From: Halorhabdus sp. CBA1104
GTDB lineage: Archaea; Halobacteriota; Halobacteria; Halobacteriales; Haloarculaceae
Direction of reading: 5' to 3'
Assembly (NCBI RefSeq): GCF_009690625.1
Contig: NZ_CP033878.1
Coordinates: forward strand, 558,001 to 622,000
DNA length: 64,000 bases
In this document: positions 1-64,000 of the stretch, piece by piece
Layout: every line of letters begins with the position of its first letter
Position numbering within the stretch: the stretch's first letter is position 1
The notes under the pieces: model-generated
What the model saw: the letters and a program-made list of their open reading frames with translations, nothing else
What the model was told of the DNA's origin: nothing
Databases searched by the model: none
Position numbers and translations under genes: made by a program

Positions 1-387
1 ATCGAAGCCCCCGAGTGGCTCGAGTACACCACGACCGGCACGGGCCGCGAACTGGCCCCCGAACAGGACGACTTTTGGGAGCGCCGCGCTGGCAGCCTCC
101 TGCGGAAGGTGGCCGTCGACGGGCCTGTCGGCGTCGGCACGCTCGCGACTGCCTACGGTGGCACCAAACAGGGATCGAACCGCTATCAGGTCCGACCGAG
201 CCAGCAGGCTGATGGCAGCCGCAATATCGTTCGAACGGCTCTTCAGCAGCTCGAGGACGCGGGCTACGTCCTGACTGCTGAGGGTGAAGGGCGACGAATC
301 ACCGCCGACGGTCGTGCGCTGCTCGACGAGATCGCCGAGGATGTCCTCGAAGACCTCGACGATCCCGCACTCGAACGGTACGCCTGA
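1..387 (+). CDS. rps19e: 30S ribosomal protein S19e (5' end missing)
   Basis: Small-subunit ribosomal protein found in archaea and eukaryotes but not bacteria; it acts in 30S assembly. The gene enters from the left edge, so only the last 128 residues are present. Archaeal S19e is usually about 150 residues, so some 20 N-terminal residues are missing. The frame is open from base 1 (IEAPEWLEY...) and keeps the winged-helix core with [13 protein letters not shown], the basic [16 protein letters not shown] helix and a C-terminal [18 protein letters not shown] hairpin. It is followed at 78 nt by the PDCD5 gene, its usual archaeal neighbour. Identification is firm; only the start is unknown. Confidence 0.95.
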
Positions 388-464
388 TTACCGTCGCCGA
401 TCGAGTCGATTCTTCTCGCAGTAGCGTAATCGTTTTGCCCGAGACCCGACAACGTTCGAGCACC

Positions 465-821
465 ATGAGTGGCGAGCCATCCGACGACGAAATGGAACGA
501 CTCCGAGAGGAGCGAATGGAACAGCTACGTGAGCAAAAAGAGCAACAACAGGGTGGTGACGGCGGCGGCCGCGAAGCTGCCCAACAGCGCGCCGAGGCCC
601 AGAAGAAAGCAGTCCTCCGCAAACACCTGACCGACGACGCGCGAAAGCGCCTCAACACGCTGAAAATGTCGAAACCCCAGGTCGCCGAGCAAGTCGAGAG
701 CCAGATCGTCGCGATCGCCCAGAGCGGGCGGATCCAGGGCAAGATCGACGACGAGAAGATGCGCCAGTTGCTAGAAGAGATGACGCCCGATTCGAAGAGT
801 TTCGACATCAAACGTCGGTAA
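465..821 (+). CDS. DNA-binding protein, PDCD5/TFAR19 family
   Basis: 118-residue helical protein of the PDCD5 family, a small nucleic-acid-binding protein that in archaea sits beside S19e. The N-terminal third is charged and likely extended or helical (repeated [15 protein letters not shown]), followed by a glycine patch and the conserved three-helix core with [18 protein letters not shown] and [15 protein letters not shown], typical in length and order. The ATG at 465 is chosen over an in-frame TTG at 435 because it gives the usual family N-terminus. Its TAA stop overlaps the ATG of the next gene by one base (TAATG), which points to translational coupling. The exact cellular role of archaeal PDCD5 is not settled. 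Confidence 0.92.
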
Positions 822-1414
822 TGGACCTGGCGCTGTGTTTCAGCGGGGGCAAGGATTCGGCCCTGGCCGCGTTGCTCGCAGACCCCTTCTTCGATGTGAC
901 GCTCGTGACGGCCTCGTTTGGCCTCACTGACGCGACCGCACACGCCCGTGAGGCTGCCAATGCCCTCGGGTTCGACCACGAGACGGTGGGCCTCGAGCGA
1001 GCCATCGCTCAACAAGCGGTCGAACGCATGGTCGAAGACGGCTATCCACGCAACGGTATCCAGCAGGTCCACGAAGCGACTCTCGAAGCGGTAGCCGCGG
1101 CTGGGTACGACGCCATCGGCGACGGGACCCGACGTGACGACCGCGCGCCGACGGTATCGCGACCGTTTGCCCAGAGTCTCGAAGACCGTCACGACGTCGA
1201 GTACGTTGTGCCCCTCGCTGGCTACGGACGGAGCGCCATCGATACTCTCGCGGCCGAGCGGCTGGCAATCGAACAGGGGCCAAGCGACTCGCTGGCCAAA
1301 GGCGATTACGAACACGAACTCCGGACGCTACTGGCAAGCGAACACGGCAACAGTGCCGTCGCTGAGGTCTTTCCGGAACACACCCAGTCCGTCGTCCGGG
1401 GTCGCCGAACGTAA
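821..1414 (+). CDS. PP-loop (N-type) ATP pyrophosphatase, unknown substrate
   Basis: 197-residue protein starting with the PP-loop signature SGGKDS at residues 8-13, so it should bind ATP and adenylate a substrate as in tRNA-thiolation, asparagine-synthase and GMP-synthase relatives. A second family-like stretch, DAIGDGTRRDDRAP near residue 105, resembles the segment that lines the active site in small archaeal members. No zinc ribbon, THUMP or glutaminase domain is present, so it would need a partner for nitrogen or sulfur donation. It overlaps the PDCD5 stop codon by one base and is probably co-transcribed with S19e-PDCD5, which suggests a job linked to translation. The substrate is unknown. 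Confidence 0.85.
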   Translation: MDLALCFSGGKDSALAALLADPFFDVTLVTASFGLTDATAHAREAANALGFDHETVGLERAIAQQAVERMVEDGYPRNGIQQVHEATLEAVAAAGYDAIGDGTRRDDRAPTVSRPFAQSLEDRHDVEYVVPLAGYGRSAIDTLAAERLAIEQGPSDSLAKGDYEHELRTLLASEHGNSAVAEVFPEHTQSVVRGRRT

Positions 1415-1483
1415 CTCGCCGAATACTGCGACGACGGCTCTCGTCGTCTGCATCGACAGCGACGAGAACCACGATTACCCGCG

Positions 1484-2119
1484 TCAGTCGCCCCCAGGGA
1501 TCGCCCAGTCGCCGGCCGCGATCGTATCGACAGCATCGTCGAGTGTTCGCTCACGACGATCGAGGTGGACGTAGCCCATACCGGTCCGAGCGGCGAACTC
1601 GCGATCGCTGTCACGATCGCCGACGTAGACGTACTTGCCGTCCCCGAGCGCGTCGGCGACGGGTTCGAACATCGCGGTGTCGGGTTTGAGATGGTCCAGT
1701 GCTGCCCGTGAGTGGCCACGGCCGACGGTGACGACGAACTCGCCGGCCAAGTCAGTCGTTTCGAGAAAGGCGTCGACGACGGCCTGTGGCGAGTTGCTCA
1801 CGCAGAACAGCGTTTCGTCCGTTACTCGATCGAGGGCGTCTATATCAGCGTAGGGGCAGATCTCGCCAGTTCTGATCGCCTCGACTTTCGCCTCAGTGTA
1901 GTTGTGAGTGCGGACCTGCCAGAGCCGGTCCGGCTCGACGCCGAACTCGTCGGCGACGGATTCGAGATCCGCCAAAGCGTCGGGATAGAGGCTGCGGCGG
2001 TTGGCTTCGTTCTGCTCGACTGCCAGTTCCGCGAGCGCATTGTCGAGCCCACGATCCAGCCACGAGAGGTCAGCCGCCGAATCGAGTAAGACGCCGTCGA
2101 GGTCGAAGCCGACGTTCAT
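1484..2119 (-). CDS. HAD-superfamily hydrolase
   Basis: 211-residue haloacid dehalogenase-type phosphatase, cytosolic. All four HAD motifs are visible: FDLDGVLLDS at the N-terminus with the nucleophile Asp6 and Asp8, a Ser motif in CVSNSPQ, a Lys in HLKPDTAMF, and the acidic motif VGDRDSDREFA. The insert between motifs I and II is helical, as in C1-cap phosphoglycolate-phosphatase-like enzymes. The start at 2119 places MNVGFDLDG at the N-terminus and lies about 27 nt from a TATA-like GGCTTTTCG on the minus strand (2144-2152), so the transcript is probably leaderless. Substrate cannot be read from the sequence; phosphoglycolate or a sugar phosphate are options. Confidence 0.88.
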   Translation of the reverse strand: MNVGFDLDGVLLDSAADLSWLDRGLDNALAELAVEQNEANRRSLYPDALADLESVADEFGVEPDRLWQVRTHNYTEAKVEAIRTGEICPYADIDALDRVTDETLFCVSNSPQAVVDAFLETTDLAGEFVVTVGRGHSRAALDHLKPDTAMFEPVADALGDGKYVYVGDRDSDREFAARTGMGYVHLDRRERTLDDAVDTIAAGDWAIPGGD

Positions 2120-2199
2120 CGTCGGGGCCTCCGGCCGTGACGGCGAAAAGCCCACCGGACAGGCGAAAGCCCAAAGCCAGGGACGGTCGAATCCAGTCC

Positions 2200-3009
2200 G
2201 TGACCGCGAGACGCGCCTTCCGGATCGCCTACGACGGCCGCTCGTTTCACGGCTTCCAGCGCCAGCCGGACGTGGCGACCGTCTCGGATGCGATCCTCGA
2301 CGCGCTCCGATCCCTGGACGTGATCGACGAGACTGTCCCCGACTGGTACGCTGCCGCCGGTCGGACCGACGCCGGCGTCTCGGCGCTGGCCCAGACTGTG
2401 ACGGTCGAGGGGCCGGCGTGGCTCTCGCCCGCCGCGCTCAATAGCGCTCTCCCGGCGGCCATCCGTGCCTGGGCGAGCGCCGACGTGCCTGCCGACTTCC
2501 ACGCGACCCACGACGCTGTCGAGCGGGAGTACACGTACCATCTCCACGCGCCGTCGGCGTCGCTGTCACGCGCCAAGGGAGCACTGTCGGCGCTGTCCGG
2601 CGAACACGACTTCCACAACTTCACCCCGGACGCGACGGGCACGGTTCGGGACCTCACCGGTGACGTCGAGCGTGACGAGGACTTCCTGGTCGTTGCAGTC
2701 CGTTCGGACGGATTTCCCCGACAGTTCGTCCGGCGGCTCCTCACCGTTCTTAAGGCGGTGGCGAGGGGGATAGCTGGACGCGAGCGGATCGAACACCTGC
2801 TCGACTCTGATCCCCTCGATGGCCCAGATGGCGTCGCCCCGGCACCGCCGGAACCACTCGTCCTGACGGACGTCATCTATCCGGACATCGCGTTCGAACG
2901 CGATCCAGACGCTGTCGAAAGCGCCCGTGATGTCTTCGACGGGCGAGCGATCGACCATCGAACGAACGCCCGGGTCGGGAGCGCGATCGCCGACGGTATC
3001 GACGACTGA
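2200..3009 (+). CDS. truA: tRNA pseudouridine synthase A
   Basis: Converts uridines 38-40 of the tRNA anticodon arm to pseudouridine. The 269-residue product opens with RAFRIAYDGRSFHGFQRQP and carries the catalytic motif GRTDAGV, with the nucleophilic Asp at residue 57. Later family blocks include HATHDAVEREYTYHL, the GEHDFHNFT segment and DGFPRQFVRRLLTVL near the C-terminus. A GTG at 2200 gives the family-like N-terminus; another GTG at 2137 would add 21 basic residues and cannot be excluded. The gene diverges from the HAD hydrolase. With the S19e-PDCD5-PP-loop run just upstream, the left end of the window is rich in translation-related genes. Confidence 0.93.
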   Translation: MTARRAFRIAYDGRSFHGFQRQPDVATVSDAILDALRSLDVIDETVPDWYAAAGRTDAGVSALAQTVTVEGPAWLSPAALNSALPAAIRAWASADVPADFHATHDAVEREYTYHLHAPSASLSRAKGALSALSGEHDFHNFTPDATGTVRDLTGDVERDEDFLVVAVRSDGFPRQFVRRLLTVLKAVARGIAGRERIEHLLDSDPLDGPDGVAPAPPEPLVLTDVIYPDIAFERDPDAVESARDVFDGRAIDHRTNARVGSAIADGIDD

Positions 3010-3043
3010 GCGTCCCGAAAAGCACGAAAAAACTGTTCCGTCG

Positions 3044-3592
3044 TTACTCCATCGCGTCGGGCGTCACCAGCGTGTCGCCTTCGAGGTAGTGCTCGATGTG
3101 GTGGGCGTCGTCTTCGACGTGGACGATGTTCTCGCGGATGATCTCGGCGCTGGTCGGGTCGCCGAGACTGTCGAACAGTTCGACGTGCTCCCGGAGCGTC
3201 TCGATGATGTCGCCGTACATCTCCAGGTCGTTCTCTAAGGACGTCCGGATGTCGTAGACGTCCTCGTCTTCGGGTTCGACCGGCGCTTTGGCCTCCAGGG
3301 TTGCGCCACTGGCGTGGGGAACGCCACCGAGTGCCTGGACGCGCTCTGCGAGTTCGTCGGCGAACGCCTCGGCGTTCTCTGCGGCCTCGCCCAAGAACAA
3401 GTGGAGGTCTCGGAACTCGGCACCCTCGACGTTCCAGTGGTGCTTGCGCAGTTGGTGATAGAGGACGTACGTGGCCGCCAGGTCCGTGTTGAGTGCCTCG
3501 ACGATCTCTTCGGCGCGCTCTGCATCCATCCGGAGTCCTTCGGAGCCTTCGACTTCGCCTTCCTGCTTGAGTACGCGTTTGTGACTACTCAT
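3044..3592 (-). CDS. dpsA: DNA-protecting ferritin-like protein DpsA
   Basis: Dps-type mini-ferritin that oxidises and stores iron in a 12-subunit shell and shields DNA from peroxide damage. The 182-residue length equals that of the Halobacterium DpsA I recall, and the sequence is very similar: an N-terminal tail with EVEGSEGLRMDA, then VLYHQLRKHHWNVEG and FRDLHLFLGEAAENAEAFAD, which carry the His/Asp/Glu ligands of the inter-subunit ferroxidase site, and a C-terminal DDAHHIEHYLEGDTLVT. The ATG at 3592 matches the family N-terminus; an upstream ATG at 3619 would add nine residues. A GTTTAAG box lies about 30 nt ahead, implying a near-leaderless mRNA. Confidence 0.95.
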   Translation of the reverse strand: MSSHKRVLKQEGEVEGSEGLRMDAERAEEIVEALNTDLAATYVLYHQLRKHHWNVEGAEFRDLHLFLGEAAENAEAFADELAERVQALGGVPHASGATLEAKAPVEPEDEDVYDIRTSLENDLEMYGDIIETLREHVELFDSLGDPTSAEIIRENIVHVEDDAHHIEHYLEGDTLVTPDAME

Positions 3593-3618
3593 ACATACAG
3601 CCGTTCTAGCGCCATCCA

Positions 3619-3625
3619 CTTAAAC
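3619..3625 (-). promoter_or_regulatory. TATA-like box for dpsA
   Basis: GTTTAAG on the minus strand, centred about 30 nt from the dpsA ATG at 3592. This spacing matches an archaeal TATA box feeding a transcript that starts at or next to the start codon. Confidence 0.55.
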
Positions 3626-3637
3626 ATTTCCCGTTCG

Positions 3638-3665
3638 AAAAATATCTTTTCTATCTCAAAAATAT
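3638..3665. repeat. AAAAATAT direct repeat pair upstream of dpsA
   Basis: Two identical AAAAATAT octamers at 3638-3645 and 3658-3665, exactly 20 nt apart, that is about two helical turns. They lie 13 and 33 nt upstream of the dpsA TATA-like box. Same-face spacing suggests a protein-binding site, possibly for an iron or oxidative-stress regulator, but this is inference. Confidence 0.35.
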
Positions 3666-3842
3666 TCGTTTGTCTATTGCTGTTCCAACGTTTGGACACC
3701 TCGTACTACCGGACGGTTCTCTGTCACGTTCCGCCGGTACCAGCCCCAAAATGCCGAGGAGGGAATGCCGCCCGGCGCTCGGTGTAGTGATAAATCAAAC
3801 CCACTGCTTCCGGCAATTCATGTGTGGTATCTATCTCGAATG

Positions 3843-3873
3843 GGTATTTTGAACACAAATGTTTTTCAATACC
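3843..3873. promoter_or_regulatory. Imperfect palindrome upstream of nadA (candidate NAD operator)
   Basis: A 31-bp dyad with arms GGTATT and AATACC, plus matching ACA/TGT inside, sits directly upstream of a TATA-like TACAATA (3877-3883) that is about 27 nt from the GTG at 3911. Its position against the promoter fits a repressor site for the nadABC operon. No regulator gene is visible nearby. Confidence 0.4.
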
Positions 3874-3919
3874 TGGTACAATAGGACCAAACTACACACG
3901 GTGATCCATTGTGCCCGAC

Positions 3920-5038
3920 ATGCAAACAGCTGACATCGATACGGACCTCAGCCTATTCAAATACGACAATCTCTCACAGTTGCCGCCGGCGTACCGAGAC
4001 CTCGATGCGGACCAACGGGAGCGTCGGATCGAATCGGCACTCTCAGAACTGGGCGAGGACGTGGTAATCCTGGGCCACAACTATCAGCGCCAGGAAATCG
4101 TCGAGCACGCCGACTTCATCGGCGACTCCTACCAGTTGAGCACGGAGGCCGCACAGTCCGACGCCGAGTACGTGCTCTTTGGCGGCGTGACGTTCATGGC
4201 CGAGTCGGCGGATATCATCACCGACGACGACCAGCAGGTGATCCTCCCGAGCATGGAGGCGTCCTGTCCGATGGCCGGGATGGCCGAGGCCCTTCAGGTC
4301 GACTCGGCGTGGGCGAAACTCACGGCCGCGACAGACGAGGAGGTCATCCCGATCTGTTACATGAATTCCTACGCCGATCTGAAGGCCTTCTGTGCCGAGC
4401 ACGGCGGGCTGGTCTGTACCTCCTCGAATGCGGCTGAGGCCTTCGAATGGGCCTTCGAGCGCGGCGAGAAAGTCCTCTTCCTGCCCGATAAGCACCTCGG
4501 GACGAACACGGCCTACGACCTCGGTCGCGAAGACGACGTGCTCGTGTGGGACCCGTGGGCCGACGACACTGATAGCGAGGCGATCCGCGAAAACGACGTG
4601 ATCCTCTGGGAGGGGTACTGCCAGGTGCACGAGCGCTTCCGTGCCGAGCACATCGCAGGCGTCCGGGAGGACCACCCCGACGCGAACGTGATCGTCCACC
4701 CTGAGTGCCCCCGCGAGGTCGTCGAGGCCGCCGATCGGGTCGGCTCGACGGCAGACATCACCCGCGCCGTCGAGAACGCCGATCCCGGCGAGACGTGGGC
4801 CATCGGGACCGAGATTCACCTCGCCAACCACCTCGATCGCTGGCACCCCGACGTGGAAGTCGTCCCACTGTGTGGCGACGCCTGCATGGACTGCAACGCC
4901 ATGCGCCAGATCGATCCCAACTACCTGCTGTGGGTGCTCGAAGAGTTAGTCGAGGGCCGCGAGCAGAACGTCATCGACGTCGATCCGGCGACGGCCGATC
5001 GCGCAGAAACCGCACTCGACCGGATGCTGGAGCTATAA
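3920..5038 (+). CDS. nadA: Quinolinate synthase
   Basis: Condenses iminoaspartate with dihydroxyacetone phosphate to quinolinate, the second step of NAD synthesis from aspartate. The 372-residue protein has the three expected [4Fe-4S] ligands: Cys116 in SMEASCPMAG, Cys234 in EGYCQVHERF and Cys325 in DACMDCNAMRQ, spaced like the Cys ligands of the Bacillus enzyme. Other family blocks are LGHNYQRQEIVE and IGDSYQLS. Two starts are possible: GTG at 3911, right behind a TATA-like box, or ATG at 3920, used here because it gives the more usual N-terminus. nadB follows two bases after the stop, so nadA-nadB-nadC form one operon. Confidence 0.96.
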   Translation: MQTADIDTDLSLFKYDNLSQLPPAYRDLDADQRERRIESALSELGEDVVILGHNYQRQEIVEHADFIGDSYQLSTEAAQSDAEYVLFGGVTFMAESADIITDDDQQVILPSMEASCPMAGMAEALQVDSAWAKLTAATDEEVIPICYMNSYADLKAFCAEHGGLVCTSSNAAEAFEWAFERGEKVLFLPDKHLGTNTAYDLGREDDVLVWDPWADDTDSEAIRENDVILWEGYCQVHERFRAEHIAGVREDHPDANVIVHPECPREVVEAADRVGSTADITRAVENADPGETWAIGTEIHLANHLDRWHPDVEVVPLCGDACMDCNAMRQIDPNYLLWVLEELVEGREQNVIDVDPATADRAETALDRMLEL

Positions 5039-5040
5039 CT

Positions 5041-6543
5041 ATGACAGATCAACAGACAACTGCGGTCCTGATCGTCGGCGGTGGCATCGCAGGGTGTGCG
5101 GCCGCGCTGTCGGCGGCCCGGAAAGACGCCGACGTCACGCTTGCGACGAAAGCCCGTCGCCCGGAAGACGCCTCGACGTGGTGGGCACAGGGTGGCATCG
5201 CAATCTCTCGGGACGATCCCGAACAGTTCAAACAGGACATCATCGACGCCTCCGCAGGTACCGCCGATCCCGACGCAGCGGACGTCCTCGTCGAGAACGC
5301 GAACGATGCCGTTCGTGACGTCCTCGTCGAGACCCTGGAGGTGCCTTTCGACACTGCAGAGAGTACCGAGGAAGCGTTCGACTTCGGCCGCGAGGCCGCC
5401 CACGACGAGGATCGCATCCTCCACGTCGACGCCTCGACTGGATCCTACGTCCTCGAACGCTTCCTCGCGTTCGTCGACGACCACCCCGACATCCGCGTGC
5501 TCGACGACACGGCCGCGCTGGACCTCATCACCCACGAGGGCGAGGTCCGCGGTGCGTCCCTCGAATCCGATGGTGAGGTCTGGCCGGTCTTCGCTGGCGC
5601 GACCGTGCTGGCGACTGGCGGCATCGGTGACCTCTACCCCGCCTCGACCAACCCGGCCGGATCGACTGGTGACGGAATCGCGATGGCGGCACTGGCCGGT
5701 GCGGACATCAAAGACATGGAGTTTGTCCAGTTCCATCCCACCGTCTACGTCGAGGATGGCGAGACGCTGCTGATCAGCGAGGCGGTCCGGGGCGAGGGCG
5801 CAGTCCTCCGGAACGGCTACGGCGAGCGCTTCATGCCGGCCTACGACGAGGCTGCCGAACTCGCTCCACGCGACGTGGTTGCACGGGCAGTCAAACGGGA
5901 ACGTCGGTTGAGCGGCGAAGTCCTCCTCGACGTCTCGCCCGTCGACTTCGAGAGTCGGTTCCCCGATCTAGTCGAGCAGTGTGAACGACGCGACATCGAC
6001 TGGAAATCGGGTATCCCAGTCCAGCCAGCCCAGCACTTCCTGTGTGGCGGGGTCGCTGTCGACGACCGGGGGCGAACCTCTCTCGATCGACTGTACGCCG
6101 CCGGGGAGTGTGCCCACACCGGCGTCCACGGGGCCAATCGCCTCGCGAGTACGAGCCTGCTGGAAGGGCTCGTCTGGGGCCTGCGGGCCGGGACAGCAGC
6201 CTCCGGTCGTGCCCCGGCGCCGATGGACGTGCCAGACCTGGACGACCGCGATCCGTCTCTCCCCGACTCGTTCGCCCGCGAGAAGTTCACCCGGCTCCGT
6301 CGGGTCATGGACGAAGCCGTCGGCATCGAGCGCGATCCGGCGGAACTGGATGGGGCGCTATCCGTGCTCCGGCGACTCAAGGGCGAAGTCGATTCTTACA
6401 CTCGCACGCGTACGTCGCGGTCTCTGTACGAACTCCGCAACGCCAGCGTCGTCGCGCTGTTGGTGGCTCGGGCTGCGGCCGAAAACGACGAGAGCGTCGG
6501 GACGCACAATCTAGTCGAACCCGACGCCCCGCTCGCGGAGTGA
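5041..6543 (+). CDS. nadB: L-aspartate oxidase
   Basis: FAD enzyme that oxidises L-aspartate to iminoaspartate, feeding NadA. The 500-residue product belongs to the fumarate reductase/succinate dehydrogenase flavoprotein family. It shows the dinucleotide-binding VLIVGGGIAGCAAALSA at residues 9-25, the STWWAQGGIA block, ATGGIGDLYPASTNPAGSTGD, the catalytic-region FVQFHPTV, and the late GANRLASTSLLEGLVWG that contacts FAD. The C-terminal helical domain is present but the whole is about 40 residues shorter than the E. coli enzyme. The ATG at 5041 is two bases after the nadA stop, and nadC begins five bases after its own stop, so all three are probably translated from one mRNA. Confidence 0.95.
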   Translation: MTDQQTTAVLIVGGGIAGCAAALSAARKDADVTLATKARRPEDASTWWAQGGIAISRDDPEQFKQDIIDASAGTADPDAADVLVENANDAVRDVLVETLEVPFDTAESTEEAFDFGREAAHDEDRILHVDASTGSYVLERFLAFVDDHPDIRVLDDTAALDLITHEGEVRGASLESDGEVWPVFAGATVLATGGIGDLYPASTNPAGSTGDGIAMAALAGADIKDMEFVQFHPTVYVEDGETLLISEAVRGEGAVLRNGYGERFMPAYDEAAELAPRDVVARAVKRERRLSGEVLLDVSPVDFESRFPDLVEQCERRDIDWKSGIPVQPAQHFLCGGVAVDDRGRTSLDRLYAAGECAHTGVHGANRLASTSLLEGLVWGLRAGTAASGRAPAPMDVPDLDDRDPSLPDSFAREKFTRLRRVMDEAVGIERDPAELDGALSVLRRLKGEVDSYTRTRTSRSLYELRNASVVALLVARAAAENDESVGTHNLVEPDAPLAE

Positions 6544-6548
6544 GACCC

Positions 6549-7373
6549 GTGCTCACCGATTCGACGATCGAGACCTGGCTGCGCGAAGACGTTGGCCACC
6601 ACGACGTGACGAACCACCTGCCGGGCGAGACAGCGGGGCGTCTCGTCGCCAAAGAGGCGGGTGTCGCGGCCGGAATCGACGCCGCGAGTGCGGTCTTCGA
6701 GTATCTGGACTGTCCGGTCGAGTCTGCTGTCGAGGACGGAACGGCGATCGAGCCAGGGGACGTCCTGTTGTCGGTCTCGGGACCGACGCGGGACGTGTTA
6801 CGCGGCGAGCGCTCTGCGGTCAACGTCGCGGCCCACGCCTCGGGGATCGCGACGAAAACCCGCCAAGCAGTCGAGCAGGTACAAGAAGTGAATGGCGACG
6901 TCTCGATCGCTGGCACCCGGAAGACGACGCCGGGGCTGCGCGGGATCGAGAAGCGTGCAGTCGCCGCGGGCGGCGGTGACACCCACCGCCTGGACCTCTC
7001 TCAGATGGCGATGGTCAAGGACAACCACGTCGCCGAGATGGGACTGGTGGGTGCTGTCGAACACGTCCGCGAGCAAGCTTCCTTTGCCACCCAGATCGAA
7101 GCAGAGGTCGAATCGCCCGCGGACGCGCCCCGAGCCGCCGGGGCTGGGGCGGACATCGTGCTGCTGGACAATATGTCTCCCCAGGAGTGTGAACGAGCCG
7201 TCGGGCTTCTCGCCGAAGACAAACACGGCGACGTGCTCACGGAGGCCAGCGGCGGGATCACGATCGAGACGGTCCCGGCGTACGCGGCGGCTGGCGTGGA
7301 CGTGATCTCGATGGGGTCGCTAACCCACTCCGCTGACGCGCTCGATCTCTCCTTCCGGACCGACGAGGACTAA
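6549..7373 (+). CDS. nadC: Nicotinate-nucleotide pyrophosphorylase (carboxylating)
   Basis: Quinolinate phosphoribosyltransferase, joining quinolinate to PRPP with loss of CO2 to give nicotinate mononucleotide. The 274-residue protein has the N-terminal REDVGHHDVT block and the phosphoribosyl/quinolinate-binding AGTRKTTPGLRGIEKRA, followed by AAGGGDTHRLDLSQM, MVKDNHVA and the barrel motif VEVES/VLLDNMSPQE. The C-terminus holds EASGGITIETVPAYAAAGVDV, typical of the last barrel strands. The start is a GTG at 6549, five bases after nadB. The stop overlaps the convergent zinc-finger gene by a few bases. Confidence 0.95.
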   Translation: MLTDSTIETWLREDVGHHDVTNHLPGETAGRLVAKEAGVAAGIDAASAVFEYLDCPVESAVEDGTAIEPGDVLLSVSGPTRDVLRGERSAVNVAAHASGIATKTRQAVEQVQEVNGDVSIAGTRKTTPGLRGIEKRAVAAGGGDTHRLDLSQMAMVKDNHVAEMGLVGAVEHVREQASFATQIEAEVESPADAPRAAGAGADIVLLDNMSPQECERAVGLLAEDKHGDVLTEASGGITIETVPAYAAAGVDVISMGSLTHSADALDLSFRTDED

Positions 7374-7573
7374 CCGTCCAGTAAGCCGAGTTCGTCGGCG
7401 ACGAGGTCTGCAAGCTGATCGGCTACGTCGGGATCGACCTCGGCAACCGGCTCGCCGTCGTGCATCCGCTCGTTGTGTTGCTCGAGCCGATCCGCCAGGT
7501 CAGACAGCGAGATCTCGGCAGTGGTCTCACACTCCTCGCAGACGATCGGGACGTCGGGCTCGTCGTCAGTCAT
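7370..7573 (-). CDS. Small C2H2 zinc-finger-like protein
   Basis: 67-residue acidic protein with a single candidate zinc site: a CEEC pair at the N-terminus followed about 17 residues later by HNERMH (His-x4-His). The rest is acidic and helical (DVADQLADLVADELGLLD). Small one-finger proteins like this are common in haloarchaea, but I cannot name a function. The ATG at 7573 lies about 27 nt from a TATA-like CGTTTTGTC on the minus strand, favouring it over an upstream start that would add 36 cysteine-containing but non-acidic residues. It is convergent with nadC and overlaps its stop codon. Confidence 0.65.
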   Translation of the reverse strand: MTDDEPDVPIVCEECETTAEISLSDLADRLEQHNERMHDGEPVAEVDPDVADQLADLVADELGLLDG

Positions 7574-7821
7574 TGCCAGTGAGTTTGACGGCCAGTGACA
7601 AAACGTCCCCGAATCGACGATTCCCGCTCGGGAGCGAACACACAGCAACATGGCCCGGAAGCTATGACAGGGCGGCACCACGAGAGTCAGCCAGAGGGGT
7701 TCGAATGCGACGGTTTGTGGCAGATTTCGTCAAATGTATCTAACCAGCGTCAGTGCGGGTCTTACCGGCGTCTCAACCCCCAACTGGACTGGATGCGTCC
7801 GACTCTTTAGAGCAGATTTAG

Positions 7822-8745
7822 ATGTCTTCCAGCGAGTCCCACGTCGATCCGGGTCAGTTTCTCAAACAGCTCCGGGCCTTCCAATACCGCGAGGTAACGA
7901 TGGCGCTGGCGACGCTATCGGTGATTGCCGGTTCGATCGTCTTCTTCCCCGGTTTCGGGGAGATGACCAGCGGCCTCCAATCGGATGTCTCGGCGACGAT
8001 CTTGGTTGTCTTCGTCGGCGTCGCGATCCTGGCCGGCGCGATCAAGGGCATGATCGGCTTCGGGTACGCACTGGTCGCGACCCCAATCTTCGCTACCGTT
8101 ATCGACCCGACGCTGGCAGTGGTCGTCCTCGCGATCCCGCCCTGGATGCTCAACATGTTCCAGGTCGGCGAAACCGACACTGGAATGGCTTTTATCCGTG
8201 AGGAATGGCTGTTGCTCGTCCTGGCGATCGCTGGCGCGGTCGTCGGCGTTGCCGTCCTCGATGCGGTCGAGACCGGCCCGCTGGTGCCGTTCCTGATCGG
8301 CCTCGTCGTCTTCGGATACGTCCTCTTCCAGCTCGGACAGGGCTTCGTGACCGTCGAGAAAGCCCACCACCCCGTGGCAATGAGTATCGCCGGTGCACTG
8401 GAAGGGTTCCTGCTTGCAATTGCGAACCTCGGGCCGCTCCTGCCCGCCTACTTCCACACCTTCGAGCGCGATACCGAGCGCTACATCGGTGGCCTCTCGA
8501 TGGTCCTGGGCGCGATCTTCACGGTCAGGATCGTCCAGATGGCGCTGTTCACCGACCTCATGACGCCCTACCGGCTGTGGCTGGGCTCGGTCATCGCTGT
8601 CGTGACGCTGGTGGGGCTGTTCATCGGGACCTACCTCCGGCGGCTGGAGATCGACGAGCGGCGGTTCAACTGGTTCGTGGTCGCGCTCCTCTTTGTGATA
8701 TCGCTGAACATCTTCCGGCAGACGATTCCGGCGCTGTTTCTGTAG
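7822..8745 (+). CDS. TauE/SafE-family membrane permease
   Basis: 307-residue polytopic membrane protein of the TauE/SafE family, which is linked to export or uptake of sulfonates, sulfite and related anions. About eight hydrophobic segments are visible, with the family-like glycine-rich repeats GAIKGMIGFGYALVATPIFA in the first half and GALEGFLLAIANLGPLLP in the second, reflecting the internal duplication of this family. The N-terminal 30 residues are polar and cytosolic-looking. It stands alone after the nad genes, so the substrate is not indicated by context. The ATG at 7822 is the first with a sensible N-terminus. Confidence 0.82.
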   Translation: MSSSESHVDPGQFLKQLRAFQYREVTMALATLSVIAGSIVFFPGFGEMTSGLQSDVSATILVVFVGVAILAGAIKGMIGFGYALVATPIFATVIDPTLAVVVLAIPPWMLNMFQVGETDTGMAFIREEWLLLVLAIAGAVVGVAVLDAVETGPLVPFLIGLVVFGYVLFQLGQGFVTVEKAHHPVAMSIAGALEGFLLAIANLGPLLPAYFHTFERDTERYIGGLSMVLGAIFTVRIVQMALFTDLMTPYRLWLGSVIAVVTLVGLFIGTYLRRLEIDERRFNWFVVALLFVISLNIFRQTIPALFL

Positions 8746-8810
8746 GCGGGGGGCTTCGCCACGTGAAGTCCGGCTCCTGGTTTTAGTAGGAAGCCGGTAG
8801 AGGCCGAGAT

Positions 8811-9125
8811 ATGGAGTTCGTCAACACAGAAACGGTCCCAGGCGAAGAGATCGACGAATCGCTCGGTATCGCACGCGGCAATACCGTCAAAGCCCGCAAC
8901 GTCGGGCGGGACATCACCCAGAGTATCCGCAACATCACTGGCGGGGAGTTGAAGGCCTATTCGGAGTTGCTGACCGACGCCCGCGACGAGGCCATGGAAC
9001 GCATGGCCGAGGACGCGCGCTCGATGGGTGCCGACGCCGTGGTCAACGTCCGCTTAGAGAGTTCCGAAATCGCCAACGGCGGCTCGGAGGTCATCGCCTA
9101 CGGCACCGCGGTCACACTCAAGTAG
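8811..9125 (+). CDS. YbjQ/UPF0145 heavy-metal-binding-domain protein
   Basis: 104-residue cytosolic protein of the YbjQ (UPF0145) family, which forms pentameric rings; the function is unproven. It opens with ETVPGEEIDESLGIARGNTV and shows RNITGGELKAYSELLTDARDEA, then the conserved SMGADAVVNVRLESSEI. The length is normal for the family. A TATA-like GGTTTTAG lies about 27 nt before the ATG, so the mRNA is probably leaderless. A CCGGCT/AGCCGG inverted repeat (8771-8797) brackets this box. Confidence 0.85.
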   Translation: MEFVNTETVPGEEIDESLGIARGNTVKARNVGRDITQSIRNITGGELKAYSELLTDARDEAMERMAEDARSMGADAVVNVRLESSEIANGGSEVIAYGTAVTLK

Positions 9126-9146
9126 GACTGGCTCTCCACACGGCGA

Positions 9147-9611
9147 ATGGTCGAACGGACTGATCCAGGCAGTGTCGGCGTGGTCGCCGGTCGCTTCGTC
9201 GGCGCGCTGACGGTCGTTCTCACGGTCGCCGTCATGCTAACCCACGAGGAGGGGTTCTATCGAGCAGTGCGGATAGTGCTTGCCGGCCTGGAGAGTGACT
9301 TCGACGTGCCAGTCTGGGTCCTGTTCTGGGGCAACGTCGCCCTCGTCGCGGCCGGCCGGTATGCCTTCTGTTACGTCCTGGGCTCGCTGCTGGGGGTTGC
9401 CTACGACTGGCTCGACCGCCCCGGGATTGCGCTTTTGGCGATCGTCGTGGCGCTGCTCGGGACGATCGACGGCATCTACGGCGGCTTTGGCGCGCAAAGC
9501 GTCCTCGTCGGCGGAGGCTACCTGCTGGCCTGGCTCGCGTACGTGCCCGTCTTCGCCTGGCTGTTGGAAGCAAACGACGAGACGGACGACGGGCCGGTTC
9601 GCCTCGGATAA
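9147..9611 (+). CDS. Uncharacterised four-helix membrane protein
   Basis: 154-residue protein with four predicted membrane segments, near residues 12-32, 54-75, 90-110 and 118-140, and short polar ends. I do not recognise a family. The second segment (VLFWGNVALVAAGRYAFCYVLG) and third carry several Gly and Ala residues suited to helix packing. It follows the UPF0145 gene by 21 bases on the same strand and may be co-transcribed with it. The C-terminus is acidic (EANDETDDGP). It converges on htpX. Confidence 0.6.
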   Translation: MVERTDPGSVGVVAGRFVGALTVVLTVAVMLTHEEGFYRAVRIVLAGLESDFDVPVWVLFWGNVALVAAGRYAFCYVLGSLLGVAYDWLDRPGIALLAIVVALLGTIDGIYGGFGAQSVLVGGGYLLAWLAYVPVFAWLLEANDETDDGPVRLG

Positions 9612-9628
9612 TCGACCGGTCTGGAGAA

Positions 9629-10462
9629 TCAGGCCCGCAAGCGCCGGATACGCTCTTCGGTCGGCGGGTGCGTCGAGAAGATCTTCGACAACAGGCTGCG
9701 CTCCTCGCCCTTGATACAGAGGGCGCTTGCCTGCTCGTCGATCCGGCTCTGTGTGTGATCGGCCGAATTGATCTTCTCTAAGGCGCGGGCGAGCGGTTCG
9801 CCGCCCGTGATTTCGGAGGCGTCACTGTCGGCAACGTACTCGCGGTATCGCGAGATCGCCATGACGAAAATCGAGACGATGAACTGGACGATGTTCCCGA
9901 CGACCATCGCCATGATGAAGTCGCCGAAGTCGTTGTCCCCGGCAAAGAGGACGGCGAACTGGGCGACGAGGGCGACGATCGAGGCGATCCCCTGGCCGAC
10001 GACCATCATCACCACGTCGCGATTGCGGATGTGGGCCAGTTCGTGTGCGAGGACGCCTTCCAGTTCCTCGTGGTCGAGCATGTGGATGAGTTCCGAAGAG
10101 ACGACCACGACACCGGCTTTCTTTCGGCCGACGGCGAAGGCGTTTGGCACGCCCATCTCGGCGACCATCACGCGGGGCTTATCGATGCCCATCCGGTCGC
10201 TCATCCGCTCGATCGAGCGGTGGATCTCCCGGAAGCGCGGATCGTCTTCGGGCATGTCCTCGGCACCGACGCTCCGGAGAGCGGCCCACTTCCCGATCTT
10301 GTACTGGACGCCGATGAAGAGGACGCTACCGAGTAGGATCAACCCCAGTATCGTCGTCCCGCCGCCGAAGGCGACGTACGCGAGCAACGCCACCAGTGCA
10401 TAGAAGCCAAACAGGATGGACCCCACGACGGCCATCCTGAGTTTCAGGCCTGGATGTCTCAT
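9629..10462 (-). CDS. htpX: Membrane zinc metalloprotease HtpX
   Basis: M48-family protease for turnover of damaged membrane proteins, with its active site on the cytosolic face. The 277-residue protein has two N-terminal membrane helices (about residues 10-32 and 36-52), the zinc-binding HELAH at 140-144, and a second pair of hydrophobic segments near 152-175 and 185-205. The third zinc ligand lies in SRYREYVADSDA, and the C-terminal STHPPTEERIRRLR is a family hallmark. The ATG at 10462 is preferred over 10492 because a TATA-like GTTTATG on the minus strand is centred about 31 nt upstream and covers the longer start. Confidence 0.92.
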   Translation of the reverse strand: MRHPGLKLRMAVVGSILFGFYALVALLAYVAFGGGTTILGLILLGSVLFIGVQYKIGKWAALRSVGAEDMPEDDPRFREIHRSIERMSDRMGIDKPRVMVAEMGVPNAFAVGRKKAGVVVVSSELIHMLDHEELEGVLAHELAHIRNRDVVMMVVGQGIASIVALVAQFAVLFAGDNDFGDFIMAMVVGNIVQFIVSIFVMAISRYREYVADSDASEITGGEPLARALEKINSADHTQSRIDEQASALCIKGEERSLLSKIFSTHPPTEERIRRLRA

Positions 10463-10750
10463 GTCACCGGTGTGTCGGCGCTGAACGCTCATAAACTTCC
10501 TGGCATCGACACCACGAATCCGCAAGACGGCCACGCAGAGGGAGAGATACCGGCTCTGTTACTGGACGCTGCTGGTTCTGACAGCGAGAAGACCAATTCG
10601 GACCTGTCCAGCGGACGGACATTCCGACGGGTCAGCCCGACTGGGCTGGACGACTGTGTGATTCCGGATCGAGGCCGAAAACCCACACGTCCGGTGCGTC
10701 TCCGTCTATCGGCCGTCTGAAACGTGTTGATGGCGAGAAAACGGTGTCGG

Positions 10751-12319
10751 CTACTCCAGCAGCGACTCGCCAGTCATTTCGGCCGGCTGCTCGATGGCCA
10801 GCAGTTCCAGCAGCGTCGGTGCGATATCACACAGCGAACCGCCCGAGCGGACCGAGTGACCGCCCTCGTCGCCCTCGCTCGTCAGATAGACGATCGGGAC
10901 CTCGTTGAGCGTGTGGGCCGTGTGAGGGTCCTCGACCGTGCCGAGGTCGTCGGCGTTGCCGTGATCTGCGGTGAGGAGCAGGTCGGCACCCGCTTGCTGG
11001 GCCGTCTCGACGAGTCGCCCGAGTTGTTCGTCGACGGCCTCGACGGCTGCGACGGCTGCCTCGAAGTCGCCGGTGTGGCCGACCATGTCCGGGTTGGCGT
11101 AGTTGAGCACCAGCAGATCGGGGTCGTCGCTGTCTCGCGGCTGGTCGCCGCTCGACTGTTCCGGGTCGCTTTGGGACCCGCTCTCGATGTACTCGATTGC
11201 AGTGTCGGTCACACCTTCGGCGCTCATCTCGGGCTGTTCGTCGTAGGTCGGCACGTCCGGACTCTCGACGATCTCGCGGAGTTCCCCGTCGAATTTGACC
11301 TCGCGGCCGCCGTTGAGGAAGTAGGTGACGTGGGGGTACTTCTCGGACTCGGCGAGGCGAAGCTGTGTGCCGCCTGCCTCGGAGACGACCTCCCCCAGCG
11401 TGTTCTCGGGCTGGTTGGGCGGGTAGGCCACTGGGATGTCGAAGGTTTCGTCGTACTGCGTCATCGTCACGTAGTGGGTCTCGGGTGGCGACGTGTCGAA
11501 CTCCCAGTCCGGATCGATCGAGTTGAGCATCCGCGTGAGTTGACGCGCCCGGTCCGACCGGAAGTTGAAGAAGATGACCGCGTCGCCGTCTTCGAGGGCC
11601 GCACCGTCCTCGATCAGTGTCGGCTCGATGAACTCGTCGGTCGTCTCCCGGTCGTAGGACTCCTCGGTGGCCGTGACGGGATCAGGCGCGGAGAACTCGG
11701 CCTCGCGGTGAACGATGGCGTCGTAGGCCTTCTTCGTGCGCTCCCAGTTCTGGTCGCGGTCCATCGCGTGATACCGGCCCGTCACGGTCGCGACGTCGCC
11801 GGTGCCGTTTTCGGCGATGACGTCGCCCAGTTCTCGCAGGTAGTCTGCGCCGCCAGTCGGGGACGTGTCTCGACCGTCCATGAAGGCGTGGGTGACGGCT
11901 TCGACGTCGTTGTCGGCGGCCATCTCGATCAGCGCGTGGAGGTGCGTCTGGCGTGAGTGGACGCCGCCGTCGCTGACCAGGCCCATGAAGTGGACCTGCC
12001 CGTCGTTGTCCTTTGCATAGTCCATCGCCGCCAGCAGGTTCTCGTTTTCGAAGAACGTGCCGTCCTCGATGTCGTCGGTGATGCGGGTGGTATCTTGCTT
12101 GACGACGCGGCCGCCACCGATGTTGAGGTGGCCGACCTCGCTGTTGCCCATCTGGCCCTCCGGCAAGCCGACCCGCCGGCCCGACGCGTCCAGGCGGTTG
12201 TGCGACCCACTCTCCCAGTATTCGTCGAAGTTCGGTGTGTCCGCGGCTTTGACCGCGTCGCGGGCGTCTTCGTCGTCGTTGAGACCCCAGCCGTCGAGGA
12301 TAACTAGTCCAGCGTCCAT
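10751..12319 (-). CDS. gpmI: Cofactor-independent phosphoglycerate mutase
   Basis: Interconverts 3- and 2-phosphoglycerate in glycolysis and gluconeogenesis using manganese and a phosphoserine intermediate. The 522-residue protein shows the N-terminal GLVILDGWGL with a metal-binding Asp, the active-site QMGNSEVGH with nucleophile Ser60, FMDGRDTSPTGG, the metal-binding NYANPDMVGHTG and late DLLLTADHGNADD. An acidic, low-complexity stretch of about 20 residues (GSQSDPEQSSGDQPRDSDDP) precedes NYANPD and looks like a lineage-specific surface insert. The start at 12319 lies about 27 nt behind a TATA-like GTATTACG, with a perfect 14-bp palindrome next to it. Confidence 0.95.
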   Translation of the reverse strand: MDAGLVILDGWGLNDDEDARDAVKAADTPNFDEYWESGSHNRLDASGRRVGLPEGQMGNSEVGHLNIGGGRVVKQDTTRITDDIEDGTFFENENLLAAMDYAKDNDGQVHFMGLVSDGGVHSRQTHLHALIEMAADNDVEAVTHAFMDGRDTSPTGGADYLRELGDVIAENGTGDVATVTGRYHAMDRDQNWERTKKAYDAIVHREAEFSAPDPVTATEESYDRETTDEFIEPTLIEDGAALEDGDAVIFFNFRSDRARQLTRMLNSIDPDWEFDTSPPETHYVTMTQYDETFDIPVAYPPNQPENTLGEVVSEAGGTQLRLAESEKYPHVTYFLNGGREVKFDGELREIVESPDVPTYDEQPEMSAEGVTDTAIEYIESGSQSDPEQSSGDQPRDSDDPDLLVLNYANPDMVGHTGDFEAAVAAVEAVDEQLGRLVETAQQAGADLLLTADHGNADDLGTVEDPHTAHTLNEVPIVYLTSEGDEGGHSVRSGGSLCDIAPTLLELLAIEQPAEMTGESLLE

Positions 12320-12341
12320 ACCCGAGGGGTGGATCCCGAGC

Positions 12342-12348
12342 GTAATAC
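12342..12348 (-). promoter_or_regulatory. TATA-like box for gpmI
   Basis: Minus-strand GTATTAC centred 26-27 nt from the gpmI start codon, the spacing seen at most promoters in this window. The adjacent palindrome at 12357-12370 lies where a regulator could block or recruit the transcription machinery. Confidence 0.45.
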
Positions 12349-12356
12349 CTTTTGAT

Positions 12357-12370
12357 ATTTACCGGTAAAT
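12357..12370. promoter_or_regulatory. Perfect 14-bp palindrome upstream of gpmI
   Basis: ATTTACCGGTAAAT reads identically on both strands and sits 9 bp upstream of the gpmI TATA-like box. It is a candidate operator for a sugar or gluconeogenesis regulator. A palindrome of this length is expected a few times by chance in a window this size, so the position rather than the length is the argument. Confidence 0.4.
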
Positions 12371-12487
12371 CCTGCCTCGCCAGCACGTGTGTCCATCGAT
12401 AACGCATTATAATTCAGGATATAATCTCCTTTGGGGGCTGTTCGGAGCCCCGACTGATTTTTGAGCGCGTACACCAAATACGGGGCC

Positions 12488-13756
12488 ATGACGTTGGACC
12501 CAGTGCACGTCGAGGGGATCGCGCGCCTGGCCGGTCGGCTCGGCGATCGCGTCGAAGATGCCGACCACCAGGACCTCGCCGAGACGGCCTGGACTGAATT
12601 TCTGGACCCGCTGTATCGGGACGGCGATCCAGTCGTCGAACCACTCGACGAGCAGTGTCGCCGGGCAGCGCCACTCCCCGACGTGGCCCTAGCCGAGCGA
12701 CCGTTCGACACCCAACACGGACTGGACTCGGGGACGATCAACCCGACGACGTTCAAAAACGGACTCGTCTTGGACGTCGCCCAGGCCGCGATGGCCGGCG
12801 TGCCCTCGGCGCTCGATCTCCACCGTGAGCGGACAGTCGTCGTCAGCGCCCACACCAACGACCAGCGCCAGTCCCTGGGCCAGGATGCATGGGAACAAGA
12901 CGACGAAGGCTATACACACACTCGCCTACTCGAAGTCCCGCGTGTCGACCGCTATGCCCAGACCGTCGTTCACGCCTTGGCGCTGTACCTCGCCGAGAGT
13001 CACCACGCCCTCGAACACGCAAGCGAGGTCGAGGATCTACTGATCCTCGACGGACCGATCTACCCGACAGGCCTCCTTGCGTGGGCCGACCGCCACCCCG
13101 AACTCGCCGACCTCCTCGAAGGGGACAAACGACCGCGAGACGTCGTCGAAAACTACGTGCGATTGGTCGAACAGTTCGTCGAGCGGGACGTACCGCTGGT
13201 GGGATTCGTCAAGAACAGCGCCGCGAACGGCTTGATTCGGGCAATTCGAGAGCAGGCGACTGCGCCCTGGGCGAACGACAACGCCTTCTTCGAACACGTC
13301 CTCTCACGGACCGAAGCTGGCGACCTCCGGACCGACGCGATCACCTACACCAATTGGTTTCACTCTCGGGTCGGGACCGACCGGCCGCTTTCGACGGCTG
13401 GCAACGCACTCGGGATCGACCGCCATCTCGATCCAGAAGCCTACGAAGTGACCTTTTTCGCCCTGTTCGATCCTCGCGATGAACTGGTCTATCGCGTCGA
13501 AGCACCGTACGCCGTGACGCGCGATCCTGACCGTCGGGAGCGACTGGCCAGACAGATCGTCGCGGACGTAGCCGCCGAACGCGGGCCACCGCTGGCGGTC
13601 GCGAAAGCCGACGAACTCGCCAGGATCGGTGTGACGGGCAAACAGCAGTTGCGCGACCGCATCGGCCAGGAGTTCGAGGTCGACCGCCAGCGATCCTACA
13701 ACGACCGTCGCTGGGGGGCCGACTACGAGACTGACGGCCCCGTCACCGAATCCTGA
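12488..13756 (+). CDS. nurA: NurA-domain nuclease (DNA double-strand break repair)
   Basis: 422-residue protein matching the haloarchaeal NurA form. NurA is a 5'-3' nuclease that works with the HerA helicase in resecting DNA ends for homologous recombination. The first part contains DSGTINPTTFKNGLVLDVAQAAMA with a conserved Asp; the central LLILDGPIYPTGLL provides the second acidic site; and VPLVGFVKNSAANGLIRAI and the C-terminal PLAVAKADELARIG complete the family core. A TATA-like GATTTTTGAG centred about 27 nt upstream supports the ATG at 12488 rather than the in-frame start at 12461. No herA gene is adjacent, which is unusual. It diverges from gpmI. Confidence 0.82.
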   Translation: MTLDPVHVEGIARLAGRLGDRVEDADHQDLAETAWTEFLDPLYRDGDPVVEPLDEQCRRAAPLPDVALAERPFDTQHGLDSGTINPTTFKNGLVLDVAQAAMAGVPSALDLHRERTVVVSAHTNDQRQSLGQDAWEQDDEGYTHTRLLEVPRVDRYAQTVVHALALYLAESHHALEHASEVEDLLILDGPIYPTGLLAWADRHPELADLLEGDKRPRDVVENYVRLVEQFVERDVPLVGFVKNSAANGLIRAIREQATAPWANDNAFFEHVLSRTEAGDLRTDAITYTNWFHSRVGTDRPLSTAGNALGIDRHLDPEAYEVTFFALFDPRDELVYRVEAPYAVTRDPDRRERLARQIVADVAAERGPPLAVAKADELARIGVTGKQQLRDRIGQEFEVDRQRSYNDRRWGADYETDGPVTES

Positions 13757-13902
13757 GTCAGATCGTCGGGTCGTCCCTCCTCGACAGACGGACGCCGATT
13801 CGATCGACTTGCCCACACTGTCGTTCACTGGCGCTGTCTGCCGATCGGTGTGTTTCCTAGCACGCCAGAACGGGAGATGGATTTCCGGCGTCAACCCTCC
13901 AA

Positions 13903-13912
13903 TATATTTATA
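13903..13912 (+). promoter_or_regulatory. TATA box for the zinc-ribbon gene
   Basis: TATATTTATA in an otherwise GC-rich context, 50 nt ahead of the ATG at 13962. A TATA box here would give a short leader of roughly 20-25 nt. Confidence 0.45.
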
Positions 13913-13961
13913 GATTGTTGCTGACGAAAGATTGAATATACGGAGATGCCGATTATTAACC

Positions 13962-14129
13962 ATGACGAAAGAATGGCAGTGCACTCAGTGTGGCAACCTG
14001 CAGACGCGGACACTCGTCATGCACGTCAGCGAGGGCGCTCCCGAGGCGTGTGAGGTTTGTGGCAACGACGAGTTCGAGGAGACGATAATGGGGGGAACGC
14101 ACTCGGTACTAGACTCGGTGTTACCCTGA
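13962..14129 (+). CDS. Small zinc-ribbon protein
   Basis: 55-residue protein with two CxxC knuckles: CTQC at residues 7-10 and CEVC near residue 39, separated by a polar strand-rich stretch, as in rubredoxin-like zinc ribbons. It likely binds one zinc and may contact nucleic acid or protein; the function is unknown. The start MTKEWQCTQCGN is preferred over an upstream start that adds ten basic residues. It stands alone between nurA and the pst operon in AT-rich flanking DNA with a clear TATA box upstream. Confidence 0.72.
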   Translation: MTKEWQCTQCGNLQTRTLVMHVSEGAPEACEVCGNDEFEETIMGGTHSVLDSVLP

Positions 14130-14314
14130 AAGGGGAGTGGAACAAGCGCGATCGAATATTGACACATGTGTCGGTAGCGGCCGCTCTGGTTGCAGTCTTC
14201 GATATCTGGCACTGCTACAGAGCACTATGTACTGCTGTATATCCCGCAACAACGATCTGATCTACTCGTACTCCCACCGAGCCGACCGGAGCATATCGTA
14301 TCTTCCCATGCCCC

Positions 14315-14323
14315 TATTATAAA
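14315..14323 (+). promoter_or_regulatory. TATA box of the pst operon
   Basis: TATTATAAA, the strongest TATA match ahead of the phosphate genes, centred about 38 nt before the pstS ATG. Transcription would start near 14345 with a short leader. Confidence 0.55.
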
Positions 14324-14356
14324 CCCCTTTAGTCAAATCTGCCCCCGTCTACGTTG

Positions 14357-15492
14357 ATGACGCGAGATTCGACGCGTCCGGACAGTGCATCACGGCGGAA
14401 ATTCATCCTGTCGGCTGGCGCGCTCGGGGCGGCCGCGCTGGCAGGTTGCAGTGGGGCAGCGACACAACGGCTGAGCCTGAAGCCAACGTCGAGGATGGTG
14501 AGCAGGATACTGTCGATCAGAACACTCCGACGCCGACGGAATCGAATTCTCGGGACACCTCGACCCTGAAGGCCGACGGTTCTTCGACGGTGTACCCGAT
14601 CGCGAACGACGCGGGCCGACTGTGGAACGGTAATCCGCCGGCCGACGACAAAGAGTACTGGGGACCCGGCCAGTACGACATCGACACGGACATGCACCTC
14701 GCCGATTACTGGGCGAGCAAGTACGGCTTCGAGCCGACCGAAGAGCGCAGCGTCCCGCCGTTCGGTACGCAGATCGCGCTCAGTCACTCGGGGACCGGCG
14801 TCGAAGCGGTCATCAACAAACGCGTCGACATCGGTGACGCCAGTTCGACCGCCGAGTCGATCCTCGGTGAAGACAACGAAGAGCTGGATAACATCGTCGA
14901 TCACGTCGTGGGCGTCGACGGCCAGCCGATCGTCGTGAGCCGGGAGATCTACGACGCGGGCGTCGAACAGATCACCGGCGAGGAACTCCGGGGGATCTAC
15001 AAGAAAGAGATCACCAACTGGAGTGAACTCGGCGGCCCGGACAAGGAGATCTACGCGGTCGGTCGCTCCGAGGACTCGGGAACCGACACCGCGTTCCGAG
15101 CGAACCTCTATGGCGACCCCGACGCCCCGATCGAGCCCGACACCCGAAAAGGGCAAAACCAGCAGGTCAAAACCCTCATCGAGCAAAACGACAACGCCAT
15201 CGCCTACATCGCGCTGGCGTTCGTCGAGCCCGACGGCGTGACACCGCCGATCGCGCTCGACCTCGAGGGAACCGTCTACGAGTACGGCAAGAACCTCGGT
15301 GCCAAGGAGTATCCGCTCAACCGCGACCTCCACATGTACACCTACAACGGGACCTCCAAGAAGGAAGCCGCGTTCCTCAACATGATTCTCTCTGACTTCG
15401 GCCAGACCAACTTCGTCGAGCCACAGAACTACTTCAAGCTCCCGGAAAGTCGTCGCGAAGAAGAACGCGCGAAGCTCCCCGATCAGGTCTAA
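14357..15492 (+). pseudogene. pstS: Phosphate ABC transporter substrate-binding lipoprotein PstS, frameshifted
   Basis: PstS-type phosphate-binding lipoprotein, anchored outside the cell membrane and delivering phosphate to PstCA. The N-terminus has a twin-arginine signal (SRRKFILSAGALGAAALAG, Arg13-Arg14) ending in lipobox Cys31. Immediately afterwards, at the GGGG run 14453-14456, the frame breaks: the signal-peptide frame runs on to nonsense and stops near 14567, while the mature domain continues in the next frame (DTTAEPEANVEDG... LKADGSSTVYPIANDAGRLW...) to the stop at 15492. One extra G in the run would restore a single protein of about 378 residues. The rest is intact, including the phosphate-site-like GRSEDSGTDTAF. 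A sequencing error, a real mutation or -1 ribosomal slippage are all possible. Confidence 0.82.
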
Positions 15493-15556
15493 GACGACAG
15501 CTCTCCGGGAGTATACAGAATGGGAACTTTGGACGTATCTATTCGTCTTTACAACG

Positions 15557-16675
15557 ATGACACCTGAATATCAGTCGCCGAACGCGCTGTCCGCCGTCGC
15601 TCGATGGGCGCACAAACGTGGCCGGTCGCTTCGCCGGTCGGTCGAGCGACTGGGCTGGATCGGTCGGCTGCTGGCCGTCGGACAGCTATCGCTGATCGTC
15701 GCCGCCTTCGTCGGGTTTCTCGTCCAGTCGGTCTGGACGCCGTTTTTCGTGATGTCGTTTCTGCTCGTGTTCGGACTGGGCTGGGGCCTCCGCCAGGCCC
15801 TGACAGCCAAGATCATGACGTTCCTGATGACCGTATCCGCCCTGGTCACGCTGGGATTGATCGCCGTCTTCCTCGTTCTGGAGGCAATTCCGGCGTTCCA
15901 GACGGCCGGATTGGACCTGATCAATCCCTTCGGTGGGAACGCGTGGTCCGCGAGCCAGGGCCAGTATTCGCTCGTCCCGATGATCTGGGGGACCGTGCTC
16001 ACGACGATCGTCGCGGTCGCGGTCGCCGGACCGCTCGGGATCGCCGGCGCGCTGTTCATCAGCGAGATCGCGCCCGGCTGGCTCCGTGATATCGTCAAAC
16101 CGGCCGTCGAGATCCTCGCGGGTATCCCCTCGATCGTCTATGGGTTCATCGGGTTCACGATCATCAACCCCTACATCACGGGTCGCCTCTCCGTCAACCC
16201 CGGCGCGCTGTTCGCGATCGGGGTCGTCATCGGGTTCATGGCGCTGCCGACGGTCATCTCGGTCGCGGAGGACGCCCTTGCGGCCGTGCCCTCGCCGATG
16301 AAAGACGGGTCCCTCGCCGTCGGAGCGACCGATTGGCAGACGATGCAAAGCGTCACCGTCCCGGCGGCGTTCTCCGGCGTCTCAGCGGCCGTCCTGCTGG
16401 GGATCGGCCGCGCGATGGGCGAGACGATGGCCGCGACGGTGATGATCTCACACAGCCGTCGGCTCCCCGAACCGACAGGGTACAACGTCTTCGATAGCAC
16501 GGAAACGCTGACGACGTTCATCGCCAGCAGTTACGGGCACGTCACGCCCGGCGAGACGTTCTGGAGTGCGCTGTTCGCCGCGGGCGTCGTCCTGCTGGTC
16601 ATCGTCACCGGACTCGGTATCGCCTCACAGCTGGTCGAGATGCGAATGGAACGGAAACTGCAGGGCAATCAATGA
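15557..16675 (+). CDS. pstC: Phosphate ABC transporter permease PstC
   Basis: First permease subunit of the high-affinity phosphate importer. The 372-residue protein has about eight membrane segments: two or three near the N-terminus (residues 38-110) and the ABC-permease core from about residue 145. The cytosolic EAA-type loop that docks on PstB is DGSLAVGATDWQTMQSVTVP, followed by GIGRAMGETMAATVMI, which is typical of PstC. The N-terminal 35 residues are basic and cytosolic. The ATG at 15557 gives this N-terminus, 64 bases after pstS. Its stop overlaps the pstA start (ATGA), a mark of translational coupling. Confidence 0.93.
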   Translation: MTPEYQSPNALSAVARWAHKRGRSLRRSVERLGWIGRLLAVGQLSLIVAAFVGFLVQSVWTPFFVMSFLLVFGLGWGLRQALTAKIMTFLMTVSALVTLGLIAVFLVLEAIPAFQTAGLDLINPFGGNAWSASQGQYSLVPMIWGTVLTTIVAVAVAGPLGIAGALFISEIAPGWLRDIVKPAVEILAGIPSIVYGFIGFTIINPYITGRLSVNPGALFAIGVVIGFMALPTVISVAEDALAAVPSPMKDGSLAVGATDWQTMQSVTVPAAFSGVSAAVLLGIGRAMGETMAATVMISHSRRLPEPTGYNVFDSTETLTTFIASSYGHVTPGETFWSALFAAGVVLLVIVTGLGIASQLVEMRMERKLQGNQ

Positions 16676-18849
16676 GCGACGCATATCGAAGACAACTCGT
16701 CGATACAGGGTCGACGGGGTACGATCGTATCGCCGCCGGAACGGTCGGAGCCGCCTTCGTCCTCTTCGCTGGGGCCGTCGCTACGTTCTTCGGCTGGGTG
16801 CCGACCGACGAAGCGGGGTTCGGCGTCACGGGGCTGACGTACTTCGGCATCGCCTTGCTGGGCCTGGGGGCCCTCGTCGTCGCACTCGGACTCGGGTCCC
16901 GACGCTTTGACGTTGCGACGACGCCCAACGAGTCGCCCGGACTTCTCGTCAGTGTCGTCCTCGCGACGCTCTGGCTGGCGACGGCTGGCGCTGTGGCCAG
17001 CTGGGCGCTGGGAACCATCGCCTGGCCACTGGCGGCAGTCGTCGGCGGCGCGGTCGGATATGCGACCCTCGCGTCGCCCGAGGACCTCGGCTCGACGCTG
17101 CCCGTCGGGGCCTTCCTGCTGTTGGTCGGTGGACTCGTCACCGCTGGCGTGCTCGGCCCCGGATGGGCGTGGGAGTCAGCAGCGTTCGCGGCGACGTTCC
17201 CCGCTGACGTCGTCGTCCCGGTGTTGACACTGCTTGGAAGTCTGTTCGCGGGCTGGACCGCCGGCAAGGCCTACGGCGGCTTCGGCGCACGCGGCCGACA
17301 GCACGGTGCGTTCCTGCTCGTCTCGCTGGTCGTCTTCCTGGTCATGGGTGTGCTCGCCTTCCTCCTGGTGTACGTCGCCGAGCGCGGGATCGGGACGGCC
17401 GTCGAGAACCTCTCTGTCAGTTCCGGGACGCTACTGGTCGCGCTCGTGCTCCCGCTTGTCGTTTCGGTCCGGCGCGGGCGGCGCGGTCTGGGCTCCGCGT
17501 CCGGGGTTACCCTCGTTGCGGTGTACCTGTGGCTCGCGCTCGCGGGGACGCTCGCGCTGGCCAGTTTGGCCCTCGGATACACGATCGTGACCGGGAACGC
17601 GCTCACGACAGCCACGGCCACGATCCAGCCGACGGCGGCCGTCGGCGCGCTGCCGGCCGCCCTCGTCAGTGGCCTCGCCCTGCTGGCCGTCAGGCAAGCA
17701 ACGCCGTGGCGGCCGTCCGACCCACGGCCCCGAACCCTCAAGCGTGCCGGCGTCGGTCTCGCGATCGTGCTCGTGGCCGGCGTCCTCGTCGAACTCGTCG
17801 TCGGTTCCCTCGCCGTGGCCGGCATCCCGCTGGTCGGACCGGGCGCTATCGCCGTCTGTGTCCTGAGCGGTGTCGCCATCGCCGCGAATCTGAGTACGCG
17901 GTTCCAGGACAGCCCGTCGCCCGCCTCGATTCCGCCGCTCAGATCGAGTACGCAGCTGTTCCTCCTGGGAGTGCTGGCCGCGTCACTGCACGTGCTCGTC
18001 ACCGGGACGTCGATCGGGACAGAGACCGTGGGACTGGTCGCGAGCGGGACCGTCGACTGGCCGTTCGTGATGAACCCGACACAGGGCCTCGGGATCCAGC
18101 GCGGGGTCATGCCGGCGCTGATCGGGACCGTCTGGATCGTCGTCGGCGCCGTCGCCTTCGCCGTGCCGATCGCCGTCGGCGCGGCCGTGTTCCTCACCGA
18201 ATACGCCGAGGACAGCCTCTTCACCAAGGGCGTCGATGTGGCGACGAACGGCCTCTGGAGTACCCCGAGCATCGTCTTCGGGCTGTTCGGGCTGGCGTTT
18301 ATCGTCCCGCGATTTGGCAACAGCGGGTCGATCTTTGCCTCCCAGCTCGTTCTCGGATTCATGTTACTCCCGCTCGTGTTGGTCACGAGCCGGGAGGCGA
18401 TGCAGAGCGTCCCCGACGAGTATCGTGACGCCAGCGCCGCGCTGGGCGTCAGCAAGTGGGACACGATCAGGGAGGTCGTCGTCCCCGCCTCGATGCCGGG
18501 GATCATCACCGGCGTCATCCTCGGGGTCGGCCGCATCGCCGGCGAGACGGCCCCGCTGTTGCTCGTCTTGAACGGGCCGGTCGCCCCGACTGACACCCCG
18601 GCTATCCTTTCGAGTTTCGAGGTGGGTCTGACGGCCCAGCCGCCGTTCGTGTCGGTGACCAATCCGGCGTTGCTCGAATCGGCGAGTGCGCTCCCATACC
18701 AGCTGTACGCGATCATCACCGCCGGCGTGCTTGATGACTTGGCGTTCGGCTGGGCGACGGCGTTCGTGTTGCTCGGCGTCGTCCTGTCGTTTTTCGCCGT
18801 GGCCGTCGCTTCGCGGCGCTACTTCCGGAGGAAACTACACCATGACTGA
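16672..18849 (+). CDS. pstA: Phosphate ABC transporter permease PstA with large N-terminal membrane extension
   Basis: Second permease subunit of the phosphate importer. At 725 residues it is far longer than bacterial PstA (about 300). The ABC-permease core is confined to roughly residues 475-715, with the EAA loop [20 protein letters not shown] and [16 protein letters not shown]. The first 440 or so residues form about a dozen extra hydrophobic segments with short basic loops ([22 protein letters not shown]). The open frame is continuous, so this is a true fusion or extension, not a mis-joined pair. It overlaps pstC by four bases and pstB by eight. The role of the extension is unknown. Confidence 0.88.
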
Positions 18850-19747
18850 GACGACGATGGCATCCCAAGGCAGCACAGGCACGGAAATCGAGACGACGAA
18901 AGGCGAGAGCACGGAACACACCCGCGAGGAATGGGTCGACTACGAATTCGGGAGCGAGGCCGTCCTGTCGGTCGACAATCTGAACGTCTACTACGGCGAG
19001 GAGCGGGCGATCAAAGACGTCTCGATGGATATTCCCGAACAGAGCGTCACGGCGCTGATCGGCCCCTCGGGCTGTGGGAAATCGACGTTCCTGCGCTCGC
19101 TCAACCGGATGAACGACCGGATCAAGAGCGCACGCATTGAGGGATCTGTCGAGTTCGACGGCCAGGACATCTATCAGGAGGGCGTCGATCTGGTCGAACT
19201 CCGCAAGCGGATCGGAATGGTGTTTCAATCCCCGAACCCGTTCCCCAAGTCGATCCGGGAGAACGTCGCCTATGGCCCTCGAAAGCACGGGGACATCAAC
19301 CGCGGACTGGCGGCTCGACTGCTCGGGCGCGACGAGAAAGACGCAGAAGACGAACTCGTCGAGCGCACACTCCGGCAGGCGGCGCTGTGGGACGAAGTGA
19401 ATGAGCGGCTGGCGGACAACGCCCTCGGACTCTCGGGTGGGCAACAACAGCGCCTCTGTATCGCGCGGTGTCTCGCGGTCGACCCCGAGGTGATCCTGAT
19501 GGACGAACCTGCCTCGGCGCTGGACCCGATCGCCACCGCCAAGATCGAGGACCTCATCGAGGAACTCGCCGAGGAGTACACCGTCGTTGTTGTCACGCAC
19601 AACATGCAACAGGCCGCCCGGATCTCAGATCAGACCGCCGTCTTCCTCACCGGCGGCGAACTCGTCGAGTACGACGACACCGACACCATCTTCGAGAACC
19701 CCGAGAGCCAGCGCGTCGAGGATTACGTGACCGGCAAGTTCGGGTGA
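18842..19747 (+). CDS. pstB: Phosphate ABC transporter ATP-binding protein PstB
   Basis: ATPase that powers the PstCA channel from the cytosolic face. The 301-residue protein has Walker [10 protein letters not shown], the Q-loop [12 protein letters not shown], signature LSGGQQQR, Walker [15 protein letters not shown] and the switch histidine in [10 protein letters not shown], with the C-terminal [18 protein letters not shown] typical of PstB. An acidic 40-residue N-terminal tail precedes the ATPase fold. The ATG at 18842 lies inside the last codons of pstA, overlapping by eight bases, which supports coupled translation. phoU starts four bases after its stop. Confidence 0.96.
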
Positions 19748-19751
19748 TTCG

Positions 19752-20426
19752 ATGGCACGAGAGGCCTACCGTGAAGCGCTTGCCGATCTCAGGACGGCCG
19801 TCGTCGAGATGGGCGAACTCGTCCTCGACCGGTTCGAGACGGCACTGCAGGCGCTTACGGCAGGTGAGCCACAACAGGCCCGTGAGGTGATCGACGGCGA
19901 CGAGGAGATAAACCGCCGGTATCTCGCGATCGAGTCGGACTGTGTCGATCTGTTCGCCCTCGAACAGCCGGTCGCCGGCGACCTCCGGTTCGTGGCCGCT
20001 TCGTTCAAGATCACGACCGATCTCGAACGCGTCGGCGACCTGGCAACGAATCTTGCCCGCTACGCGCTGTCGAGTCGCCGTGAACAGCTACCCGACCTCG
20101 AAATCGAGGCGATCGGGGAGCGCGCTCACACCCTGCTCGCGGACGCACTCACGGCGTACGAGGGCGAAGACGCGACGGCGTGTCGGACGATCGCCGAACG
20201 TGACGACGACATCGATACGCTCTGTCAGCGGGCCAGCGAGCGCTTGGTGCGGGATCTCCTCGAACGCGACCCGGCGATCGACGCCTGGACGCTCGAACCA
20301 TTACTCGATGAGATCGCGAGCGTGTTACTGACGATCCGGGACCTCGAACGGGTTGGCGACCACGCTGTCAACGTTGCCGCCCGGACGCTGTACGTCTTGG
20401 AGGGTGATCCGGAGTTGATCTACTGA
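19752..20426 (+). CDS. phoU: Phosphate signalling regulator PhoU
   Basis: Helical regulator that couples PstSCAB activity to phosphate signalling. The 224-residue protein consists of two PhoU three-helix repeats, about residues 15-105 and 120-215. The metal-binding ExxxD-type patterns appear in ITTDLERVGDLATN of the first repeat and IRDLERVGDHAVNVA of the second. The first and second halves are clearly similar. It starts four bases after pstB and its TGA overlaps the ATG of the next regulator by one base, so both are in the pst operon. Confidence 0.93.
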   Translation: MAREAYREALADLRTAVVEMGELVLDRFETALQALTAGEPQQAREVIDGDEEINRRYLAIESDCVDLFALEQPVAGDLRFVAASFKITTDLERVGDLATNLARYALSSRREQLPDLEIEAIGERAHTLLADALTAYEGEDATACRTIAERDDDIDTLCQRASERLVRDLLERDPAIDAWTLEPLLDEIASVLLTIRDLERVGDHAVNVAARTLYVLEGDPELIY

Positions 20427-21400
20427 TGGAAACTCGCAAGATCCAGACCGTCGGCGGCGGCACGTACACGGTCTCCGTGCCAAAAGAGTGGGCGCGCAAG
20501 CAGAATCTCGAGACCGGTGAGGCCGTGCGGCTGTACACCCACCGGGACGGCTCGCTGATCGTCCGTGGCGAACAATCCGAAGCAACGCCACTGGCGTCAG
20601 TGACGCTATCCGTCGACGATCACAGCATCGGCGCCGTCGAGCAGTTGGTCCATGGGGCCTACGTGACCGGCTTCGAACGGATCACGATCGTCGCCCAAGA
20701 CCCACTCCCTCCGGAGCATCGCCAGGCTGTTCGCACGGTGAGTCGACAGCTCGTCGGCACCAACGTGCTGGAAACCGAGCCGACGGCACTCGTCGTCCGG
20801 GCCATGCTCGATTCCTCGGCTGTCTCGGTTCGGCAATCGATCGATCAAGCCGTCTCGATCGTCACGTCGATGCTGCAGACGACCGTCGACGGACTATCCG
20901 AGGGGACGCCCATCACCGAGCACGTCCAGCATCGTCGCCCGGAGGTCACGCGACTGGCTGCCCTGATCCGTCGCCACCACAACCGCTCGCTTCGATCGTT
21001 CGAACAACTGGACGCGCTGGGGATCGATCGCGTGCCGCTCGCCCGATACACGCGAATGGCAGGCCGCCTCGAGGACGTCGCCACAACGATCGTCCGCCTG
21101 GCCGAGATCGTCGAGGAGGTATCACTGAGCGACGAGCACTCACAGATCGTCGCCGACCAGATCGACACCATCGGATCGAGTCTTCAAGCGGCCAGCGAGT
21201 GCATTCTCGACCAAACAAAACGGATCGATCCAGCGAGCCAGCGATTGCCCAGTGCCGATCGACACCTCGATCACGGGGGTCCCGACGACGGGGCCTCCGA
21301 CCCAGCGCGGGCACGGGTCAGGGACGCCCTGGGACGGCTGCGAGCGGACGTCCGGTCGGTCGAGCGTCTCGGGGACCAACCTGCGATTGCCCATCAGTAG
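20426..21400 (+). CDS. PhoU-like regulator with N-terminal AbrB-type DNA-binding domain
   Basis: 324-residue archaeal phosphate regulator. The first 45 residues form a SpoVT/AbrB swapped-hairpin domain (METRKIQTVGGGTYTVSVPK, EWARKQNLETGE), which usually binds DNA. The remainder is helical and PhoU-like, with MAGRLEDVATTIVRLAEIVEE and a C-terminal RVRDALGRLRADVRSVERLGD. In haloarchaea such proteins accompany pst genes and are likely candidates for controlling them. It is the last gene of the operon, overlapping phoU by one base. A roughly 40-residue polar stretch before the final helix is low in complexity. Confidence 0.82.
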   Translation: METRKIQTVGGGTYTVSVPKEWARKQNLETGEAVRLYTHRDGSLIVRGEQSEATPLASVTLSVDDHSIGAVEQLVHGAYVTGFERITIVAQDPLPPEHRQAVRTVSRQLVGTNVLETEPTALVVRAMLDSSAVSVRQSIDQAVSIVTSMLQTTVDGLSEGTPITEHVQHRRPEVTRLAALIRRHHNRSLRSFEQLDALGIDRVPLARYTRMAGRLEDVATTIVRLAEIVEEVSLSDEHSQIVADQIDTIGSSLQAASECILDQTKRIDPASQRLPSADRHLDHGGPDDGASDPARARVRDALGRLRADVRSVERLGDQPAIAHQ

Positions 21401-21492
21401 ACAGCCCTCGCATTGAGACCTCCGGACCGCTATGTAGCTCTCATAGATACGTCTTTTAGCCTGTGTGTACGTAGTCTCGGGCGAGAACGCGT

Positions 21493-22260
21493 ATGGGGCA
21501 CGTAGACACACATCACAATCGTCTCGACGACCGGCTCATCGAGCGGTGCGAAGACCTCCCCGACGAGCCCGACCCGGGCGCGTACGTCGTCATCGATACG
21601 ATGCACTTTTCGAACACCGTCATCGAGTTGCTGGCAAACGGGGCCACGTCCGTCCACGTCCCCGACGAGCGGGGCCAGGAGTTCGACTACCGTGCCTCGA
21701 ACCGGGGGACGCTGATCGCCGGCGGAAAAACCGACGACTACGAGCCCGAAGCCGGCTACGACTTCTTCAACTCCCCCAGTTACGTCCAGGGAATGGACGT
21801 CGATGGTCGCCCAGTCAGTATGACCTCGACCAACGGCGGGCGGACCGTCTCGACGCTCCGTGAGCGTGGTGGGGATACGGTGGATGTCTACGTCGGGGCA
21901 CCGCTGAACGCCAGGGCGATCGGCACCTACCTTCGAGAACACGAGCAGCCGGTCTTCCTCGTCAGTGCCGGCGACGAGGGCGAGATCGCCATCGAAGATC
22001 ACGTCGGGGCCACGCTCATCAGTCGCTATCTCGACGGGATCGCGCCGACAGAGACCGAAATAGCACTGTACCGCGACCAGCTCGAAACGGCGAACGGTCC
22101 GGAGTACGCCCAGAAAAACGAAACTCGACGCCGCGATGTCTGGAACTACGCGATGAACGTCAACGGTCGGAACGTGGTCCCGAGGCTGTCCGACGACACA
22201 CTCGTCCGGACAGATCCACGTCATCGGTCACGCCGGCACGCCAGGCAGCCAGCAGACTGA
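21493..22260 (+). CDS. 2-phosphosulfolactate phosphatase-like protein (ComB family)
   Basis: 255-residue protein of the ComB family, whose methanogen member dephosphorylates 2-phosphosulfolactate in coenzyme M synthesis. The family-type N-terminal motif is IDTMHFSNTVIELLANGA, and SMTSTNGGRTVSTL and PLNARAIGTYLREH match later conserved blocks. It is of normal length. Haloarchaea are not known to use coenzyme M, so a different phosphate ester is probable; sulfolactate metabolism is an option. The position directly after the pst/phoU operon, 92 bases downstream, may reflect a phosphate link but it has its own TTTTAG promoter-like box. Function beyond phosphatase is not shown. Confidence 0.72.
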   Translation: MGHVDTHHNRLDDRLIERCEDLPDEPDPGAYVVIDTMHFSNTVIELLANGATSVHVPDERGQEFDYRASNRGTLIAGGKTDDYEPEAGYDFFNSPSYVQGMDVDGRPVSMTSTNGGRTVSTLRERGGDTVDVYVGAPLNARAIGTYLREHEQPVFLVSAGDEGEIAIEDHVGATLISRYLDGIAPTETEIALYRDQLETANGPEYAQKNETRRRDVWNYAMNVNGRNVVPRLSDDTLVRTDPRHRSRRHARQPAD

Positions 22261-22284
22261 ACGGACACCCGCGGTCGTTACACG

Positions 22285-23364
22285 CTATTCGAACTCCGGA
22301 AGATATCGCGTATCGATCGGGTCTTCGACGTCACCCATGACAGACTCCAGTAGGTCCGTCACCGTGACCATGCCCACGACATCCCCGTCTTCGATGACGA
22401 GGGCGAGTTCCTGGTTTTCGGCCTGGAACTGATCGATGGCGTCGCTGACGTCGACGTCCGGCGAGAGCGTCATCGGCGGGGCAGCCAGGTCCGGAAAGTC
22501 CACCTCGCCCGCAGCCAGTTCCTCGCGATGGCGTGTCAAGACCGGGACGTAGACGATTCCCTCGAAGTCGGTCAACTCCTCGCCGACCAACGGATACCGG
22601 GTGTGTGGCTGTTCCTCCAGTCGCCGGAAGTTCTCGGCTGAATCTACCGCCGTCGAGAGGGCGACGATATCGTCGGCCTCGATCATAACGTCACGGACGG
22701 GTTGTTCACCGATCGCGAGGGCGTTCATCACTTCTTGGCGACGCTCTGTGGAGAGGCCACCTTCTTCGAGGGCCGTACCCACGCGATTGCGCAGGTCTGC
22801 CCGAGACTCGATGACGTCCTGCTCGGCTTCTAGCCACGCACCGGTCATCTCGACGCCGAACAGTTTCAACGTGAGTTTTGCGATCCCATCACCCAACGTG
22901 ATGATCGGCGAGATCAACCAGTGGAACCAGTACAGCGGTTGGGCACCGTATCTCGAGACCCACCGGGAGCGTTCGACGCCCAGATACGTCGGGGTCTGCT
23001 CGCCGTGAGTCAGGTGGACCAGGTTGATGATGAGGAAGGCGAGAATCCCACCCGAACCGATCGAGGCCAACACGGTGTTGTGAAACAGCGGCTCGAAGAT
23101 CGCTGCCAACGCGGGCTCGGCGACGATCCCGACGGCGATGCTGGAGGCAGTGATTCCGACCTGACAGGTAGTCAGATACAGTTCGAGGTCCTGGGTCATC
23201 TCCCAGGCGCGTCGGAGTCCTCGGTTGGACCCGTCACCGATAAACTCCTCTTCGCTGTACTGGCGAGCGCGGGTCAGGGCGAACTCGATCGCGACGAAAA
23301 AACCGTTGGTCAGGATCAACACGAGACCTGCCAGTAACCGGACGGAGAGTTCGAGGGAATTCAT
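22285..23364 (-). CDS. CNNM/CBS-domain membrane protein
   Basis: 359-residue protein of the CNNM (CorC/HlyC-like) family, implicated in magnesium or other cation efflux. The N-terminal CNNM domain has three or four membrane helices (about residues 5-27, 63-85, 95-115, 140-160), with the family motifs NGFFVAIEFALTRAR and LTTCQVGITASSIAVG. A soluble pair of CBS domains follows from about 210 (EQPVRDVMIEADDIVALS ... LALVIEDGDVVGMVTVTDLLES), likely sensing ATP. The C-terminal transporter-associated domain found in longer homologues is absent. A TATA-like ATATAAC lies about 27 nt upstream on the minus strand. Confidence 0.87.
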   Translation of the reverse strand: MNSLELSVRLLAGLVLILTNGFFVAIEFALTRARQYSEEEFIGDGSNRGLRRAWEMTQDLELYLTTCQVGITASSIAVGIVAEPALAAIFEPLFHNTVLASIGSGGILAFLIINLVHLTHGEQTPTYLGVERSRWVSRYGAQPLYWFHWLISPIITLGDGIAKLTLKLFGVEMTGAWLEAEQDVIESRADLRNRVGTALEEGGLSTERRQEVMNALAIGEQPVRDVMIEADDIVALSTAVDSAENFRRLEEQPHTRYPLVGEELTDFEGIVYVPVLTRHREELAAGEVDFPDLAAPPMTLSPDVDVSDAIDQFQAENQELALVIEDGDVVGMVTVTDLLESVMGDVEDPIDTRYLPEFE

Positions 23365-23748
23365 CGACCGACCGTTATGTCACCGGAAAGTTATATCTGG
23401 CGTTGGGAGGGGTTCCTCACCCCACGCCGACGGGGACGGGAGACACTGTGTCGATACTGCACTGCTCTGTCCTCGTCTCGCGGAAACGTGGCGGTCTGGA
23501 TCCCGCCAATGAACGGCGGCCGAAACGGGCTGGCTGCCCCCCGCTATCGAGACAGCCCGTCGACGGCCGTCTGACTGCCGTTACCGAGCGAACCCCTGAC
23601 GGTGTGGGCCACGCTCTCGACGTCTTCCATGGCGATCGACACACGGTCGCAGTTGGTGACGGTTGTATTCCTCTCCCAGACCAGTATCGACGAGCAGGCG
23701 AGCCAGGAACGATCACGTTTAACACGACACCTGCCGAACGCGTGGTAT
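23365..23748. other. Intergenic region between CNNM protein and small wHTH gene
   Basis: A 384-base GC-rich stretch between two divergent genes. The left part carries the CNNM promoter (ATATAAC, 23389-23396 region) and the right end a TTTAAC box at 23718-23723, 28 nt from the next ATG. Open frames run through it on both strands but their products are basic and unlike haloarchaeal proteins. I see no gene or RNA in it. Confidence 0.6.
23718..23723 (+). promoter_or_regulatory. TATA-like box for the wHTH gene at 23749
   Basis: TTTAAC centred 28 nt before the ATG at 23749, the spacing of a leaderless archaeal transcript. It decides the start: the longer in-frame start at 23602 would lie upstream of this promoter. 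Confidence 0.5.
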
Positions 23749-24066
23749 ATGAGTTACAACGAGTCAGCCGGCGCTGGCTGGAAGTTCGTCGAATCGAGTG
23801 AGTCCGCGGCAGCGTTGCTCGATGCGGCACTGGATCTGGAACCGGACGAACCAGTGACGCGCTCGGAACTGGCGGACGTAGCCGACGTGACGCTGAAGCA
23901 ACTGTACTTAGACGAGACGATCGCCGATCTCGCCTCGGCTGGCGTCTTCGAGTCCGTCGAGCCCAAACAGGACGGTGAGGTCACGTACGTCCGCAATCCG
24001 GATAGTGAGGTACTGGAAGCTGCAGAACGGTTCGATCGCGCACTGGGCGAGCGCCTGGACGAGTGA
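23749..24066 (+). CDS. Small winged-helix-like protein, function unknown
   Basis: 105-residue acidic protein that I cannot assign to a named family. Residues 20-80 look like a winged helix: a first helix SAAALLDAALDLEP, a turn-helix pair PVTRSELADVADVTLKQLYLD, then a helix and a beta wing ending in GEVTYVRNPDSEV. This resembles small haloarchaeal regulators, but no ligand domain is present. The ATG at 23749 is chosen for its TATA-like box. Neighbours (CNNM protein, redoxin) do not suggest a target. Confidence 0.65.
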   Translation: MSYNESAGAGWKFVESSESAAALLDAALDLEPDEPVTRSELADVADVTLKQLYLDETIADLASAGVFESVEPKQDGEVTYVRNPDSEVLEAAERFDRALGERLDE

Positions 24067-24170
24067 ACCGATTGCTGGGCGGTCCGGGCGCGTGGTCGCC
24101 GGCTTGACACCACAGCTGGGTTCCGCTGACTCAACGTCTTTGTGTGACGAGCGCGTACTTCTCAAACGCA

Positions 24171-24752
24171 ATGACTGCACTCGACTCCGAACGGGACGCG
24201 ATCGAACGCGGTGACGTCGCCCCGGACTTCGAACTGCCCGGGACCGACGGCCAGACCCACGCACTGGCTGACTTCGACGACTATGAGGCTGTCCTGGTTG
24301 TGTTTACTTGCAACCACTGTCCGTACGCGATCGCGAAGTTCGACCCGCTGAACGAACTCGCCGCCCAATTCGACGATCTGGCCGTCGTCGGCATCAACGC
24401 AAACGACGCCGAGGAGTACCCCGACGATTCCTTCGAACGCATGGTCGAACTCGTCGAAGACGGCACGATCCAGTATGACGCCTACCTCCGCGACGACTCC
24501 CAGGACGTGGCCCGCGCGTACGGCGCAGTCTGTACCCCCGATCCGTTCCTGCTCGAAAACGACGGCGGCGAGTTCCGTCTGGCCTACCACGGCCGGATCG
24601 ACGACGCGATGAGTCCCGACGAGGACGCCGAGACCTTCGAGATGCGCAATATCGTCGAGGATCTGCTGGCCGGCGAGGAGATTACCGCGGAGTTCCGCCC
24701 TTCGCGCGGTTGTAACATCAAGTGGAAAGACGGTAGCGTCCGGCCCGAGTAG
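24171..24752 (+). CDS. Thioredoxin-fold redoxin (AhpC/TSA-like)
   Basis: 193-residue cytosolic redoxin. The fold starts with GDVAPDFELPGTDGQTHAL, typical of AhpC/TlpA-like proteins, and the active site is FTCNHCPYA, a thioredoxin-style CxxC in place of the single peroxidatic Cys of peroxiredoxins. GAVCTPDPFLLENDG supplies the cis-Pro region, and a conserved SRGCNIKWKDG closes the protein with a third Cys. It therefore probably acts as a thiol oxidoreductase or thiol peroxidase. The ATG at 24171 gives the acidic MTALDSERDAIERGD start; an earlier start at 24144 adds nine non-acidic residues. Confidence 0.83.
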   Translation: MTALDSERDAIERGDVAPDFELPGTDGQTHALADFDDYEAVLVVFTCNHCPYAIAKFDPLNELAAQFDDLAVVGINANDAEEYPDDSFERMVELVEDGTIQYDAYLRDDSQDVARAYGAVCTPDPFLLENDGGEFRLAYHGRIDDAMSPDEDAETFEMRNIVEDLLAGEEITAEFRPSRGCNIKWKDGSVRPE

Positions 24753-24773
24753 CGGTCGTGTCTGGTCTCATCC

Positions 24774-25577
24774 TCACCCGACGAAATAGTCCGTCAGTGG
24801 CGCACGCGGCCGTTTTTCGACGGGCCAGTAGACGAGATCCATCGCCAGGGCGTGGCCCAGTCCGAGGATAGCGGTCCCGATGACCGTCGCCAGAACGAGT
24901 CCCAGGAACGGGTCAGACGGAATCGTACTAAGCCGTGCGGTGAAGTGGCCCAGTGCTCCCAGCAGGCCGACTGCGGGTGCTGTCCAGCGTGTCAGGCCGT
25001 GATCGCTGACCCGCTCGTTGCTCCACCGGATCGCCGCCAGCGGGCGTCGACCGTCCCGAACGATGGTTACTGGTGCCACGAACAACCGCCCGAGGACCAC
25101 GAGTGTCGCTGCCAGTACGATCCACCTGAGGGTTCCTAATCCAGCGATTTCCCACGAGAGCAGATCGGTAAGCCCTGCCAGGACTACCCCGTACAGGCAG
25201 AGGTAGCCGAACCGTGAGAATGGAAGTCTTCGAGTCGTCTGCGTTTGTGCCCGCCACCACCAGACGAGTCCGGCTGCGACCGTGATCGAGAGAGTAGTCC
25301 CACACCAGAGTCCGAGCGCCCCCAGCAGCACCAGGGGATCCAAACCGCCCACCGCTGCCGGGTCGAGCGTAGCAGGATCAACCCAGTGTGGCATCCCGGG
25401 AACCCTGACGAGCGAAAGCGGCGACAGCCGCGTCAGATCGGCAAGCGGGACCGAGAGCTGTCGGTATCCGACCACCGATGCGACCGCGACTGCACCGGCG
25501 ATCGCGAAGACACCCGGATAGATCACGAGCGCGAGTCGTCGGCCAAACCGTGAGTGAGTCTGCCGAGAGTGAGTCAT
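24774..25577 (-). CDS. Uncharacterised polytopic membrane protein paired with propeller lipoprotein
   Basis: 267-residue protein with about six hydrophobic segments, the first after a basic start (MTHSRQTHSRFGRRLALV) and the others near residues 75-105, 125-160, 200-220 and 230-250. I do not recognise a family. Its ATG overlaps the last codon of the upstream lipoprotein gene by four bases (ATGA), so the two are translationally coupled and probably act together at the membrane. Conserved-looking residues include WSNERVSDHGLTRW and LAMDLVYWPVE. Codon use is like the neighbours. Confidence 0.62.
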   Translation of the reverse strand: MTHSRQTHSRFGRRLALVIYPGVFAIAGAVAVASVVGYRQLSVPLADLTRLSPLSLVRVPGMPHWVDPATLDPAAVGGLDPLVLLGALGLWCGTTLSITVAAGLVWWWRAQTQTTRRLPFSRFGYLCLYGVVLAGLTDLLSWEIAGLGTLRWIVLAATLVVLGRLFVAPVTIVRDGRRPLAAIRWSNERVSDHGLTRWTAPAVGLLGALGHFTARLSTIPSDPFLGLVLATVIGTAILGLGHALAMDLVYWPVEKRPRAPLTDYFVG

Positions 25578-26929
25578 TGTGCCTCCAGTGCGACGAGGTG
25601 CTTGCCGTACGGAAGGAGGAGTTTCTCCGTCCCGACGACGGGACGGCCGGGACCAACGTTGCCGGATACCGTGGGTCGTTCGTACGTCCACAATCGATCA
25701 CCATTCGACGGGTCCAGCGCGACTGCCCGACCGTCGGCATCGTGCAGGTACAGCGCGTCGTCCGTCCCAGTGATCCGGGTGGTCGTTGGGAGTCGACGCT
25801 GCCATTCGCTCGCTTCGTCGTTCCGGTCCATTGCGAGACAGACGTCGCCGTCCGGCCCATCGGTGTTCACCACAGCGTAGAGTCGCTCCGGACCGACGAC
25901 GATGTCGCCGATCCCGCCGATCGATCCAGCCAGTTGGTCGTCGAGTGCTGACGGTGCGTCGATGAGCGTGTGCCATTCTTCGGTCTCGCTGTCGAATGCG
26001 ACGATCGAAGCAGTCGAATCTCGGGATCGAGACCCCCGAAGGTAGGCGATACCGTCCCGGACGGCAACGAGGGTGGTTTCCGCTCCGGTTTCCACGGTCG
26101 TGCTGCTTCCTGTGTCGTCCAACACTGATAGTTTCCCGCCCGCGTCGGAACTGGTTGCGGCGAACACGCGGCCGTCCTCGACACGGAGGCGGTCGACGGG
26201 GTGTGACACTGTTGTCTCCCACTCGGCACGCCCGTCGTCGGCGTCGATCGCGACGACGCAAAACGGGGCTCGTTCACCCGGCACGACCGTCACCACAACA
26301 CCGTTTTCGATCCGTCCTGCGGAGGCGGTTGCATCAAAATTCCGACGCGAGCCCGCCGTCCACCGTCTCGTCGTCTCACACCACCCGTCGGCGTCGACCG
26401 ACGTTGGTGGCCTGAGTCCTTCGAGGATGTCCCCTGCAGTGCCCCGGTGGTCTCGCATTCCGTGGCGGCGAGTGGCTACCAGCGTGCCGTCTTGATACGT
26501 GTTCGTCCGTGCGAACCCGACCAGAGCGTCGGTACGATGACAGTCCGAGTCGAGTTCCGCCCCCTCATCGGTCGTCGTGGCGGCTTCCCGGACTCGCCCG
26601 TCCGCCATATCGACGATCACGCCTTCGATGCAGTAGGCCAGATCGTCGACGATCACCAGCGGCGTCCGAATTTCCCACGCCGCTGGATCAGTCAGCGTCG
26701 CGTCGGACTGCAGATCGGTCGTCCAGACGGATGCGTCCCAAGCCATGTGGGGCTCCTCGACCGGCGGGGAGCCCGCGGACTTGAAATACGTGGCTCCAGC
26801 ATCGTAGCCAGCCTGGGGCCAATCCGTGGCGTTTGGATCCGGCAGGGTGCCACTGCCCAGACAGCCCGAGGATCCGCCGAGCAGTGTTCCAAGGCTGCCC
26901 AGGAGGGCTCGGCGCGACAGGTGGACCAT
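25574..26929 (-). CDS. PQQ-like beta-propeller lipoprotein
   Basis: 451-residue exported protein. The N-terminus is a twin-arginine lipoprotein signal, SRRALLGSLGTLLGGSSGC, with lipidation expected at Cys23, so the protein would be tethered outside the membrane. The rest is rich in repeated strands of the PQQ/quinoprotein-alcohol-dehydrogenase-like propeller type, for example DADDGRAEWETTV, DPSNGDRLWTYERP and DGIAYLRGSRS. No catalytic residues can be named, so it may be a scaffold or binding protein. It overlaps the downstream membrane protein by four bases. The mature N-terminal WPQAGYDAGATYFKS resembles other haloarchaeal propeller lipoproteins. Confidence 0.8.
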   Translation of the reverse strand: MVHLSRRALLGSLGTLLGGSSGCLGSGTLPDPNATDWPQAGYDAGATYFKSAGSPPVEEPHMAWDASVWTTDLQSDATLTDPAAWEIRTPLVIVDDLAYCIEGVIVDMADGRVREAATTTDEGAELDSDCHRTDALVGFARTNTYQDGTLVATRRHGMRDHRGTAGDILEGLRPPTSVDADGWCETTRRWTAGSRRNFDATASAGRIENGVVVTVVPGERAPFCVVAIDADDGRAEWETTVSHPVDRLRVEDGRVFAATSSDAGGKLSVLDDTGSSTTVETGAETTLVAVRDGIAYLRGSRSRDSTASIVAFDSETEEWHTLIDAPSALDDQLAGSIGGIGDIVVGPERLYAVVNTDGPDGDVCLAMDRNDEASEWQRRLPTTTRITGTDDALYLHDADGRAVALDPSNGDRLWTYERPTVSGNVGPGRPVVGTEKLLLPYGKHLVALEAQ

Positions 26930-27018
26930 ACTGCTTGTCCAGAAACCATTCCAAAGAACGTACCGGATTGTTGTCCAATCGGCGATGCCGTTTTGACGTG
27001 TGCTGCCCCAGTACGCGT

Positions 27019-27681
27019 ATGCCCACAGTACCGGAGTGGATCGAGGATTTTGCGACCGTTGTCGGGCCCGATCCGGACGACGTACTGGTCGAGATGGACG
27101 AGTACGCCGAGCGCGAGGGATTCCCGACGGTCGGTCCCGCCGTCGGTGGCTGGCTGGAATTGCTTGCCCGGATGGTCGACGCCGAGCGCGTCTTCGAGTT
27201 CGGTTCGGGATACGGTTACTCGGCGTACTGGTTCGCTCGCGCGCTCCCCGGCGACGGTGAGATCGTCCTCACGGAAATCGATGCCGACGAACTCGCCCTC
27301 GCCGAAGAGTACCTCGATCGCGGCGAGTTCGGCGCGACGATTCAGTACGAACACGGCGATGCCATCGAGATCGTCGCGGACTACGACGGCCCGTTCGACG
27401 TGGCCCTGATCGACAACGAGAAGACACGCTATCGGGAGGCCTTCGAGGCTATACGCGAGAAGGTTGCACCCGGGGGTATCGTCGTCGCGGACAATGCGAT
27501 CGCGGGCGGCTCGATCGACGCTGACGCCGTTCGTGGTCTGCTGGCGGGCGATCGGGGAGACGCCGACGAGATGTCGGCAGGGATCGCAGCCGTCATCGAG
27601 GCGCTCCAGGAGGATCCGGCCTTCGAGGCGTCACTGTTACCTGTTGGCGAAGGCGTCGCGGTCGGCTATCGCGTCGAGTGA
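27019..27681 (+). CDS. SAM-dependent O-methyltransferase
   Basis: 220-residue class I methyltransferase of the caffeoyl-CoA/catechol O-methyltransferase type. The SAM-binding motif is RVFEFGSGYGYSAYWFAR, followed by an acidic EIVLTEIDADELALAEEYL, the motif FDVALIDNEKTRYREAFEA, and APGGIVVADNAIAGG with metal-coordinating Asp/Asn residues. The C-terminal strand EASLLPVGEGVAVGYRV is family-like. It is cytosolic and stands alone; the substrate is unknown. A TATA-like CCGTTTTGACG lies about 27 nt before the ATG at 27019, ruling out the longer frame. Confidence 0.87.
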   Translation: MPTVPEWIEDFATVVGPDPDDVLVEMDEYAEREGFPTVGPAVGGWLELLARMVDAERVFEFGSGYGYSAYWFARALPGDGEIVLTEIDADELALAEEYLDRGEFGATIQYEHGDAIEIVADYDGPFDVALIDNEKTRYREAFEAIREKVAPGGIVVADNAIAGGSIDADAVRGLLAGDRGDADEMSAGIAAVIEALQEDPAFEASLLPVGEGVAVGYRVE

Positions 27682-27723
27682 CCGACGTGTCATTCTCGTC
27701 GATGAGAACTGCAGGTCCATGAC

Positions 27724-27729
27724 TTATTA
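27724..27729 (+). promoter_or_regulatory. TATA-like box for cheC
   Basis: TTATTA in an AT-rich spot centred 36 nt before the cheC ATG, giving a leader of roughly eight bases. Confidence 0.4.
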
Positions 27730-27762
27730 GGGCGGGCTTGAAACAGAACTCTACGACTGCAC

Positions 27763-28365
27763 ATGAGCTTGATGATCGACATTCGGAAGCTCGCACTGTT
27801 CAACAAGATGGCCAAAGAGGGCGGCAACACAGTTGCTGGCCACCTCAGCCAAATGACCGACATGGAGACGGAGATGGAGATTACCAAGATCAACTTCATC
27901 GATATCCCCGACATCAAGACCCACGTCGGTGACGACAAACAGATCGGCATTAGTATCCAACTCGAGGAGCCCCCACACGGCCACATTCTCTTTCTGTTGA
28001 ACGCCGAGAGCGCGAAAGATCTCGCCCGCGGGATGATCGGCGACATGGGCGGGGCCGATCCCGACCAGGATGGCTTTACCGAGATGGAGCGTTCGGCGAT
28101 CCAGGAGATCGGCAACATCATGACCTCGGGGTTCATCGACGGCTGGGCGAACGTCCTCGATACCACGATCGATATGTCCACGCCGACGTTCACCTACGGG
28201 CCGGGCAGCGGCATGATCGACGAACTCGTTGGCGATCGGGATTCGGAGATGGCACTCATGTTCGACTCCCACGTCCAGGCGCTCGACTCGAACGTCGACG
28301 TCAAAGTGTACACGTTCCCACAACTCGACGAGCTCGTCGAGTTGATGCAGGCAATCGAAGTCTAA
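27763..28365 (+). CDS. cheC: Chemotaxis phosphatase CheC
   Basis: CheY-phosphate phosphatase of archaeal and Bacillus-type chemotaxis, tuning the archaellum switch. The 200-residue protein has the two-fold CheC layout. The C-terminal active site fits the S-x3-E-x2-N-x22-P consensus exactly (Ser111, Glu115, Asn118, Pro141, in SAIQEIGN...). The N-terminal copy keeps Glu19 and Asn22 (KEGGN) but has Lys15 at the first position and Phe45 in place of the Pro, so it is partly degenerate. No other che or archaellum gene is in the window, making this an orphan copy. It converges on the UspA gene. Confidence 0.88.
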   Translation: MSLMIDIRKLALFNKMAKEGGNTVAGHLSQMTDMETEMEITKINFIDIPDIKTHVGDDKQIGISIQLEEPPHGHILFLLNAESAKDLARGMIGDMGGADPDQDGFTEMERSAIQEIGNIMTSGFIDGWANVLDTTIDMSTPTFTYGPGSGMIDELVGDRDSEMALMFDSHVQALDSNVDVKVYTFPQLDELVELMQAIEV

Positions 28366-28377
28366 GGCCCAAGAGAG

Positions 28378-28791
28378 TCACGCAGAGAGTGTCCGTTGGG
28401 TCGCGCCGATCTTCTCCCTGTCGAGGCCGTGACGTCGGAGGTGTGTCGGCGTGACGTCCTCCAGACATGGAACCACGAGATCGACGTCCACCTCCGCCGC
28501 CATGGCGACGATCTCGTCTGTCGGGTCGCCGCGCCGACAGTGGCCTTCGACGTCAATTCCGCGACGCTTGCCGTCTTCGATGAGTGTCTGTACGTGTTGC
28601 TTGCCTTCGTCTTCACACTGGTCGATGACTATCTCGACGCTGCTCAACGCCGGCTCACCGTATCGACGCGTGTCGACGACGTACAGTACGTGAACCGTCG
28701 CCTCTATCTGCGCGGCCAGTTCGAGCGCTCGTGTTGTCACGGGCTCGGCCCGTTCGCTCCCGTCAGTCGCCACCAGTATCTCTGTAGTCAT
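28378..28791 (-). CDS. Universal stress protein family, degenerate C-terminus
   Basis: 137-residue UspA-like protein. The N-terminal half is normal: EILVATDGSERAEPVTTRALELA and VHVLYVVDTRRYGE, then the GDPTDEIVAMA and VDVDLVVP strands. The ATP-binding motif G-x2-G-x9-G-S/T, usually after VxMG, is lost: the sequence reads PCLEDVTPTHLRRHGLDREKIGATQR and then ends, so the last beta strand is also missing. I checked the other frames and saw no restored motif, so this looks like real decay or a nucleotide-free variant. It ends 12 bases from cheC, with which it is convergent. Confidence 0.8.
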   Translation of the reverse strand: MTTEILVATDGSERAEPVTTRALELAAQIEATVHVLYVVDTRRYGEPALSSVEIVIDQCEDEGKQHVQTLIEDGKRRGIDVEGHCRRGDPTDEIVAMAAEVDVDLVVPCLEDVTPTHLRRHGLDREKIGATQRTLSA

Positions 28792-28929
28792 GTCCCGTCA
28801 CATCGTGACGTAGGTAGCCTGTGAGCAAATACTTTGCGATTATTAATCATTAAGGTTTCGAAACGGCGACACACCGACCGTACGCTGGCTACAAGCCACG
28901 TTCTCGATGCAGGAACCCAGAGAGCCCGG

Positions 28930-29961
28930 TTACGCGGCGGGCAAGCTGATCGTGACGCTTGCCCCGTCGTCGGTATCGAATGTGAGCGTGCCGCCGTACG
29001 CATCGACGATCGTGTCCAATACCCACAGTCCGACGCCCGTTCCGTGTTCGAGTTGCGTGATTTCTGTGTCGTCTTCGAGAGGCGTGAGTTCGTGGTCGGG
29101 AATGCCAGGCCCGTCGTCCGTGATGGTAACTTCGACGCGGCCGTCCTCCCGGGAGCTAGTCACCCGAACGTTCTCGCCACCGTGAACGACTGCGTTTTCG
29201 ATGGCCTCGTGTATCGCGACGGCGAGTTTGTCGTCGGCTCGGACCAGACAGTCCTCGGAGAGGTCGGTGTCGACCGTGGCGTCCGGATAGGCGTTCTGTA
29301 TCTCTTCGACGACAGCGCCGACTGGCTCCGTGAGATCGACCGTCCGTTCCTCTGTGGGGTCGTGATCGACCGCCGCCTGGAACTGGCCGAGTTTGTCGTT
29401 CATTGTCGCCAACCCGTCTGCCGTTTCGGCGACGGTCGTTGCCATGTTCGCCAGTCGCTCGTCTTCGAGACTGGTCGCTAGCGTCTCGGCGTTGCCCAGC
29501 AAAATTTGGGCGTCGTTGCGGAGATTGTGCCTGACGATCCTGTTGAGCACTGCCAGTTTCTGGCGTTCCCGGGCTAGCTCACCGACCCTGATACGGCGCA
29601 CGTCGTTGACGCCAATGAGGACGTGAGCGATGGCACTCACGCCCAGCACGTCGGCGATGACAGCCGCCGGTAGTGAGATCGACGGACTGGCAACGACGAG
29701 TCCGAGCACGAGAGCGAGGACCACGACGCCAAGCGCATTCCAGCCCGCCACCCGGATCACGTGGGCGGTCTGTAGCTCTTCGAAGGCGAACAAGCCAGCA
29801 CCGGTCGCTACCAATAGCAGGCCGACCACAATCCCCAACCCGGCCAGCCCGAAATCGTAGATGCTCGGGAGCCCGGCCGTGGCGGCTGTCAGTGCAATGA
29901 GAAAGACGGCCATCCCAGTCGCACTCACTGACGCGCCCGCCAGGATTCGTTTGCTATCCAT
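28930..29961 (-). CDS. Membrane sensor histidine kinase (short)
   Basis: 343-residue two-component kinase. Four membrane helices fill residues 6-118 with no sizeable external domain, so the signal is probably sensed in the membrane. The phospho-acceptor is His145 in NRIVRHNLRND, the haloarchaeal H-box form. The ATPase domain has an N-box EAIENAVVHG, then DDGPGIPDHE and HGTGVGLWVLDTIVDAYGG. No response-regulator gene is beside it, which is common for haloarchaeal orphan kinases. A minus-strand ATTAACTTTG about 27 nt from the ATG is a likely TATA box. Confidence 0.87.
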   Translation of the reverse strand: MDSKRILAGASVSATGMAVFLIALTAATAGLPSIYDFGLAGLGIVVGLLLVATGAGLFAFEELQTAHVIRVAGWNALGVVVLALVLGLVVASPSISLPAAVIADVLGVSAIAHVLIGVNDVRRIRVGELARERQKLAVLNRIVRHNLRNDAQILLGNAETLATSLEDERLANMATTVAETADGLATMNDKLGQFQAAVDHDPTEERTVDLTEPVGAVVEEIQNAYPDATVDTDLSEDCLVRADDKLAVAIHEAIENAVVHGGENVRVTSSREDGRVEVTITDDGPGIPDHELTPLEDDTEITQLEHGTGVGLWVLDTIVDAYGGTLTFDTDDGASVTISLPAA

Positions 29962-30318
29962 ATTGATACGTGAGTGAGCCCAAAGTTAATGCTGGCGTCG
30001 GCAACTGGGAGTGTCTCTCTACGGAGCGACCTGGTAGTCTTGGCCGGACGAACAGCTCTGTCGACATGTGATACGCCCCCTCATTCGACCCGTAGAACGA
30101 TCTCTGAGGGCTGTCGGCGGGTGTGTGCTTCGTGGTCCGTAACCGCCGCGTCAGCTTCTCAGCTCCCTCGATACCGGCACCCAGCAGCACGCCCGACACC
30201 GTTCGGTCTGTTCCTACGTAGGTATTATCACAATCATTCGGGAATTGACACAAGCCAAACCCTTTTGGTCGGTCCGTTCGTCCGTTCTGTACGGCACCAT
30301 CTGGGCCGATGATATTCA
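29962..30318. other. Intergenic region between histidine kinase and korA
   Basis: A 357-base stretch between divergent genes. At its left end lies the kinase promoter (minus-strand ATTAAC at 29985-29990). At its right is the korA upstream region with a CCAAA/TTTGG inverted repeat. In between I see no protein, tRNA or stable RNA signal, although an open frame crosses it on the minus strand with non-haloarchaeal composition. Confidence 0.6.
30255..30268. promoter_or_regulatory. CCAAA-4-TTTGG inverted repeat upstream of korA
   Basis: Perfect 5-bp arms with a CCCT spacer, about 50 nt ahead of the korA ATG. The TTTTGG part resembles the T-rich TATA-like boxes used elsewhere in this window, so it may be the korA promoter, an operator (perhaps for the downstream Lrp protein) or both. 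Confidence 0.3.
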
Positions 30319-32217
30319 ATGACAGCACACGAACTCATCTGGCGAATCGCTGGCGGTTCCGGTGACGGAATCGACTCGACGAGCCAGAACTTCGCGAAAG
30401 CCCTGATGCGGGCAGGGCTGAACGTTTTCACCCATCGACACTATCCGTCCCGTATTCGTGGCGGCCACACGTACGTCGAAGTACGAGCCAAAGACGAGGA
30501 AGTCACCTCCCGGGGCGACGGGTACAACTTCCTGCTATCGCTCGGCGATAGTTTCGCTCGCAACCCTTCCGAGGATGCCTATTATGGCAACGAGGAACTG
30601 AAGCCACTCGCGGAGAACTTGGACGAACTCCGTGAGGGCGGTATCATCGTCTACGACACAGGATTGTTCGACGAGGACGAGGTTGCGGAACTGAATCTCG
30701 AAGAGCGTGCCGAGGAGAACGACTGGCACGTCTATCCGGTCAACCTTCGGGAACTCGCACGGGAACACGGCCGAGACGTCATGCGCAACACCGCTGGTGT
30801 CGGCGTCACGGCCGCGCTGCTCGACATGGACGTGTCGTTCTTCGAGGAACTGATCCGCCAGAACATGTCTGGCGACATCCAAGAAGACAATCTGAACGTC
30901 CTCGAAGACGCCTACGAGCGCGCCGAGGAGTTCGAGCACACTCACGATCTGACTGTTCCGACCGGCGAGAACGAACAGGAACTGGGCCTGATGAACGGCT
31001 CGAACGCCATCGCATACGGCGCTCTGGACGCCGGCTGTCGGTTCATCGCCGGCTACCCCATGACCCCGTGGACGGAAGTGTTCACGATCATGTCCCAGCA
31101 CATGTCCGAGTTCGGTGGCATCGCCGAACAGGTCGAAGACGAGATCGCCGCCGCGGCCCTGGCACTGGGTGCGAGCCACACCGGGGTCAAGGCGATGTCG
31201 GGCTCTTCGGGTGGCGGATTCGCCCTGATGTCCGAACCGCTCGGTCTCGCCGAGATGACCGAGACGCCGATCGTCCTCGTCGAAGCCATGCGGGCTGGTC
31301 CCTCGACGGGCATGCCGACCAAGCCCGAGCAGGGCGACCTCGAACACGTTCTGTATACGAGCCAGGGCGACTCCAACCGTGTCGTCTTTGCTCCCGCTGG
31401 AATCAAGGAAGCCTACGAGCAGACCCGACTGGCCTTCGAGATCGCCTACGACTACCAGATCCCGGCGATCGTCGTCTACGACCAGAAGATCGAGGGCGAA
31501 CTCCGGTCGGTCCCGATCGACTTCTTCGACCGGGAGCCGGATCCGGACGTTGGAGAGGTCCTCTCCGAGGAAGAGATCAAGGAGGCTGCCCACCACGAAT
31601 CGGGCACCTTCAAACGCTTCGACTCCGAGGTCGAAGGCGGCGTCAGCCCGCGGACGGTCCCCGGCCAGGAAGGTGGCCGCCATCTCACGTCCGGGAACGA
31701 GACCAACGCGTACGGTCACATCGAGGAAGATCCGGACAACCGAGTCGCACAGATGGCCCGCCGGATGGGCAAACTCGACAGCATTCGTGAGGAACTCGAC
31801 GAGAAAGACGCCTCCAATCAGGCCACTCGTGGCCCGGACGACGCCAACTACGGGATCATCACGTGGGGCAGCCAGCAAGGTACGGTCTTCGAGGCCGTCG
31901 ACCGCCTGAACGAGAACGGCCAGGCAGTCAAGGCCCTCGGCGTCAGCGACCTGATGCCCTATCCCGAAACCGAGGTTACCGAGTTCCTCGAAAGCGTCGA
32001 GGAAGCTGTCGTCGTCGAGATGAACGCCAGTGGCCAGTTCAAGGGACTCACCCAGAAGGAACTCGGTCGCTTCGGCGACAAACTGTCGAGCCTCTTGAAG
32101 TACAACGGGAACCCCTTCGAACCCGCCGAGATCGTCGAGGGCTTCGAAGCGATCGTCGAGAACGAGCCGGAGGTCCCGGGGGATTCGACTACGTTCGTCC
32201 CAGCGGCAGGTGACTAA
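30319..32217 (+). CDS. korA: 2-oxoacid:ferredoxin oxidoreductase, alpha subunit (KorA type)
   Basis: Alpha subunit of a CoA-dependent 2-oxoacid:ferredoxin oxidoreductase, most likely the 2-oxoglutarate enzyme of the haloarchaeal citric acid cycle, which replaces the dehydrogenase complex. The 632-residue protein is a fusion of a gamma-like domain (residues 1-190, starting IWRIAGGSGDGIDSTSQNFA) and the pyrimidine-binding alpha domain (about 215-630, with NAIAYGALDAGCRFIAGYP and MSGSSGGGFALM). The C-terminal part, VIEM-like VVVEMNASGQFKGL, is typical. korB begins three bases after the stop, so they form one operon. Pyruvate as substrate cannot be excluded from sequence alone. Confidence 0.9.
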   Translation: MTAHELIWRIAGGSGDGIDSTSQNFAKALMRAGLNVFTHRHYPSRIRGGHTYVEVRAKDEEVTSRGDGYNFLLSLGDSFARNPSEDAYYGNEELKPLAENLDELREGGIIVYDTGLFDEDEVAELNLEERAEENDWHVYPVNLRELAREHGRDVMRNTAGVGVTAALLDMDVSFFEELIRQNMSGDIQEDNLNVLEDAYERAEEFEHTHDLTVPTGENEQELGLMNGSNAIAYGALDAGCRFIAGYPMTPWTEVFTIMSQHMSEFGGIAEQVEDEIAAAALALGASHTGVKAMSGSSGGGFALMSEPLGLAEMTETPIVLVEAMRAGPSTGMPTKPEQGDLEHVLYTSQGDSNRVVFAPAGIKEAYEQTRLAFEIAYDYQIPAIVVYDQKIEGELRSVPIDFFDREPDPDVGEVLSEEEIKEAAHHESGTFKRFDSEVEGGVSPRTVPGQEGGRHLTSGNETNAYGHIEEDPDNRVAQMARRMGKLDSIREELDEKDASNQATRGPDDANYGIITWGSQQGTVFEAVDRLNENGQAVKALGVSDLMPYPETEVTEFLESVEEAVVVEMNASGQFKGLTQKELGRFGDKLSSLLKYNGNPFEPAEIVEGFEAIVENEPEVPGDSTTFVPAAGD

Positions 32218-32219
32218 TC

Positions 32220-33155
32220 ATGAGTGCATTCAGCGCAATCGACCAGGATCGCGAGATTGACCCAGAAGAATATACACCCGGCATCGAACCGCAGGCGACC
32301 TGGTGTCCGGGCTGTGGTGACTTCAGCGTCCTCAAGGCGCTGAAGCAGGCGATGCCGGAAGTCGGCCGGACGCCCGAAGAAGTGCTGACGGTGACCGGTA
32401 TCGGCTGTTCGAGCAAACTCAACTCCTACTTCGAGTCCTATGGCTTTCACTCGATTCACGGCCGGTCGCTGCCGATCGCCCGTGCAGCGAAACTCGCCAA
32501 CCCGGCACTCGAAGTGGTTGCCGCCGGCGGTGACGGTGACGGCTACGGCATCGGTGGGAACCACTTCATCCACACGGCCCGTGAGAACCACGATATGACC
32601 TATATCGTGTTCAACAACGAGATCTTCGGGCTGACGAAAGGCCAGACGTCCCCGACCAGCCCCAAGGGCCACAAGTCAAAGACCCAGCCCCACGGCTCGG
32701 CGAAAGATCCGATCCGACCGCTGAGTTTGGGGCTGACCGCGGGTGCCTCTTATGTCGCCCGCACCGCCGCCACCAACCCGAACCAGGCGGCAGAAATCTT
32801 GGCGGAAGCCATCGAACACGACGGGTTCGCTCACGTCGACTTCCTGACCCAGTGTCCGACCTGGAACAAGGACGCCAAATCGTACGTCCCGTATACGGAC
32901 GTCCAGCAGTCCGACGACTACGACTTCGACTACACTGATCGGGAAGAAGCGGCCCAGATGATGTACGAAGTCGAATCGAAACTCTACGAGGGCGAGGTCC
33001 TCACCGGTCGGTTCTACGTCGACGAGGACCGGCCGTCCTACACCGAGGAGAAGCAGGCTACCGGTGAGATGCCCGAGGAACCCCTGGCAGAGAAGTACTT
33101 CGACGACGACGCCGAGTGGAAGCGCAGCTACGACCTGCTGGAACACCACACGTAA
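32220..33155 (+). CDS. korB: 2-oxoacid:ferredoxin oxidoreductase, beta subunit (KorB type)
   Basis: Beta subunit carrying thiamine diphosphate and a [4Fe-4S] cluster, partner of KorA. The 311-residue protein shows the cluster Cys motif TWCPGCGDF near the N-terminus, a further Cys in GIGCSSKL and another in FLTQCPTWNKDAKS. The thiamine-magnesium motif is AAGGDGDGYGIGGNH, ending in the usual VFNNEIFGLTKGQTSPTS. The acidic C-terminal 60 residues resemble other haloarchaeal KorB proteins. It directly follows korA. A stem-loop lies 35 bases after the stop. Confidence 0.92.
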   Translation: MSAFSAIDQDREIDPEEYTPGIEPQATWCPGCGDFSVLKALKQAMPEVGRTPEEVLTVTGIGCSSKLNSYFESYGFHSIHGRSLPIARAAKLANPALEVVAAGGDGDGYGIGGNHFIHTARENHDMTYIVFNNEIFGLTKGQTSPTSPKGHKSKTQPHGSAKDPIRPLSLGLTAGASYVARTAATNPNQAAEILAEAIEHDGFAHVDFLTQCPTWNKDAKSYVPYTDVQQSDDYDFDYTDREEAAQMMYEVESKLYEGEVLTGRFYVDEDRPSYTEEKQATGEMPEEPLAEKYFDDDAEWKRSYDLLEHHT

Positions 33156-33189
33156 TCGCCGCGGCCCGTCTCGTGTGATGGGACGCGTT

Positions 33190-33208
33190 GCCGGCTGAAA
33201 AAGCCGGC
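33190..33208 (+). terminator. Stem-loop after korB
   Basis: A perfect 7-bp stem (GCCGGCT/AGCCGGC) with a GAAAA loop, 35 bases beyond the korB stop and ahead of the lrp promoter. It may end or attenuate the korAB transcript. No long T-run follows, so its role is uncertain. Confidence 0.4.
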
Positions 33209-33224
33209 CAGCCCTTTCACGTTC

Positions 33225-33239
33225 GGAAGATATTTTTCC
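33225..33239 (+). promoter_or_regulatory. Promoter and imperfect dyad of the lrp gene
   Basis: GGAAGATATTTTTCC is a partial palindrome (five of seven pairs) that contains the TATA-like ATATTT centred 28 nt before the ATG at 33261. Overlap of a dyad with the TATA box would suit autorepression by the Lrp protein encoded just downstream. Confidence 0.4.
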
Positions 33240-33260
33240 ACGTATCACAAAATCAGGTTC

Positions 33261-33689
33261 ATGAGCGCCGAAGCGACGGCCGAGCGTATCCTGGACGTCT
33301 TAGAGGACGACGCCCAGGCCTCCTACGCCGAGATTGCAGACCGGGTAGGTGTCTCGAAGCCGACTGTCAGGAAGTACATTCAACAACTCGAAGACGATGG
33401 CGTCATCGTCGGGTATTCGGCAGACGTCGATCCCAAGAAACTCCCGAGTGAAAGTATTGCTATCGTCGGCGTGGACGTCGAGAGTGAGGCCTACGTCGAA
33501 GTATCCCGCGCGCTACAGGATGTCTCGGCGATCGAAGCGTTGTACACATCCAGTGGCGACCACACGCTGATGGCCGAGGTCCGTGCGACCGACGGCGACG
33601 CGCTTGGCGACGTCATCAACGACCAGATCGAGGCCCACGAGGGGGTTGCAGCCGTTCATCCGTCGTTTCTTCAAGAACGACTGAAGTGA
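33261..33689 (+). CDS. Lrp/AsnC-family transcriptional regulator
   Basis: 142-residue regulator with an N-terminal HTH (residues 5-50, AEIADRVGVSKPTVRKYIQQLE and GVIVGYSADVDP) and a C-terminal RAM ligand-binding domain (from about 62, IVGVDVESEAYVEV to VHPSFLQER). Lrp proteins sense amino acids and act as dimers or octamers on nearby genes. The gene follows korAB on the same strand, separated by a stem-loop and its own promoter, and is a plausible regulator of korAB. The next gene begins 64 bases later behind its own T-rich box. Confidence 0.9.
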   Translation: MSAEATAERILDVLEDDAQASYAEIADRVGVSKPTVRKYIQQLEDDGVIVGYSADVDPKKLPSESIAIVGVDVESEAYVEVSRALQDVSAIEALYTSSGDHTLMAEVRATDGDALGDVINDQIEAHEGVAAVHPSFLQERLK

Positions 33690-33753
33690 TCGTCCGGCGC
33701 GTGCCGGAGCCAGGAGGGAGGTTTTTAGGGGCTGTAGATCCCACGGTCGGGAC

Positions 33754-35316
33754 ATGCGCACCCGGCTGGTGGTGGGCTGTGGGAGACTCGGGGCGACGCT
33801 GATCGACACCCTGAGTGACCGTCCGGGCCGGGTCGTGGTCGTCGTCCCCGGCGAGCGCGCAACAGCGCTCCGCGAACGATTTCCGTCCGTCGACGTGACG
33901 GTTGAGGACCCGACAGAGCCTGGCGTCTTCGAAACGCTCCCCGACGCAGACAGCGTCCTCGTTGCCGGGGACGACCCCGCACGGAACCTCGAAACGGCCG
34001 AACTCGCACGCGACGCTTTCCCAGCGGCGTTTCTTCTGGCGTACGCCGGTCTGGAACCACCGGCCGACATTCGTCAGTCGTTGGCCAATCTGGCCGACCG
34101 TCTCGTCGACCCTCCCGCTGTCTTCGAGACGTTTCTGACCGAACGCGTCGAGACCGGCGAGACGACGATGCACGAGCTGCGCAAAGTGGTGGCCGATATT
34201 GACGGTCCGCTGGCTGTCGTGATGCACGACAATCCCGATCCCGATGCGATCGCCAGCGCCGTCGCATTACGGCGTCTCATCGAGTATTTCGGCTGTTCGG
34301 CACAGGCCTGTTACTACGGGTCGATCAACCATCAGGAGAATCGGGCGATGGTCAACCTCCTCGAATACGAGCTTCGGAACCTCGATGCCGAGTCGGACCT
34401 CACCGAATTCGGTGGCTTCGCCTTGGTCGATCACGCCCGACCCGGTGTCAACGATGGCCTGCCCGAGGACACGCCCGTCGATATCGTGATCGACCACCAT
34501 CCGCCACGTGGGCCAGTCAGCGCTCGGTTCGCGGATCTCCGAAGCGATGCCGGCGCGACGAGTACGCTACTGGTCGATTACTACCGCCGACTCGGGGTCG
34601 ATATCGAGCCGGCTGTCGCAACCGGCCTCTTGTTCGGCATCCGTGTCGACACCGACGAGTTCAGTCGGGAAGTCTCGGTCGCGGACTTCGAGGCCGGTGC
34701 TGAACTCCTGGCGAACGCCGATCTGGGCAGGTTGGAACGCGTCGAGAATCCAAGCGTCAGTTCCGACACCGTAGAGACCATCGCTGCAGCGATCAGGCGT
34801 CGACAACGCCACGGCTCGGTCCTGTTGAGTGGCGTGGGGGCGATCAACGACCGCGATACGCTGGCACAGGCCGCTGATCGGCTCCTCAATCTCGAAGAGA
34901 TCACGACGACCCTCGTGTATGGAATCATCGACGGGACGGTCTACATCTCGGCGCGCTCTCGTGGAACCGATCTCGACCTCGGTGAGACGCTGCGGGCTGC
35001 GTTCGGACAGATCGGGAGTGCCGGCGGCCATGCGGAGATGGCGGGGGCACAGATCGAACTGGGGGTACTGGAATCGATCGACGGTGACGACCCTTCTCTC
35101 GTGGATATCGTCGACGAGCTGGTTGCCGATCAGTTTCTGGACGTATTGGATTTACATCCTTCGCGGGCGTCCCTGGGGACCTACGGGCAAAGCGACGAAT
35201 CAGCAGTCGACGTGCCCGAAAGTGACAGCTGGGTCACCGGTGGGTCCGAACCGGATCGCCGTGAGTCCAACGTAGGCGAGTGGCGTGTTCGAGACACCCA
35301 ACCGGATGAGGAATAG
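33754..35316 (+). CDS. TrkA-N/DHH-DHHA1 phosphoesterase
   Basis: 520-residue protein with three parts. Residues 1-110 are a Rossmann-like TrkA-N/RCK domain (TRLVVGCGRLGATLID). The DHH phosphoesterase domain follows, with metal-binding MHDNPDPDAIASA from His158, VDHARP and the DHH motif at 247-249 in VIDHHPP. A DHHA1 domain near 360-465 ends in GSAGGHAEMAGAQI. This is the architecture of RecJ-like and cyclic-dinucleotide phosphodiesterases; the RCK-type head suggests control by NAD(H) or a nucleotide. c-di-AMP or pApA hydrolysis is a reasonable guess, not shown. GTTTTTAGG at 33721-33729 gives a leaderless start. Confidence 0.85.
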   Translation: MRTRLVVGCGRLGATLIDTLSDRPGRVVVVVPGERATALRERFPSVDVTVEDPTEPGVFETLPDADSVLVAGDDPARNLETAELARDAFPAAFLLAYAGLEPPADIRQSLANLADRLVDPPAVFETFLTERVETGETTMHELRKVVADIDGPLAVVMHDNPDPDAIASAVALRRLIEYFGCSAQACYYGSINHQENRAMVNLLEYELRNLDAESDLTEFGGFALVDHARPGVNDGLPEDTPVDIVIDHHPPRGPVSARFADLRSDAGATSTLLVDYYRRLGVDIEPAVATGLLFGIRVDTDEFSREVSVADFEAGAELLANADLGRLERVENPSVSSDTVETIAAAIRRRQRHGSVLLSGVGAINDRDTLAQAADRLLNLEEITTTLVYGIIDGTVYISARSRGTDLDLGETLRAAFGQIGSAGGHAEMAGAQIELGVLESIDGDDPSLVDIVDELVADQFLDVLDLHPSRASLGTYGQSDESAVDVPESDSWVTGGSEPDRRESNVGEWRVRDTQPDEE

Positions 35317-35379
35317 CCACTGTCGGTCCCGCGGGCGCTGGCGAGGGATTTTTCAACCGAGACACCATCAGTGACGACG

Positions 35380-36180
35380 ATGGCCAGTGCTGATACTTCG
35401 TCGACTGTCGAGGAATACATGACCCACGAGGTCGCGACAGTCGCCCCGGACGAGACGGTAGGTGAGGTCGCACGACGGATCGCCGAGAGTGGCGATCACA
35501 GCGGATTTCCGGTTTGTACCGGACGAGAAGTGCAGGGATTTGTGAGCGCAAGCGATCTCCTCCTCGCTGATGAGTCGGTGACGATCGAGACGGTGATGTC
35601 GACCGATCTGATGGTCGGCCACCCCGAGATGGATGTCGACGACGCGGCCCGCGTCATTCTGCGATCGGGCATCCAGCGTCTGCCAGTCGTCGACGACGAC
35701 GGAGACTTGGTTGGCATCATCACGAATACTGACGTCCTTCGCAGCCAGATCGAGCGAGCGACCCCCGAGAAGGTCGACGAGCTCCGAGAGACGATCGAGG
35801 ACGTCCACGACGCCGAAACCGGCCAGGAACGTCGCGTCGTCTCACTATCTACCCTCAAGCCGACCCAGACGAAAGTCTACGGGGACGAACTCGAAGGCCG
35901 TATGTACGAAATCGAGCGGGGCTTGGCTGAACCGCTCGTGGTTATCGACAACGCCGGTGAGCTGTTGTTGGCCGACGGCCACCACCGGACCACCGCTGCT
36001 GTCGAACTCGGAACCGAAGAAATGGACGCCTACGTCATCACCATCGACGAACCAGTCGACTTAGAGATGGCCAAGACGGCCGAGGACGAAGACATGACTT
36101 CGATCGAAGACATCACGATCGTCGACTACGCCCGTCACCCACTCGTCGAGCAGACCGAACGGTACCAGGACGACGAGTGA
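35380..36180 (+). CDS. CBS-pair protein with ParB-like/SerK-like domain
   Basis: 266-residue fusion. Two CBS motifs occupy residues 1-135 (VEEYMTHEVATVAPDETV ... IQRLPVVDDDGDLVGIITNTDVL), which usually bind adenosine nucleotides. From about 155 a ParB/sulfiredoxin-fold domain follows (SLSTLKPTQTKVY, EPLVVIDNAGELLLADGHHRTTAAVELG) with the DGHHR signature also present in archaeal free-serine kinases of the SerK type. It could therefore be a nucleotide-sensing serine kinase or a regulator. The start at 35380 is set by ATTTTTCAA about 27 nt upstream. It lies between the DHH protein and acs on the same strand. Confidence 0.78.
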   Translation: MASADTSSTVEEYMTHEVATVAPDETVGEVARRIAESGDHSGFPVCTGREVQGFVSASDLLLADESVTIETVMSTDLMVGHPEMDVDDAARVILRSGIQRLPVVDDDGDLVGIITNTDVLRSQIERATPEKVDELRETIEDVHDAETGQERRVVSLSTLKPTQTKVYGDELEGRMYEIERGLAEPLVVIDNAGELLLADGHHRTTAAVELGTEEMDAYVITIDEPVDLEMAKTAEDEDMTSIEDITIVDYARHPLVEQTERYQDDE

Positions 36181-36350
36181 CTGTCTTCGCGCGTCTGATC
36201 CACCGCGAGTTGGCTCTGCCCTGACGGTCTCCGATTCGTGGCGGTTTCGCGTCGCCCGATACCTGCGGGTACGATCCTGATACCAGGGAATGTCGCCGCT
36301 TTGCTGACGCTCATGTAGCTGAGTGTGCAGGTCACTGTCGTGAGTTACTA

Positions 36351-38363
36351 ATGAATGATAATGATGGAGTGGGGCTGGAAGCACGGTTGTCGGATCGGAA
36401 CTATCATCGGCCGCCGCCACGGTTCGTCGGCCAGGCAAATGCCAGCGATCCAGCGATCTACGATCGTGTCGGGGACTTTCCCGACGGATTCGAGGCATAC
36501 GCCGACTTGCTAACGTGGGAGACACGGTGGGACGAGACTTTCGACGGAAGTGATCCGCCGTTCTTCGAGTGGTTTGTCGGGGGCTCACTCAACGCGTCGG
36601 TAAACTGCGTCGATCGACACCTTGCCGACCGGAAGAACCAGGCTGCACTCATCTGGGAGGGTGAAGACGGTGAGCAACGGACCGTGACGTACCAGGACCT
36701 CCACCGCCGGGTCAACGAGGTTGCAGCGACCCTCCGTGAAGTCGGTGTGTCCGAAGACGACGTTGTGACGCTTCACCTCCCGATGGTGCCAGCCTTGCCG
36801 ATCACGATGCTCGCGTGTGCCCGGATCGGGGCCGTCCACTCGGTGGTGTTTGCCGGCTTCTCGGCGAACGCCCTGGCCGACCGGCTGGCCGACGCCGACA
36901 GCGATGTACTTGTGACGATCGATGGCTATTATCGCCGCGGAGAGTGGCTCGATCACAAGGACAAAGCCGATCAGGCCCTCGCTGATTCGGCTACCGACGT
37001 CGAAACGGCTCTGCTGTGGTCCCGCCACGACGATCTCGAAGCGGGGGTCGAACTCGCGGGCGAAGATCCGTACGTCCTCGTCGACGACGTTCTCGCCGAG
37101 AAAGCGGGTGCCGACGTTCAGCCGGTCGCCCGCGATGCCGAAGATCCGCTGTTCCTGATGTATACGTCGGGGACGACGGGCAAGCCCAAAGGCTGCCAGC
37201 ACCGGACTGGTGGGTACCTTGCCTACGCTGCGGGCACCTCGAAGTACGTGCTGGATATCAAGCCGACGGATACCTACTGGTGTGGTGCAGACATCGGCTG
37301 GATCACCGGCCACTCGTATATCGTGTATGGCCCGCTGGCACTCGGTACGACCAGCCTCATGTACGAAGGTGCCCCGGATTTCCCCGACCGATCGCGAACC
37401 TGGGAGATTGCCGAACGCTACGACGTCGACATTTTCCATACGTCACCGACGGCGATCAGGCAGTTCATGAAGTGGGGCAGCGACCACCTCGCGGGACACG
37501 ACTTCGACTTTCGCCATCTCACGACCGTCGGTGAACCGATCCAGCCCGAAGCCTGGGAGTGGTACTACGAGCACGTCGGCGACGCCGAGGCGGTTGTCGT
37601 CGATACCTGGTGGCAAACCGAGACTGGCGGCCACCTGATCACGAATCTCCCGGCGCTTGCCGACATGAAGCCAGGCAGCGCGGGCCGCCCGTGCCCGGGG
37701 ATCCAGCCCGCCCTTTACGAGGACGATGGGACACACATCGAACCCGAGAGTGGCCGGGCCGGCAATCTGGTGATCGAACGGCCCTGGCCGGGCATGCTCC
37801 AGACGGTCTATGGCGACGACGAGCGATTCATCGCCGAGTACTGGCAGCGCTTTTCGGACACTGAGAGTGACGACTGGCGCGAGTGGGTCTACGAGACCGG
37901 CGACGGTGCAGTCCACGGCCAGGATGGGTACTACCGCATTCTCGGCCGACTCGATGACGTGATGAACGTTGCCGGTCACCGCCTCGGGACGATGGAACTG
38001 GAAAGTGCCGTCACGGAAGTCCAAGCCGTTGCCGAGGCCGCTGTCGTCGCTCGTGAGGATACCGAGCGCGGCCACGTGCCGGACGTTTATGTCGTCCTTC
38101 GGGACGGCGACGAGGCCGGTGCGGACGTCCGCAAGCAGGTCGTCGCGGCCGTCGAAGACCAGATCGGTGCCTTCGCCCGCCCCGATCGTGTGTTGTTCGT
38201 CTCTGATCTGCCGAAAACCCGCTCGGGGAAGATCATGCGACGAGTTTTGGAGAACATCTCAAACAGCGAGGACCTCGGCGACACGACGACGCTGCGGGAC
38301 CCAACGGTCCCCGAGCAGATCCGGAAACAGGTCCAAACGGGCGGCCAACCGCCGCGAACCTAG
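36351..38363 (+). CDS. acs: Acetyl-CoA synthetase (AMP-forming)
   Basis: Activates acetate to acetyl-CoA with ATP to AMP and pyrophosphate, allowing growth on acetate. The 670-residue protein is full length. Visible motifs are the N-terminal PPPRFVGQANASDPAIYD region, the ATP loop LMYTSGTTGKPKGCQH, DTWWQTETGGHL near residue 420, YETGDGA and GRLDDVMNVAGHR, and the C-terminal LPKTRSGKIMRR with the lysine that is acetylated in bacterial enzymes. No TATA-like box is seen at the usual spacing, so a longer leader is probable. A propionate preference cannot be excluded. Confidence 0.93.
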   Translation: MNDNDGVGLEARLSDRNYHRPPPRFVGQANASDPAIYDRVGDFPDGFEAYADLLTWETRWDETFDGSDPPFFEWFVGGSLNASVNCVDRHLADRKNQAALIWEGEDGEQRTVTYQDLHRRVNEVAATLREVGVSEDDVVTLHLPMVPALPITMLACARIGAVHSVVFAGFSANALADRLADADSDVLVTIDGYYRRGEWLDHKDKADQALADSATDVETALLWSRHDDLEAGVELAGEDPYVLVDDVLAEKAGADVQPVARDAEDPLFLMYTSGTTGKPKGCQHRTGGYLAYAAGTSKYVLDIKPTDTYWCGADIGWITGHSYIVYGPLALGTTSLMYEGAPDFPDRSRTWEIAERYDVDIFHTSPTAIRQFMKWGSDHLAGHDFDFRHLTTVGEPIQPEAWEWYYEHVGDAEAVVVDTWWQTETGGHLITNLPALADMKPGSAGRPCPGIQPALYEDDGTHIEPESGRAGNLVIERPWPGMLQTVYGDDERFIAEYWQRFSDTESDDWREWVYETGDGAVHGQDGYYRILGRLDDVMNVAGHRLGTMELESAVTEVQAVAEAAVVAREDTERGHVPDVYVVLRDGDEAGADVRKQVVAAVEDQIGAFARPDRVLFVSDLPKTRSGKIMRRVLENISNSEDLGDTTTLRDPTVPEQIRKQVQTGGQPPRT

Positions 38364-38382
38364 AGCCGACTGCTGGGCTGGA

Positions 38383-38661
38383 CTACTCGCTTCCGGGCTC
38401 GTGCGTGTCGAACCGTGCGGCGACGTACGCGACGGCACCCAACAGGACACCGAGAGCAAGGGCAACTGTACTCATTCCGTACGCGGCCATGCCCAGCGGG
38501 GAGGCCGGGAGTGACACCACGCCAAACAGTACCGGATCGACGATATCCGGTCGTGTGGCTCCGAGGATCGCCCCCATCAGTCCGGCGATAGCGATGACCA
38601 CGAGATAGATGGCGATAACGACTCGGCGGCCCCTGTTGACAGTCCTAATTGACACAGCCAC
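38383..38661 (-). CDS. Small two-helix membrane protein
   Basis: 92-residue protein with two hydrophobic segments, about residues 12-34 and 55-82, joined by a short polar loop containing Asp-Ile-Val-Asp. The N-terminus is basic (RTVNRGRRVV) and the C-terminus acidic, so both ends are likely cytosolic. I do not recognise a family with certainty. It lies 161 bases downstream of coxA on the same strand and may be an accessory subunit or assembly factor of that oxidase, which is inference from position. Confidence 0.6.
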   Translation of the reverse strand: MAVSIRTVNRGRRVVIAIYLVVIAIAGLMGAILGATRPDIVDPVLFGVVSLPASPLGMAAYGMSTVALALGVLLGAVAYVAARFDTHEPGSE

Positions 38662-38712
38662 ACTACGTGCCGGAGCCGATTAGGCTTTTCACGTCCCGAC
38701 CAAAGAGCCGGT

Positions 38713-38799
38713 ATGGAAGAGAAAGAACTCTTGTTTGTGGCACTGGTTGCGATCGCGCTGATGATGGGCATCGCCGCGTTCGTTCTCGTGATCGGGTGA
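38713..38799 (+). CDS. 28-residue single-helix membrane peptide
   Basis: A short frame encoding MEEKELLFVALVAIALMMGIAAFVLVIG: four charged residues, then one uninterrupted 22-residue hydrophobic helix and a stop. A TATA-like GCTTTTCA lies about 26 nt before the ATG, matching other leaderless promoters here. Small single-helix subunits are known in cytochrome oxidases, and this lies beside coxA, although on the opposite strand. It may be a genuine small subunit; chance occurrence of such a short frame is the alternative. Confidence 0.42.
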   Translation: MEEKELLFVALVAIALMMGIAAFVLVIG

Positions 38800-38822
38800 A
38801 AAATGCGACAAGAGTGACTCGC

Positions 38823-40619
38823 TTACTCGTCGGTTTCGCGGCGCGGCGGGTCGTCGGTTGCTGTGGGCTGTTGGCCGCCATCAGTAACGGCCTGTTGTTG
38901 GCCGCCGTCGGCTGCAGTGAGCCGGTCGGCGTGCCAGCCGAACTCACGGGTGTACAGCCCGGACTGCTTGAGATCCCACGGGTCGGCGTCGGTCACCTTC
39001 GGGGCGTCGAGCCACGAGGAGACGACGTTCCAGACGAAGATCAGTTGCCCGATCAGGAGGATGACCGCGCCGACGGTCGCGGCTTGGTGGAGCAGTGTTT
39101 GGGCCTCGAGTGGGCCGACCGTGACCATATCGTAGCTCGCGTATCGGCGCGGCATCTGCATGTACCCGAGCAACAGCATCGCGAAGAAGGTCACGTTGGT
39201 GCCGATCATCGACAGCCAGAAGTGCCACTTCGCCAAGGTCCGCTGGTACATCTTCCCCGTGAAGATGGGGAACCAGTAGTAGATGCCCGCGAACACCGCG
39301 AAGGCGATCGCCCCCATGACGATGTAGTGGAAGTGCCCGACGACGTAGTAGGTGTCGTGGAGAACGAGATTGACCGGAATGGCAGCCAGGAAGACACCGG
39401 TCACGCCACCGATGATGAAATTCGAGATGAATCCGATCGAGAACAGCATCGGTGCCGCCAGTCTAATTCGGCCGTTCCACATCGTCGTGATCCAGTTGAA
39501 CGTCTTCACGGCGCTGGGTATCGCAATGGCGAGTGACACTGCCATGAACGAGGCTCGCAGGCGTGGATCGATCCCGGTCGAGAACATGTGGTGGGCCCAG
39601 ACGCCAAAGGAGAGCACCCCAATCGCCAGCGTCGAGTAGACGACGAACTTGAACCCGAACAGTTTCCGGCCGGCAAAGCGCGGAATGATGTAGCTGATCA
39701 GGCCCATCGGGGGGAGCACGAGGATGTACACTTCCGGATGGCCAAAGAACCAAAAGAGGTGTTGCCAGAGGATCGGGCCGCCACCTTCTCCGACCGCGTA
39801 GAACAGCGTCCCGAGGTTCCGATCGAGCAACAGCATGACGATGGCACTGCCAAGCAGCGGGAACGCGAAGAGGATCAGTCCCGACTGGGTGAGCATCGTC
39901 CAGGAGAAAATGTCGAGGTTGGCCCAGCTGACATCATCACCACGTTCGGTGAAGATTGTCACGATGAAGTTGATCGCCCCCATCGTCGCCGAGACGCCAG
40001 TCAGGTGCAACCCCAGAAGCATGAGGTCCGCGCCGACGTGGGCCTGTTCGACCGATAGCGGCGTGTACATCGTCCAGCTGGTCTGGGCGGGTGCGATCCC
40101 GGGGACGAGAAAGCCACCCCAGATGAGGAGCGCGCCGGGGGGCAACAACCAGAACGCGATGGCGTTGATCCGCGGGAAGGCCATGTCGTCGGCCCCGATC
40201 AACAACGGCACGAAGTAGTTCCCGAAGGCCGCGATGATCGGCGTACCGAACAAAAACAGCATCGTGATGCCGTGACTCGTCAGCAACGCGTTGTAGAACT
40301 GGGGACTAACCACGTCCGATGCTGGCGTGATCAGTTCGAACCGCATGACCATCACCATCAGTCCACCGATCGCCAGCGCGAGGAGTGCGAAGACGCCGTA
40401 GAGAATGCCGATGTCCTTGTGATCGACGGTCGTGAGCCACCTGGTCACACCCGAGGGCTTTTCGCGGTGGCCGTATCCGGTATCCTCGCCGACGGCGACG
40501 GCGCCGCCACCGGCCAGGGGCGTGTATCGCCGCCAATCCTCGATCCGCGTGAGGATCGCAGCGACCCCGACCAGGACGAGCCCCATCAGCACCGTCAACG
40601 CGAGCTGCTGTCCTGCCAT
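38823..40619 (-). CDS. coxA: Cytochrome c/quinol oxidase subunit I
   Basis: Catalytic heme-copper oxygen reductase subunit, pumping protons while reducing oxygen. The 598-residue protein has one extra N-terminal helix (residues 5-25) before the 12-helix core that starts with TTVDHKDIGILYG. Heme and CuB ligands are visible in LLTSHGITMLFLFGTP, GHPEVYILVLPPMG, WAHHMFSTGID and VGHFHYIVMGA. HPEVY with the K-channel Glu/Tyr region suggests the A-type family. Subunits II and III are not in the window. Two small membrane-protein genes precede it on the same strand. Confidence 0.93.
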   Translation of the reverse strand: MAGQQLALTVLMGLVLVGVAAILTRIEDWRRYTPLAGGGAVAVGEDTGYGHREKPSGVTRWLTTVDHKDIGILYGVFALLALAIGGLMVMVMRFELITPASDVVSPQFYNALLTSHGITMLFLFGTPIIAAFGNYFVPLLIGADDMAFPRINAIAFWLLPPGALLIWGGFLVPGIAPAQTSWTMYTPLSVEQAHVGADLMLLGLHLTGVSATMGAINFIVTIFTERGDDVSWANLDIFSWTMLTQSGLILFAFPLLGSAIVMLLLDRNLGTLFYAVGEGGGPILWQHLFWFFGHPEVYILVLPPMGLISYIIPRFAGRKLFGFKFVVYSTLAIGVLSFGVWAHHMFSTGIDPRLRASFMAVSLAIAIPSAVKTFNWITTMWNGRIRLAAPMLFSIGFISNFIIGGVTGVFLAAIPVNLVLHDTYYVVGHFHYIVMGAIAFAVFAGIYYWFPIFTGKMYQRTLAKWHFWLSMIGTNVTFFAMLLLGYMQMPRRYASYDMVTVGPLEAQTLLHQAATVGAVILLIGQLIFVWNVVSSWLDAPKVTDADPWDLKQSGLYTREFGWHADRLTAADGGQQQAVTDGGQQPTATDDPPRRETDE

Positions 40620-40740
40620 AGACGTCAGTCAGCGTGGGCCGTACAAAAAGTGTGTGTTGGCGGCACCATTCCCTTACGTGACCGTCCCCTGATATTGAGG
40701 GGTTTTATCGTGGCTGTTCGGCGAACGGAAAATACTGTCT

Positions 40741-41046
40741 TCACGGTCGTCCGTTGTCGCCACACTCTCCCGTTTCACTCCCGTGTTTCGGGGAGTACGC
40801 CCGGGGCTCTTCGGATTCGCCATCGCGTTCAGCGTTGGCGATCGCCCGGCCGGAGTAGTAGGTCAAGATGGTGAGCAGGACCATCATCGTACCGACGATC
40901 CCCAGTTGCAGGCCGGATGTGACGCTGTTCCAGCCGAAGGGGCTGGCGACGATGAACGCGACGAAGAAGAACACGAGCATCCCCAACGGAATGACGTTGA
41001 CGGTCAGATCGAGTAGGGTCTCGTGGTCGAGCGGACCGATTTCCAT
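40741..41046 (-). CDS. Small membrane protein upstream of coxA
   Basis: 101-residue protein with two membrane helices, about residues 15-37 and 48-70, after a short N-terminus MEIGPLDHETLLDL, and a polar, acidic tail of 30 residues. Small proteins of this kind are conserved next to haloarchaeal cox genes, but their role is not established. It lies 121 bases upstream of coxA, same strand. The ATG at 41046 is preferred to a longer frame whose extra residues are basic and overlap the next gene. Confidence 0.65.
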   Translation of the reverse strand: MEIGPLDHETLLDLTVNVIPLGMLVFFFVAFIVASPFGWNSVTSGLQLGIVGTMMVLLTILTYYSGRAIANAERDGESEEPRAYSPKHGSETGECGDNGRP

Positions 41047-41125
41047 GCCCGAACGTTCGGCAGTACGGATAAATAGACTGTTGGAACCGGAAATCGCGCC
41101 GTCCCAGCGCTCACTCACTCCGCGT

Positions 41126-41515
41126 TCACTCCGCCAGAGAGCCAGCGATCCCGATGGCGACCAGAATCGCGCCACTCCCAACGACTGCGAGCCCTCGCCC
41201 CACGATGCCGTTCGGATCGGTCACGACGCCGAGGACATCTAGGGTTGCGGGGTCAACCTGACTTGCCACCATTCCGACGCCTAAGAGGCCGAATGCGACG
41301 CCGAGGCCGGCAAGGGGCCGCCAGAGGCGCTTCGCGTAGCCCGACTCGACGAGGATACCGGCAACACTCCCGCCGAGCAACAGCAGGCCGCCGACGGCGA
41401 CCGCGAAGTAGCCGACGAAGATACCCAGCTCCGCGAGCGCGAAGCCGAGCGCGATGAACACCGGCCAGGGGCTCGCGCGGCGAAACTCTCCCGTTGCCTT
41501 GGCCTGCTCGCTCAT
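41126..41515 (-). CDS. Small four-helix membrane protein in cox cluster
   Basis: 129-residue protein with four hydrophobic segments (about residues 15-33, 36-53, 65-83 and 100-125) and the N-terminus MSEQAKATGEFRRASPWP. I cannot name a family with confidence; homologues seem to travel with haloarchaeal cytochrome oxidase genes. It is first in the minus-strand run of two small membrane proteins and coxA. The ATG at 41515 gives a polar start; upstream residues in the same frame are not protein-like. Confidence 0.65.
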   Translation of the reverse strand: MSEQAKATGEFRRASPWPVFIALGFALAELGIFVGYFAVAVGGLLLLGGSVAGILVESGYAKRLWRPLAGLGVAFGLLGVGMVASQVDPATLDVLGVVTDPNGIVGRGLAVVGSGAILVAIGIAGSLAE

Positions 41516-41633
41516 ACTCCTGGTTGGCTTGCCGACCGGAAAGGTCCGTCGGAGGCGGCCGGTCTGGCGGGGATCGACGCTGCACGGCACGCGGGCGCAA
41601 AGTATATGGCTCGCATGGGACTTGTTCGTCACA

Positions 41634-44216
41634 ATGACCACACAAGCCATCGAGCGAGTCGAGCAGTGGGAGACCCGCTCGTTCGAGGGAGGCTATCGGG
41701 GGCTGCAGACGCTCACAGACCGGGAGTTTTCCGGCGTTGTTCGGGCCACCGGCGGCACGCTCTGTATGCTCAACGGTACTGTCGTCGGCATCGTCGGTGG
41801 ATCTATCGACGATTTCGAAGATGCCGATGGGACCGCGTATACCGCCCCGACGCCGGCCCTTCCCCTGCTGATCGTCATGCAAGAGCGCAGCGACGAGGTT
41901 CGAGGGAAGTACTACACCGAGGATACGCCACTTTCGAAGGTCGACTCGACGCTCTCGGACGGCGGATTCACGGGTTTCATCCAACTTTCCGAGAACGTTC
42001 TCAGCGGGGATTACTACGTCGTCTATCACAGTGGCCGCTCGATGAGCGTTGCCTTCGTCGGTGAGAGTGCCCAGTTGCTCGTCGAAGACGAGGCTTTCCA
42101 GCGGGCCGACGACGAAGTGGGGATCTACGAGGTTCGGCCGGTCGATATCGAACCAGTCGAGATCCCCGAGCCCGAGACGCCGCCTGCGTCCTCAGCCGAG
42201 GCTGCCGCCGGGTCCTCGGACACACCGGCGGCTGAGGACGAGGATTCTGACGTGCCCGTCTCCGCTGACACTGACGCCGAGGCGGCCAACGATACCGCAC
42301 CCGACGATTCCGAGCCGGATCCGGCCGACCCCGCGGAAACGCCAACCGACGAGACAGCAACGCCGTCGACGGTCCAAGAGCCCGACACCACCGGTGGGCA
42401 GCCCGAAGCCGCCACGTCAGATGGGGCTGTCTCGACCGAACGTGCTCGGACAGACGACTCGACCAGTGAGCCAACTGCCGAGTCGAGGAGCGAGACCGGA
42501 ACGGACGCCAACGCTGCAGCAAGGACGGAACCGGTCGCACAAGACAGTGAGTCGGCGGCGGGCGAATCGGCTCCCCCCGAGACGGCGGCTGAATCGCCCA
42601 CGACGGAGACCGATCCCGAATCGACGACGCCTGCCGAAACGGCTACCCAGGAGCGCCTCGACGGAGCGGACCGACGCGCACAAGGGTCCACAGCGGCGGC
42701 CGAGTCGACACGACCGACGACGGAAACCGACACGGACACGCCGGAGAGAACGACGACTGATCGTCCGTCGGGGGATCGCGACCAGTCGGCGGACACGGCC
42801 ACCGAAGGGCCTGCTTCGTCCGGGCAGTCGCCGACGGCCGACCAGCGACGGGAGACCGGAACGAGCGGTGCCGATCGTCCGGCCGACCGGTCTCCGTCCC
42901 GTTCCGGTGGATCGCCCTCGTCCGGGGAGGCTGTCGAATTAGAAACCCGGACGCTTCCATCACTGGATCCCGACCGCACTTGGAACGGCGACGAGCGCGA
43001 GCGCCAGCCCGAGGTCCCGACTGGGGAGTCAGCCAACCTACCATCAACCAGCGAACCCGAACCGGCAAACGAGCACCGTTCAAGCGGCCAGAGTGAAGCC
43101 ACCGAGGCGAGCCAATCCACGGACACGGCCACGGCTGGCACGTCTGAGAAGCAACAACCCAACGCGGCGGCCCCCCCGTCAAGTGAGTCCGAATCAGCCA
43201 CCGAGCCCGAACCCGAGCCACAAGCTGAGACCGAGACGGTCGCGGCGCTTCGAGAAACCATCGCGGACCGTGAACAGCGCATCGAAACCCTCGAAGCGAA
43301 TCTCGAAACGACTCGACGGGAACGTGACGAACTCGAAACCGAGCGTGACGACCTACAGGCACAAGTAGAGCGATTGGAGGACGAACTGTCCGAACTCCGT
43401 GAGGAACTGTCTGATCTCCGTGAGGAACGGGAGATGCTCTCATCCCAACTCGAGGCCCACGACGGCACCGACGGCGAGACCCCCGAACGACGGCTCGGAC
43501 AGCAGGAGGCCTTAGATGGTACTGACTTGTTTGTCAGATACGCCTCGAAAGGGGAGCCGACGCTGAAATCAGCCTACGAGAACGGCGCTACACGGGCCGA
43601 CGTCAACCAAAACCTCGATGTCGAATCCCACACCCAGTTCGAGACGGAGGGGACGGTCGTTTCCGGGGATTCCTTCGAATCGTTCTTACACAGTACTGTC
43701 GAGCATCGCTACGTTTCGTGGATCGTCCGGCAGCTACTCTTCGAGATACGCGATACGGGACACCAGGACGCGCTTGCAGACCTCTACGACGCGTTGCCCC
43801 GGATCGACCGGATCGAACTCAACGGCACGACGGCTGTCGAATACACGGAAGACGGTCAGACGAAACGGTCACAGGAATCTTTCGACGTGGTGTTGCGTGA
43901 CCGGATGGGCAACCCACTGATCGTCGCAAACATCAACGATTCCCGACAGGCTGCCACCGAAGACCAGATGTCCTCGCTGGTCACGGCCGCCACTCGCATC
44001 GGCGAATCGAACGCCAGCCTCGCCGCGGCGATGTTCGTCACGTCGAGTTTCTTCGAACCCGGTGCTCTGGAGACGGCTGCCGACGCGACTGGTGGCGGTC
44101 TCCTGAGCCGAGACAAACGGGAGAGTTACGTCAAAATCTCCCGCAAGCAGGGCTTTCACCTCTGTCTGGTCGAAGCGCGCGAAGAACAGTTCCACATGGC
44201 TGTCCCCGAACTGTGA
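41634..44216 (+). CDS. Modular 860-residue protein: globular head, disordered linker, coiled coil, nuclease-like tail
   Basis: I cannot assign a function. Four parts are visible. Residues 1-175 are a globular domain (FEGGYRGLQTLTDREFSG, GTVVGIVGGSIDDFED, GFTGFIQLSENVLSGDYYV). About 176-529 are Ser/Thr/Pro/Glu/Asp-rich and almost certainly disordered. Residues 530-612 form a heptad coiled coil (LREELSDLREERE and similar). Residues 625-860 are a second globular domain with alternating strands and helices, SFDVVLRDRMGNPLIVANIN followed by a helix, which resembles a PD-(D/E)xK fold without the catalytic Glu-x-Lys. There is no signal peptide, so it is cytosolic. TATATG about 28 nt upstream sets the ATG. 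Confidence 0.8.
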   Translation: MTTQAIERVEQWETRSFEGGYRGLQTLTDREFSGVVRATGGTLCMLNGTVVGIVGGSIDDFEDADGTAYTAPTPALPLLIVMQERSDEVRGKYYTEDTPLSKVDSTLSDGGFTGFIQLSENVLSGDYYVVYHSGRSMSVAFVGESAQLLVEDEAFQRADDEVGIYEVRPVDIEPVEIPEPETPPASSAEAAAGSSDTPAAEDEDSDVPVSADTDAEAANDTAPDDSEPDPADPAETPTDETATPSTVQEPDTTGGQPEAATSDGAVSTERARTDDSTSEPTAESRSETGTDANAAARTEPVAQDSESAAGESAPPETAAESPTTETDPESTTPAETATQERLDGADRRAQGSTAAAESTRPTTETDTDTPERTTTDRPSGDRDQSADTATEGPASSGQSPTADQRRETGTSGADRPADRSPSRSGGSPSSGEAVELETRTLPSLDPDRTWNGDERERQPEVPTGESANLPSTSEPEPANEHRSSGQSEATEASQSTDTATAGTSEKQQPNAAAPPSSESESATEPEPEPQAETETVAALRETIADREQRIETLEANLETTRRERDELETERDDLQAQVERLEDELSELREELSDLREEREMLSSQLEAHDGTDGETPERRLGQQEALDGTDLFVRYASKGEPTLKSAYENGATRADVNQNLDVESHTQFETEGTVVSGDSFESFLHSTVEHRYVSWIVRQLLFEIRDTGHQDALADLYDALPRIDRIELNGTTAVEYTEDGQTKRSQESFDVVLRDRMGNPLIVANINDSRQAATEDQMSSLVTAATRIGESNASLAAAMFVTSSFFEPGALETAADATGGGLLSRDKRESYVKISRKQGFHLCLVEAREEQFHMAVPEL

Positions 44217-44239
44217 GTCAACGGGTAGAACCGTCCCGA

Positions 44240-44545
44240 TTAACTCTCGACTTGGGCCGCGTCCTCGATCTTCATGCCTTCCAGTTTCTCGATCGTCTGA
44301 TCGACTTTCTCGTCGAGGTCGTCGACGAATTCCTGGGTCTGCTCGGTCGTGATCGCTCCCTGGCTGGACGGCTCGATGAGGTTCTCTTCTTCGAGTACGC
44401 GAAGCGAGTACCGCACCTTGTGATGCGGGTAGCCTGTCTCGTTGGACATCTTCACGATGCCGATCGGTTCATTCTCGATGACCATCCGCAGAACCTGCAG
44501 ATGTCGCTCCAGCATGTCCACTTCTTTCTCAAGCCTATCTATCAT
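44240..44545 (-). CDS. Winged-HTH transcriptional regulator with coiled-coil ends
   Basis: 101-residue archaeal regulator. It begins with a helix of heptads (MIDRLEKEVDMLERHLQVLRMV), continues with a winged HTH (GIVKMSNETGYPHHKVRYSL, RVLEEENLIEPSSQG) and ends with a second amphipathic helix (FVDDLDEKVDQTIEKLEGM), so dimerisation through the terminal helices is likely. Similar proteins are widespread in haloarchaea; targets are not known. The promoter (minus-strand CCTTTAAACC, 30 nt from the ATG) overlaps an imperfect palindrome. It diverges from purA and converges on the 860-residue protein gene. Confidence 0.82.
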   Translation of the reverse strand: MIDRLEKEVDMLERHLQVLRMVIENEPIGIVKMSNETGYPHHKVRYSLRVLEEENLIEPSSQGAITTEQTQEFVDDLDEKVDQTIEKLEGMKIEDAAQVES

Positions 44546-44547
44546 GG

Positions 44548-44563
44548 CACGTGTTAACTTGTG
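44548..44563. promoter_or_regulatory. Imperfect palindrome over the HTH-gene transcription start
   Basis: CACGTGTTAACTTGTG pairs at six of eight positions and lies between the ATG at 44545 and the TATA box of this gene, that is across the expected start site. It is a candidate site for autorepression. Confidence 0.35.
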
Positions 44564-44572
44564 TTCGGAGGG

Positions 44573-44578
44573 TTTAAA
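44573..44578 (-). promoter_or_regulatory. TATA box of the HTH regulator gene
   Basis: TTTAAA within minus-strand CCTTTAAACC, about 30 nt from the ATG at 44545; a strong match to the archaeal TATA element and consistent with a leaderless mRNA. Confidence 0.55.
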
Positions 44579-44680
44579 GGTTGTTGTCCGTCCACGAAGA
44601 ATTTCCTCGTGTGAGCTTGAGTGAGCGGGGATATAACCCTTGTGATAGAGTCACTACCAGAGCTACGGGACCGAAATCGG

Positions 44681-44686
44681 TTTATC
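44681..44686 (+). promoter_or_regulatory. TATA-like box of purA
   Basis: TTTATC centred 27 nt before the purA ATG at 44710. The spacing implies a leaderless transcript and supports this start over the longer frame. Confidence 0.5.
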
Positions 44687-44709
44687 GGGAGGGAAAAAAC
44701 CCGGAGATA

Positions 44710-46089
44710 ATGACTGTCACGATTGTCGGGTCGCAGTTAGGCGACGAAGGGAAGGGCCGCGTTGTCGACCTCTACAGCGACGACGCCGATGTTGTCGTCC
44801 GTTATCAGGGCGGAGACAACGCCGGACACACCGTGTGTCATGCCGGCGAGGAGTACAAACTCTCACTCGTTCCCAGCGGTGCGATCCGGGGTAAAGTGGG
44901 CGTCCTCGGTAACGGCTGTGTCATCAATCCACGGACGCTGTTCGACGAACTGGAAATGCTCGCCGATCGTGGCCTCGACCCGGACGTTCGAGTCGCCGAG
45001 CGGGCACACGTCATTCTCCCGTTCCACCGCGTGCTCGACGGCATCGAGGAAGACGTCAAAAGCGAAGACGACCAGGAAGTCGGGACGACTGGCCGCGGCA
45101 TCGGCCCGACCTACGAGGACAAGGCCGGCCGCCGCGGGGTCCGGATCGGTGACTTACTCGACCCCGCGGTCCTCCGCGAGCGCCTGGAGTATATCGTCCC
45201 GCAGAAACGAGCCGTCGTCGAGGACGTGTACGGTCTGGATCCAGACGGCTTCGAGGAGTATCCCAATGCCTTCGACATCGACGCACTGTTCGAGGAGTTC
45301 AGCGAGTACGGCCGCCGCATCGAACGTGCAGGCATGGCCGTCAATGCCGGGGCGTACCTTACTGACGCTCGCGAGTCGGGTAACAACCTCATGCTCGAAG
45401 GGGCTCAGGGGACGGTCATCGATATCGACCACGGCAACTATCCGTTCGTGACCTCCTCGAATCCGACCGCAGGTGGGGCGACAGTCGGCACCGGGCTCGC
45501 ACCGGGCGTTATCGGTGACGGTGAAGTCATCGGGATCGTCAAGGCTTACCTCACGCGGGTCGGGAGCGGCCCCCTGCCGACAGAACTGGGCGGCGTCGTC
45601 GGTGACACGCCCGGCTACGACCAACAGGGTGATGGCGACGACGAGGAACTCGCGACGTACATTCGCGAGGCTGGCGACGAGTACGGCACTGTCACTGGCC
45701 GTCCGCGACGGGTCGGCTGGCTCGATCTGCCGATGTTGCGTCACTCGACCAGAGTGAGCGGCTTCACTGGACTGGCGATCAACCACGTCGATACGCTTGC
45801 CGGACTGGACGAACTGCAGGTCGCGACTGCCTACGAACTCGATGGCGACCGTGTGGAGACGATCCCTCCGACGACCGAGCGGTGGGCTGACTGTGAGCCC
45901 GTCTACCGACGCTTCGAGGGCTGGGAGGACCACGACTGGGACGCGATCGCCGAGGATGGCTACGAGGCGCTGCCGGAGAATGCCCGCACCTACCTGGAGT
46001 TCCTGAGCGACGATCTCGACGTCCCGATCTACGCGATCGGGATCGGCCCCTCGCGTGAGGATACGATCGTCCGCCAGCGCCCGTACTGA
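44710..46089 (+). CDS. purA: Adenylosuccinate synthetase
   Basis: Joins IMP and aspartate with GTP to form adenylosuccinate, the first committed step to AMP. The 459-residue protein starts with MTVTIVGSQLGDEGKGRVVDL, which supplies the GTP loop and catalytic Asp12, and has the essential His40 in GGDNAGHTV. Other blocks are TTGRGIGPTYEDKAGR (IMP site), EGAQGTVIDIDHGNYPFVTSSNPT and GEVIGIVKAYLTRVGSGPLPTEL. About 25 residues exceed the E. coli length, mainly in an acidic QGDGDDEELATYIRE loop common in haloarchaea. A TATA-like box at 44681-44686 sets the start. Confidence 0.95.
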   Translation: MTVTIVGSQLGDEGKGRVVDLYSDDADVVVRYQGGDNAGHTVCHAGEEYKLSLVPSGAIRGKVGVLGNGCVINPRTLFDELEMLADRGLDPDVRVAERAHVILPFHRVLDGIEEDVKSEDDQEVGTTGRGIGPTYEDKAGRRGVRIGDLLDPAVLRERLEYIVPQKRAVVEDVYGLDPDGFEEYPNAFDIDALFEEFSEYGRRIERAGMAVNAGAYLTDARESGNNLMLEGAQGTVIDIDHGNYPFVTSSNPTAGGATVGTGLAPGVIGDGEVIGIVKAYLTRVGSGPLPTELGGVVGDTPGYDQQGDGDDEELATYIREAGDEYGTVTGRPRRVGWLDLPMLRHSTRVSGFTGLAINHVDTLAGLDELQVATAYELDGDRVETIPPTTERWADCEPVYRRFEGWEDHDWDAIAEDGYEALPENARTYLEFLSDDLDVPIYAIGIGPSREDTIVRQRPY

Positions 46090-46247
46090 GTGGCCTCGAT
46101 ACTCGCGGTCGCTTGTCTCTGGACGGCCTCGGCGACATGCACGTCAGTGGAGTTGTGCCATCGCTGGCCCGGTGAGATGGGGACCGTCCTGCTTCAGCCT
46201 TCACGTCGAGCGGCACGCTTTTGGCCCGCGGGAGCCAGGCATGTGGT

Positions 46248-46442
46248 ATGCACGAAGAGCTGATGGACATCATCTGCTGTCCGCTGGACAAACACGACCT
46301 CGAACTCGACGTGGCAGAACGCGAGGACGGCGAGATCGTCGCCGGCACGTTGACCTGCAACGAGTGTGGCGAAACGTACCCCATCGAAGACGGCATTCCG
46401 AACCTCCTCCCGCCTGATATGCGGGAGGATGCCCCGGCCTGA
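46248..46442 (+). CDS. Trm112-like zinc-ribbon protein
   Basis: 64-residue protein of the Trm112/UPF0434 family. In eukaryotes and Haloferax, Trm112 stabilises several methyltransferases acting on tRNA, rRNA and release factor. The N-terminal DIICCPLDKHDLELDV and the second knuckle LTCNECGETYPIEDGIPNLLP form the zinc ribbon, with the characteristic PIxDGIPxLLP ending. A TATA-like GCTTTTGG centred about 27 nt before the ATG supports this start. A partner methyltransferase is not adjacent. Confidence 0.85.
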   Translation: MHEELMDIICCPLDKHDLELDVAEREDGEIVAGTLTCNECGETYPIEDGIPNLLPPDMREDAPA

Positions 46443-46444
46443 AG

Positions 46445-46453
46445 CTTTTTTAC
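46445..46453 (+). promoter_or_regulatory. T-rich promoter box for the gene at 46476
   Basis: CTTTTTTAC lies just after the Trm112-like stop and 27 nt before a GTG start. It could be read as a terminator of the upstream gene, but its spacing fits a TATA-like element better; both roles are possible. Confidence 0.4.
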
Positions 46454-46475
46454 CAGTCCCTGCGGACTATCAGGT

Positions 46476-47033
46476 GTGGCTGATCCGCTTCCCGTCCACG
46501 TCAACCGTGAGCAACTCCACGACCTAGGGGTGCCTCCGTCTTACGAAACGACGGGAACGTTCCCAATCCGGCTGATCAATCACGGCGAACCGTCACACGT
46601 CCACCTCCACCTCGATGATTCCCTGTCTGACGTTGCGAGACTCGAAGCGACCAATCACTACGTCGACGGCAATCACGAACGCTTCGTTACGGTCTCAGTC
46701 CAGGACGGCGTTACCCAACGGGGCAAACTCAAGATCGTCAGCGGGTACGGGGCGACGACCCGGTACGTCGATATCGTGCTCACTGAACCCGAGGAGGCCA
46801 ACGGCTCAGTCACGGTCGACGAGTCCTTAGCCCACCCCCAGCCCACCGAGCCGGAGTCCACTGACAGCGTCTTCGAAGCGAGTCCAGCACTCCCGGTGAT
46901 TGGCCTGGCTCTCGTGGCTCTGGTGTTCGCCCTCGCTGTTGCCGTCCTCCTCAAACAGTTCGTCGTTGCGGTCGGCGCGGTCGCCGTTCTGATTGGTGTC
47001 CTCGTGGCCGGGTACGTCCTCGTTTTCGAGTGA
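46476..47033 (+). CDS. Uncharacterised protein with C-terminal membrane anchor
   Basis: 185-residue protein with a soluble N-terminal part of about 120 residues, strand-rich and Ig-like in pattern (FPIRLINHGEPSHVHLHLD, VTVSVQDGVTQRGKLKIV), an acidic linker and two C-terminal membrane helices (residues 133-158 and 162-183). No family is recognised with confidence; similar proteins occur across haloarchaea. The GTG start at 46476 is supported by a T-rich CTTTTTTACC centred 27 nt upstream, making the mRNA leaderless. It converges on the DR2241-type gene. Confidence 0.65.
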   Translation: MADPLPVHVNREQLHDLGVPPSYETTGTFPIRLINHGEPSHVHLHLDDSLSDVARLEATNHYVDGNHERFVTVSVQDGVTQRGKLKIVSGYGATTRYVDIVLTEPEEANGSVTVDESLAHPQPTEPESTDSVFEASPALPVIGLALVALVFALAVAVLLKQFVVAVGAVAVLIGVLVAGYVLVFE

Positions 47034-47039
47034 TAAAAC

Positions 47040-48149
47040 TCACTCCGTCGTGTGCTCTTCGCTTGGGTCGCTTCCGTCAGCCATCTCGAACGCACCCGAC
47101 GCGTCGCCCTCGAAGCGCTTGGCTCGAAGATATCGCGCTCGGTATCGGTTGGCACCCGCGCCAAGATCGGCTTCCCGAATCTGGTCAGTCTGGCCGTCGG
47201 CGACGGCGTCGACGATGGCTTCGAGCTGGTCGCGCTCGCTTGGCGTGAGTTCGATCTCGTAGGTCCGTGTCGCCTCGTCTTCGAGACTCGTCCACTCCTT
47301 GGCGGCAGCGACGAACAGCGAACACGGCTCTCGACAGGGGAACGACCCGTCACCTCGCGGCACGTCGAGTACCTCGTCTTCGGTTTCGTCCCACTCGCGT
47401 CGCTTGAGACACTCTGGGTCGACACAGCAGGCCTCGGCCGCCCACTCGAGGGCTTCGGACGGGAGTTCTGAGACCGACTGATACCGACCCGTCTGGCGCT
47501 GGGCGGCTTCGCGGTAGTGAGTCACGTCCAGGTCGCCCTCGCGCTCGCGATACCAGTTCTCGATCGTCGCCGGATACAACTCGCCCACAATCGAGAGTAC
47601 GGCGTCGGGGCCGAGGTCGGGGAACACCCAGCCCCTTGGCAACGTCGGTGCGGTTTTGAGCGGTCGGTACCGATCACGGTCGTCGCGTCTGGCGATCGCC
47701 GTCGCGTCGTCCAGAGCCGTCTTGACTGCAAGCTCGCTGATGGGAACGTCCTGGTCGTCGACGTGCCGGACCTCGTATCGACGTGTCCCCTGGTCGGCCA
47801 GCCGCGCCGTCAGTAGCAGTTGCCCCCATTCCCGGCTCACGCCAGTTTCGAGGGCGTCGTAGCGTTCGGGGACCGTCGACTGCTCGCCCTCGCTTGCCCC
47901 TTCGAGCCACCGAAGAAACGCCCGTCCGGCCGATTGCTCGGGGGCGATGGCGTCCCAGTAGAACCAGTTGGTGACGGAGGCCGCCAGGGGGGCAGGCAGG
48001 TCCGCAAGCGTCCCGTCGGCGGCGACGGTCGTCGTTGATCCTTCTGTGGCCACGTGGAGCCTCTCTCCGTCCAGACGAGCCGAGAGTCCATCGAACTCGA
48101 CGCCATCCGCTGCCGCTTTGGCAAGCGCCTCGACCGGATCGCGGTCCAT
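47040..48149 (-). CDS. DR2241-type protein with cysteine-rich C-terminal domain
   Basis: 369-residue protein resembling the DR2241 family that accompanies CbiX in haloarchaea and Deinococcus. The N-terminal 220 residues are of unknown fold. The C-terminal part has a cysteine cluster, Cys241, Cys242 and Cys247 in CCVDPECLK and Cys272 and Cys276 in PCREPCSLF, suited to an iron-sulfur centre. Such proteins may help metal insertion or reduction in the CbiX reaction, which is inference from neighbourhood. The gene lies 101 bases downstream of cbiX on the same strand. MDRDPVEALAKAAAD is taken as the start. Confidence 0.75.
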   Translation of the reverse strand: MDRDPVEALAKAAADGVEFDGLSARLDGERLHVATEGSTTTVAADGTLADLPAPLAASVTNWFYWDAIAPEQSAGRAFLRWLEGASEGEQSTVPERYDALETGVSREWGQLLLTARLADQGTRRYEVRHVDDQDVPISELAVKTALDDATAIARRDDRDRYRPLKTAPTLPRGWVFPDLGPDAVLSIVGELYPATIENWYREREGDLDVTHYREAAQRQTGRYQSVSELPSEALEWAAEACCVDPECLKRREWDETEDEVLDVPRGDGSFPCREPCSLFVAAAKEWTSLEDEATRTYEIELTPSERDQLEAIVDAVADGQTDQIREADLGAGANRYRARYLRAKRFEGDASGAFEMADGSDPSEEHTTE

Positions 48150-48250
48150 ACGCGTTCCAGGGCCGACAGCGGATAAAACACTCCGCCACCGGCAACTGTT
48201 CGCTGACACGCGCGGGTCATCTCGCCGTCGCTCCGGAGGTGGTCGCTCTC

Positions 48251-49120
48251 TCAACAGAACGATACGGTATCGTCGCCGCTTCGTTCAGGCTCGGTTCTAA
48301 GCCTATCGTTGACCTCGGCCCCGGCGTCGGCTGCCCGCTCGGCGACGACTTCGGCCAGCAACGGCTCTGTCCCGACGGCACCGGCATACCAGATCCGATG
48401 GCCGTCGACGGTAGCGGGCGTGTCCCAACCGGTCCGGTAATCGTCTGTCAGCCCCATGTCCTCGGGAATGTCCTCTTGGGTGTGATAGCCGTCAGCGATG
48501 AACAGGGGGACGACGACCACGTCACTACTCTCAAAGTAATCCGTCACGTCGTCGACTGCCGGCTCCTCGTCCATGAACAGCGCCTGGACCTCCCCAAAGC
48601 GGTCCCGAGCACGGATCCGATCGGCGTGATACCTGACGGCCTTCGCCGAGTTCTCGTTGCGTTCGGTGCCGTGGCCGACAACGGCCAGTCCGACACCCTC
48701 ACCCACGTCGGGATCGCCGGTGACCGACTCCGCACGGCGGACGATCACGTCGCTCATCGCGTCGTGAGTCCCCACGGGGCCACAGTAGTGGACGGTCTGG
48801 GCGGTGTCTTGGGCCGAGAGCGTCGCCGCGACGGCGCTGGTCCCATCCGACTCCCAGCCGCTCCAGCCTGCAAGGCGGAACTCCCGGGGGATCACCTGCT
48901 CGGTGAAATACCCCTCACTGATGAACAGCGGCACCAGATAGATCTCCTCGCTGGGGACGGTCCGGAGGGCCTCCCGGAAGTGGGGCTGTTCCTTCCAGAA
49001 GGCGGGCTGGACGGTATCGAACGCCCCGGTCGCACGGAGCCGCCGGGCGTGCTCGTGGGCCGGCCGGCTCGACGCCGGATTGAGGTGGGAACCGTGGGCA
49101 GCGACGACGAGTGTGGGCAT
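48251..49120 (-). CDS. cbiX: Sirohydrochlorin cobaltochelatase/ferrochelatase, CbiX (two-domain)
   Basis: Inserts cobalt (or iron) into sirohydrochlorin for cobalamin or siroheme synthesis. The 289-residue protein has two CbiX repeats: the first begins LVVAAHGSHLNPASSRPA, the second LAVVGHGTERNENSAKAV, each with the metal-binding His. Both repeats also keep the VPLFISEGYFTEQVIP and VPLFIADGYHTQEDIP motifs. The start MPTLVVAAHGSH is unambiguous. The DR2241-type gene follows. No other cobalamin genes are in the window. Confidence 0.9.
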   Translation of the reverse strand: MPTLVVAAHGSHLNPASSRPAHEHARRLRATGAFDTVQPAFWKEQPHFREALRTVPSEEIYLVPLFISEGYFTEQVIPREFRLAGWSGWESDGTSAVAATLSAQDTAQTVHYCGPVGTHDAMSDVIVRRAESVTGDPDVGEGVGLAVVGHGTERNENSAKAVRYHADRIRARDRFGEVQALFMDEEPAVDDVTDYFESSDVVVVPLFIADGYHTQEDIPEDMGLTDDYRTGWDTPATVDGHRIWYAGAVGTEPLLAEVVAERAADAGAEVNDRLRTEPERSGDDTVSFC

Positions 49121-49197
49121 GGCCGGCTGTTGGCCGAGGGTCGTCTTAGCCGTTGGCCTACTGGGGATTTATGCGACTACCGGTCACACGGATGGAT

Positions 49198-49665
49198 ATG
49201 ACGCTCGCAGAGCAGGCCCGAGAGGCCGTCCGGGCACGGCCGTTCGTCCACGAGGCGTTGCGGGCCGGGGTGATCAACTACTCTGCGGCCGCTCGGCTCC
49301 TCGACGTGGGCGAGGAAGATGCTGTCGCCGCCGCGCTCCGTCGGTACGGCGAGGAACTGGCCGACCGCGACGAACCGGACCGGTCGGCACGCGTCACGAT
49401 GCACAGCGGGGTTGGCCGTGTCGAGGATGCCGACGACGGCCTCCTGATGGTCGGTGACGCGACGTTCGCCTCGGGAGAGGGGTCTCTGACGGCAGTGCTG
49501 GTCGATGGGGACGTCGACCCATCGTTGCTGACTCGTGTGTGCGCCCGCTTGGTGGCCGAAGACGTGGTTGTGCAAGCGGCGGGCGTCGCAGACGAATCGC
49601 TCGTCGTCTTGGTCGATCGCCGGGACGGCCCACAGGTCGTGCAGTTTCTCGAAGCACTGGTGTAG
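49198..49665 (+). CDS. Conserved haloarchaeal protein of unknown function
   Basis: 155-residue cytosolic protein. The first 60 residues form a helical, HTH-like region (AREAVRARPFVHEALRAGVI, YSAAARLLDVGEEDAVAAALRRY), the remainder an alpha-beta domain (GLLMVGDATFASGEGSLTAVL, LLTRVCARLVAEDVVVQAAGVAD) that resembles an ACT-like fold. I cannot name a role. Two in-frame ATGs, 49192 and 49198, are possible; an ATTTAT box (49167-49172) centred 27 nt upstream of 49198 excludes the ATG at 49171. It precedes cysS on the same strand by 110 bases. Confidence 0.7.
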   Translation: MTLAEQAREAVRARPFVHEALRAGVINYSAAARLLDVGEEDAVAAALRRYGEELADRDEPDRSARVTMHSGVGRVEDADDGLLMVGDATFASGEGSLTAVLVDGDVDPSLLTRVCARLVAEDVVVQAAGVADESLVVLVDRRDGPQVVQFLEALV

Positions 49666-49775
49666 TGGGCGTCGCAACTGCCACTGCCGGCGAGGGAGGC
49701 GGTCCGCTCTCGCCACTGCAGTGTCGGGTCTCTCGATCCGACGGATTGAAACGCCCGCCGCCGAACCTTCAGCCA

Positions 49776-51266
49776 ATGACCCTTCGCGTGACGAACACGC
49801 TTTCCGGGGAGAAAGAGGCCTTCGAGCCACGCGATTCCGACTCGGTACTGCTGTATTACTGTGGCTTGACGACCTCTGACCCGCCCCATCTCGGCCACGC
49901 CCGCGGGTGGGTTCACGTCGACGTCATGCACCGCTGGCTGGAGTGGCTCGGCTACGAGGTTCGCCACGTCGAGAACTTCACGGATGTCAACGAGAAGATC
50001 GTCGCCCGCGTCGGCGAAGCCGGTGAGAGCGAAGCTGACGTCGCTCGTACCTACATCCAGGACGTCATCCGGGACATGCGGTCGCTCAACCTCAAGCGGG
50101 CCGACGTCTATCCCCGTGTCTCCGAACACGTCCCCGAGATCATCGACCTCGTCGAGACGTTGATCGACCGGGGCTACGCCTACGAGACCAACGGTTCAGT
50201 GTACTTCGACGTGACTGAATTCGAGGACTACGGCACCCTCTCGAACCAGACTGTCGAGGAACTTGACGCCCAGGGTGATCCCGAAGAGCGTGGCGAGAAA
50301 CGCCATCCCCAGGACTTCGCACTCTGGAAGGCCGACGGCGTCGCTCCCGAGGACATCGAGGAGCACCAACACCCCGAGGCTGCTTCCGCCGACGATGCCT
50401 GCCAGACGGCCCAGACGTGGGACTCACCGTGGGGCGAGGGGCGGCCAGGCTGGCACGTCGAGTGCTCGGCGATGAGTATGACCCATCTCGACGAGACCCT
50501 CGACATCCACGTCGGCGGCCAGGATCTCGTCTTTCCCCACCACGAAAACGAGGTCGCCCAGAGCGAGGCCGCGACTGGCCAGCCCTTCGCCAATTACTGG
50601 CTGCACGTCGGCCTGCTGGAAACGAAAGCGGAGAAGATGTCTTCCTCGCTGGGTAACTTCGCGACCGTCGAGGAAGCCATCGCGGCGTACGGCCCCGGCG
50701 TCGTGCGAACCTTCCTGTTGTCGACGGCCTATCACTCTCGGGCGACCTACAGCGACAAGACTCTCACGGAGGCAGAGGATCGATTCGAGCGCCTCAAGCG
50801 CGGCTACGAGCGGGCCCTCAAGGCGGCAGACAGCGTCGACGCGGGGACGAAAGTCGAAGCCGATGCTCTGCGGGAAGCCATCGAGGATACCCGCGAGGCG
50901 GTCCCCGAGGCGATGAACGACGACTTCAACACCCGTGAGGCGCTGGCCGCCCTAGAGGAACTGACCAACGCGGTCAACCGCCACGTCGACGAGCGAGAGG
51001 TTGCCGACTACCGTGGACTCCGGCGGGCGATCGAGACCTACGAAGCGTTCGGGGTCGAGGTGCTCGGATTGCCCCTTGGCGAGACAGGTGGCGACGGCGG
51101 CGACGTTCGACTGGCCGAGGATCTCGTTGAACTCGTATTGGACGTTCGCGAAGCCGAACGCGAAGCCGGCAACTACGAACGTGCCGACGACCTTCGGGAC
51201 GAACTCGCTGCCCTGGGCGTCGAAGTCCAGGATAGCGACGACGGGCCGACGTACCGATTGCCCTGA
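49776..51266 (+). CDS. cysS: Cysteinyl-tRNA synthetase
   Basis: Charges tRNA-Cys with cysteine. The 496-residue class I synthetase has the HIGH-type motif HLGHARG, the zinc site (Cys of YYCGLTTSD, Cys of WHVECSAM, and His-Glu in [10 protein letters not shown]) and the KMSKS-type EKMSSSLGN. The C-terminal helical domain contains [18 protein letters not shown]. An acidic, His-containing insertion ([20 protein letters not shown]) is present near residue 200. The ATG at 49776 gives [16 protein letters not shown], the expected N-terminus. The next small gene begins 58 bases downstream behind its own promoter box. Confidence 0.95.
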
Positions 51267-51294
51267 GGCGAGTTGCTATCGCCGCGGGCGAACG

Positions 51295-51303
51295 CTTTTT
51301 TAG
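51295..51303 (+). promoter_or_regulatory. T-rich promoter box for the 53-residue membrane peptide
   Basis: CTTTTTTAG lies in the short cysS-downstream gap, 27 nt before the ATG at 51324. It may also serve as a cysS terminator. The spacing equals that of other TATA-like boxes in the window. Confidence 0.42.
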
Positions 51304-51323
51304 CAGCCTGCCGAGAAGCGGGT

Positions 51324-51485
51324 ATGCGTCTGCTGATCGTCGGAAGTGTCCGCTCTGCGCTCGGGATCGGTGCGTCTCTGGCGGGGCTGTTCGTGACCCA
51401 TCCCGGTCGTGAGCTCTCGGGGACGAGCGTGATAGGCGGGGTGACGTTGTTGGCGATCGGTCGTGCCACGGGGGGTGCGCCGTGA
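51324..51485 (+). CDS. 53-residue Gly-rich membrane peptide coupled to corA
   Basis: Short protein (MRLLIVGSVRSALGIG...) with two weakly hydrophobic, glycine-rich segments, about residues 2-24 and 32-47, linked by HPGRELSG. The GxxxG-like spacing suits close helix packing. The TGA stop overlaps the GTG start of corA (GTGA), so ribosomes finishing it would be placed to start corA. A T-rich box 27 nt upstream supports real transcription. No family is recognised; an accessory or leader role for CorA is inference. Confidence 0.6.
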   Translation: MRLLIVGSVRSALGIGASLAGLFVTHPGRELSGTSVIGGVTLLAIGRATGGAP

Positions 51486-52459
51486 TCGACACGCTCGTCT
51501 ACGACGGCACTGGGGTCGAGGCCCACGCGGATCTCGACGCCGCGCGGGCGGCAGCAGGCACCACCTGGGTCCACGTCAGCGAGGCGACGACCGCCGAGAT
51601 CGATACCGTCGCCGAGGCCTTTTCTCTCCACGCGCTGGCGGTCGAGGACGTCCAGAACAACGTTCGTGCGAAGGCAGAGGAGTTCGACACCCATACCTTC
51701 GCGCTGGTCAAGACGGCCCGCCTGACTCGTGGGGAGACAACGTTCGAGGAAGAAATCGACGACGAACCGGTCGGTATCTTCATCGGCGACGACTGGCTGG
51801 TGACTGTCGCAACCGGCAGTGCCGACGTGATCGGTCGTGTTCAGGCATCCGTTCGTCGGGGCGACGAGCGATTGCTCGAACGTGGGCCTGACTTCACTGC
51901 CTACCGCGTCTTCGACGCAATTGTCGACGAATACTTCGAGATCCTCGATCACCTCGAAACGAAGATCGAGAGCATCGAGGACGAGGTCGTCGAGTCGCCG
52001 GACGTTGGGCTCCTCGAAGACATAAACAGCGTCAGGCGTGAACTCCTCTCCTTTCGGAAAGTCGTCTGGCCGGTCCGGGAAACACTGGCCGTTCTCGCTC
52101 GTGGTGACGCACACGGGATCAGAGCGGACTCCGAGAAGTACTATCGAGACGTCTACGACCACCTGATTCAGTTGGTCGATCTCATCGAAACGTATCGCGA
52201 CCTGATCGTCGGCACACGAGATATCTACCTGAACGCCCTCTCTCAGTCCACCAACGAGGTCATGAAGGTGTTGACGGTCGTGGCTACGATTTTCATTCCG
52301 CTCACCTTTGTCGTCGGCGTCTACGGCATGAACTTCTCGGGTGGTCCGTACAACATGCCCGAACTGTCCTGGCGCTTTGGGTACCCGGCCGTTTTGATCG
52401 GTATGGCGATCGTCGCAGGTCTGATGGTGGTGTACTTTCGGCGACAGTCCTACCTCTGA
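51482..52459 (+). CDS. corA: CorA-family magnesium/cobalt transporter
   Basis: Pentameric divalent-cation channel. The 325-residue protein has an N-terminal cytosolic alpha-beta domain, the long stalk helix (about residues 140-265, VDEYFEILDHLETKIESIEDE), and two C-terminal membrane helices with the selectivity motif Tyr281-Gly-Met-Asn284 between them (VVGVYGMNFSG). The C-terminus ends in a basic MVVYFRRQSYL. The start is a GTG overlapping the upstream peptide's stop codon. Magnesium is the usual substrate, though the sequence alone does not separate it from cobalt or nickel. Confidence 0.93.
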   Translation: MIDTLVYDGTGVEAHADLDAARAAAGTTWVHVSEATTAEIDTVAEAFSLHALAVEDVQNNVRAKAEEFDTHTFALVKTARLTRGETTFEEEIDDEPVGIFIGDDWLVTVATGSADVIGRVQASVRRGDERLLERGPDFTAYRVFDAIVDEYFEILDHLETKIESIEDEVVESPDVGLLEDINSVRRELLSFRKVVWPVRETLAVLARGDAHGIRADSEKYYRDVYDHLIQLVDLIETYRDLIVGTRDIYLNALSQSTNEVMKVLTVVATIFIPLTFVVGVYGMNFSGGPYNMPELSWRFGYPAVLIGMAIVAGLMVVYFRRQSYL

Positions 52460-52482
52460 GCGGGACTGTGGCTCGCTCGCGG

Positions 52483-53724
52483 TCAGACGCCGAGGATGAG
52501 TGGACCGAGCAACACGCCCATCAGCGAGACGCGTCGGGCACCCAGACGCGCCGGAATCAGTCCGACCACGGTACTCACGATGAAGACGGCGACCCCGACC
52601 GGGCCGGCAAACAGCGCACAGAGCACGACCAACGCGCCGAGGACGGCAATCGAGAGCCGGGCGTGGTCGAGTCTCCGGACGGTCCGGAGATACCAGTCCC
52701 CCACGACGACCACGAGCACGAACCCGATCGCTGCCGCGATCAACACGGCAGCCAGCAGGAGCGGCCACGAGAGGGGGGCACCGGATCGATCGAGCGCGAC
52801 CAAGACACCAGTCCGGGGATTGCCAAACGCGATCAACGCACACAGGGCAAACAGCGTATTCGACGTGTTCACGCCGCTGGTCGTGACGACGAACCCACGA
52901 GTGCCCTGGTTCGTTGGTGTACTCACCAGAGCGAGCGTGGCTGCGACGGCACTGGAGACGCCAGGCAGGTAACCCACGATCGCGCCCGAGACCGTCCCGA
53001 GGAAGGCGAGCCCGCCTATCGAGCGCTGTGTCGTCCGGACTGTCGGGTCGTCCTGGGGTGGGATCCCCGCCCCGCGCATGGCGTCGAGCAATACCGGCGC
53101 ACCGAACAGCCCGGCAAACAGCGGCGCGAGCATACTCCCGATCGGCAGTATCCCCTCGGCGGGGACGTCCAGAGTCAGAACGCCCAGGACGGCACTTGCG
53201 GTGAACGAGAGTAGCGCGGCCCGCCTGGCGTGGGCTGTCGGCTCCGTAGCGATCACCCCCGCGGCGATCGCCGTCAGGACGACCGGCAGATGGGCCGCGA
53301 GTGTGGGATAGATCCGAAGCATGGCGAGGGTCACCGGGACAGCGAGTGGCAGTGCAAAGACGACGGCCAGGCCACTGCCCAGTGCCGACAGCCGGAGCGC
53401 TTCACGCCCGCGGCCGGCCAGTACCAGCCGGTGGCTCGGGAGTGCGCTGGCGGCCATCGCTGGATCGGGGACGCCAAGGGCCAGCGCGGGGACGAAATCG
53501 AGGAAGGTGTGGACGACGCCAGCGGCGAGCATCGCCGCTCCGACCAGGCGTGGCGGGGCGGGGACGCTGGGTGCGACCGCGGCGAGCAGCAAGGCGAAGT
53601 TGTTCGCGTGCAGCCCCGGCGTCAGCCCGCTGATCGTCCCCAGACAGATTCCACCGGCGATAGCTGCGACGGCGACTGCGGTTGCCTCTGGGGCGAACGC
53701 GACTCTGACGCCGAGGTCGAGCAC
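52483..53724 (-). CDS. TctA-type tricarboxylate transporter permease
   Basis: 413-residue protein with about ten to twelve membrane segments, of the TctA/DUF112 permease family. Two glycine-rich repeats mark the family: GTISGLTPGLHANNFALLL near the N-terminus and VSGAIVGYLPGVSSAVAATL in the second half. Bacterial TctA works with a small TctB and periplasmic TctC; neither is present here, as is usual for archaeal stand-alone copies. Two GTG starts are possible, 53748 and 53724. The latter is used because a minus-strand CTTTATCC at 53749-53756 would start the transcript near 53726. Confidence 0.85.
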   Translation of the reverse strand: MLDLGVRVAFAPEATAVAVAAIAGGICLGTISGLTPGLHANNFALLLAAVAPSVPAPPRLVGAAMLAAGVVHTFLDFVPALALGVPDPAMAASALPSHRLVLAGRGREALRLSALGSGLAVVFALPLAVPVTLAMLRIYPTLAAHLPVVLTAIAAGVIATEPTAHARRAALLSFTASAVLGVLTLDVPAEGILPIGSMLAPLFAGLFGAPVLLDAMRGAGIPPQDDPTVRTTQRSIGGLAFLGTVSGAIVGYLPGVSSAVAATLALVSTPTNQGTRGFVVTTSGVNTSNTLFALCALIAFGNPRTGVLVALDRSGAPLSWPLLLAAVLIAAAIGFVLVVVVGDWYLRTVRRLDHARLSIAVLGALVVLCALFAGPVGVAVFIVSTVVGLIPARLGARRVSLMGVLLGPLILGV

Positions 53725-53787
53725 GGGACCCGTTGGTCGCCCACTCACGGATAAAGACGCGGGAGCACCTGGCCGACATGATGGAAA

Positions 53788-53798
53788 GTTACATTAAC
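53788..53798. promoter_or_regulatory. GTTA-3-TAAC inverted repeat over TATA-like box
   Basis: GTTACATTAAC lies with its ATTAAC part centred about 27 nt before the ATG at 53822. The dyad overlaps the likely TATA element of the membrane-protein/XRE operon and is a candidate autoregulatory site for that XRE protein. Confidence 0.38.
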
Positions 53799-53821
53799 AT
53801 CACGGTAAACAAATATAACAT

Positions 53822-54385
53822 ATGAACCGCAATATGTGGGTATCGATCGGTTTGTTCGCCGTCGGGATACTGGCGTTTGGGGCCGGGTACGCGCTGGTAC
53901 TGGAATCGAGCCTCAGCTATCTGCCGGGAGTCGGCTTGACGCTCGTGGGTGGTGCTTTCATCGGCCTGGCGGGAGCGGCTGCCTTCCGCTTGCGGACGGG
54001 CACGGTCTCGCGACGACGGACGCTAGCGCTCGTGGCGACGTTTCTGGGCGTTGGCGTGGGATCAGTCGCGATCACGCCAGTTCTCGGCTCGGGCGACCTC
54101 GCTCGAAAAGCATTTCTGGTGTTTTTCATTCCAGCGGTCGTCTACTGGGTCCACAAGCGTGAGCGAGAGACGACTGTCACCCAGACCGACGAGCGGATAC
54201 AACTACTCGCGTACAAGGCCGCGTTCTGGGTGCTGATGGGAGTCGTGTTGTTGGGCGGAGTGTTACTGTGGGCACGAGACGTCGGGCTGTACACGTTCTC
54301 GGGAGAGACGATACTGGCGGGGATCACCGGTATCGGTCTGTTCGGGTGGTACGGCGCGTTTCGCTACCTGCAGACACACAATTGA
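53822..54385 (+). CDS. DUF2178-like membrane protein
   Basis: 187-residue protein with five to six hydrophobic segments. The central cytosolic loop reads KRERETTVTQTDERIQLLAYKAAF, matching the DERxxxxxxKA-type motif of DUF2178 proteins. These are often encoded just before a small XRE regulator, as here (12 bases). The function is unknown; the pair may form a membrane signal module in which the HTH protein reports on the membrane partner. The ATG at 53822 is placed by a TATA-like ATTAAC upstream. Confidence 0.72.
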   Translation: MNRNMWVSIGLFAVGILAFGAGYALVLESSLSYLPGVGLTLVGGAFIGLAGAAAFRLRTGTVSRRRTLALVATFLGVGVGSVAITPVLGSGDLARKAFLVFFIPAVVYWVHKRERETTVTQTDERIQLLAYKAAFWVLMGVVLLGGVLLWARDVGLYTFSGETILAGITGIGLFGWYGAFRYLQTHN

Positions 54386-54397
54386 CGGGTTGGACGC

Positions 54398-54607
54398 ATG
54401 GATAACGACATCGAAGTTCGACGGGTCAAGCACGATCTGACCCAGGAGGACCTCGCCAAAGCCCTCGACGTGACACGCCAGACCATCGGTGCGATCGAAC
54501 AGGGTCGCTACGACCCCCGTCTCGAACTGGCTTTCGACCTCGCAGACTTTTTCGACACGACGGTTGATGACCTGTTTTGGCGCGAAGACGCGCCCGAGAC
54601 AGCGTGA
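54398..54607 (+). CDS. Small XRE/Cro-CI family regulator
   Basis: 69-residue DNA-binding protein that is almost entirely one HTH_3 domain: [54 protein letters not shown]. This is the compact YozG/YgzD-like form with no effector domain. It follows the DUF2178-like gene by 12 bases in the same direction and is probably co-translated with it. Autoregulation of the pair is likely by analogy with similar modules. pdxS begins 76 bases later with its own TTAAG box. Confidence 0.88.
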
Positions 54608-54652
54608 CTGCCGGCCGCGCGACGACTGGTCGGTGCCGGCCGAAAGCGACTC

Positions 54653-54659
54653 GTTAAGT
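54653..54659 (+). promoter_or_regulatory. TATA-like box of pdxS
   Basis: GTTAAGT centred about 28 nt before the pdxS ATG at 54684; fits a leaderless transcript and separates pdxS from the XRE gene transcript. Confidence 0.45.
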
Positions 54660-54683
54660 GAATCCACGGTCAATTTGGCCACA

Positions 54684-55589
54684 ATGACGGAAACCGATCT
54701 CGAAGACCTGCGTCGCGGCACCGATCTGGTCAAGCGTGGCTTCGCGAAGATGCAGAAAGGCGGCGTCATCATGGACGTCGTCAACCCCGAACAGGCCCGC
54801 ATCGCCGAGGACGCGGGCGCGGTCGCCGTGATGGCCCTAGAAGCGGTCCCGGCGGACATCCGCAAGCGCGGGGGCGTCGCACGGATGGCAGACCCCGCAG
54901 ACGTCGAGGAGATCATCGAGGAAGTCTCGATTCCGGTGATGGGAAAATCCCGTATCGGCCACACGAAAGAGGCCGAGATCCTCGAAGCGATCGGTGTCGA
55001 CATGATCGACGAGAGCGAAGTCCTCACACCAGCCGACGACGCCTACCACATCGAAAAGCGGGAGTTTACCAGCCCGTTCGTCTGTGGCGCGCGCAACCTC
55101 GGCGAGGCTCTCCGGCGTATCGACGAGGGCGCGGCGATGATCCGGACGAAAGGTGAGGCCGGCACTGGCGACGTCAATCAGGCCGTCCACCACCAGCGGA
55201 CGATCAAGGCTGCGATCCGGCAGTTGGACGGCATGAGCCACGAGGAACGCGAGGCCTGGGCGCGCGAACACGAAGCACCGGCCGAGCTGGTCCACGAAAC
55301 GGCTGAGATGGGGCGGCTCCCAGTCGTGAACTTCGCCGCAGGGGGGATCGCCACGCCCGCCGACGCGGCACTGATGATGCACCACGAATGTGACGGTATC
55401 TTCGTTGGCTCGGGGATCTTCGGTGCCGAGGACCCACAGGCCATGGGCGAGGCGATCGTCGAGGCGGTCAACAACTGGGACGATCCCGAGACACTGGCCG
55501 ATATCGCGTCGAACATCGGCTCGGGGATGAAAGGTGACGCCAACGCGGACCTGCCCGAAGAAGAGCAGTTGCAAGGTCGCGGCGTCTGA
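54684..55589 (+). CDS. pdxS: Pyridoxal 5'-phosphate synthase, PdxS subunit
   Basis: Builds pyridoxal phosphate from ribose 5-phosphate, glyceraldehyde 3-phosphate and ammonia supplied by PdxT. The 301-residue TIM-barrel protein shows [23 protein letters not shown], the Schiff-base Lys88 in [32 protein letters not shown], the second catalytic Lys in [12 protein letters not shown] and the phosphate site [16 protein letters not shown] with [10 protein letters not shown]. The ATG at 54684 matches the family start. pdxT is not in the window. Confidence 0.96.
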
Positions 55590-55656
55590 ACGTCGATCGC
55601 CGTAATTTATTCGCTGATCGGTTTCGTCACAGTCACTTTTGACCAGTCAGCACTCG

Positions 55657-57417
55657 TTACTGAGGCGGGTTTCGTGGCGCTTGCTGGTTCGTGGCCGGCG
55701 CACGGTCGCGCGATTCGAGCCACCAGGCCAGCGCGCCGCCGGCACCGCCGACGATGACGGGATAGACGATCGTTCCCACGAGCATGAGGTTGACGTACTC
55801 GCCGATACTGGCGACTGCCTCCTGGCTGAACGAGCGGGCAAAGAGGACAAACACGCGGCCGAGCTCCAGGTCCTCGATCACGAAGCTACTGGTTGTGACG
55901 ACCGTCAGACTGGTGAACAGCCCGAACAGCGTCAGGTACGCGACCGCTGGCGTCGTCCCCTTCGCGAAGGCGTCGGTCAGCGAGCGAACGTAGTTGCTCC
56001 GCCGGACGCGAACGAATCCGACGAACCCGATAATCAGGGCTGTCACCAGGTAGGGGATCGCTGCCGTGCCGACGCCTTCGCCGACTGAGAAGCCGTGAAC
56101 CTGTGCAAAGACGACGAACGAAGCCAGCAGCCGATCGAGCGTCCCGACTTCGACCAACTCGGGGACGTCCATGTAGATGTAGCTCGTCGCGAACAGCCCG
56201 ATCAGGACGCCAACGAAAGCGAGCGTACCGTATGACGTGCCGGCTTTGCGCTCACTCGGCTCGAAGTACCACGAGACGAACCCGCCGAGCCCACCGAACA
56301 CGAGTGGATACACGAGCCCAGCGAGGACGACTGCCGTGACCAGCGAGAAATCCCAGCCGAGGTCTGCTGGGACGAGCACTGCGGCCAGTAGCACGACCGG
56401 CAAGTACCCGAGCGTGACCGTCGCCCCCGTGAGAACGCCCGTAGTCAGAGACGCGTTCTCGGGGCGGTTCGAGTCACTGATGAGTTTCGCTGTCTGGTAG
56501 AGCAACAGCGGCGCAAGCAGGTACAGGAACCCGAACGTTGCTTCGCCCGCCTGGAACGTCTCGAAGTTCCCGAACAAGCCTGGCACGATGTGTTGGGGCG
56601 TCCCAAAGTGTAGGTCGAGTGCCGTTGCCGCTCCACTTCCGAGCGTCGAATCGAAGAACGTCGACAGTCCATCCGGATAGGCCAGGGTAATACCGATCCC
56701 GAGCACGAACATGACTGCTCCGACGACGGCCCCGGCGATCCCACCAGACACCAGCGGTAGCGTTGCCCGGAGTCGGTCGAGATCGAAGCCACCGCCGTAG
56801 CCGCCGCCCGGACCACCTGCTGGGGCTGGCTGTCCAGGGCCACCGGCCTGGCCGCCCGGCCGTCCCTGGACCGGTTGGGTCGGTGACTGCTGTTGGCCAC
56901 CTTGCGGTGGCTGTCCGCCCCGTTGTGGCTGCCCACCCTGGGGTTGTCCGCCTCGTGGGGGTTGTCCCCGGCCCTGTTGGGGGCCGCCACCCTGCGGGTG
57001 CTGTGTGCCGGGCGGTTGGCCCTGTGTGGGCTCTGTGCCTGCTTCGTGCGGTGGTGGCCCGCTCTGTCCCGGTCGAGCAGGCTGTTGCCGTGGCGCGCCT
57101 CCAGATGGCTGGCCCGCTGGATCTCCTGGCTCTCTCTGCCCGGGTGTGCCCGGTGATCGCTGTTTTCCGCCAGCCGGGTCGGACGGCTGCTGGGCCGCTG
57201 GTTCGTCGGCAGTCTCGGGCTCCGTGTCTGTCTCGGGCGACGGATGGTGTCCGGCTGGGGGTTGGTCTGGAGGTTCACTTTCCTGGTCGGGTTCGTCCGG
57301 AGCTGTTCGCTCGTTCGGTTCGCTCTCGGCCGTGGGCTCGACTGTCAACGTCGCCCCACACGACGGACAAATCCCGGCCGACTCGGGGACTTCGTCCCCA
57401 CACTCGTGGCAATACAT
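55657..57417 (-). CDS. Zinc-ribbon membrane protein with Pro/Gln/Gly-rich linker
   Basis: 586-residue protein. A zinc ribbon occupies the first 22 residues (Cys3, Cys6, Cys17, Cys20: MYCHECGDEVPESAG, ICPSCGATL). From about 30 to 215 follows an acidic, then Pro/Gln/Gly-rich disordered stretch with repeats such as RGGQPQGGQPQRGGQPP. The remaining 360 residues hold about ten membrane helices with few charged loops. The ribbon is cytosolic if the usual topology holds. The function is unknown; similar ribbon-linker-membrane proteins occur in other haloarchaea. A strong palindromic TATA box, TTTATAAA, lies 23-30 nt upstream. Confidence 0.75.
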   Translation of the reverse strand: MYCHECGDEVPESAGICPSCGATLTVEPTAESEPNERTAPDEPDQESEPPDQPPAGHHPSPETDTEPETADEPAAQQPSDPAGGKQRSPGTPGQREPGDPAGQPSGGAPRQQPARPGQSGPPPHEAGTEPTQGQPPGTQHPQGGGPQQGRGQPPRGGQPQGGQPQRGGQPPQGGQQQSPTQPVQGRPGGQAGGPGQPAPAGGPGGGYGGGFDLDRLRATLPLVSGGIAGAVVGAVMFVLGIGITLAYPDGLSTFFDSTLGSGAATALDLHFGTPQHIVPGLFGNFETFQAGEATFGFLYLLAPLLLYQTAKLISDSNRPENASLTTGVLTGATVTLGYLPVVLLAAVLVPADLGWDFSLVTAVVLAGLVYPLVFGGLGGFVSWYFEPSERKAGTSYGTLAFVGVLIGLFATSYIYMDVPELVEVGTLDRLLASFVVFAQVHGFSVGEGVGTAAIPYLVTALIIGFVGFVRVRRSNYVRSLTDAFAKGTTPAVAYLTLFGLFTSLTVVTTSSFVIEDLELGRVFVLFARSFSQEAVASIGEYVNLMLVGTIVYPVIVGGAGGALAWWLESRDRAPATNQQAPRNPPQ

Positions 57418-57439
57418 GTTCCTGACATGACCCACCGAA

Positions 57440-57447
57440 TTTATAAA
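57440..57447 (-). promoter_or_regulatory. TATA box TTTATAAA of the zinc-ribbon membrane protein
   Basis: TTTATAAA, the clearest TATA element in this part of the window, 23-30 nt from the ATG at 57417 on the minus strand. Because it is palindromic it could in principle also act toward mscS, but that start is almost 200 bases away. Confidence 0.55.
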
Positions 57448-57638
57448 GATGCGTGTTGGGCGAGTGGGTTTCTGGGACGGCAATCGTGTCTGGCCAGCGG
57501 TAGCCAGGTTCGCCAGGTAGTGACCGCCAAGCGGTGGCTCTTCTGGTCGAAACCGCGTATTTCGGTCGGTCTGTCTCCTCGTCCAGTCGGTCGTCCACGA
57601 GGGCAATCGTCAAGTCTGTTCGTCCCGGGATGTAGCAC

Positions 57639-58868
57639 ATGGAATCCGTCGCGTCCGTCGTGACGCAAGTCCGTGACTTTCTCTCTGCGTTGACGAGTAC
57701 CGAAGCGAAGCTGGCGTGGTCGGCGATCGTTCTGCTCGTTGCGATTCTACTCACGGTAGTCATCGTCCCGCGTGTCATTCGCCGCGTCTGGTCGCTGTTC
57801 ACTGACCGATTTGTCGGCGGCAGGATTGTGGCGGGTGCGAACGTGCTAGATCAGTACGTCCCGACGACGGCGCCGTCCCTCCTGGTGCGTGGGCTGCAGT
57901 CTGTCATCCTCTTTGGCGCTGGTGTAGCACTGCTGGTTGTCTGGGGCGGCATGACGGAAGCTTGGGACCTGCTCGTGCTCCTCAAAGACTCGATCCCGAT
58001 GCTCACGCAGTTGCTGTTGACGATCGGGCTGGCGATTGGGGCCTACATCGCTATCGACCAGCTAGAGCAGGCCATCGATCGAATCAGCCAACAAGCCGAC
58101 TGGATGACCGACCACCAACAGGAAATCGTCGTCAGGATGGGCCAACTCACGATCCTCGTGGTCGCTGGCTTGCTCGGACTGACGATCTGGAACATCAACC
58201 TCCAGGGACTGCTCGTCGGCGCCGGGTTCCTCGGGATCGTCGTCGGGTTCGCGGCCCGCCAAACGCTGGGCTCGATCATCGCCGGGTTCGTGTTGATGTT
58301 CTCTCGCCCGTTTACCATCGGCGATTGGGTCCAGATCGGTGAGGAGGAAGGCGTCGTGACGGATATTACGATCGTCAACACGCGACTCGAAAACTTCGAC
58401 GGTGAGGTCGTCGTCATCCCCAACGATCGCGTCAGCGATAAGGCAATCGTCAATCGGAGTGAACGTGGCCTTCTTCGGCTACGCGTCGACGTCGGGATCG
58501 ACTACGAGTCCAATCCCGAACGTGCAAAAGAAGTGGCCCTGGAGACGATCAAAACTATCGACGTGATCGCCGACGCACCGCCGCCCCAAATCGTACCAAA
58601 GGCGTTTGGCGATTCGGCGATCGTCATGGAGATGCGGTTCTGGATCGATCATCCCACACCGCCACGGAAGTGGAACGCAGTCGAGAACGTCGTGACGTCG
58701 GTCAAATCGGCCTTCGAACGCGAAGATATCAAGATCCCGTTCCCACAGCGTGAACTCACCGGGCGAGCCGAATCCGGTGGATTCACCGTTCGGGACGCGG
58801 GGGCCGGATCGCCAGAGAGCAGTAGTCGGTCCACTCACGAGTCAGCCAGCGGTGACGGCCGGACCTGA
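57639..58868 (+). CDS. Small-conductance mechanosensitive channel, MscS family
   Basis: 409-residue channel that opens under membrane tension to release solutes on osmotic downshock. Membrane helices lie near residues 24-46, 84-105, 118-142 and 168-190, and the pore helix is GFLGIVVGFAARQTLGSIIAGFVLMF. The beta domain follows with FTIGDWVQIGEEEGVVTDI, TRLENFDGEVVVIPNDRV and a C-terminal domain to about 370. The last 40 residues are polar and disordered. The ATG at 57639 gives the expected N-terminus. It ends 16 bases from the convergent thrB. Confidence 0.92.
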   Translation: MESVASVVTQVRDFLSALTSTEAKLAWSAIVLLVAILLTVVIVPRVIRRVWSLFTDRFVGGRIVAGANVLDQYVPTTAPSLLVRGLQSVILFGAGVALLVVWGGMTEAWDLLVLLKDSIPMLTQLLLTIGLAIGAYIAIDQLEQAIDRISQQADWMTDHQQEIVVRMGQLTILVVAGLLGLTIWNINLQGLLVGAGFLGIVVGFAARQTLGSIIAGFVLMFSRPFTIGDWVQIGEEEGVVTDITIVNTRLENFDGEVVVIPNDRVSDKAIVNRSERGLLRLRVDVGIDYESNPERAKEVALETIKTIDVIADAPPPQIVPKAFGDSAIVMEMRFWIDHPTPPRKWNAVENVVTSVKSAFEREDIKIPFPQRELTGRAESGGFTVRDAGAGSPESSSRSTHESASGDGRT

Positions 58869-58883
58869 TCGATCGGGGTACGG

Positions 58884-59762
58884 TCACCTGTATAGCTGGG
58901 CTCCATTACCGATCTGGGTCTGGTAGGTTCGCGCATCGACCCCAGCGTCGTCGAACCCATCGAGCATCGCGGTCGCGACGGCCCGTTGATCGCGGTCCCG
59001 ACAGACCGCGAGGACAGCCGGACCGGCACCGCTGATCGTCACGCCAGTTGCACCTGCCGCCAGCGCGTGTTCTCGGACAGCGTCGTACCCATCGATCAAT
59101 TTCGCCCGGGCCGGCGTGACAACACTGTCTTCCATCCCTCGGCCGATCAAAACCGGGTCGTCACGCGCCATGCCTGCTGTCAGCGTTGCAGCGTTCCCGA
59201 CCGTCTCGACCAACTGGTCGACGGACGTCTCCGTCGGGACGACACGCCGTGCATCACGCGTCGACACGACGATTTCGGGCAAACAGGCGACCAGGGAGAC
59301 GTTCGCGTCGATCTGCGTGACACCGTCCGGTGTAGCGATCGTGAAGCCACCGAGGATCGCTGGCGCGACGTTATCGTCGTGGGCGTCTCCCGAGACGACT
59401 GCCTCTCCTTTGGCAGCGATCGGGACCAGTTCCTTACGGGTTTTCCCTCGATCGTAGAGTTCGTTGAGTGCGACTGCTGCTGCGGCCGCACTGGCGGCCG
59501 AAGACCCGAGTCCGGAGGCCGGGCGAATCCCCTTGTCGATCTCGATGCGTGCGGGCGCGTCCAGTGCGTCGACGACGGCACCGACGGTGTTTTTCTCTGG
59601 GTCTTCCGGGATATACTGGCTCCCGGCACCGGTCACGTCGATCGTCGTCTCTGTGGCGCGTTCGACGCGAACGACGTCAGCCGGGGCGGCAAGTGCGATC
59701 CCGAAGACGTCAAAGCCGCTCCCGAGGTTCGCGCTCGTGGCTGGCGCCCGCGCCGTCAACAT
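58884..59762 (-). CDS. thrB: Homoserine kinase
   Basis: GHMP kinase that phosphorylates homoserine in threonine synthesis. The 292-residue protein has the N-terminal TARAPATSANLGSGFDVFG, the ATP-binding loop PASGLGSSAASAAAAAV and the C-terminal GATGVTISGAGPAVLAV, all in the usual order. The ATG at 59762 is chosen since a minus-strand CCTTTTTCC at 59784-59793 lies about 27 nt upstream; a longer frame to 59828 would cross the promoter. It diverges from the large kinase gene, 135 bases away. No other threonine gene is nearby. Confidence 0.93.
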   Translation of the reverse strand: MLTARAPATSANLGSGFDVFGIALAAPADVVRVERATETTIDVTGAGSQYIPEDPEKNTVGAVVDALDAPARIEIDKGIRPASGLGSSAASAAAAAVALNELYDRGKTRKELVPIAAKGEAVVSGDAHDDNVAPAILGGFTIATPDGVTQIDANVSLVACLPEIVVSTRDARRVVPTETSVDQLVETVGNAATLTAGMARDDPVLIGRGMEDSVVTPARAKLIDGYDAVREHALAAGATGVTISGAGPAVLAVCRDRDQRAVATAMLDGFDDAGVDARTYQTQIGNGAQLYR

Positions 59763-59897
59763 GCCTCGCTGTTGCCGGACTGCTGGGAAAAAGGTAGCGA
59801 ACTGTCGAGGCTCCCTCGGGTGGCTCAACCTGTCGGTTGGCTAATCGAACGCACAACTGATAAGCCTCCATCCCCGCAATCGCCAACCTGGCGCTCA

Positions 59898-62111
59898 ATG
59901 GAGTTAGACCTCGCACGTCTCGTCTTCGTGGCCGGGAATCTCGCTGCCGGGGTCGTGACCGGCTGGCTCGCCGTCTACGCCTGGCGTCACCGTGACGTCC
60001 CCGAAGCCATCCCGTTCGGTGGACTCGCGACTGTCGTCTGCGTCTGGGCAGTTGCCGATACCGTCGCGTTGCTCACCACGAACCCGACGGTCGCCACTGT
60101 GTCGACTGTCGTCTCGACGATCGCTGATTCACACGTTGCACCCCTTTGGGTGCTGTTTGCCCTGGCGTATACCGGGTACGACCAGTGGGATCGGCCACGG
60201 ATCCTCGCTGCACTCCTGGTCGCACCGCTTGTCTATTCGATCGTCTTGGTTACCGCTCCCCTCCACTCGCTGGCTGACGTCACCGTGACGTTTCAGACGG
60301 TGAACGGCATCGTGGCCCCCGTCAGGCCGCGGGGAGCGCCGTTCTGGTTGTTTACCACCGTTGCCTACTTGCTGCTCGTCTTTGGGTACTACCGCCTCGT
60401 CGAATTCTCTGTCCGCTCGCGACGCGTATATCGTCGGCAGACGGCGACGATCGTCGGGGCGAGTCTCTTCCCACTGATCGCCAACGGTGTGGACGTACTC
60501 GGATTCGCGCCCCATCCTGGCGTGGATATGACGCCGCTGGCGTTCGCGTTGGCCGGTGCTTTCGTCGGGTGGGCGCTGTTCGAGTACGACTTCCTGACCG
60601 TGGCACCGCTGGCCAGTGACGCTCTCGTCGAAGAGCTACCGGATCCGGTGCTCGTCCTCGATACCGACGATCGGATCGTCGATCACAACCAGGCGGCTGT
60701 CGCCGCGTTCGGTGTCGAGGCGCTTTGCGGGCGAGCGCTGGCGGATGTCGCCCCGGAATTGCGCGATCGACTCGGCACGGATCGGCTCGTCTCGGATCTC
60801 GGGGCTGCAGGCAGCGACAGTTCCTACGCTGTCTTTCGACCACAGACGCGGACCATCACTGACCGGGCCGGCCGCGTTCGTGGACGACTGCTCTTGCTTC
60901 GGGACGTAACCGTCCAGCAACGGCGACTCGATCGGGTCGAGGCCTTGCAGGCGACGACCGAGCAGTTCATCCAGGCCCGCATCGACGATCAGGTCGCCGA
61001 AATCGCGGTCTCGTTCGTCGAGGGCGTCCTCGACCAGGAGATCGCGGCGGTATTGCTGGCCGAGGACGATCGCCTGCGCCCGGCAGCGCTGTCGACGGAA
61101 ATGGCGTCGATTATCGACGGGCGTCCGCCGGACGTAACGCCCGAAGACGGGGCGTTGTGGGACGCATACGAGCATGCACAGCCGGGAGTGATCGAAACCG
61201 ACGGGGCAACCTGGTCTCCGATCAGCGACTGTGTTGACGGGTCGGGGCTATTGCTCGTCATTCCGCTTGATGAGGCCGGCCTCCTGCTCGTCGGCTCGGG
61301 GTCAGCCGAGGAATACTCCGCCGAGGATCGACAGTTTGCAAACATCCTGGCGGGCGCGACAGCGACGGCGATCGAACGGGTCTCTCGGGAGGAAGAACTG
61401 CGGGAGAATCGACGGATCGTCCGCCAGCGAACCGAGCAACTCGACTTTCTCAACGGTGTCCTCCGACACAACATCCGCAACGGTATGCAAGTCATCGACA
61501 GCAACGCCGATCTGCTGGCGCGATTCGTCGACACCGACAGTGACGGCCAGCGCCATCTCACGCGGATCCAAGAGCGGTCGAGCGAACTAGCGACCCTAAC
61601 TGAAACGATCCGGTCGATCACGGATACACTGACCGACGAGACTGACGAGCGGCTCTGGCCAGTCCCGCTCGAAGGCACGCTCACGACAGGCCTCGGAGAC
61701 GTGTCCGACCAGCACGACGTTTCCATCGAGACCGACATCGCGGACGAAACGACGGTCCTGGCAAACGACCTCCTGGCGGACGTCTTCGAAAGCGTCGTCC
61801 GCAATGCTATCGAGCACAACGACCGTGAGACGACTCGTATCGAGATCACGGTTCAGGACGTCGGCGAGTGGGTCCAGGTCCATATCGCTGATAACGGCCC
61901 CGGGGTCTCAGACCACCTCAAGGAATCGCTGTTCGAGCGCAACGTCGGTATCAGCGACACGGCCCACGGGTTCGGACTGTACTTCGTCGCCATCATGATG
62001 GATCTATACGGCGGGGACGTCTGGTTCGAAGACAACGATCCGCGGGGTGCGATCGCCGTCCTCGAATTTCAGCGAGGCGACACAGAGCAGGCGTTCTCAT
62101 CAGCCGAGTAG
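59898..62111 (+). CDS. Multidomain sensor histidine kinase (7TM-PAS-GAF-HisKA-HATPase)
   Basis: 737-residue sensor kinase. About seven membrane helices fill residues 5-235 (the HisKA 7TM type, RLVFVAGNLAAGVVTGWLA onward). A PAS domain (about 240-345, LPDPVLVLDTDDRIVDHNQAA) and a GAF-like domain (350-500) follow. The dimerisation helix has the acceptor His524 in NGVLRHNIRNGMQ. The ATPase domain shows VVRNAIEHND, DNGPGVSDHLKESLF and HGFGLYFVAIMMDLYGG. No response regulator is adjacent, so it is an orphan kinase, as many are in haloarchaea. A GATAAG box at 59859-59864 suggests a leader of about ten bases. Confidence 0.9.
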   Translation: MELDLARLVFVAGNLAAGVVTGWLAVYAWRHRDVPEAIPFGGLATVVCVWAVADTVALLTTNPTVATVSTVVSTIADSHVAPLWVLFALAYTGYDQWDRPRILAALLVAPLVYSIVLVTAPLHSLADVTVTFQTVNGIVAPVRPRGAPFWLFTTVAYLLLVFGYYRLVEFSVRSRRVYRRQTATIVGASLFPLIANGVDVLGFAPHPGVDMTPLAFALAGAFVGWALFEYDFLTVAPLASDALVEELPDPVLVLDTDDRIVDHNQAAVAAFGVEALCGRALADVAPELRDRLGTDRLVSDLGAAGSDSSYAVFRPQTRTITDRAGRVRGRLLLLRDVTVQQRRLDRVEALQATTEQFIQARIDDQVAEIAVSFVEGVLDQEIAAVLLAEDDRLRPAALSTEMASIIDGRPPDVTPEDGALWDAYEHAQPGVIETDGATWSPISDCVDGSGLLLVIPLDEAGLLLVGSGSAEEYSAEDRQFANILAGATATAIERVSREEELRENRRIVRQRTEQLDFLNGVLRHNIRNGMQVIDSNADLLARFVDTDSDGQRHLTRIQERSSELATLTETIRSITDTLTDETDERLWPVPLEGTLTTGLGDVSDQHDVSIETDIADETTVLANDLLADVFESVVRNAIEHNDRETTRIEITVQDVGEWVQVHIADNGPGVSDHLKESLFERNVGISDTAHGFGLYFVAIMMDLYGGDVWFEDNDPRGAIAVLEFQRGDTEQAFSSAE

Positions 62112-62189
62112 CGTGGGCAAGTGGCTTCGTTCCATTCCGGGACAAGCCAACAGGGAAAGGCCTATTCACCAACCAGCACAAGCCGAGCC

Positions 62190-63500
62190 ATGATCGGCGT
62201 CGTCGGGGGCGGAATCGCCGGACTGGCGGCCGCCCACCGCCTCCAGGAGCAGGGTCGAGCCGTTCGTGTCTTCGAGGCGAACACGGACCTCGGTGGTCTC
62301 GCAGCGACCTACGAGACCGCCGGCGATCCAATCGAGCAGTTCTACCACCATCTCTCGAAATCCGAAGAGACGATCGTCGAGTGGATCGACGAACTGGGCC
62401 TGGACTCGGCTCTGGAGTGGCGCTACGGCAGCGACGCCTACTACGTCGACGGTGTTGTCCATCCGATGGACAAGCCCTGGGAGATTCTGGCCTATCCACA
62501 CCTCTCGATCTACGACAAGTTCCGGCTGGGCATGCTCGTCCTCGATGTCGACGTTCGCGGCGGGATCCCCTCTTTTGACACCTACGAGCGCTTGGAGGAC
62601 TTCGAGGACGTTCCGGTCAAGGAGTTTATCCTCGATCACACCTCCCGTGGCTGTTTCGAGCGCTTCTTCAAACCGCTCTTGGAGGCCAAATTCGGTGACC
62701 GGTGGACGGACGTCAGTGCGGCCTGGTTGCTCGGTCGTGTGAAGTTCCGTGGCGAGCGGGACATCCTCAAGGGAGAACTGCTTGGCTACCTCGACGGTGG
62801 GTTCGGCCGGGTGATCGACGCGCTGATCGAATCCGTCGGTCGTGAGAACATCGTCATGGGCGCTCGCGTAACTGACGTGGGGATCGACGACGGGAGGGTC
62901 GACTCGCTGACGGTCGAAACTGGCCAGACCCAGACCCACGACGTCGATAGCGTCGTCGTCGCGACGATGCCGGACGTCCTCGAGCAACTGACTGGCTACG
63001 AGTGTGCGATCGATTTCCAGGGGACGGTCTGTTCGGTCATCAGCATGGAGGCGTCGCTGACGGATACCTACTGGCTCAACATCGCCGACGAGGCACCGTT
63101 CGGCGCACTGATCGAACACACCAATTACGTCCCGCCCGAGCGATACGGGGGGGAACACCTCTTGTACGCCGTCAAGTACGTCCAGGATCTGGAGGACGAC
63201 CTCTGGCAGCAGGACGACGAGGGCGTCGAGGAAACCTGGCTCTCCGGGATCGAGGACCTGTTCCCGGAATTCGACCGCGAGACGGTCAATTGGATCGAAA
63301 CGGCACGGAATCCGAAGACGGCACCCGTCTACGAGCGCGGCTATCTCGATATGGTGGTGCCCTACGATCTGGGTGAAGACGTGGCCGCGGGCGTCTACTA
63401 TGCCGGGATGGCTTCCCAGGCCCAGTATCCGGAACGCTCGCTCAACGGCGCGATCGTCGCGGGCGAGCGGTGTGCTGACCTAATCCAGGAATCACAGTAG
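62190..63500 (+). CDS. FAD-dependent NAD(P)-type oxidoreductase (amine-oxidase fold)
   Basis: 436-residue flavoprotein. The N-terminus is a Rossmann FAD site, MIGVVGGGIAGLAAAHRLQE, with VFEANTDLGGLAATYET as the second FAD block; VVVATMPDVLEQL and the C-terminal GVYYAGMASQAQYPERSLNGA complete the amine-oxidase/protoporphyrinogen-oxidase-like fold. Residues with HHLSKSEETIVEWIDELGL resemble proteins found in surface-polysaccharide clusters near UDP-galactopyranose-mutase relatives, but the substrate is unknown. The start is set by the Rossmann motif and a CTATTC box about 27 nt upstream. It is the last gene of typical composition in the window. Confidence 0.82.
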   Translation: MIGVVGGGIAGLAAAHRLQEQGRAVRVFEANTDLGGLAATYETAGDPIEQFYHHLSKSEETIVEWIDELGLDSALEWRYGSDAYYVDGVVHPMDKPWEILAYPHLSIYDKFRLGMLVLDVDVRGGIPSFDTYERLEDFEDVPVKEFILDHTSRGCFERFFKPLLEAKFGDRWTDVSAAWLLGRVKFRGERDILKGELLGYLDGGFGRVIDALIESVGRENIVMGARVTDVGIDDGRVDSLTVETGQTQTHDVDSVVVATMPDVLEQLTGYECAIDFQGTVCSVISMEASLTDTYWLNIADEAPFGALIEHTNYVPPERYGGEHLLYAVKYVQDLEDDLWQQDDEGVEETWLSGIEDLFPEFDRETVNWIETARNPKTAPVYERGYLDMVVPYDLGEDVAAGVYYAGMASQAQYPERSLNGAIVAGERCADLIQESQ

Positions 63501-63696
63501 TTCCCTTTGCGTTGAGTTGTGAGTCGACTACTCGCCACCGCAATCTTCTGGATTCGCCGACTGGTTACTTGATCATAGCCTGTCATAGAATAATACACAG
63601 CTATCGTAGAGATGCTCACTGTATGTGCGTATTGCTCATTGAAGCTTTGATCAAGCACCGGAATGTTCAACAAGTCGTGTGTTATTCTATACTGAC

Positions 63697-63912
63697 ATGG
63701 CTTCCCCAGAATCCGCGACTGAACAACTAGCGTCATCACTTCACCGCGGGCTCTTAGGGCTGTTTCTCGGAATAGTTGGTTTAATTGCTCTCCAATTAGC
63801 AGGGAGACTTCTGGTAGGGGAGTACCTGATCGGTATTATCGGTGTGATCGTTACACTTGGGACAGGCTACTGGATACTCTCGCTCTTTATCGAAGGCCTG
63901 CAGGAAAGATAA
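63697..63912 (+). CDS. Small two-helix membrane protein in AT-rich DNA
   Basis: 71-residue protein with two hydrophobic segments (about residues 21-40 and 43-64) and a polar start MASPESATEQLASSLHRG. No family is recognised. The gene uses codons rare elsewhere in the window (TTA, ATA, AGA) and sits in DNA of about half GC, unlike the GC-rich genes to its left, so it may be part of a transferred or fast-evolving segment. An in-frame GTG at 63679 is a possible alternative start. Upstream 196 bases contain no gene. Confidence 0.55.
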   Translation: MASPESATEQLASSLHRGLLGLFLGIVGLIALQLAGRLLVGEYLIGIIGVIVTLGTGYWILSLFIEGLQER

Positions 63913-64000
63913 GCCGGTAGTCTGTTCAACTGTACTGAGCGACTCACGAACTCCGTGGGAATCTTTCTCTGACACGCTCTGATTATTGTTCACGACTATA

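Follow-up and report, generated by a model that had tools for sequence, protein, structure and literature searches.

In the class Halobacteria, a gene for a TrkA_N-DHH-DHHA1 phosphoesterase with an intact active site is in most genomes followed by a gene for a protein that joins a CBS pair to a ParB-like domain, and this pairing, which exceeds chance, is real and old. The pair was analyzed in a 64,000-nucleotide stretch of the genome of Halorhabdus sp. CBA1104 (contig NZ_CP033878.1, positions 558,001 to 622,000), referred to below as the window. The domains, the intact active site, the nearest structural relatives, the class-wide neighborhood, and the tendency of the DHH family and diadenylate cyclase to be missing from the same genomes are direct observations; the best explanation of these data as a whole, which has about an even chance of being correct, is that a c-di-AMP/pApA phosphodiesterase is accompanied by an adenine-nucleotide-binding regulatory partner. 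According to this explanation, haloarchaea would have kept the DHH protein as a catalytically intact, metal-dependent phosphodiesterase for adenine (di)nucleotides, with c-di-AMP and/or pApA as the likely substrates, judging from its relatives, and AMP as the product of a GdpP/TmPDE-like chemistry. Its TrkA_N Rossmann domain would be a built-in sensor module, the adjacent CBS-ParB protein might perhaps act on the enzyme as a nucleotide-sensing partner, and the nuo or kor neighborhood could conceivably reflect coupling to ferredoxin-linked energy metabolism.

Both genes are located on the forward strand, as are all features of the window described here, and were found as open reading frames where the original prediction had placed two same-strand genes: the DHH gene at 33754..35316 (520 amino acids) and the CBS-ParB gene at 35380..36180, in a frame that is open from a GTG at 35371. 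They had been described as lying between KorAB and Acs. The flanking genes are indeed those of the alpha and beta subunits of 2-oxoacid:ferredoxin oxidoreductase, KorA (30319..32217; TIGR03710, E 4e-186) and KorB (32220..33155; TIGR02177, 280 bits against a cut-off of 262), both lineage-local neighbors, and of AMP-forming acetyl-CoA synthetase, Acs (36351..38363; TIGR02188, 791 bits), but a gene for the Lrp/AsnC-type regulator LrpA1 (33261..33689; NF041395, 254 bits against a cut-off of 250) had been overlooked between KorB and the pair. The closest named relative of the DHH protein, among the matches listed, is from H. salina (84%). A search for structured RNAs in positions 30000-38600 gave no Rfam match at the gathering score, and neither pair protein matched the PADLOC defense-system models at 0.001.

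Each of the two genes probably has a promoter of its own, as suggested by sequence profiles aligned at the predicted starts. The TATA box of a haloarchaeal leaderless transcript is expected at about -26 to -31, and the A/T fraction peaks at -31 to -26 before the DHH start (0.76 against a median of 0.38; 110 loci) and at the same position before the CBS-ParB start (0.71 against 0.35; 107 loci). In the window, the TATA-like boxes TTTTTA (33722..33727) and ATTTTT (35348..35353) are found at -32 to -27 relative to the DHH start and to the ATG at 35380, respectively; this ATG is probably the start of the CBS-ParB gene, rather than the GTG at 35371, because the box lies 27-32 bases upstream of it, as in the homologs. 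A separate promoter-like box at each gene means that co-transcription is not implied, and with such an A/T box at -27/-31 of both genes a strict operon is not supported. The spacer between the two genes ranges from 31 to 568 bases, with a median of 55 (75 loci, with starts chosen by rule).

The original assignment of the first protein was borne out, as its TrkA_N (RCK-N, Rossmann; residues 5-96, 33766..34041; PF02254, E 5.3e-9), DHH (residues 154-296, 34213..34641; PF01368, E 2e-9), and DHHA1 (residues 355-440, 34816..35073; PF02272, E 1.1e-11) domains all exceed the Pfam cut-offs. The DHH domain contains H158, D162, D164, D226, D247, H248, and H249, with D299 located just beyond it, and the DHHA1 domain contains G424, G425, and H426. 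By motif count, all eight catalytic residues and the GGH motif are intact in 110 of 110 pair DHH proteins, a set that leaves out the window's own copy (L081); L126 and L139 were left out of the motif count. When a profile built from 31 pair proteins was run against PDB entries, the best match was 9n0l, annotated as a c-di-AMP phosphodiesterase (E 1.2e-20, residues 134-443), followed by the GdpP catalytic domain 5xsi (E 8.7e-15); family II pyrophosphatase 1wpn was matched by the N-terminal half only, with a nearly equal E value (1.7e-14), and TrkA was ranked before NrnA, the NrnA-type entries scoring only about 1e-5. The AlphaFold model of the protein (pLDDT 84.5, pTM 0.54, with low confidence beyond residue 468) has TmPDE (Z 25.8, rmsd 3.6, 308 aligned residues) and GdpP (Z 25.6, rmsd 5.4, 312 aligned residues) tied as its best structural matches, whereas NrnA structures give Z 21-22. 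Its TrkA_N domain resembles the RCK proteins KtrA, MthK, and 3llv, the last an archaeal NAD(P)-binding domain described as 'exopolyphosphatase-related' (Z 16.4-16.8). The kinship with c-di-AMP phosphodiesterases that had been predicted thus holds in both profile and structure comparisons.

GdpP and TmPDE differ from the haloarchaeal protein in architecture. The catalytic domain of GdpP shares the DHH-DHHA1 core, and its HxxxDxD, VDH, DHH, DT, and GGH motifs align with those of the DHH protein at ~23% identity. However, GdpP carries TM, PAS, and GGDEF regions ahead of the DHH domain, and the haloarchaeal protein, with only TrkA_N at its N terminus and no TM, PAS, or GGDEF, is not GdpP proper. 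The match to TmPDE (TM1595, 5o25) and the DhhP-type enzymes, although the top structural one, covers only residues 137-471 at 21% identity, and TrkA_N is again extra. Family II pyrophosphatases, in which the C-terminal domain is DHHA2, are set apart by the presence of DHHA1 instead and by a score of 47 bits with the NCBIfam pyrophosphatase model, for which the cut-off is 283. The fold is also common to the NrnA nanoRNase/pAp phosphatase and the P. yayanosii pApase. As the available text of its description has it, the Pyrococcus pApase, itself a DHH-DHHA1 protein, cleaves only pAp (PMC8268124), so the fold leaves the substrate unfixed.

The second protein is most likely a regulatory partner that binds adenine nucleotides and has a further NTP site in its ParB fold. 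Its two CBS domains were readily recognized (Pfam E 5e-27; residues ~13-130 in GTG numbering, 35407..35760, PF00571 in two stretches, E 4.6e-27). In adenylate sensors, each CBS domain carries the ribose/phosphate motif G-h-h-[ST]-x-x-D; the corresponding stretches here are GFVSASD (residues 56-62) and GIITNTD (115-121), and both Gly and both Asp residues are kept in at least 97% of 108 rows, as would be expected of the predicted adenine-nucleotide-type CBS pair. Comparison of the predicted model returned CBS proteins that nearly all cover residues ~9-132, that is, the part outside the ParB-like domain, and AMP/ADP-binding CBS structures match it with Z 17-18.5. These matches include AMP/ADP-bound AcuB and CBSX structures, at 29-38% identity, and c-di-AMP-bound DarB structures, at only ~20%; AcuB bound to AMP/ADP provides some of the nearest matches (Z 17.8, 37-38% identity).

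The ParB-like part (35830..36144) proved harder to place. As a single sequence it stays under the Pfam cut-offs (ParBc_2, 0.003; DUF1015, 2.5e-4), so that this half of the predicted CBS-pair/ParB-like architecture stood only once a profile of 17 homologs was used, which matches the ParB structures 4umk (E 9e-5) and 6sdk (0.0012). Its GLAEP and DGHHR (35974-35988) align with GLLQP and GERR of ParB, so that box I and the P motif (GxxR) are present, and both GL-x-EP and DGHHR are invariant or nearly so in the 17 homologs, which come from Halobacteria and methanogens. According to the available text of PMC12704722, the P-motif arginine is required for NTP binding, and CBS is the most frequent ParB-fold fusion in archaea, found chiefly in Methanobacteriota and haloarchaea; a term search of its main text gave no DHH or phosphodiesterase, and a DHH neighbor is not described there. 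The ParB-CTPase fold signature is held in common with ParB of ParABS systems, in which, however, the place of the CBS pair is taken by an HTH and a dimerization domain; a ParABS role was ruled out, as the HTH and the C-terminal dimerization domain are absent by Pfam and no ParA was found among the five neighbors tested. The DGHHR motif led to consideration of a SerK-like kinase. The catalytic residue of SerK, a free serine kinase, is Glu30, and the SerK structure 5x0j is below significance with the CBS-ParB profile (E 0.12).

Conservation of the gene pair across Halobacteria had been proposed as a check, and the pair is indeed widely conserved. Of 145 Halobacteria genomes, all 145 have a match to the DHH protein and all 145 have one to CBS-ParB, although the DHH match in one of them, G021, is a different paralog and not the pair DHH. 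With the best match taken per genome, the genes lie side by side on one strand, DHH first and CBS-ParB second, within 1 kb in 114 genomes; they are on the same strand but 1.7-3.4 kb apart in 6 and nearby but inverted in 2, and in the remaining 23 they are far apart, on another contig, or (in G021) without a listed DHH row. In the window's family, adjacency is seen in 27 of 28 genomes, and in genus g13 it is seen in none of 15. Among the fetched loci, it is seen in 76 of 80 named ones (the best 80 of 183 matches, a set therefore skewed to near relatives) and in 28 of 30 others. Because a few rows hardly differ from one another (e.g., L005 and L113), the counts are not independent events. In the genomes outside Halobacteria that were compared by coordinates (e.g., G195, G166, and G255), the CBS-ParB gene is far from the DHH gene.

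The genes around the pair, which in the 80 named loci were called by codon-position G+C, place it most often at the end of a complex-I-like nuo cluster; the conserved upstream genes tested were those of NuoH, NuoK, NuoL, NuoM, NuoN, and a 4Fe-4S protein. In 67 of the 80 named loci (best 80 of 183), the DHH gene is preceded by the gene for NuoN, with a gap of no more than 150 bases in 35 of the 67, and the 13 exceptions comprise 7 with KorAB-LrpA1 and 6 with neither. In the same best 80 of 183, the large subunit of methylmalonyl-CoA mutase is encoded downstream in 32 (34 by clustering), and an Acs-like gene (at least 50% identity) occurs anywhere in the fetched stretch, with flanks of up to 8 kb, in 21. 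The pair remains joined in both the nuo and the kor contexts, nuoN is located elsewhere in G000, G050, G041, G069, and four g13 genomes, and in G017 and G052 the CBS gene has moved away and nuoN is still ahead of the DHH gene. The kor/acs context is thus most simply seen as a later rearrangement that carried the two genes along together. A conserved kor-pair-acs unit was rejected, as KorAB-LrpA1 is upstream in only 7, and Acs directly downstream in only 2, of the 80 named loci (best 80 of 183).

A connection to c-di-AMP is indicated by the distribution of diadenylate cyclase. The DAC domain was found in 59 of 59 Halobacteria, including G000, which agrees with the earlier statement that haloarchaea make c-di-AMP, and this nucleotide has been measured in H. 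volcanii according to the available text of PMC8646023. In 246 genomes of the phylum, with presence of the DHH family scored at E 1e-30, the DHH family and DAC were each found in 222: both in 215, neither in 17, only DHH missing in 7, and only DAC missing in 7, so that joint absence accounts for 17 of the 24 absences of each (Fisher p 1.4e-15, with shared ancestry ignored). The two thus tend to vanish together across the phylum. Both are absent in 8 of 8 genomes of family f26 and in 6 of 8 of genus g70, the other 2 having both; there are only about two clear co-losses, and some of the genomes are incomplete draft assemblies. Counter-cases include G166 (complete, one contig), with DHH and no DAC, and G150 (97% complete), with DAC and no DHH. 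The CBS-ParB protein departs from this pattern: it is retained in g70 genomes that lack both cyclase and DHH, where it thus does not depend on c-di-AMP as a ligand, and in family f12 DHH and DAC are present and a strong CBS-ParB match is missing.

These data bear on how the pair is to be understood. That it has been kept by the shared ancestry of the nuo neighborhood alone, as two housekeeping proteins with separate tasks and separate promoters, is a serious contender, if a somewhat less than even one: it agrees with the conserved -27/-31 box at each gene, with the split of the pair without loss in g13, with the persistence of CBS-ParB without DHH and cyclase in g70, and with its distance from DHH in methanogens. 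Yet a pair held only by its surroundings would hardly stay joined when these switch from nuo to kor-lrp, or be adjacent in all but one of the genomes of the window's family. The original prediction went further and tied energy state to carbon entry, a claim that rests on a lineage-local arrangement, because KorAB and Acs are seldom next to the pair in the named loci, and that is not supported as stated. In its local form, with CBS-ParB sensing AMP/ADP for the neighboring Acs or KorAB in the manner of AcuB, which in Bacillus is encoded beside acsA, this reading can draw on the AcuB structures among the closest CBS-pair matches and on the Acs gene adjoining the pair in the Halorhabdus-like genomes examined. 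It nevertheless appears very improbable, as Acs follows directly in only 2 of 80 named (best 80 of 183) and 2 of 30 other loci and KorAB-LrpA1 precedes in 7 of 80 (best 80 of 183) and 17 of 30, whereas both proteins are near-universal in the class.

The substrate itself could be another one. If the DHH protein were an NrnA-like nanoRNase/pAp phosphatase, serving to recycle pAp and short RNAs, then c-di-AMP would not be its physiological substrate and CBS-ParB would be functionally unrelated. The common fold, with the NrnA scores given above, speaks for this, as does the pAp specificity of the known archaeal DHH-DHHA1 enzyme in the available text of its description (PMC8268124), but GdpP-type profiles are far stronger (1e-20 against 1e-5), and co-absence with diadenylate cyclase is unexpected of a general RNA-recycling enzyme, which makes this possibility rather unlikely. 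The DHH enzyme is the best-placed candidate for the c-di-AMP/pApA phosphodiesterase of Halobacteria, a function that has been suggested before for its probable ortholog; regulation of the enzyme by CBS-ParB, or control of carbon entry by the pair, is hypothetical. The original interpretation is thus supported in part: pair conservation, likeness to phosphodiesterases, the cyclase, and the CBS motifs speak for it, and the rarity of the Kor/Acs context speaks against it.

One search with the DHH protein gave four matches in the window's genome, and another gave further, weaker ones. In a midpoint-rooted tree of 34 rows, from which L134 and L140 were left out, the pair proteins are united in a single clade (100/99) beside a TrkA_N-less group (98/97), and a second full-length paralog, par2, which is present in 79 of 79 genomes, clusters with methanogen proteins (98/97). 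All eight catalytic residues are found in 0 of 50 par2 sequences, compared with all 110 pair proteins: the second His of DHH is missing in 46, all 50 have a residue other than Asp at motif IV, and the first Gly of GGH is retained in only 3. The motif IV change alone means little, since Glu is also found there in 3 of 8 methanogen proteins, but par2 as a whole is presumably impaired or non-catalytic. In a more far-reaching scenario, which must be regarded as improbable, one TrkA_N-DHH enzyme that haloarchaea inherited has lost its active site, perhaps persisting as a non-catalytic binder, while the nuo-end paralog, together with CBS-ParB as adenylate sensor, has kept or taken over c-di-AMP/pApA hydrolysis; turnover of the messenger would then be coupled to redox stress and to electron transfer through ferredoxin and Nuo. 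The genome without the pair DHH, G021, retains a TrkA_N-less paralog with intact DHHP and GGH.

Very probably, HVO_0990 is the Haloferax volcanii ortholog of the pair DHH, as inferred from gene counting. From nuoB along the Haloferax nuo cluster L060, given the nuoB/nuoCD order, nuoN is counted as HVO_0988, the DUF7522 gene as HVO_0989, and the DHH gene as HVO_0990. In the available text of PMC8305020, nuoB is HVO_0979, and HVO_0756, HVO_0990, and HVO_1690 are named as predicted c-di-AMP phosphodiesterase candidates. c-di-AMP is essential in this organism, in which no enzyme for the breakdown of c-di-AMP or pApA was known in 2021, as stated in the available text of PMC8646023. The present data place one of the three candidates first, with an intact active site and class-wide distribution, and make the long-missing haloarchaeal c-di-AMP/pApA-degrading enzyme directly testable, with a genetic neighbor and a respiratory-cluster context named. 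No description of the DHH/CBS-ParB pair or of its nuo linkage was found in the open-access literature searched, and within this scope four points are new: the pairing across the class, its nuo context, the lost active site of par2, and the co-absence with the cyclase. HVO_0990 and HVO_1690 are named among the proteins commonly raised by hypochlorite, with the rise of HVO_0990 reported for one strain in the available text of PMC10294847. According to the available text of PMC8305020, KorAB reduces ferredoxin and Nuo may reoxidize it, so that the kor and nuo contexts of the pair would belong to one electron path.

A second full-length TrkA_N-DHH-DHHA1 paralogue was found in all 79 genomes searched, including that of Halorhabdus sp. 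CBA1104 (G000:C1:1088362-1089840; sequences L148 and L161). The active site is intact in none of the 50 copies of this paralogue (L161-L210); the changes include DHY, DHF, or DHN in place of the DHH motif and Glu in place of the motif IV Asp. The same genome carries a third DHH paralogue that lacks the TrkA_N domain (G000:C1:1912613-1913652; L139 and L149). It is represented by two overlapping matches that fall in different frames, so this gene may contain a frameshift or reflect an assembly misreading.

In family f20, the open frames that hold the diadenylate cyclase (DAC) domain (genomes G156, G204, G219, G243, G266, G285, G309, G317, and G345) are 556 to 681 aa long, compared to about 270 to 300 aa in many others, which suggests that the f20 enzyme is a fused form.

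The interval between the complex I-like gene nuoN and the DHH gene contains an opposite-strand gene of a single cluster (tested member, DUF7522) in 9 of the 80 named loci, the best 80 of 183 matches; these include L043, L060 (positions 7531-7935, minus strand), and L061. In four genomes of genus g13 (L143-L146), nuoN, the DHH gene, and the CBS-ParB gene occupy separate locations. The DHH gene of L143, L145, and L146 adjoins a gene that belongs to a single cluster; the member of this cluster that was tested is a Mur-ligase/pterin-binding fusion. On the methanogen side, the CBS-ParB gene is preceded on the same strand by a gene of one cluster (one tested member being of the HSP20 type) in L154, L155, L157, and L158; in L153, a phosphoribosyl-ATP pyrophosphohydrolase/MazG-like gene comes after it. 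Just past the acetyl-CoA synthetase gene acs, the window carries a cytochrome-oxidase subunit I-like gene (38823-40619, minus strand), assigned by eye.

Follow-up and report, generated by a model that had tools for sequence, protein, structure and literature searches.

The 860-residue DUF7527 protein encoded in the analysed window, a 64,000-nucleotide stretch of haloarchaeal DNA, carries a degenerate PD-(D/E)XK-like module that probably serves for binding, in an architecture resembling a tether. The protein is one of a family of single-copy proteins that occur almost throughout a well-studied archaeal class and have no assigned role. With its tail recognised as a universally degenerate nuclease fold, joined through a coil and a flexible arm to a head that is unclassified, this anonymous DUF becomes a testable tether. 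The inactive PD-(D/E)XK module is of an already known kind. New here are the occurrence of the head-tail pair outside Halobacteria, the fusions of kinase to tail and of head to zinc ribbon, and the clean loss of the gene from some lineages. The head, the coil, the fold class and the motif loss are described beyond what the Pfam entry holds. Literature searches by name (DUF7527) and by description returned nothing on the 860-residue protein.

The gene and its domain organization

The reading frame was translated from ATG 41634 to a stop codon ending at 44216, which gives 860 residues. The frame is open upstream as far as 41454. The start was placed at M1 because conservation among the aligned homologues begins there, and because at one locus (L036) a stop codon lies directly before the equivalent Met. 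Met occupies position 1 in 53 of 55 aligned homologues. Columns are on average 59% identical in the tail and 57% in the head; chance is excluded, since both domains are kept class-wide. The 860-residue ORF is a real gene.

The linker (353 residues) is of low complexity, dominated by A, T, E, S, P and D, with a net charge of -59. The segment that follows it (526-608) is rich in heptads by heptad scan. Searches of the own genome with each domain revealed no second head or tail. The initial annotation had described a modular protein with a head of about 175 residues, a long flexible acidic arm of about 350, a coiled coil of about 80 and a tail from about residue 625; the domain bounds (Table 1) and the homologues agree with this. 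Its remark that no known function fits also holds, as DUF7527 is absent from the literature searched.

Table 1. Features of the DUF7527 gene and its downstream neighbours (window positions).
Feature	Positions	Strand	Basis
860-residue protein: head, acidic disordered linker, coiled coil, DUF7527 tail	41634..44216 (stop included)	+	translation, DUF7527 match, class-wide homologues
Head domain, residues 1-172	41634..42149	+	alpha/beta; AlphaFold2 model; no Pfam family
Acidic disordered linker, residues 173-525	42150..43208	+	composition
Coiled coil, residues about 526-608	43209..43457	+	heptad scan over homologues; coil-type matches to SMC/CENP-F-like models
DUF7527 tail, residues 615-860	43476..44213	+	AlphaFold2, Foldseek against PDB and BFVD, column counts
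Motif II/III segment FDVVLRDRMGNPLIVANINDSR, residues 750-771	43881..43946	+	column counts over 73 sequences
Flexible conserved loop, residues 822-826 (S825, R826)	44097..44111	+	low pLDDT and column counts; candidate binding loop
101-residue winged-helix-like (HTH) protein	44240..44545	-	convergent with the gene; sub-threshold CggR_N match
purA, adenylosuccinate synthetase	44710..46089	+	Pfam Adenylsucc_synt, E 6e-151

In the coil region, hmmscan gave generic coiled-coil matches only. The model for SMC and the archaea-specific SMC-related protein (NF045487) matched residues 521-611 with an E-value of 6e-8, at a score of 31.7 against a cut-off of 300, and the similarity is confined to the coil. 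No region of the ABC-ATPase head of SMC-like proteins was present among the matches shown, the SMC-type matches being confined to the coil. Kinship with SMC or ASRP proteins was rejected because the similarity is coil-only. Membership of a defence system was likewise rejected, as what PADLOC matches in the window protein is essentially limited to the coil.

The tail has a predicted PD-(D/E)XK-like fold

Residues 622-860 matched DUF7527 (Pfam PF24371) over model positions 2-237 of 237 with 366 bits against a cut-off of 27 (hmmscan, E 8e-110). The tail is a full-length member of this family, whose Pfam entry gives no function and covers the tail only. An AlphaFold2 model of the tail, built from 73 aligned window and locus sequences, was confident (pLDDT 93.3, pTM 0.90). 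When the model was compared with the PDB by Foldseek, the top of the list consisted mostly of PD-(D/E)XK proteins: AF1548 (probability 1.00), Pyrococcus abyssi NucS (0.99), EndoMS, Cas4 SSO0001 and Can2, and further YaeQ, MspJI, EcoO109I, AdnAB, MGME1 and RPB5. Independently, the search against BFVD returned restriction endonucleases, PD-(D/E)XK proteins and RPB5. None of the Foldseek matches of the tail reached E < 0.001; the best E-values were 0.003 (PDB) and 0.0013 (BFVD), with TM below 0.35.

The best named structural matches, NucS/EndoMS, AF1548 and Cas4 (SSO0001), are active archaeal proteins of the PD-(D/E)XK fold. In the profile alignment with NucS, FDVVLRDRMGNPLIVANIN was placed on the motif II-III hairpin in the expected register, so that this hairpin lines up with the FDVV..D..GNPL hairpin of the tail; the score of this alignment is not significant. 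This hhalign comparison of the tail with a haloarchaeal NucS_C profile gave E 0.12-0.21, which does not improve on the 0.2 of an unrelated control pair. Kinship with NucS by profile was therefore rejected. The assignment of the tail to a PD-(D/E)XK-like fold thus derives from structure prediction and not from sequence. All DUF7527 members differ from NucS/EndoMS, AF1548 and Cas4 in that the Glu-x-Lys is missing. The initial annotation had read the tail as PD-(D/E)xK-like without its Glu-x-Lys, and this is supported, the structure matches being mostly to the predicted fold and not to an unrelated enzyme fold.

Catalytic motif III is absent from all members

The residues expected of a PD-(D/E)XK nuclease were counted column by column over the 73 sequences. 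The motif II aspartate is present (D751, Asp in 72/73). A candidate motif I residue, the acidic E704, lies in the preceding helix and is Glu in 68 and Asp in 3 sequences, that is, acidic in 71/73. Motif III, (D/E)-x-K, is missing. The position of its Glu (765) is occupied by A60 V7 I2 L2 T1 and that of its Lys (767) by hydrophobic residues, mainly L33 I19 V7 F6 M4, with no Glu and no Lys, respectively, in 73/73. The tail is not classed as a nuclease because motif III is absent. The degeneracy is common to all members; it is therefore ancient and maintained, and the tail is not a decayed copy.

Other parts of the tail are well kept. Basic residues are conserved at R635, K639, R726, R771, R837, K838 and R849, and the H842-E847 strand is conserved as well. 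Lys or Arg is retained in at least 85% of sequences at nine positions of the tail, compared with none in the head. R771 (K/R 97%) stands just ahead of the next helix. Residues 822-826 (model residues 212-216) have pLDDT below 50, with S825 in 64/73 and R826 in 63/73 sequences, and are a candidate binding loop on these predictions. The net charge of the tail in this protein is -17; haloarchaeal proteins are usually net acidic.

The head is an unclassified domain

The AlphaFold2 model of the head was also confident (pLDDT 91.3, pTM 0.87), and on this model the head is an unclassified alpha/beta domain. No Pfam family was recognised in the heads of 55 members, and comparison with solved structures in the PDB, by sequence and by fold, gave no meaningful relative. 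The order of its secondary-structure elements recalls DUF4388/PATAN-type domains, and this served as a lead only. None of the 55 heads matched DUF4388 (PF14332) with the E-value limit set at 1, and with a limit of 10 the heads of the homologues outside Halobacteria gave no match either; lacking Pfam support, the assignment was rejected. The two halves of the head resemble each other weakly, with 4 of 200 column shuffles scoring as high. This internal repeat is suggestive only, and would be in keeping with two related alpha-beta-beta-beta units.

Conservation, spacing and loss

Of the 392 Halobacteria genomes sampled, 370 have DUF7527, 369 of them above the Pfam cut-off; each listed genome has one match, except G350. 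Haloferax volcanii gave the sole match among 14 control genomes. Viral contigs and phage records contained no relatives, and a virus or phage origin was ruled out on that ground.

Every complete chromosomal haloarchaeal homologue examined consists of head, acidic linker, a coil adjoining the tail, and tail. Head and tail lie in a single frame in each complete chromosomal homologue read, a count that leaves aside L042, whose frame is broken, and partial copies at the ends of contigs. Homologues thus retain the head-tail pair, as would be expected of the modular protein first proposed. The spacer between head and tail (linker plus coil) ranges from 87 to 558 residues, and the linker varies freely in length, down to almost nothing. 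A coil-like segment was present in all full haloarchaeal homologues scored by heptad scan, and it still adjoins the tail where the arm is almost gone (L083-L085). The arm is read as a spacer because head and tail are strongly conserved and the arm is not.

The gene is missing from several genomes, including members of genera g37, g81, g22, g42 and g61 and of family f11. The head is also missing in G014, G021, G044 and G073, the tail-less genomes that the head search lists. Some lineages have lost the gene cleanly, and it is dispensable in several. A remnant of the tail persists in G215 (L087, near 5221-5541), where the last 32 residues are recognisable directly adjoining the HTH gene; this is a recent gene loss.

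Outside Halobacteria, a search with the head over 393 genomes of the phylum gave a single match, G592 (E 5e-10), in which the same ORF carries the tail (E 1.5e-16). Another genome of the genus, G552, has the same head-tail protein. Both proteins measure about 500 residues, have neither coil nor long linker, and likewise lack motif III. Their gene neighbours differ from those at haloarchaeal loci. G592 has mcrA and is therefore a relative of methanogens or methane-oxidisers. The head-tail pair outside Halobacteria may reflect either ancestry or transfer.

Head and tail are separable modules

G350 encodes a second DUF7527 protein, in which the head is replaced by a protein kinase (Pkinase, E 2e-24), and in G072 a paralogue of the head continues through a linker into a C-terminal zinc ribbon, with no DUF7527 tail (L125 4762-5658, minus strand; G072:C1). 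Head and tail are separable modules, because a kinase is fused to the tail in the one and a zinc ribbon to the head in the other; there is one case of each. The two proteins are independent handles on the binding target of each module. In G350 the kinase-DUF7527 fusion lies in an island (L070 4462-12995; G350:C5) together with another protein kinase, an HSP70-GrpE-kinase protein, a PglZ-domain gene and an IS240-type transposase; the island resembles a kinase-based locus for conflict or signalling.

Possible function of the protein

The explanation that we prefer, tentatively, is a cytosolic, dimeric, non-catalytic tether whose tail binds and does not cut, its ligand being most likely nucleic acid. 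The coiled coil would form dimers and pair two degenerate PD-(D/E)XK tails. These would no longer cut, but would retain the fold, some of the metal-binding residues, the conserved basic positions and the flexible conserved loop, and would bind their target. The disordered acidic arm, its length little constrained, would let the two heads reach and capture a second partner. The fold ancestry favours nucleic acid over protein as the ligand of the tail, as do the conserved basic positions and the flexible loop, which is likewise conserved. Inactive PD-(D/E)xK domains are known to bind DNA (RecC) or protein (RPB5) (PMC1185551). RecC domain 3 and the RPB5 N-terminal domain likewise have a nuclease fold without catalytic residues that is used for binding. 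RecC and RPB5 are subunits of large complexes, whereas the DUF7527 tail is carried by a coiled coil and a long disordered arm and, unlike these domains, keeps the motif II Asp. Against a nucleic-acid tether stand the net acidic tail, the individually weak Foldseek matches, the non-significant NucS profile, the lack of a nucleic-acid gene as conserved neighbour and the dispensability of the gene in several lineages. The idea can be tested in Haloferax volcanii, which carries a homologue.

A possible though more doubtful explanation is that the tail docks onto protein, as in RPB5, which would make the whole a scaffold or signalling adaptor between two proteins with no nucleic acid involved. RPB5-type folds among the structure matches in both databases and the RPB5 precedent speak for it, as do the net acidic tail and the G350 fusion to a Ser/Thr kinase, with its neighbouring kinase, HSP70-GrpE-kinase and PglZ genes. 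However, the conserved basic positions and the retained motif I-like and motif II acidic residues exceed the needs of a docking face, and the kinase fusion is one case. It is quite improbable that the tail is an active metal-dependent phosphodiesterase with a rearranged site, its catalytic residues having migrated as in some PD-(D/E)XK families. An altered but active site was kept as a rival because migration of the catalytic (motif III) lysine in other families is described in PMC1913061, and the retention of D751 and E704 and the conserved R771 are consistent with it. However, the migrated family cited there, DUF506, appears to keep an acidic motif III residue, whereas the tail has A, V, I, L or T there in 73/73 sequences and a hydrophobic residue at the Lys position, and R771 is out of register in the homologues outside Halobacteria. 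To return to the preferred tether, a far-reaching version of it seems unlikely in full, namely a class-wide genome tether. Here the paired dead-nuclease tails would recognise a DNA structure and the heads would recruit a repair, segregation or membrane partner via the long acidic arms; the cassette would predate Halobacteria or have originated outside them, and would have been redeployed with kinase and zinc-ribbon modules.

Gene neighbourhood

The gene (+), HTH (-) and purA (+) follow in this order at 51 of the 55 loci, and the three stand in the same order on the 828-kb replicon of Natronorubrum bangense. These observations would suit a conserved functional unit of the gene, HTH and purA, such as a regulator of purine synthesis. 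Such a unit is nevertheless very improbable. The gene and the HTH gene converge and are therefore not an operon. Of the 16 genomes that have no intact DUF7527 gene, 15 retain the HTH gene, which adjoins purA at most inspected loci of this kind, with no common replacement gene in the vacated slot. Other neighbours surround the homologues outside Halobacteria. Since the HTH-purA pairing persists without the gene and no common replacement exists, the synteny is best read as slow rearrangement and not as a functional unit. No conserved upstream operon partners and no nucleic-acid gene as conserved neighbour were found at the loci. The gene is not part of an operon-type system.

The proposal in the initial annotation that the protein tethers something is a reasonable one, but its suggestion of an undescribed system is not supported in that form. 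No co-operonic partner is kept, the only constant neighbours being the convergent HTH gene and divergent purA, which mostly stay together after gene loss; and the protein, class-wide and single-copy, is already catalogued.

The 101-residue HTH protein shows 75-87% identity between the window and distant Halobacteria. On the other side of the gene, window positions 38823-41518 (minus strand) carry COX1 with the small genes DUF6684 and DUF7541. DUF7541 has a weak match to cytochrome c oxidase subunit IV and may be a haloarchaeal oxidase subunit IV.
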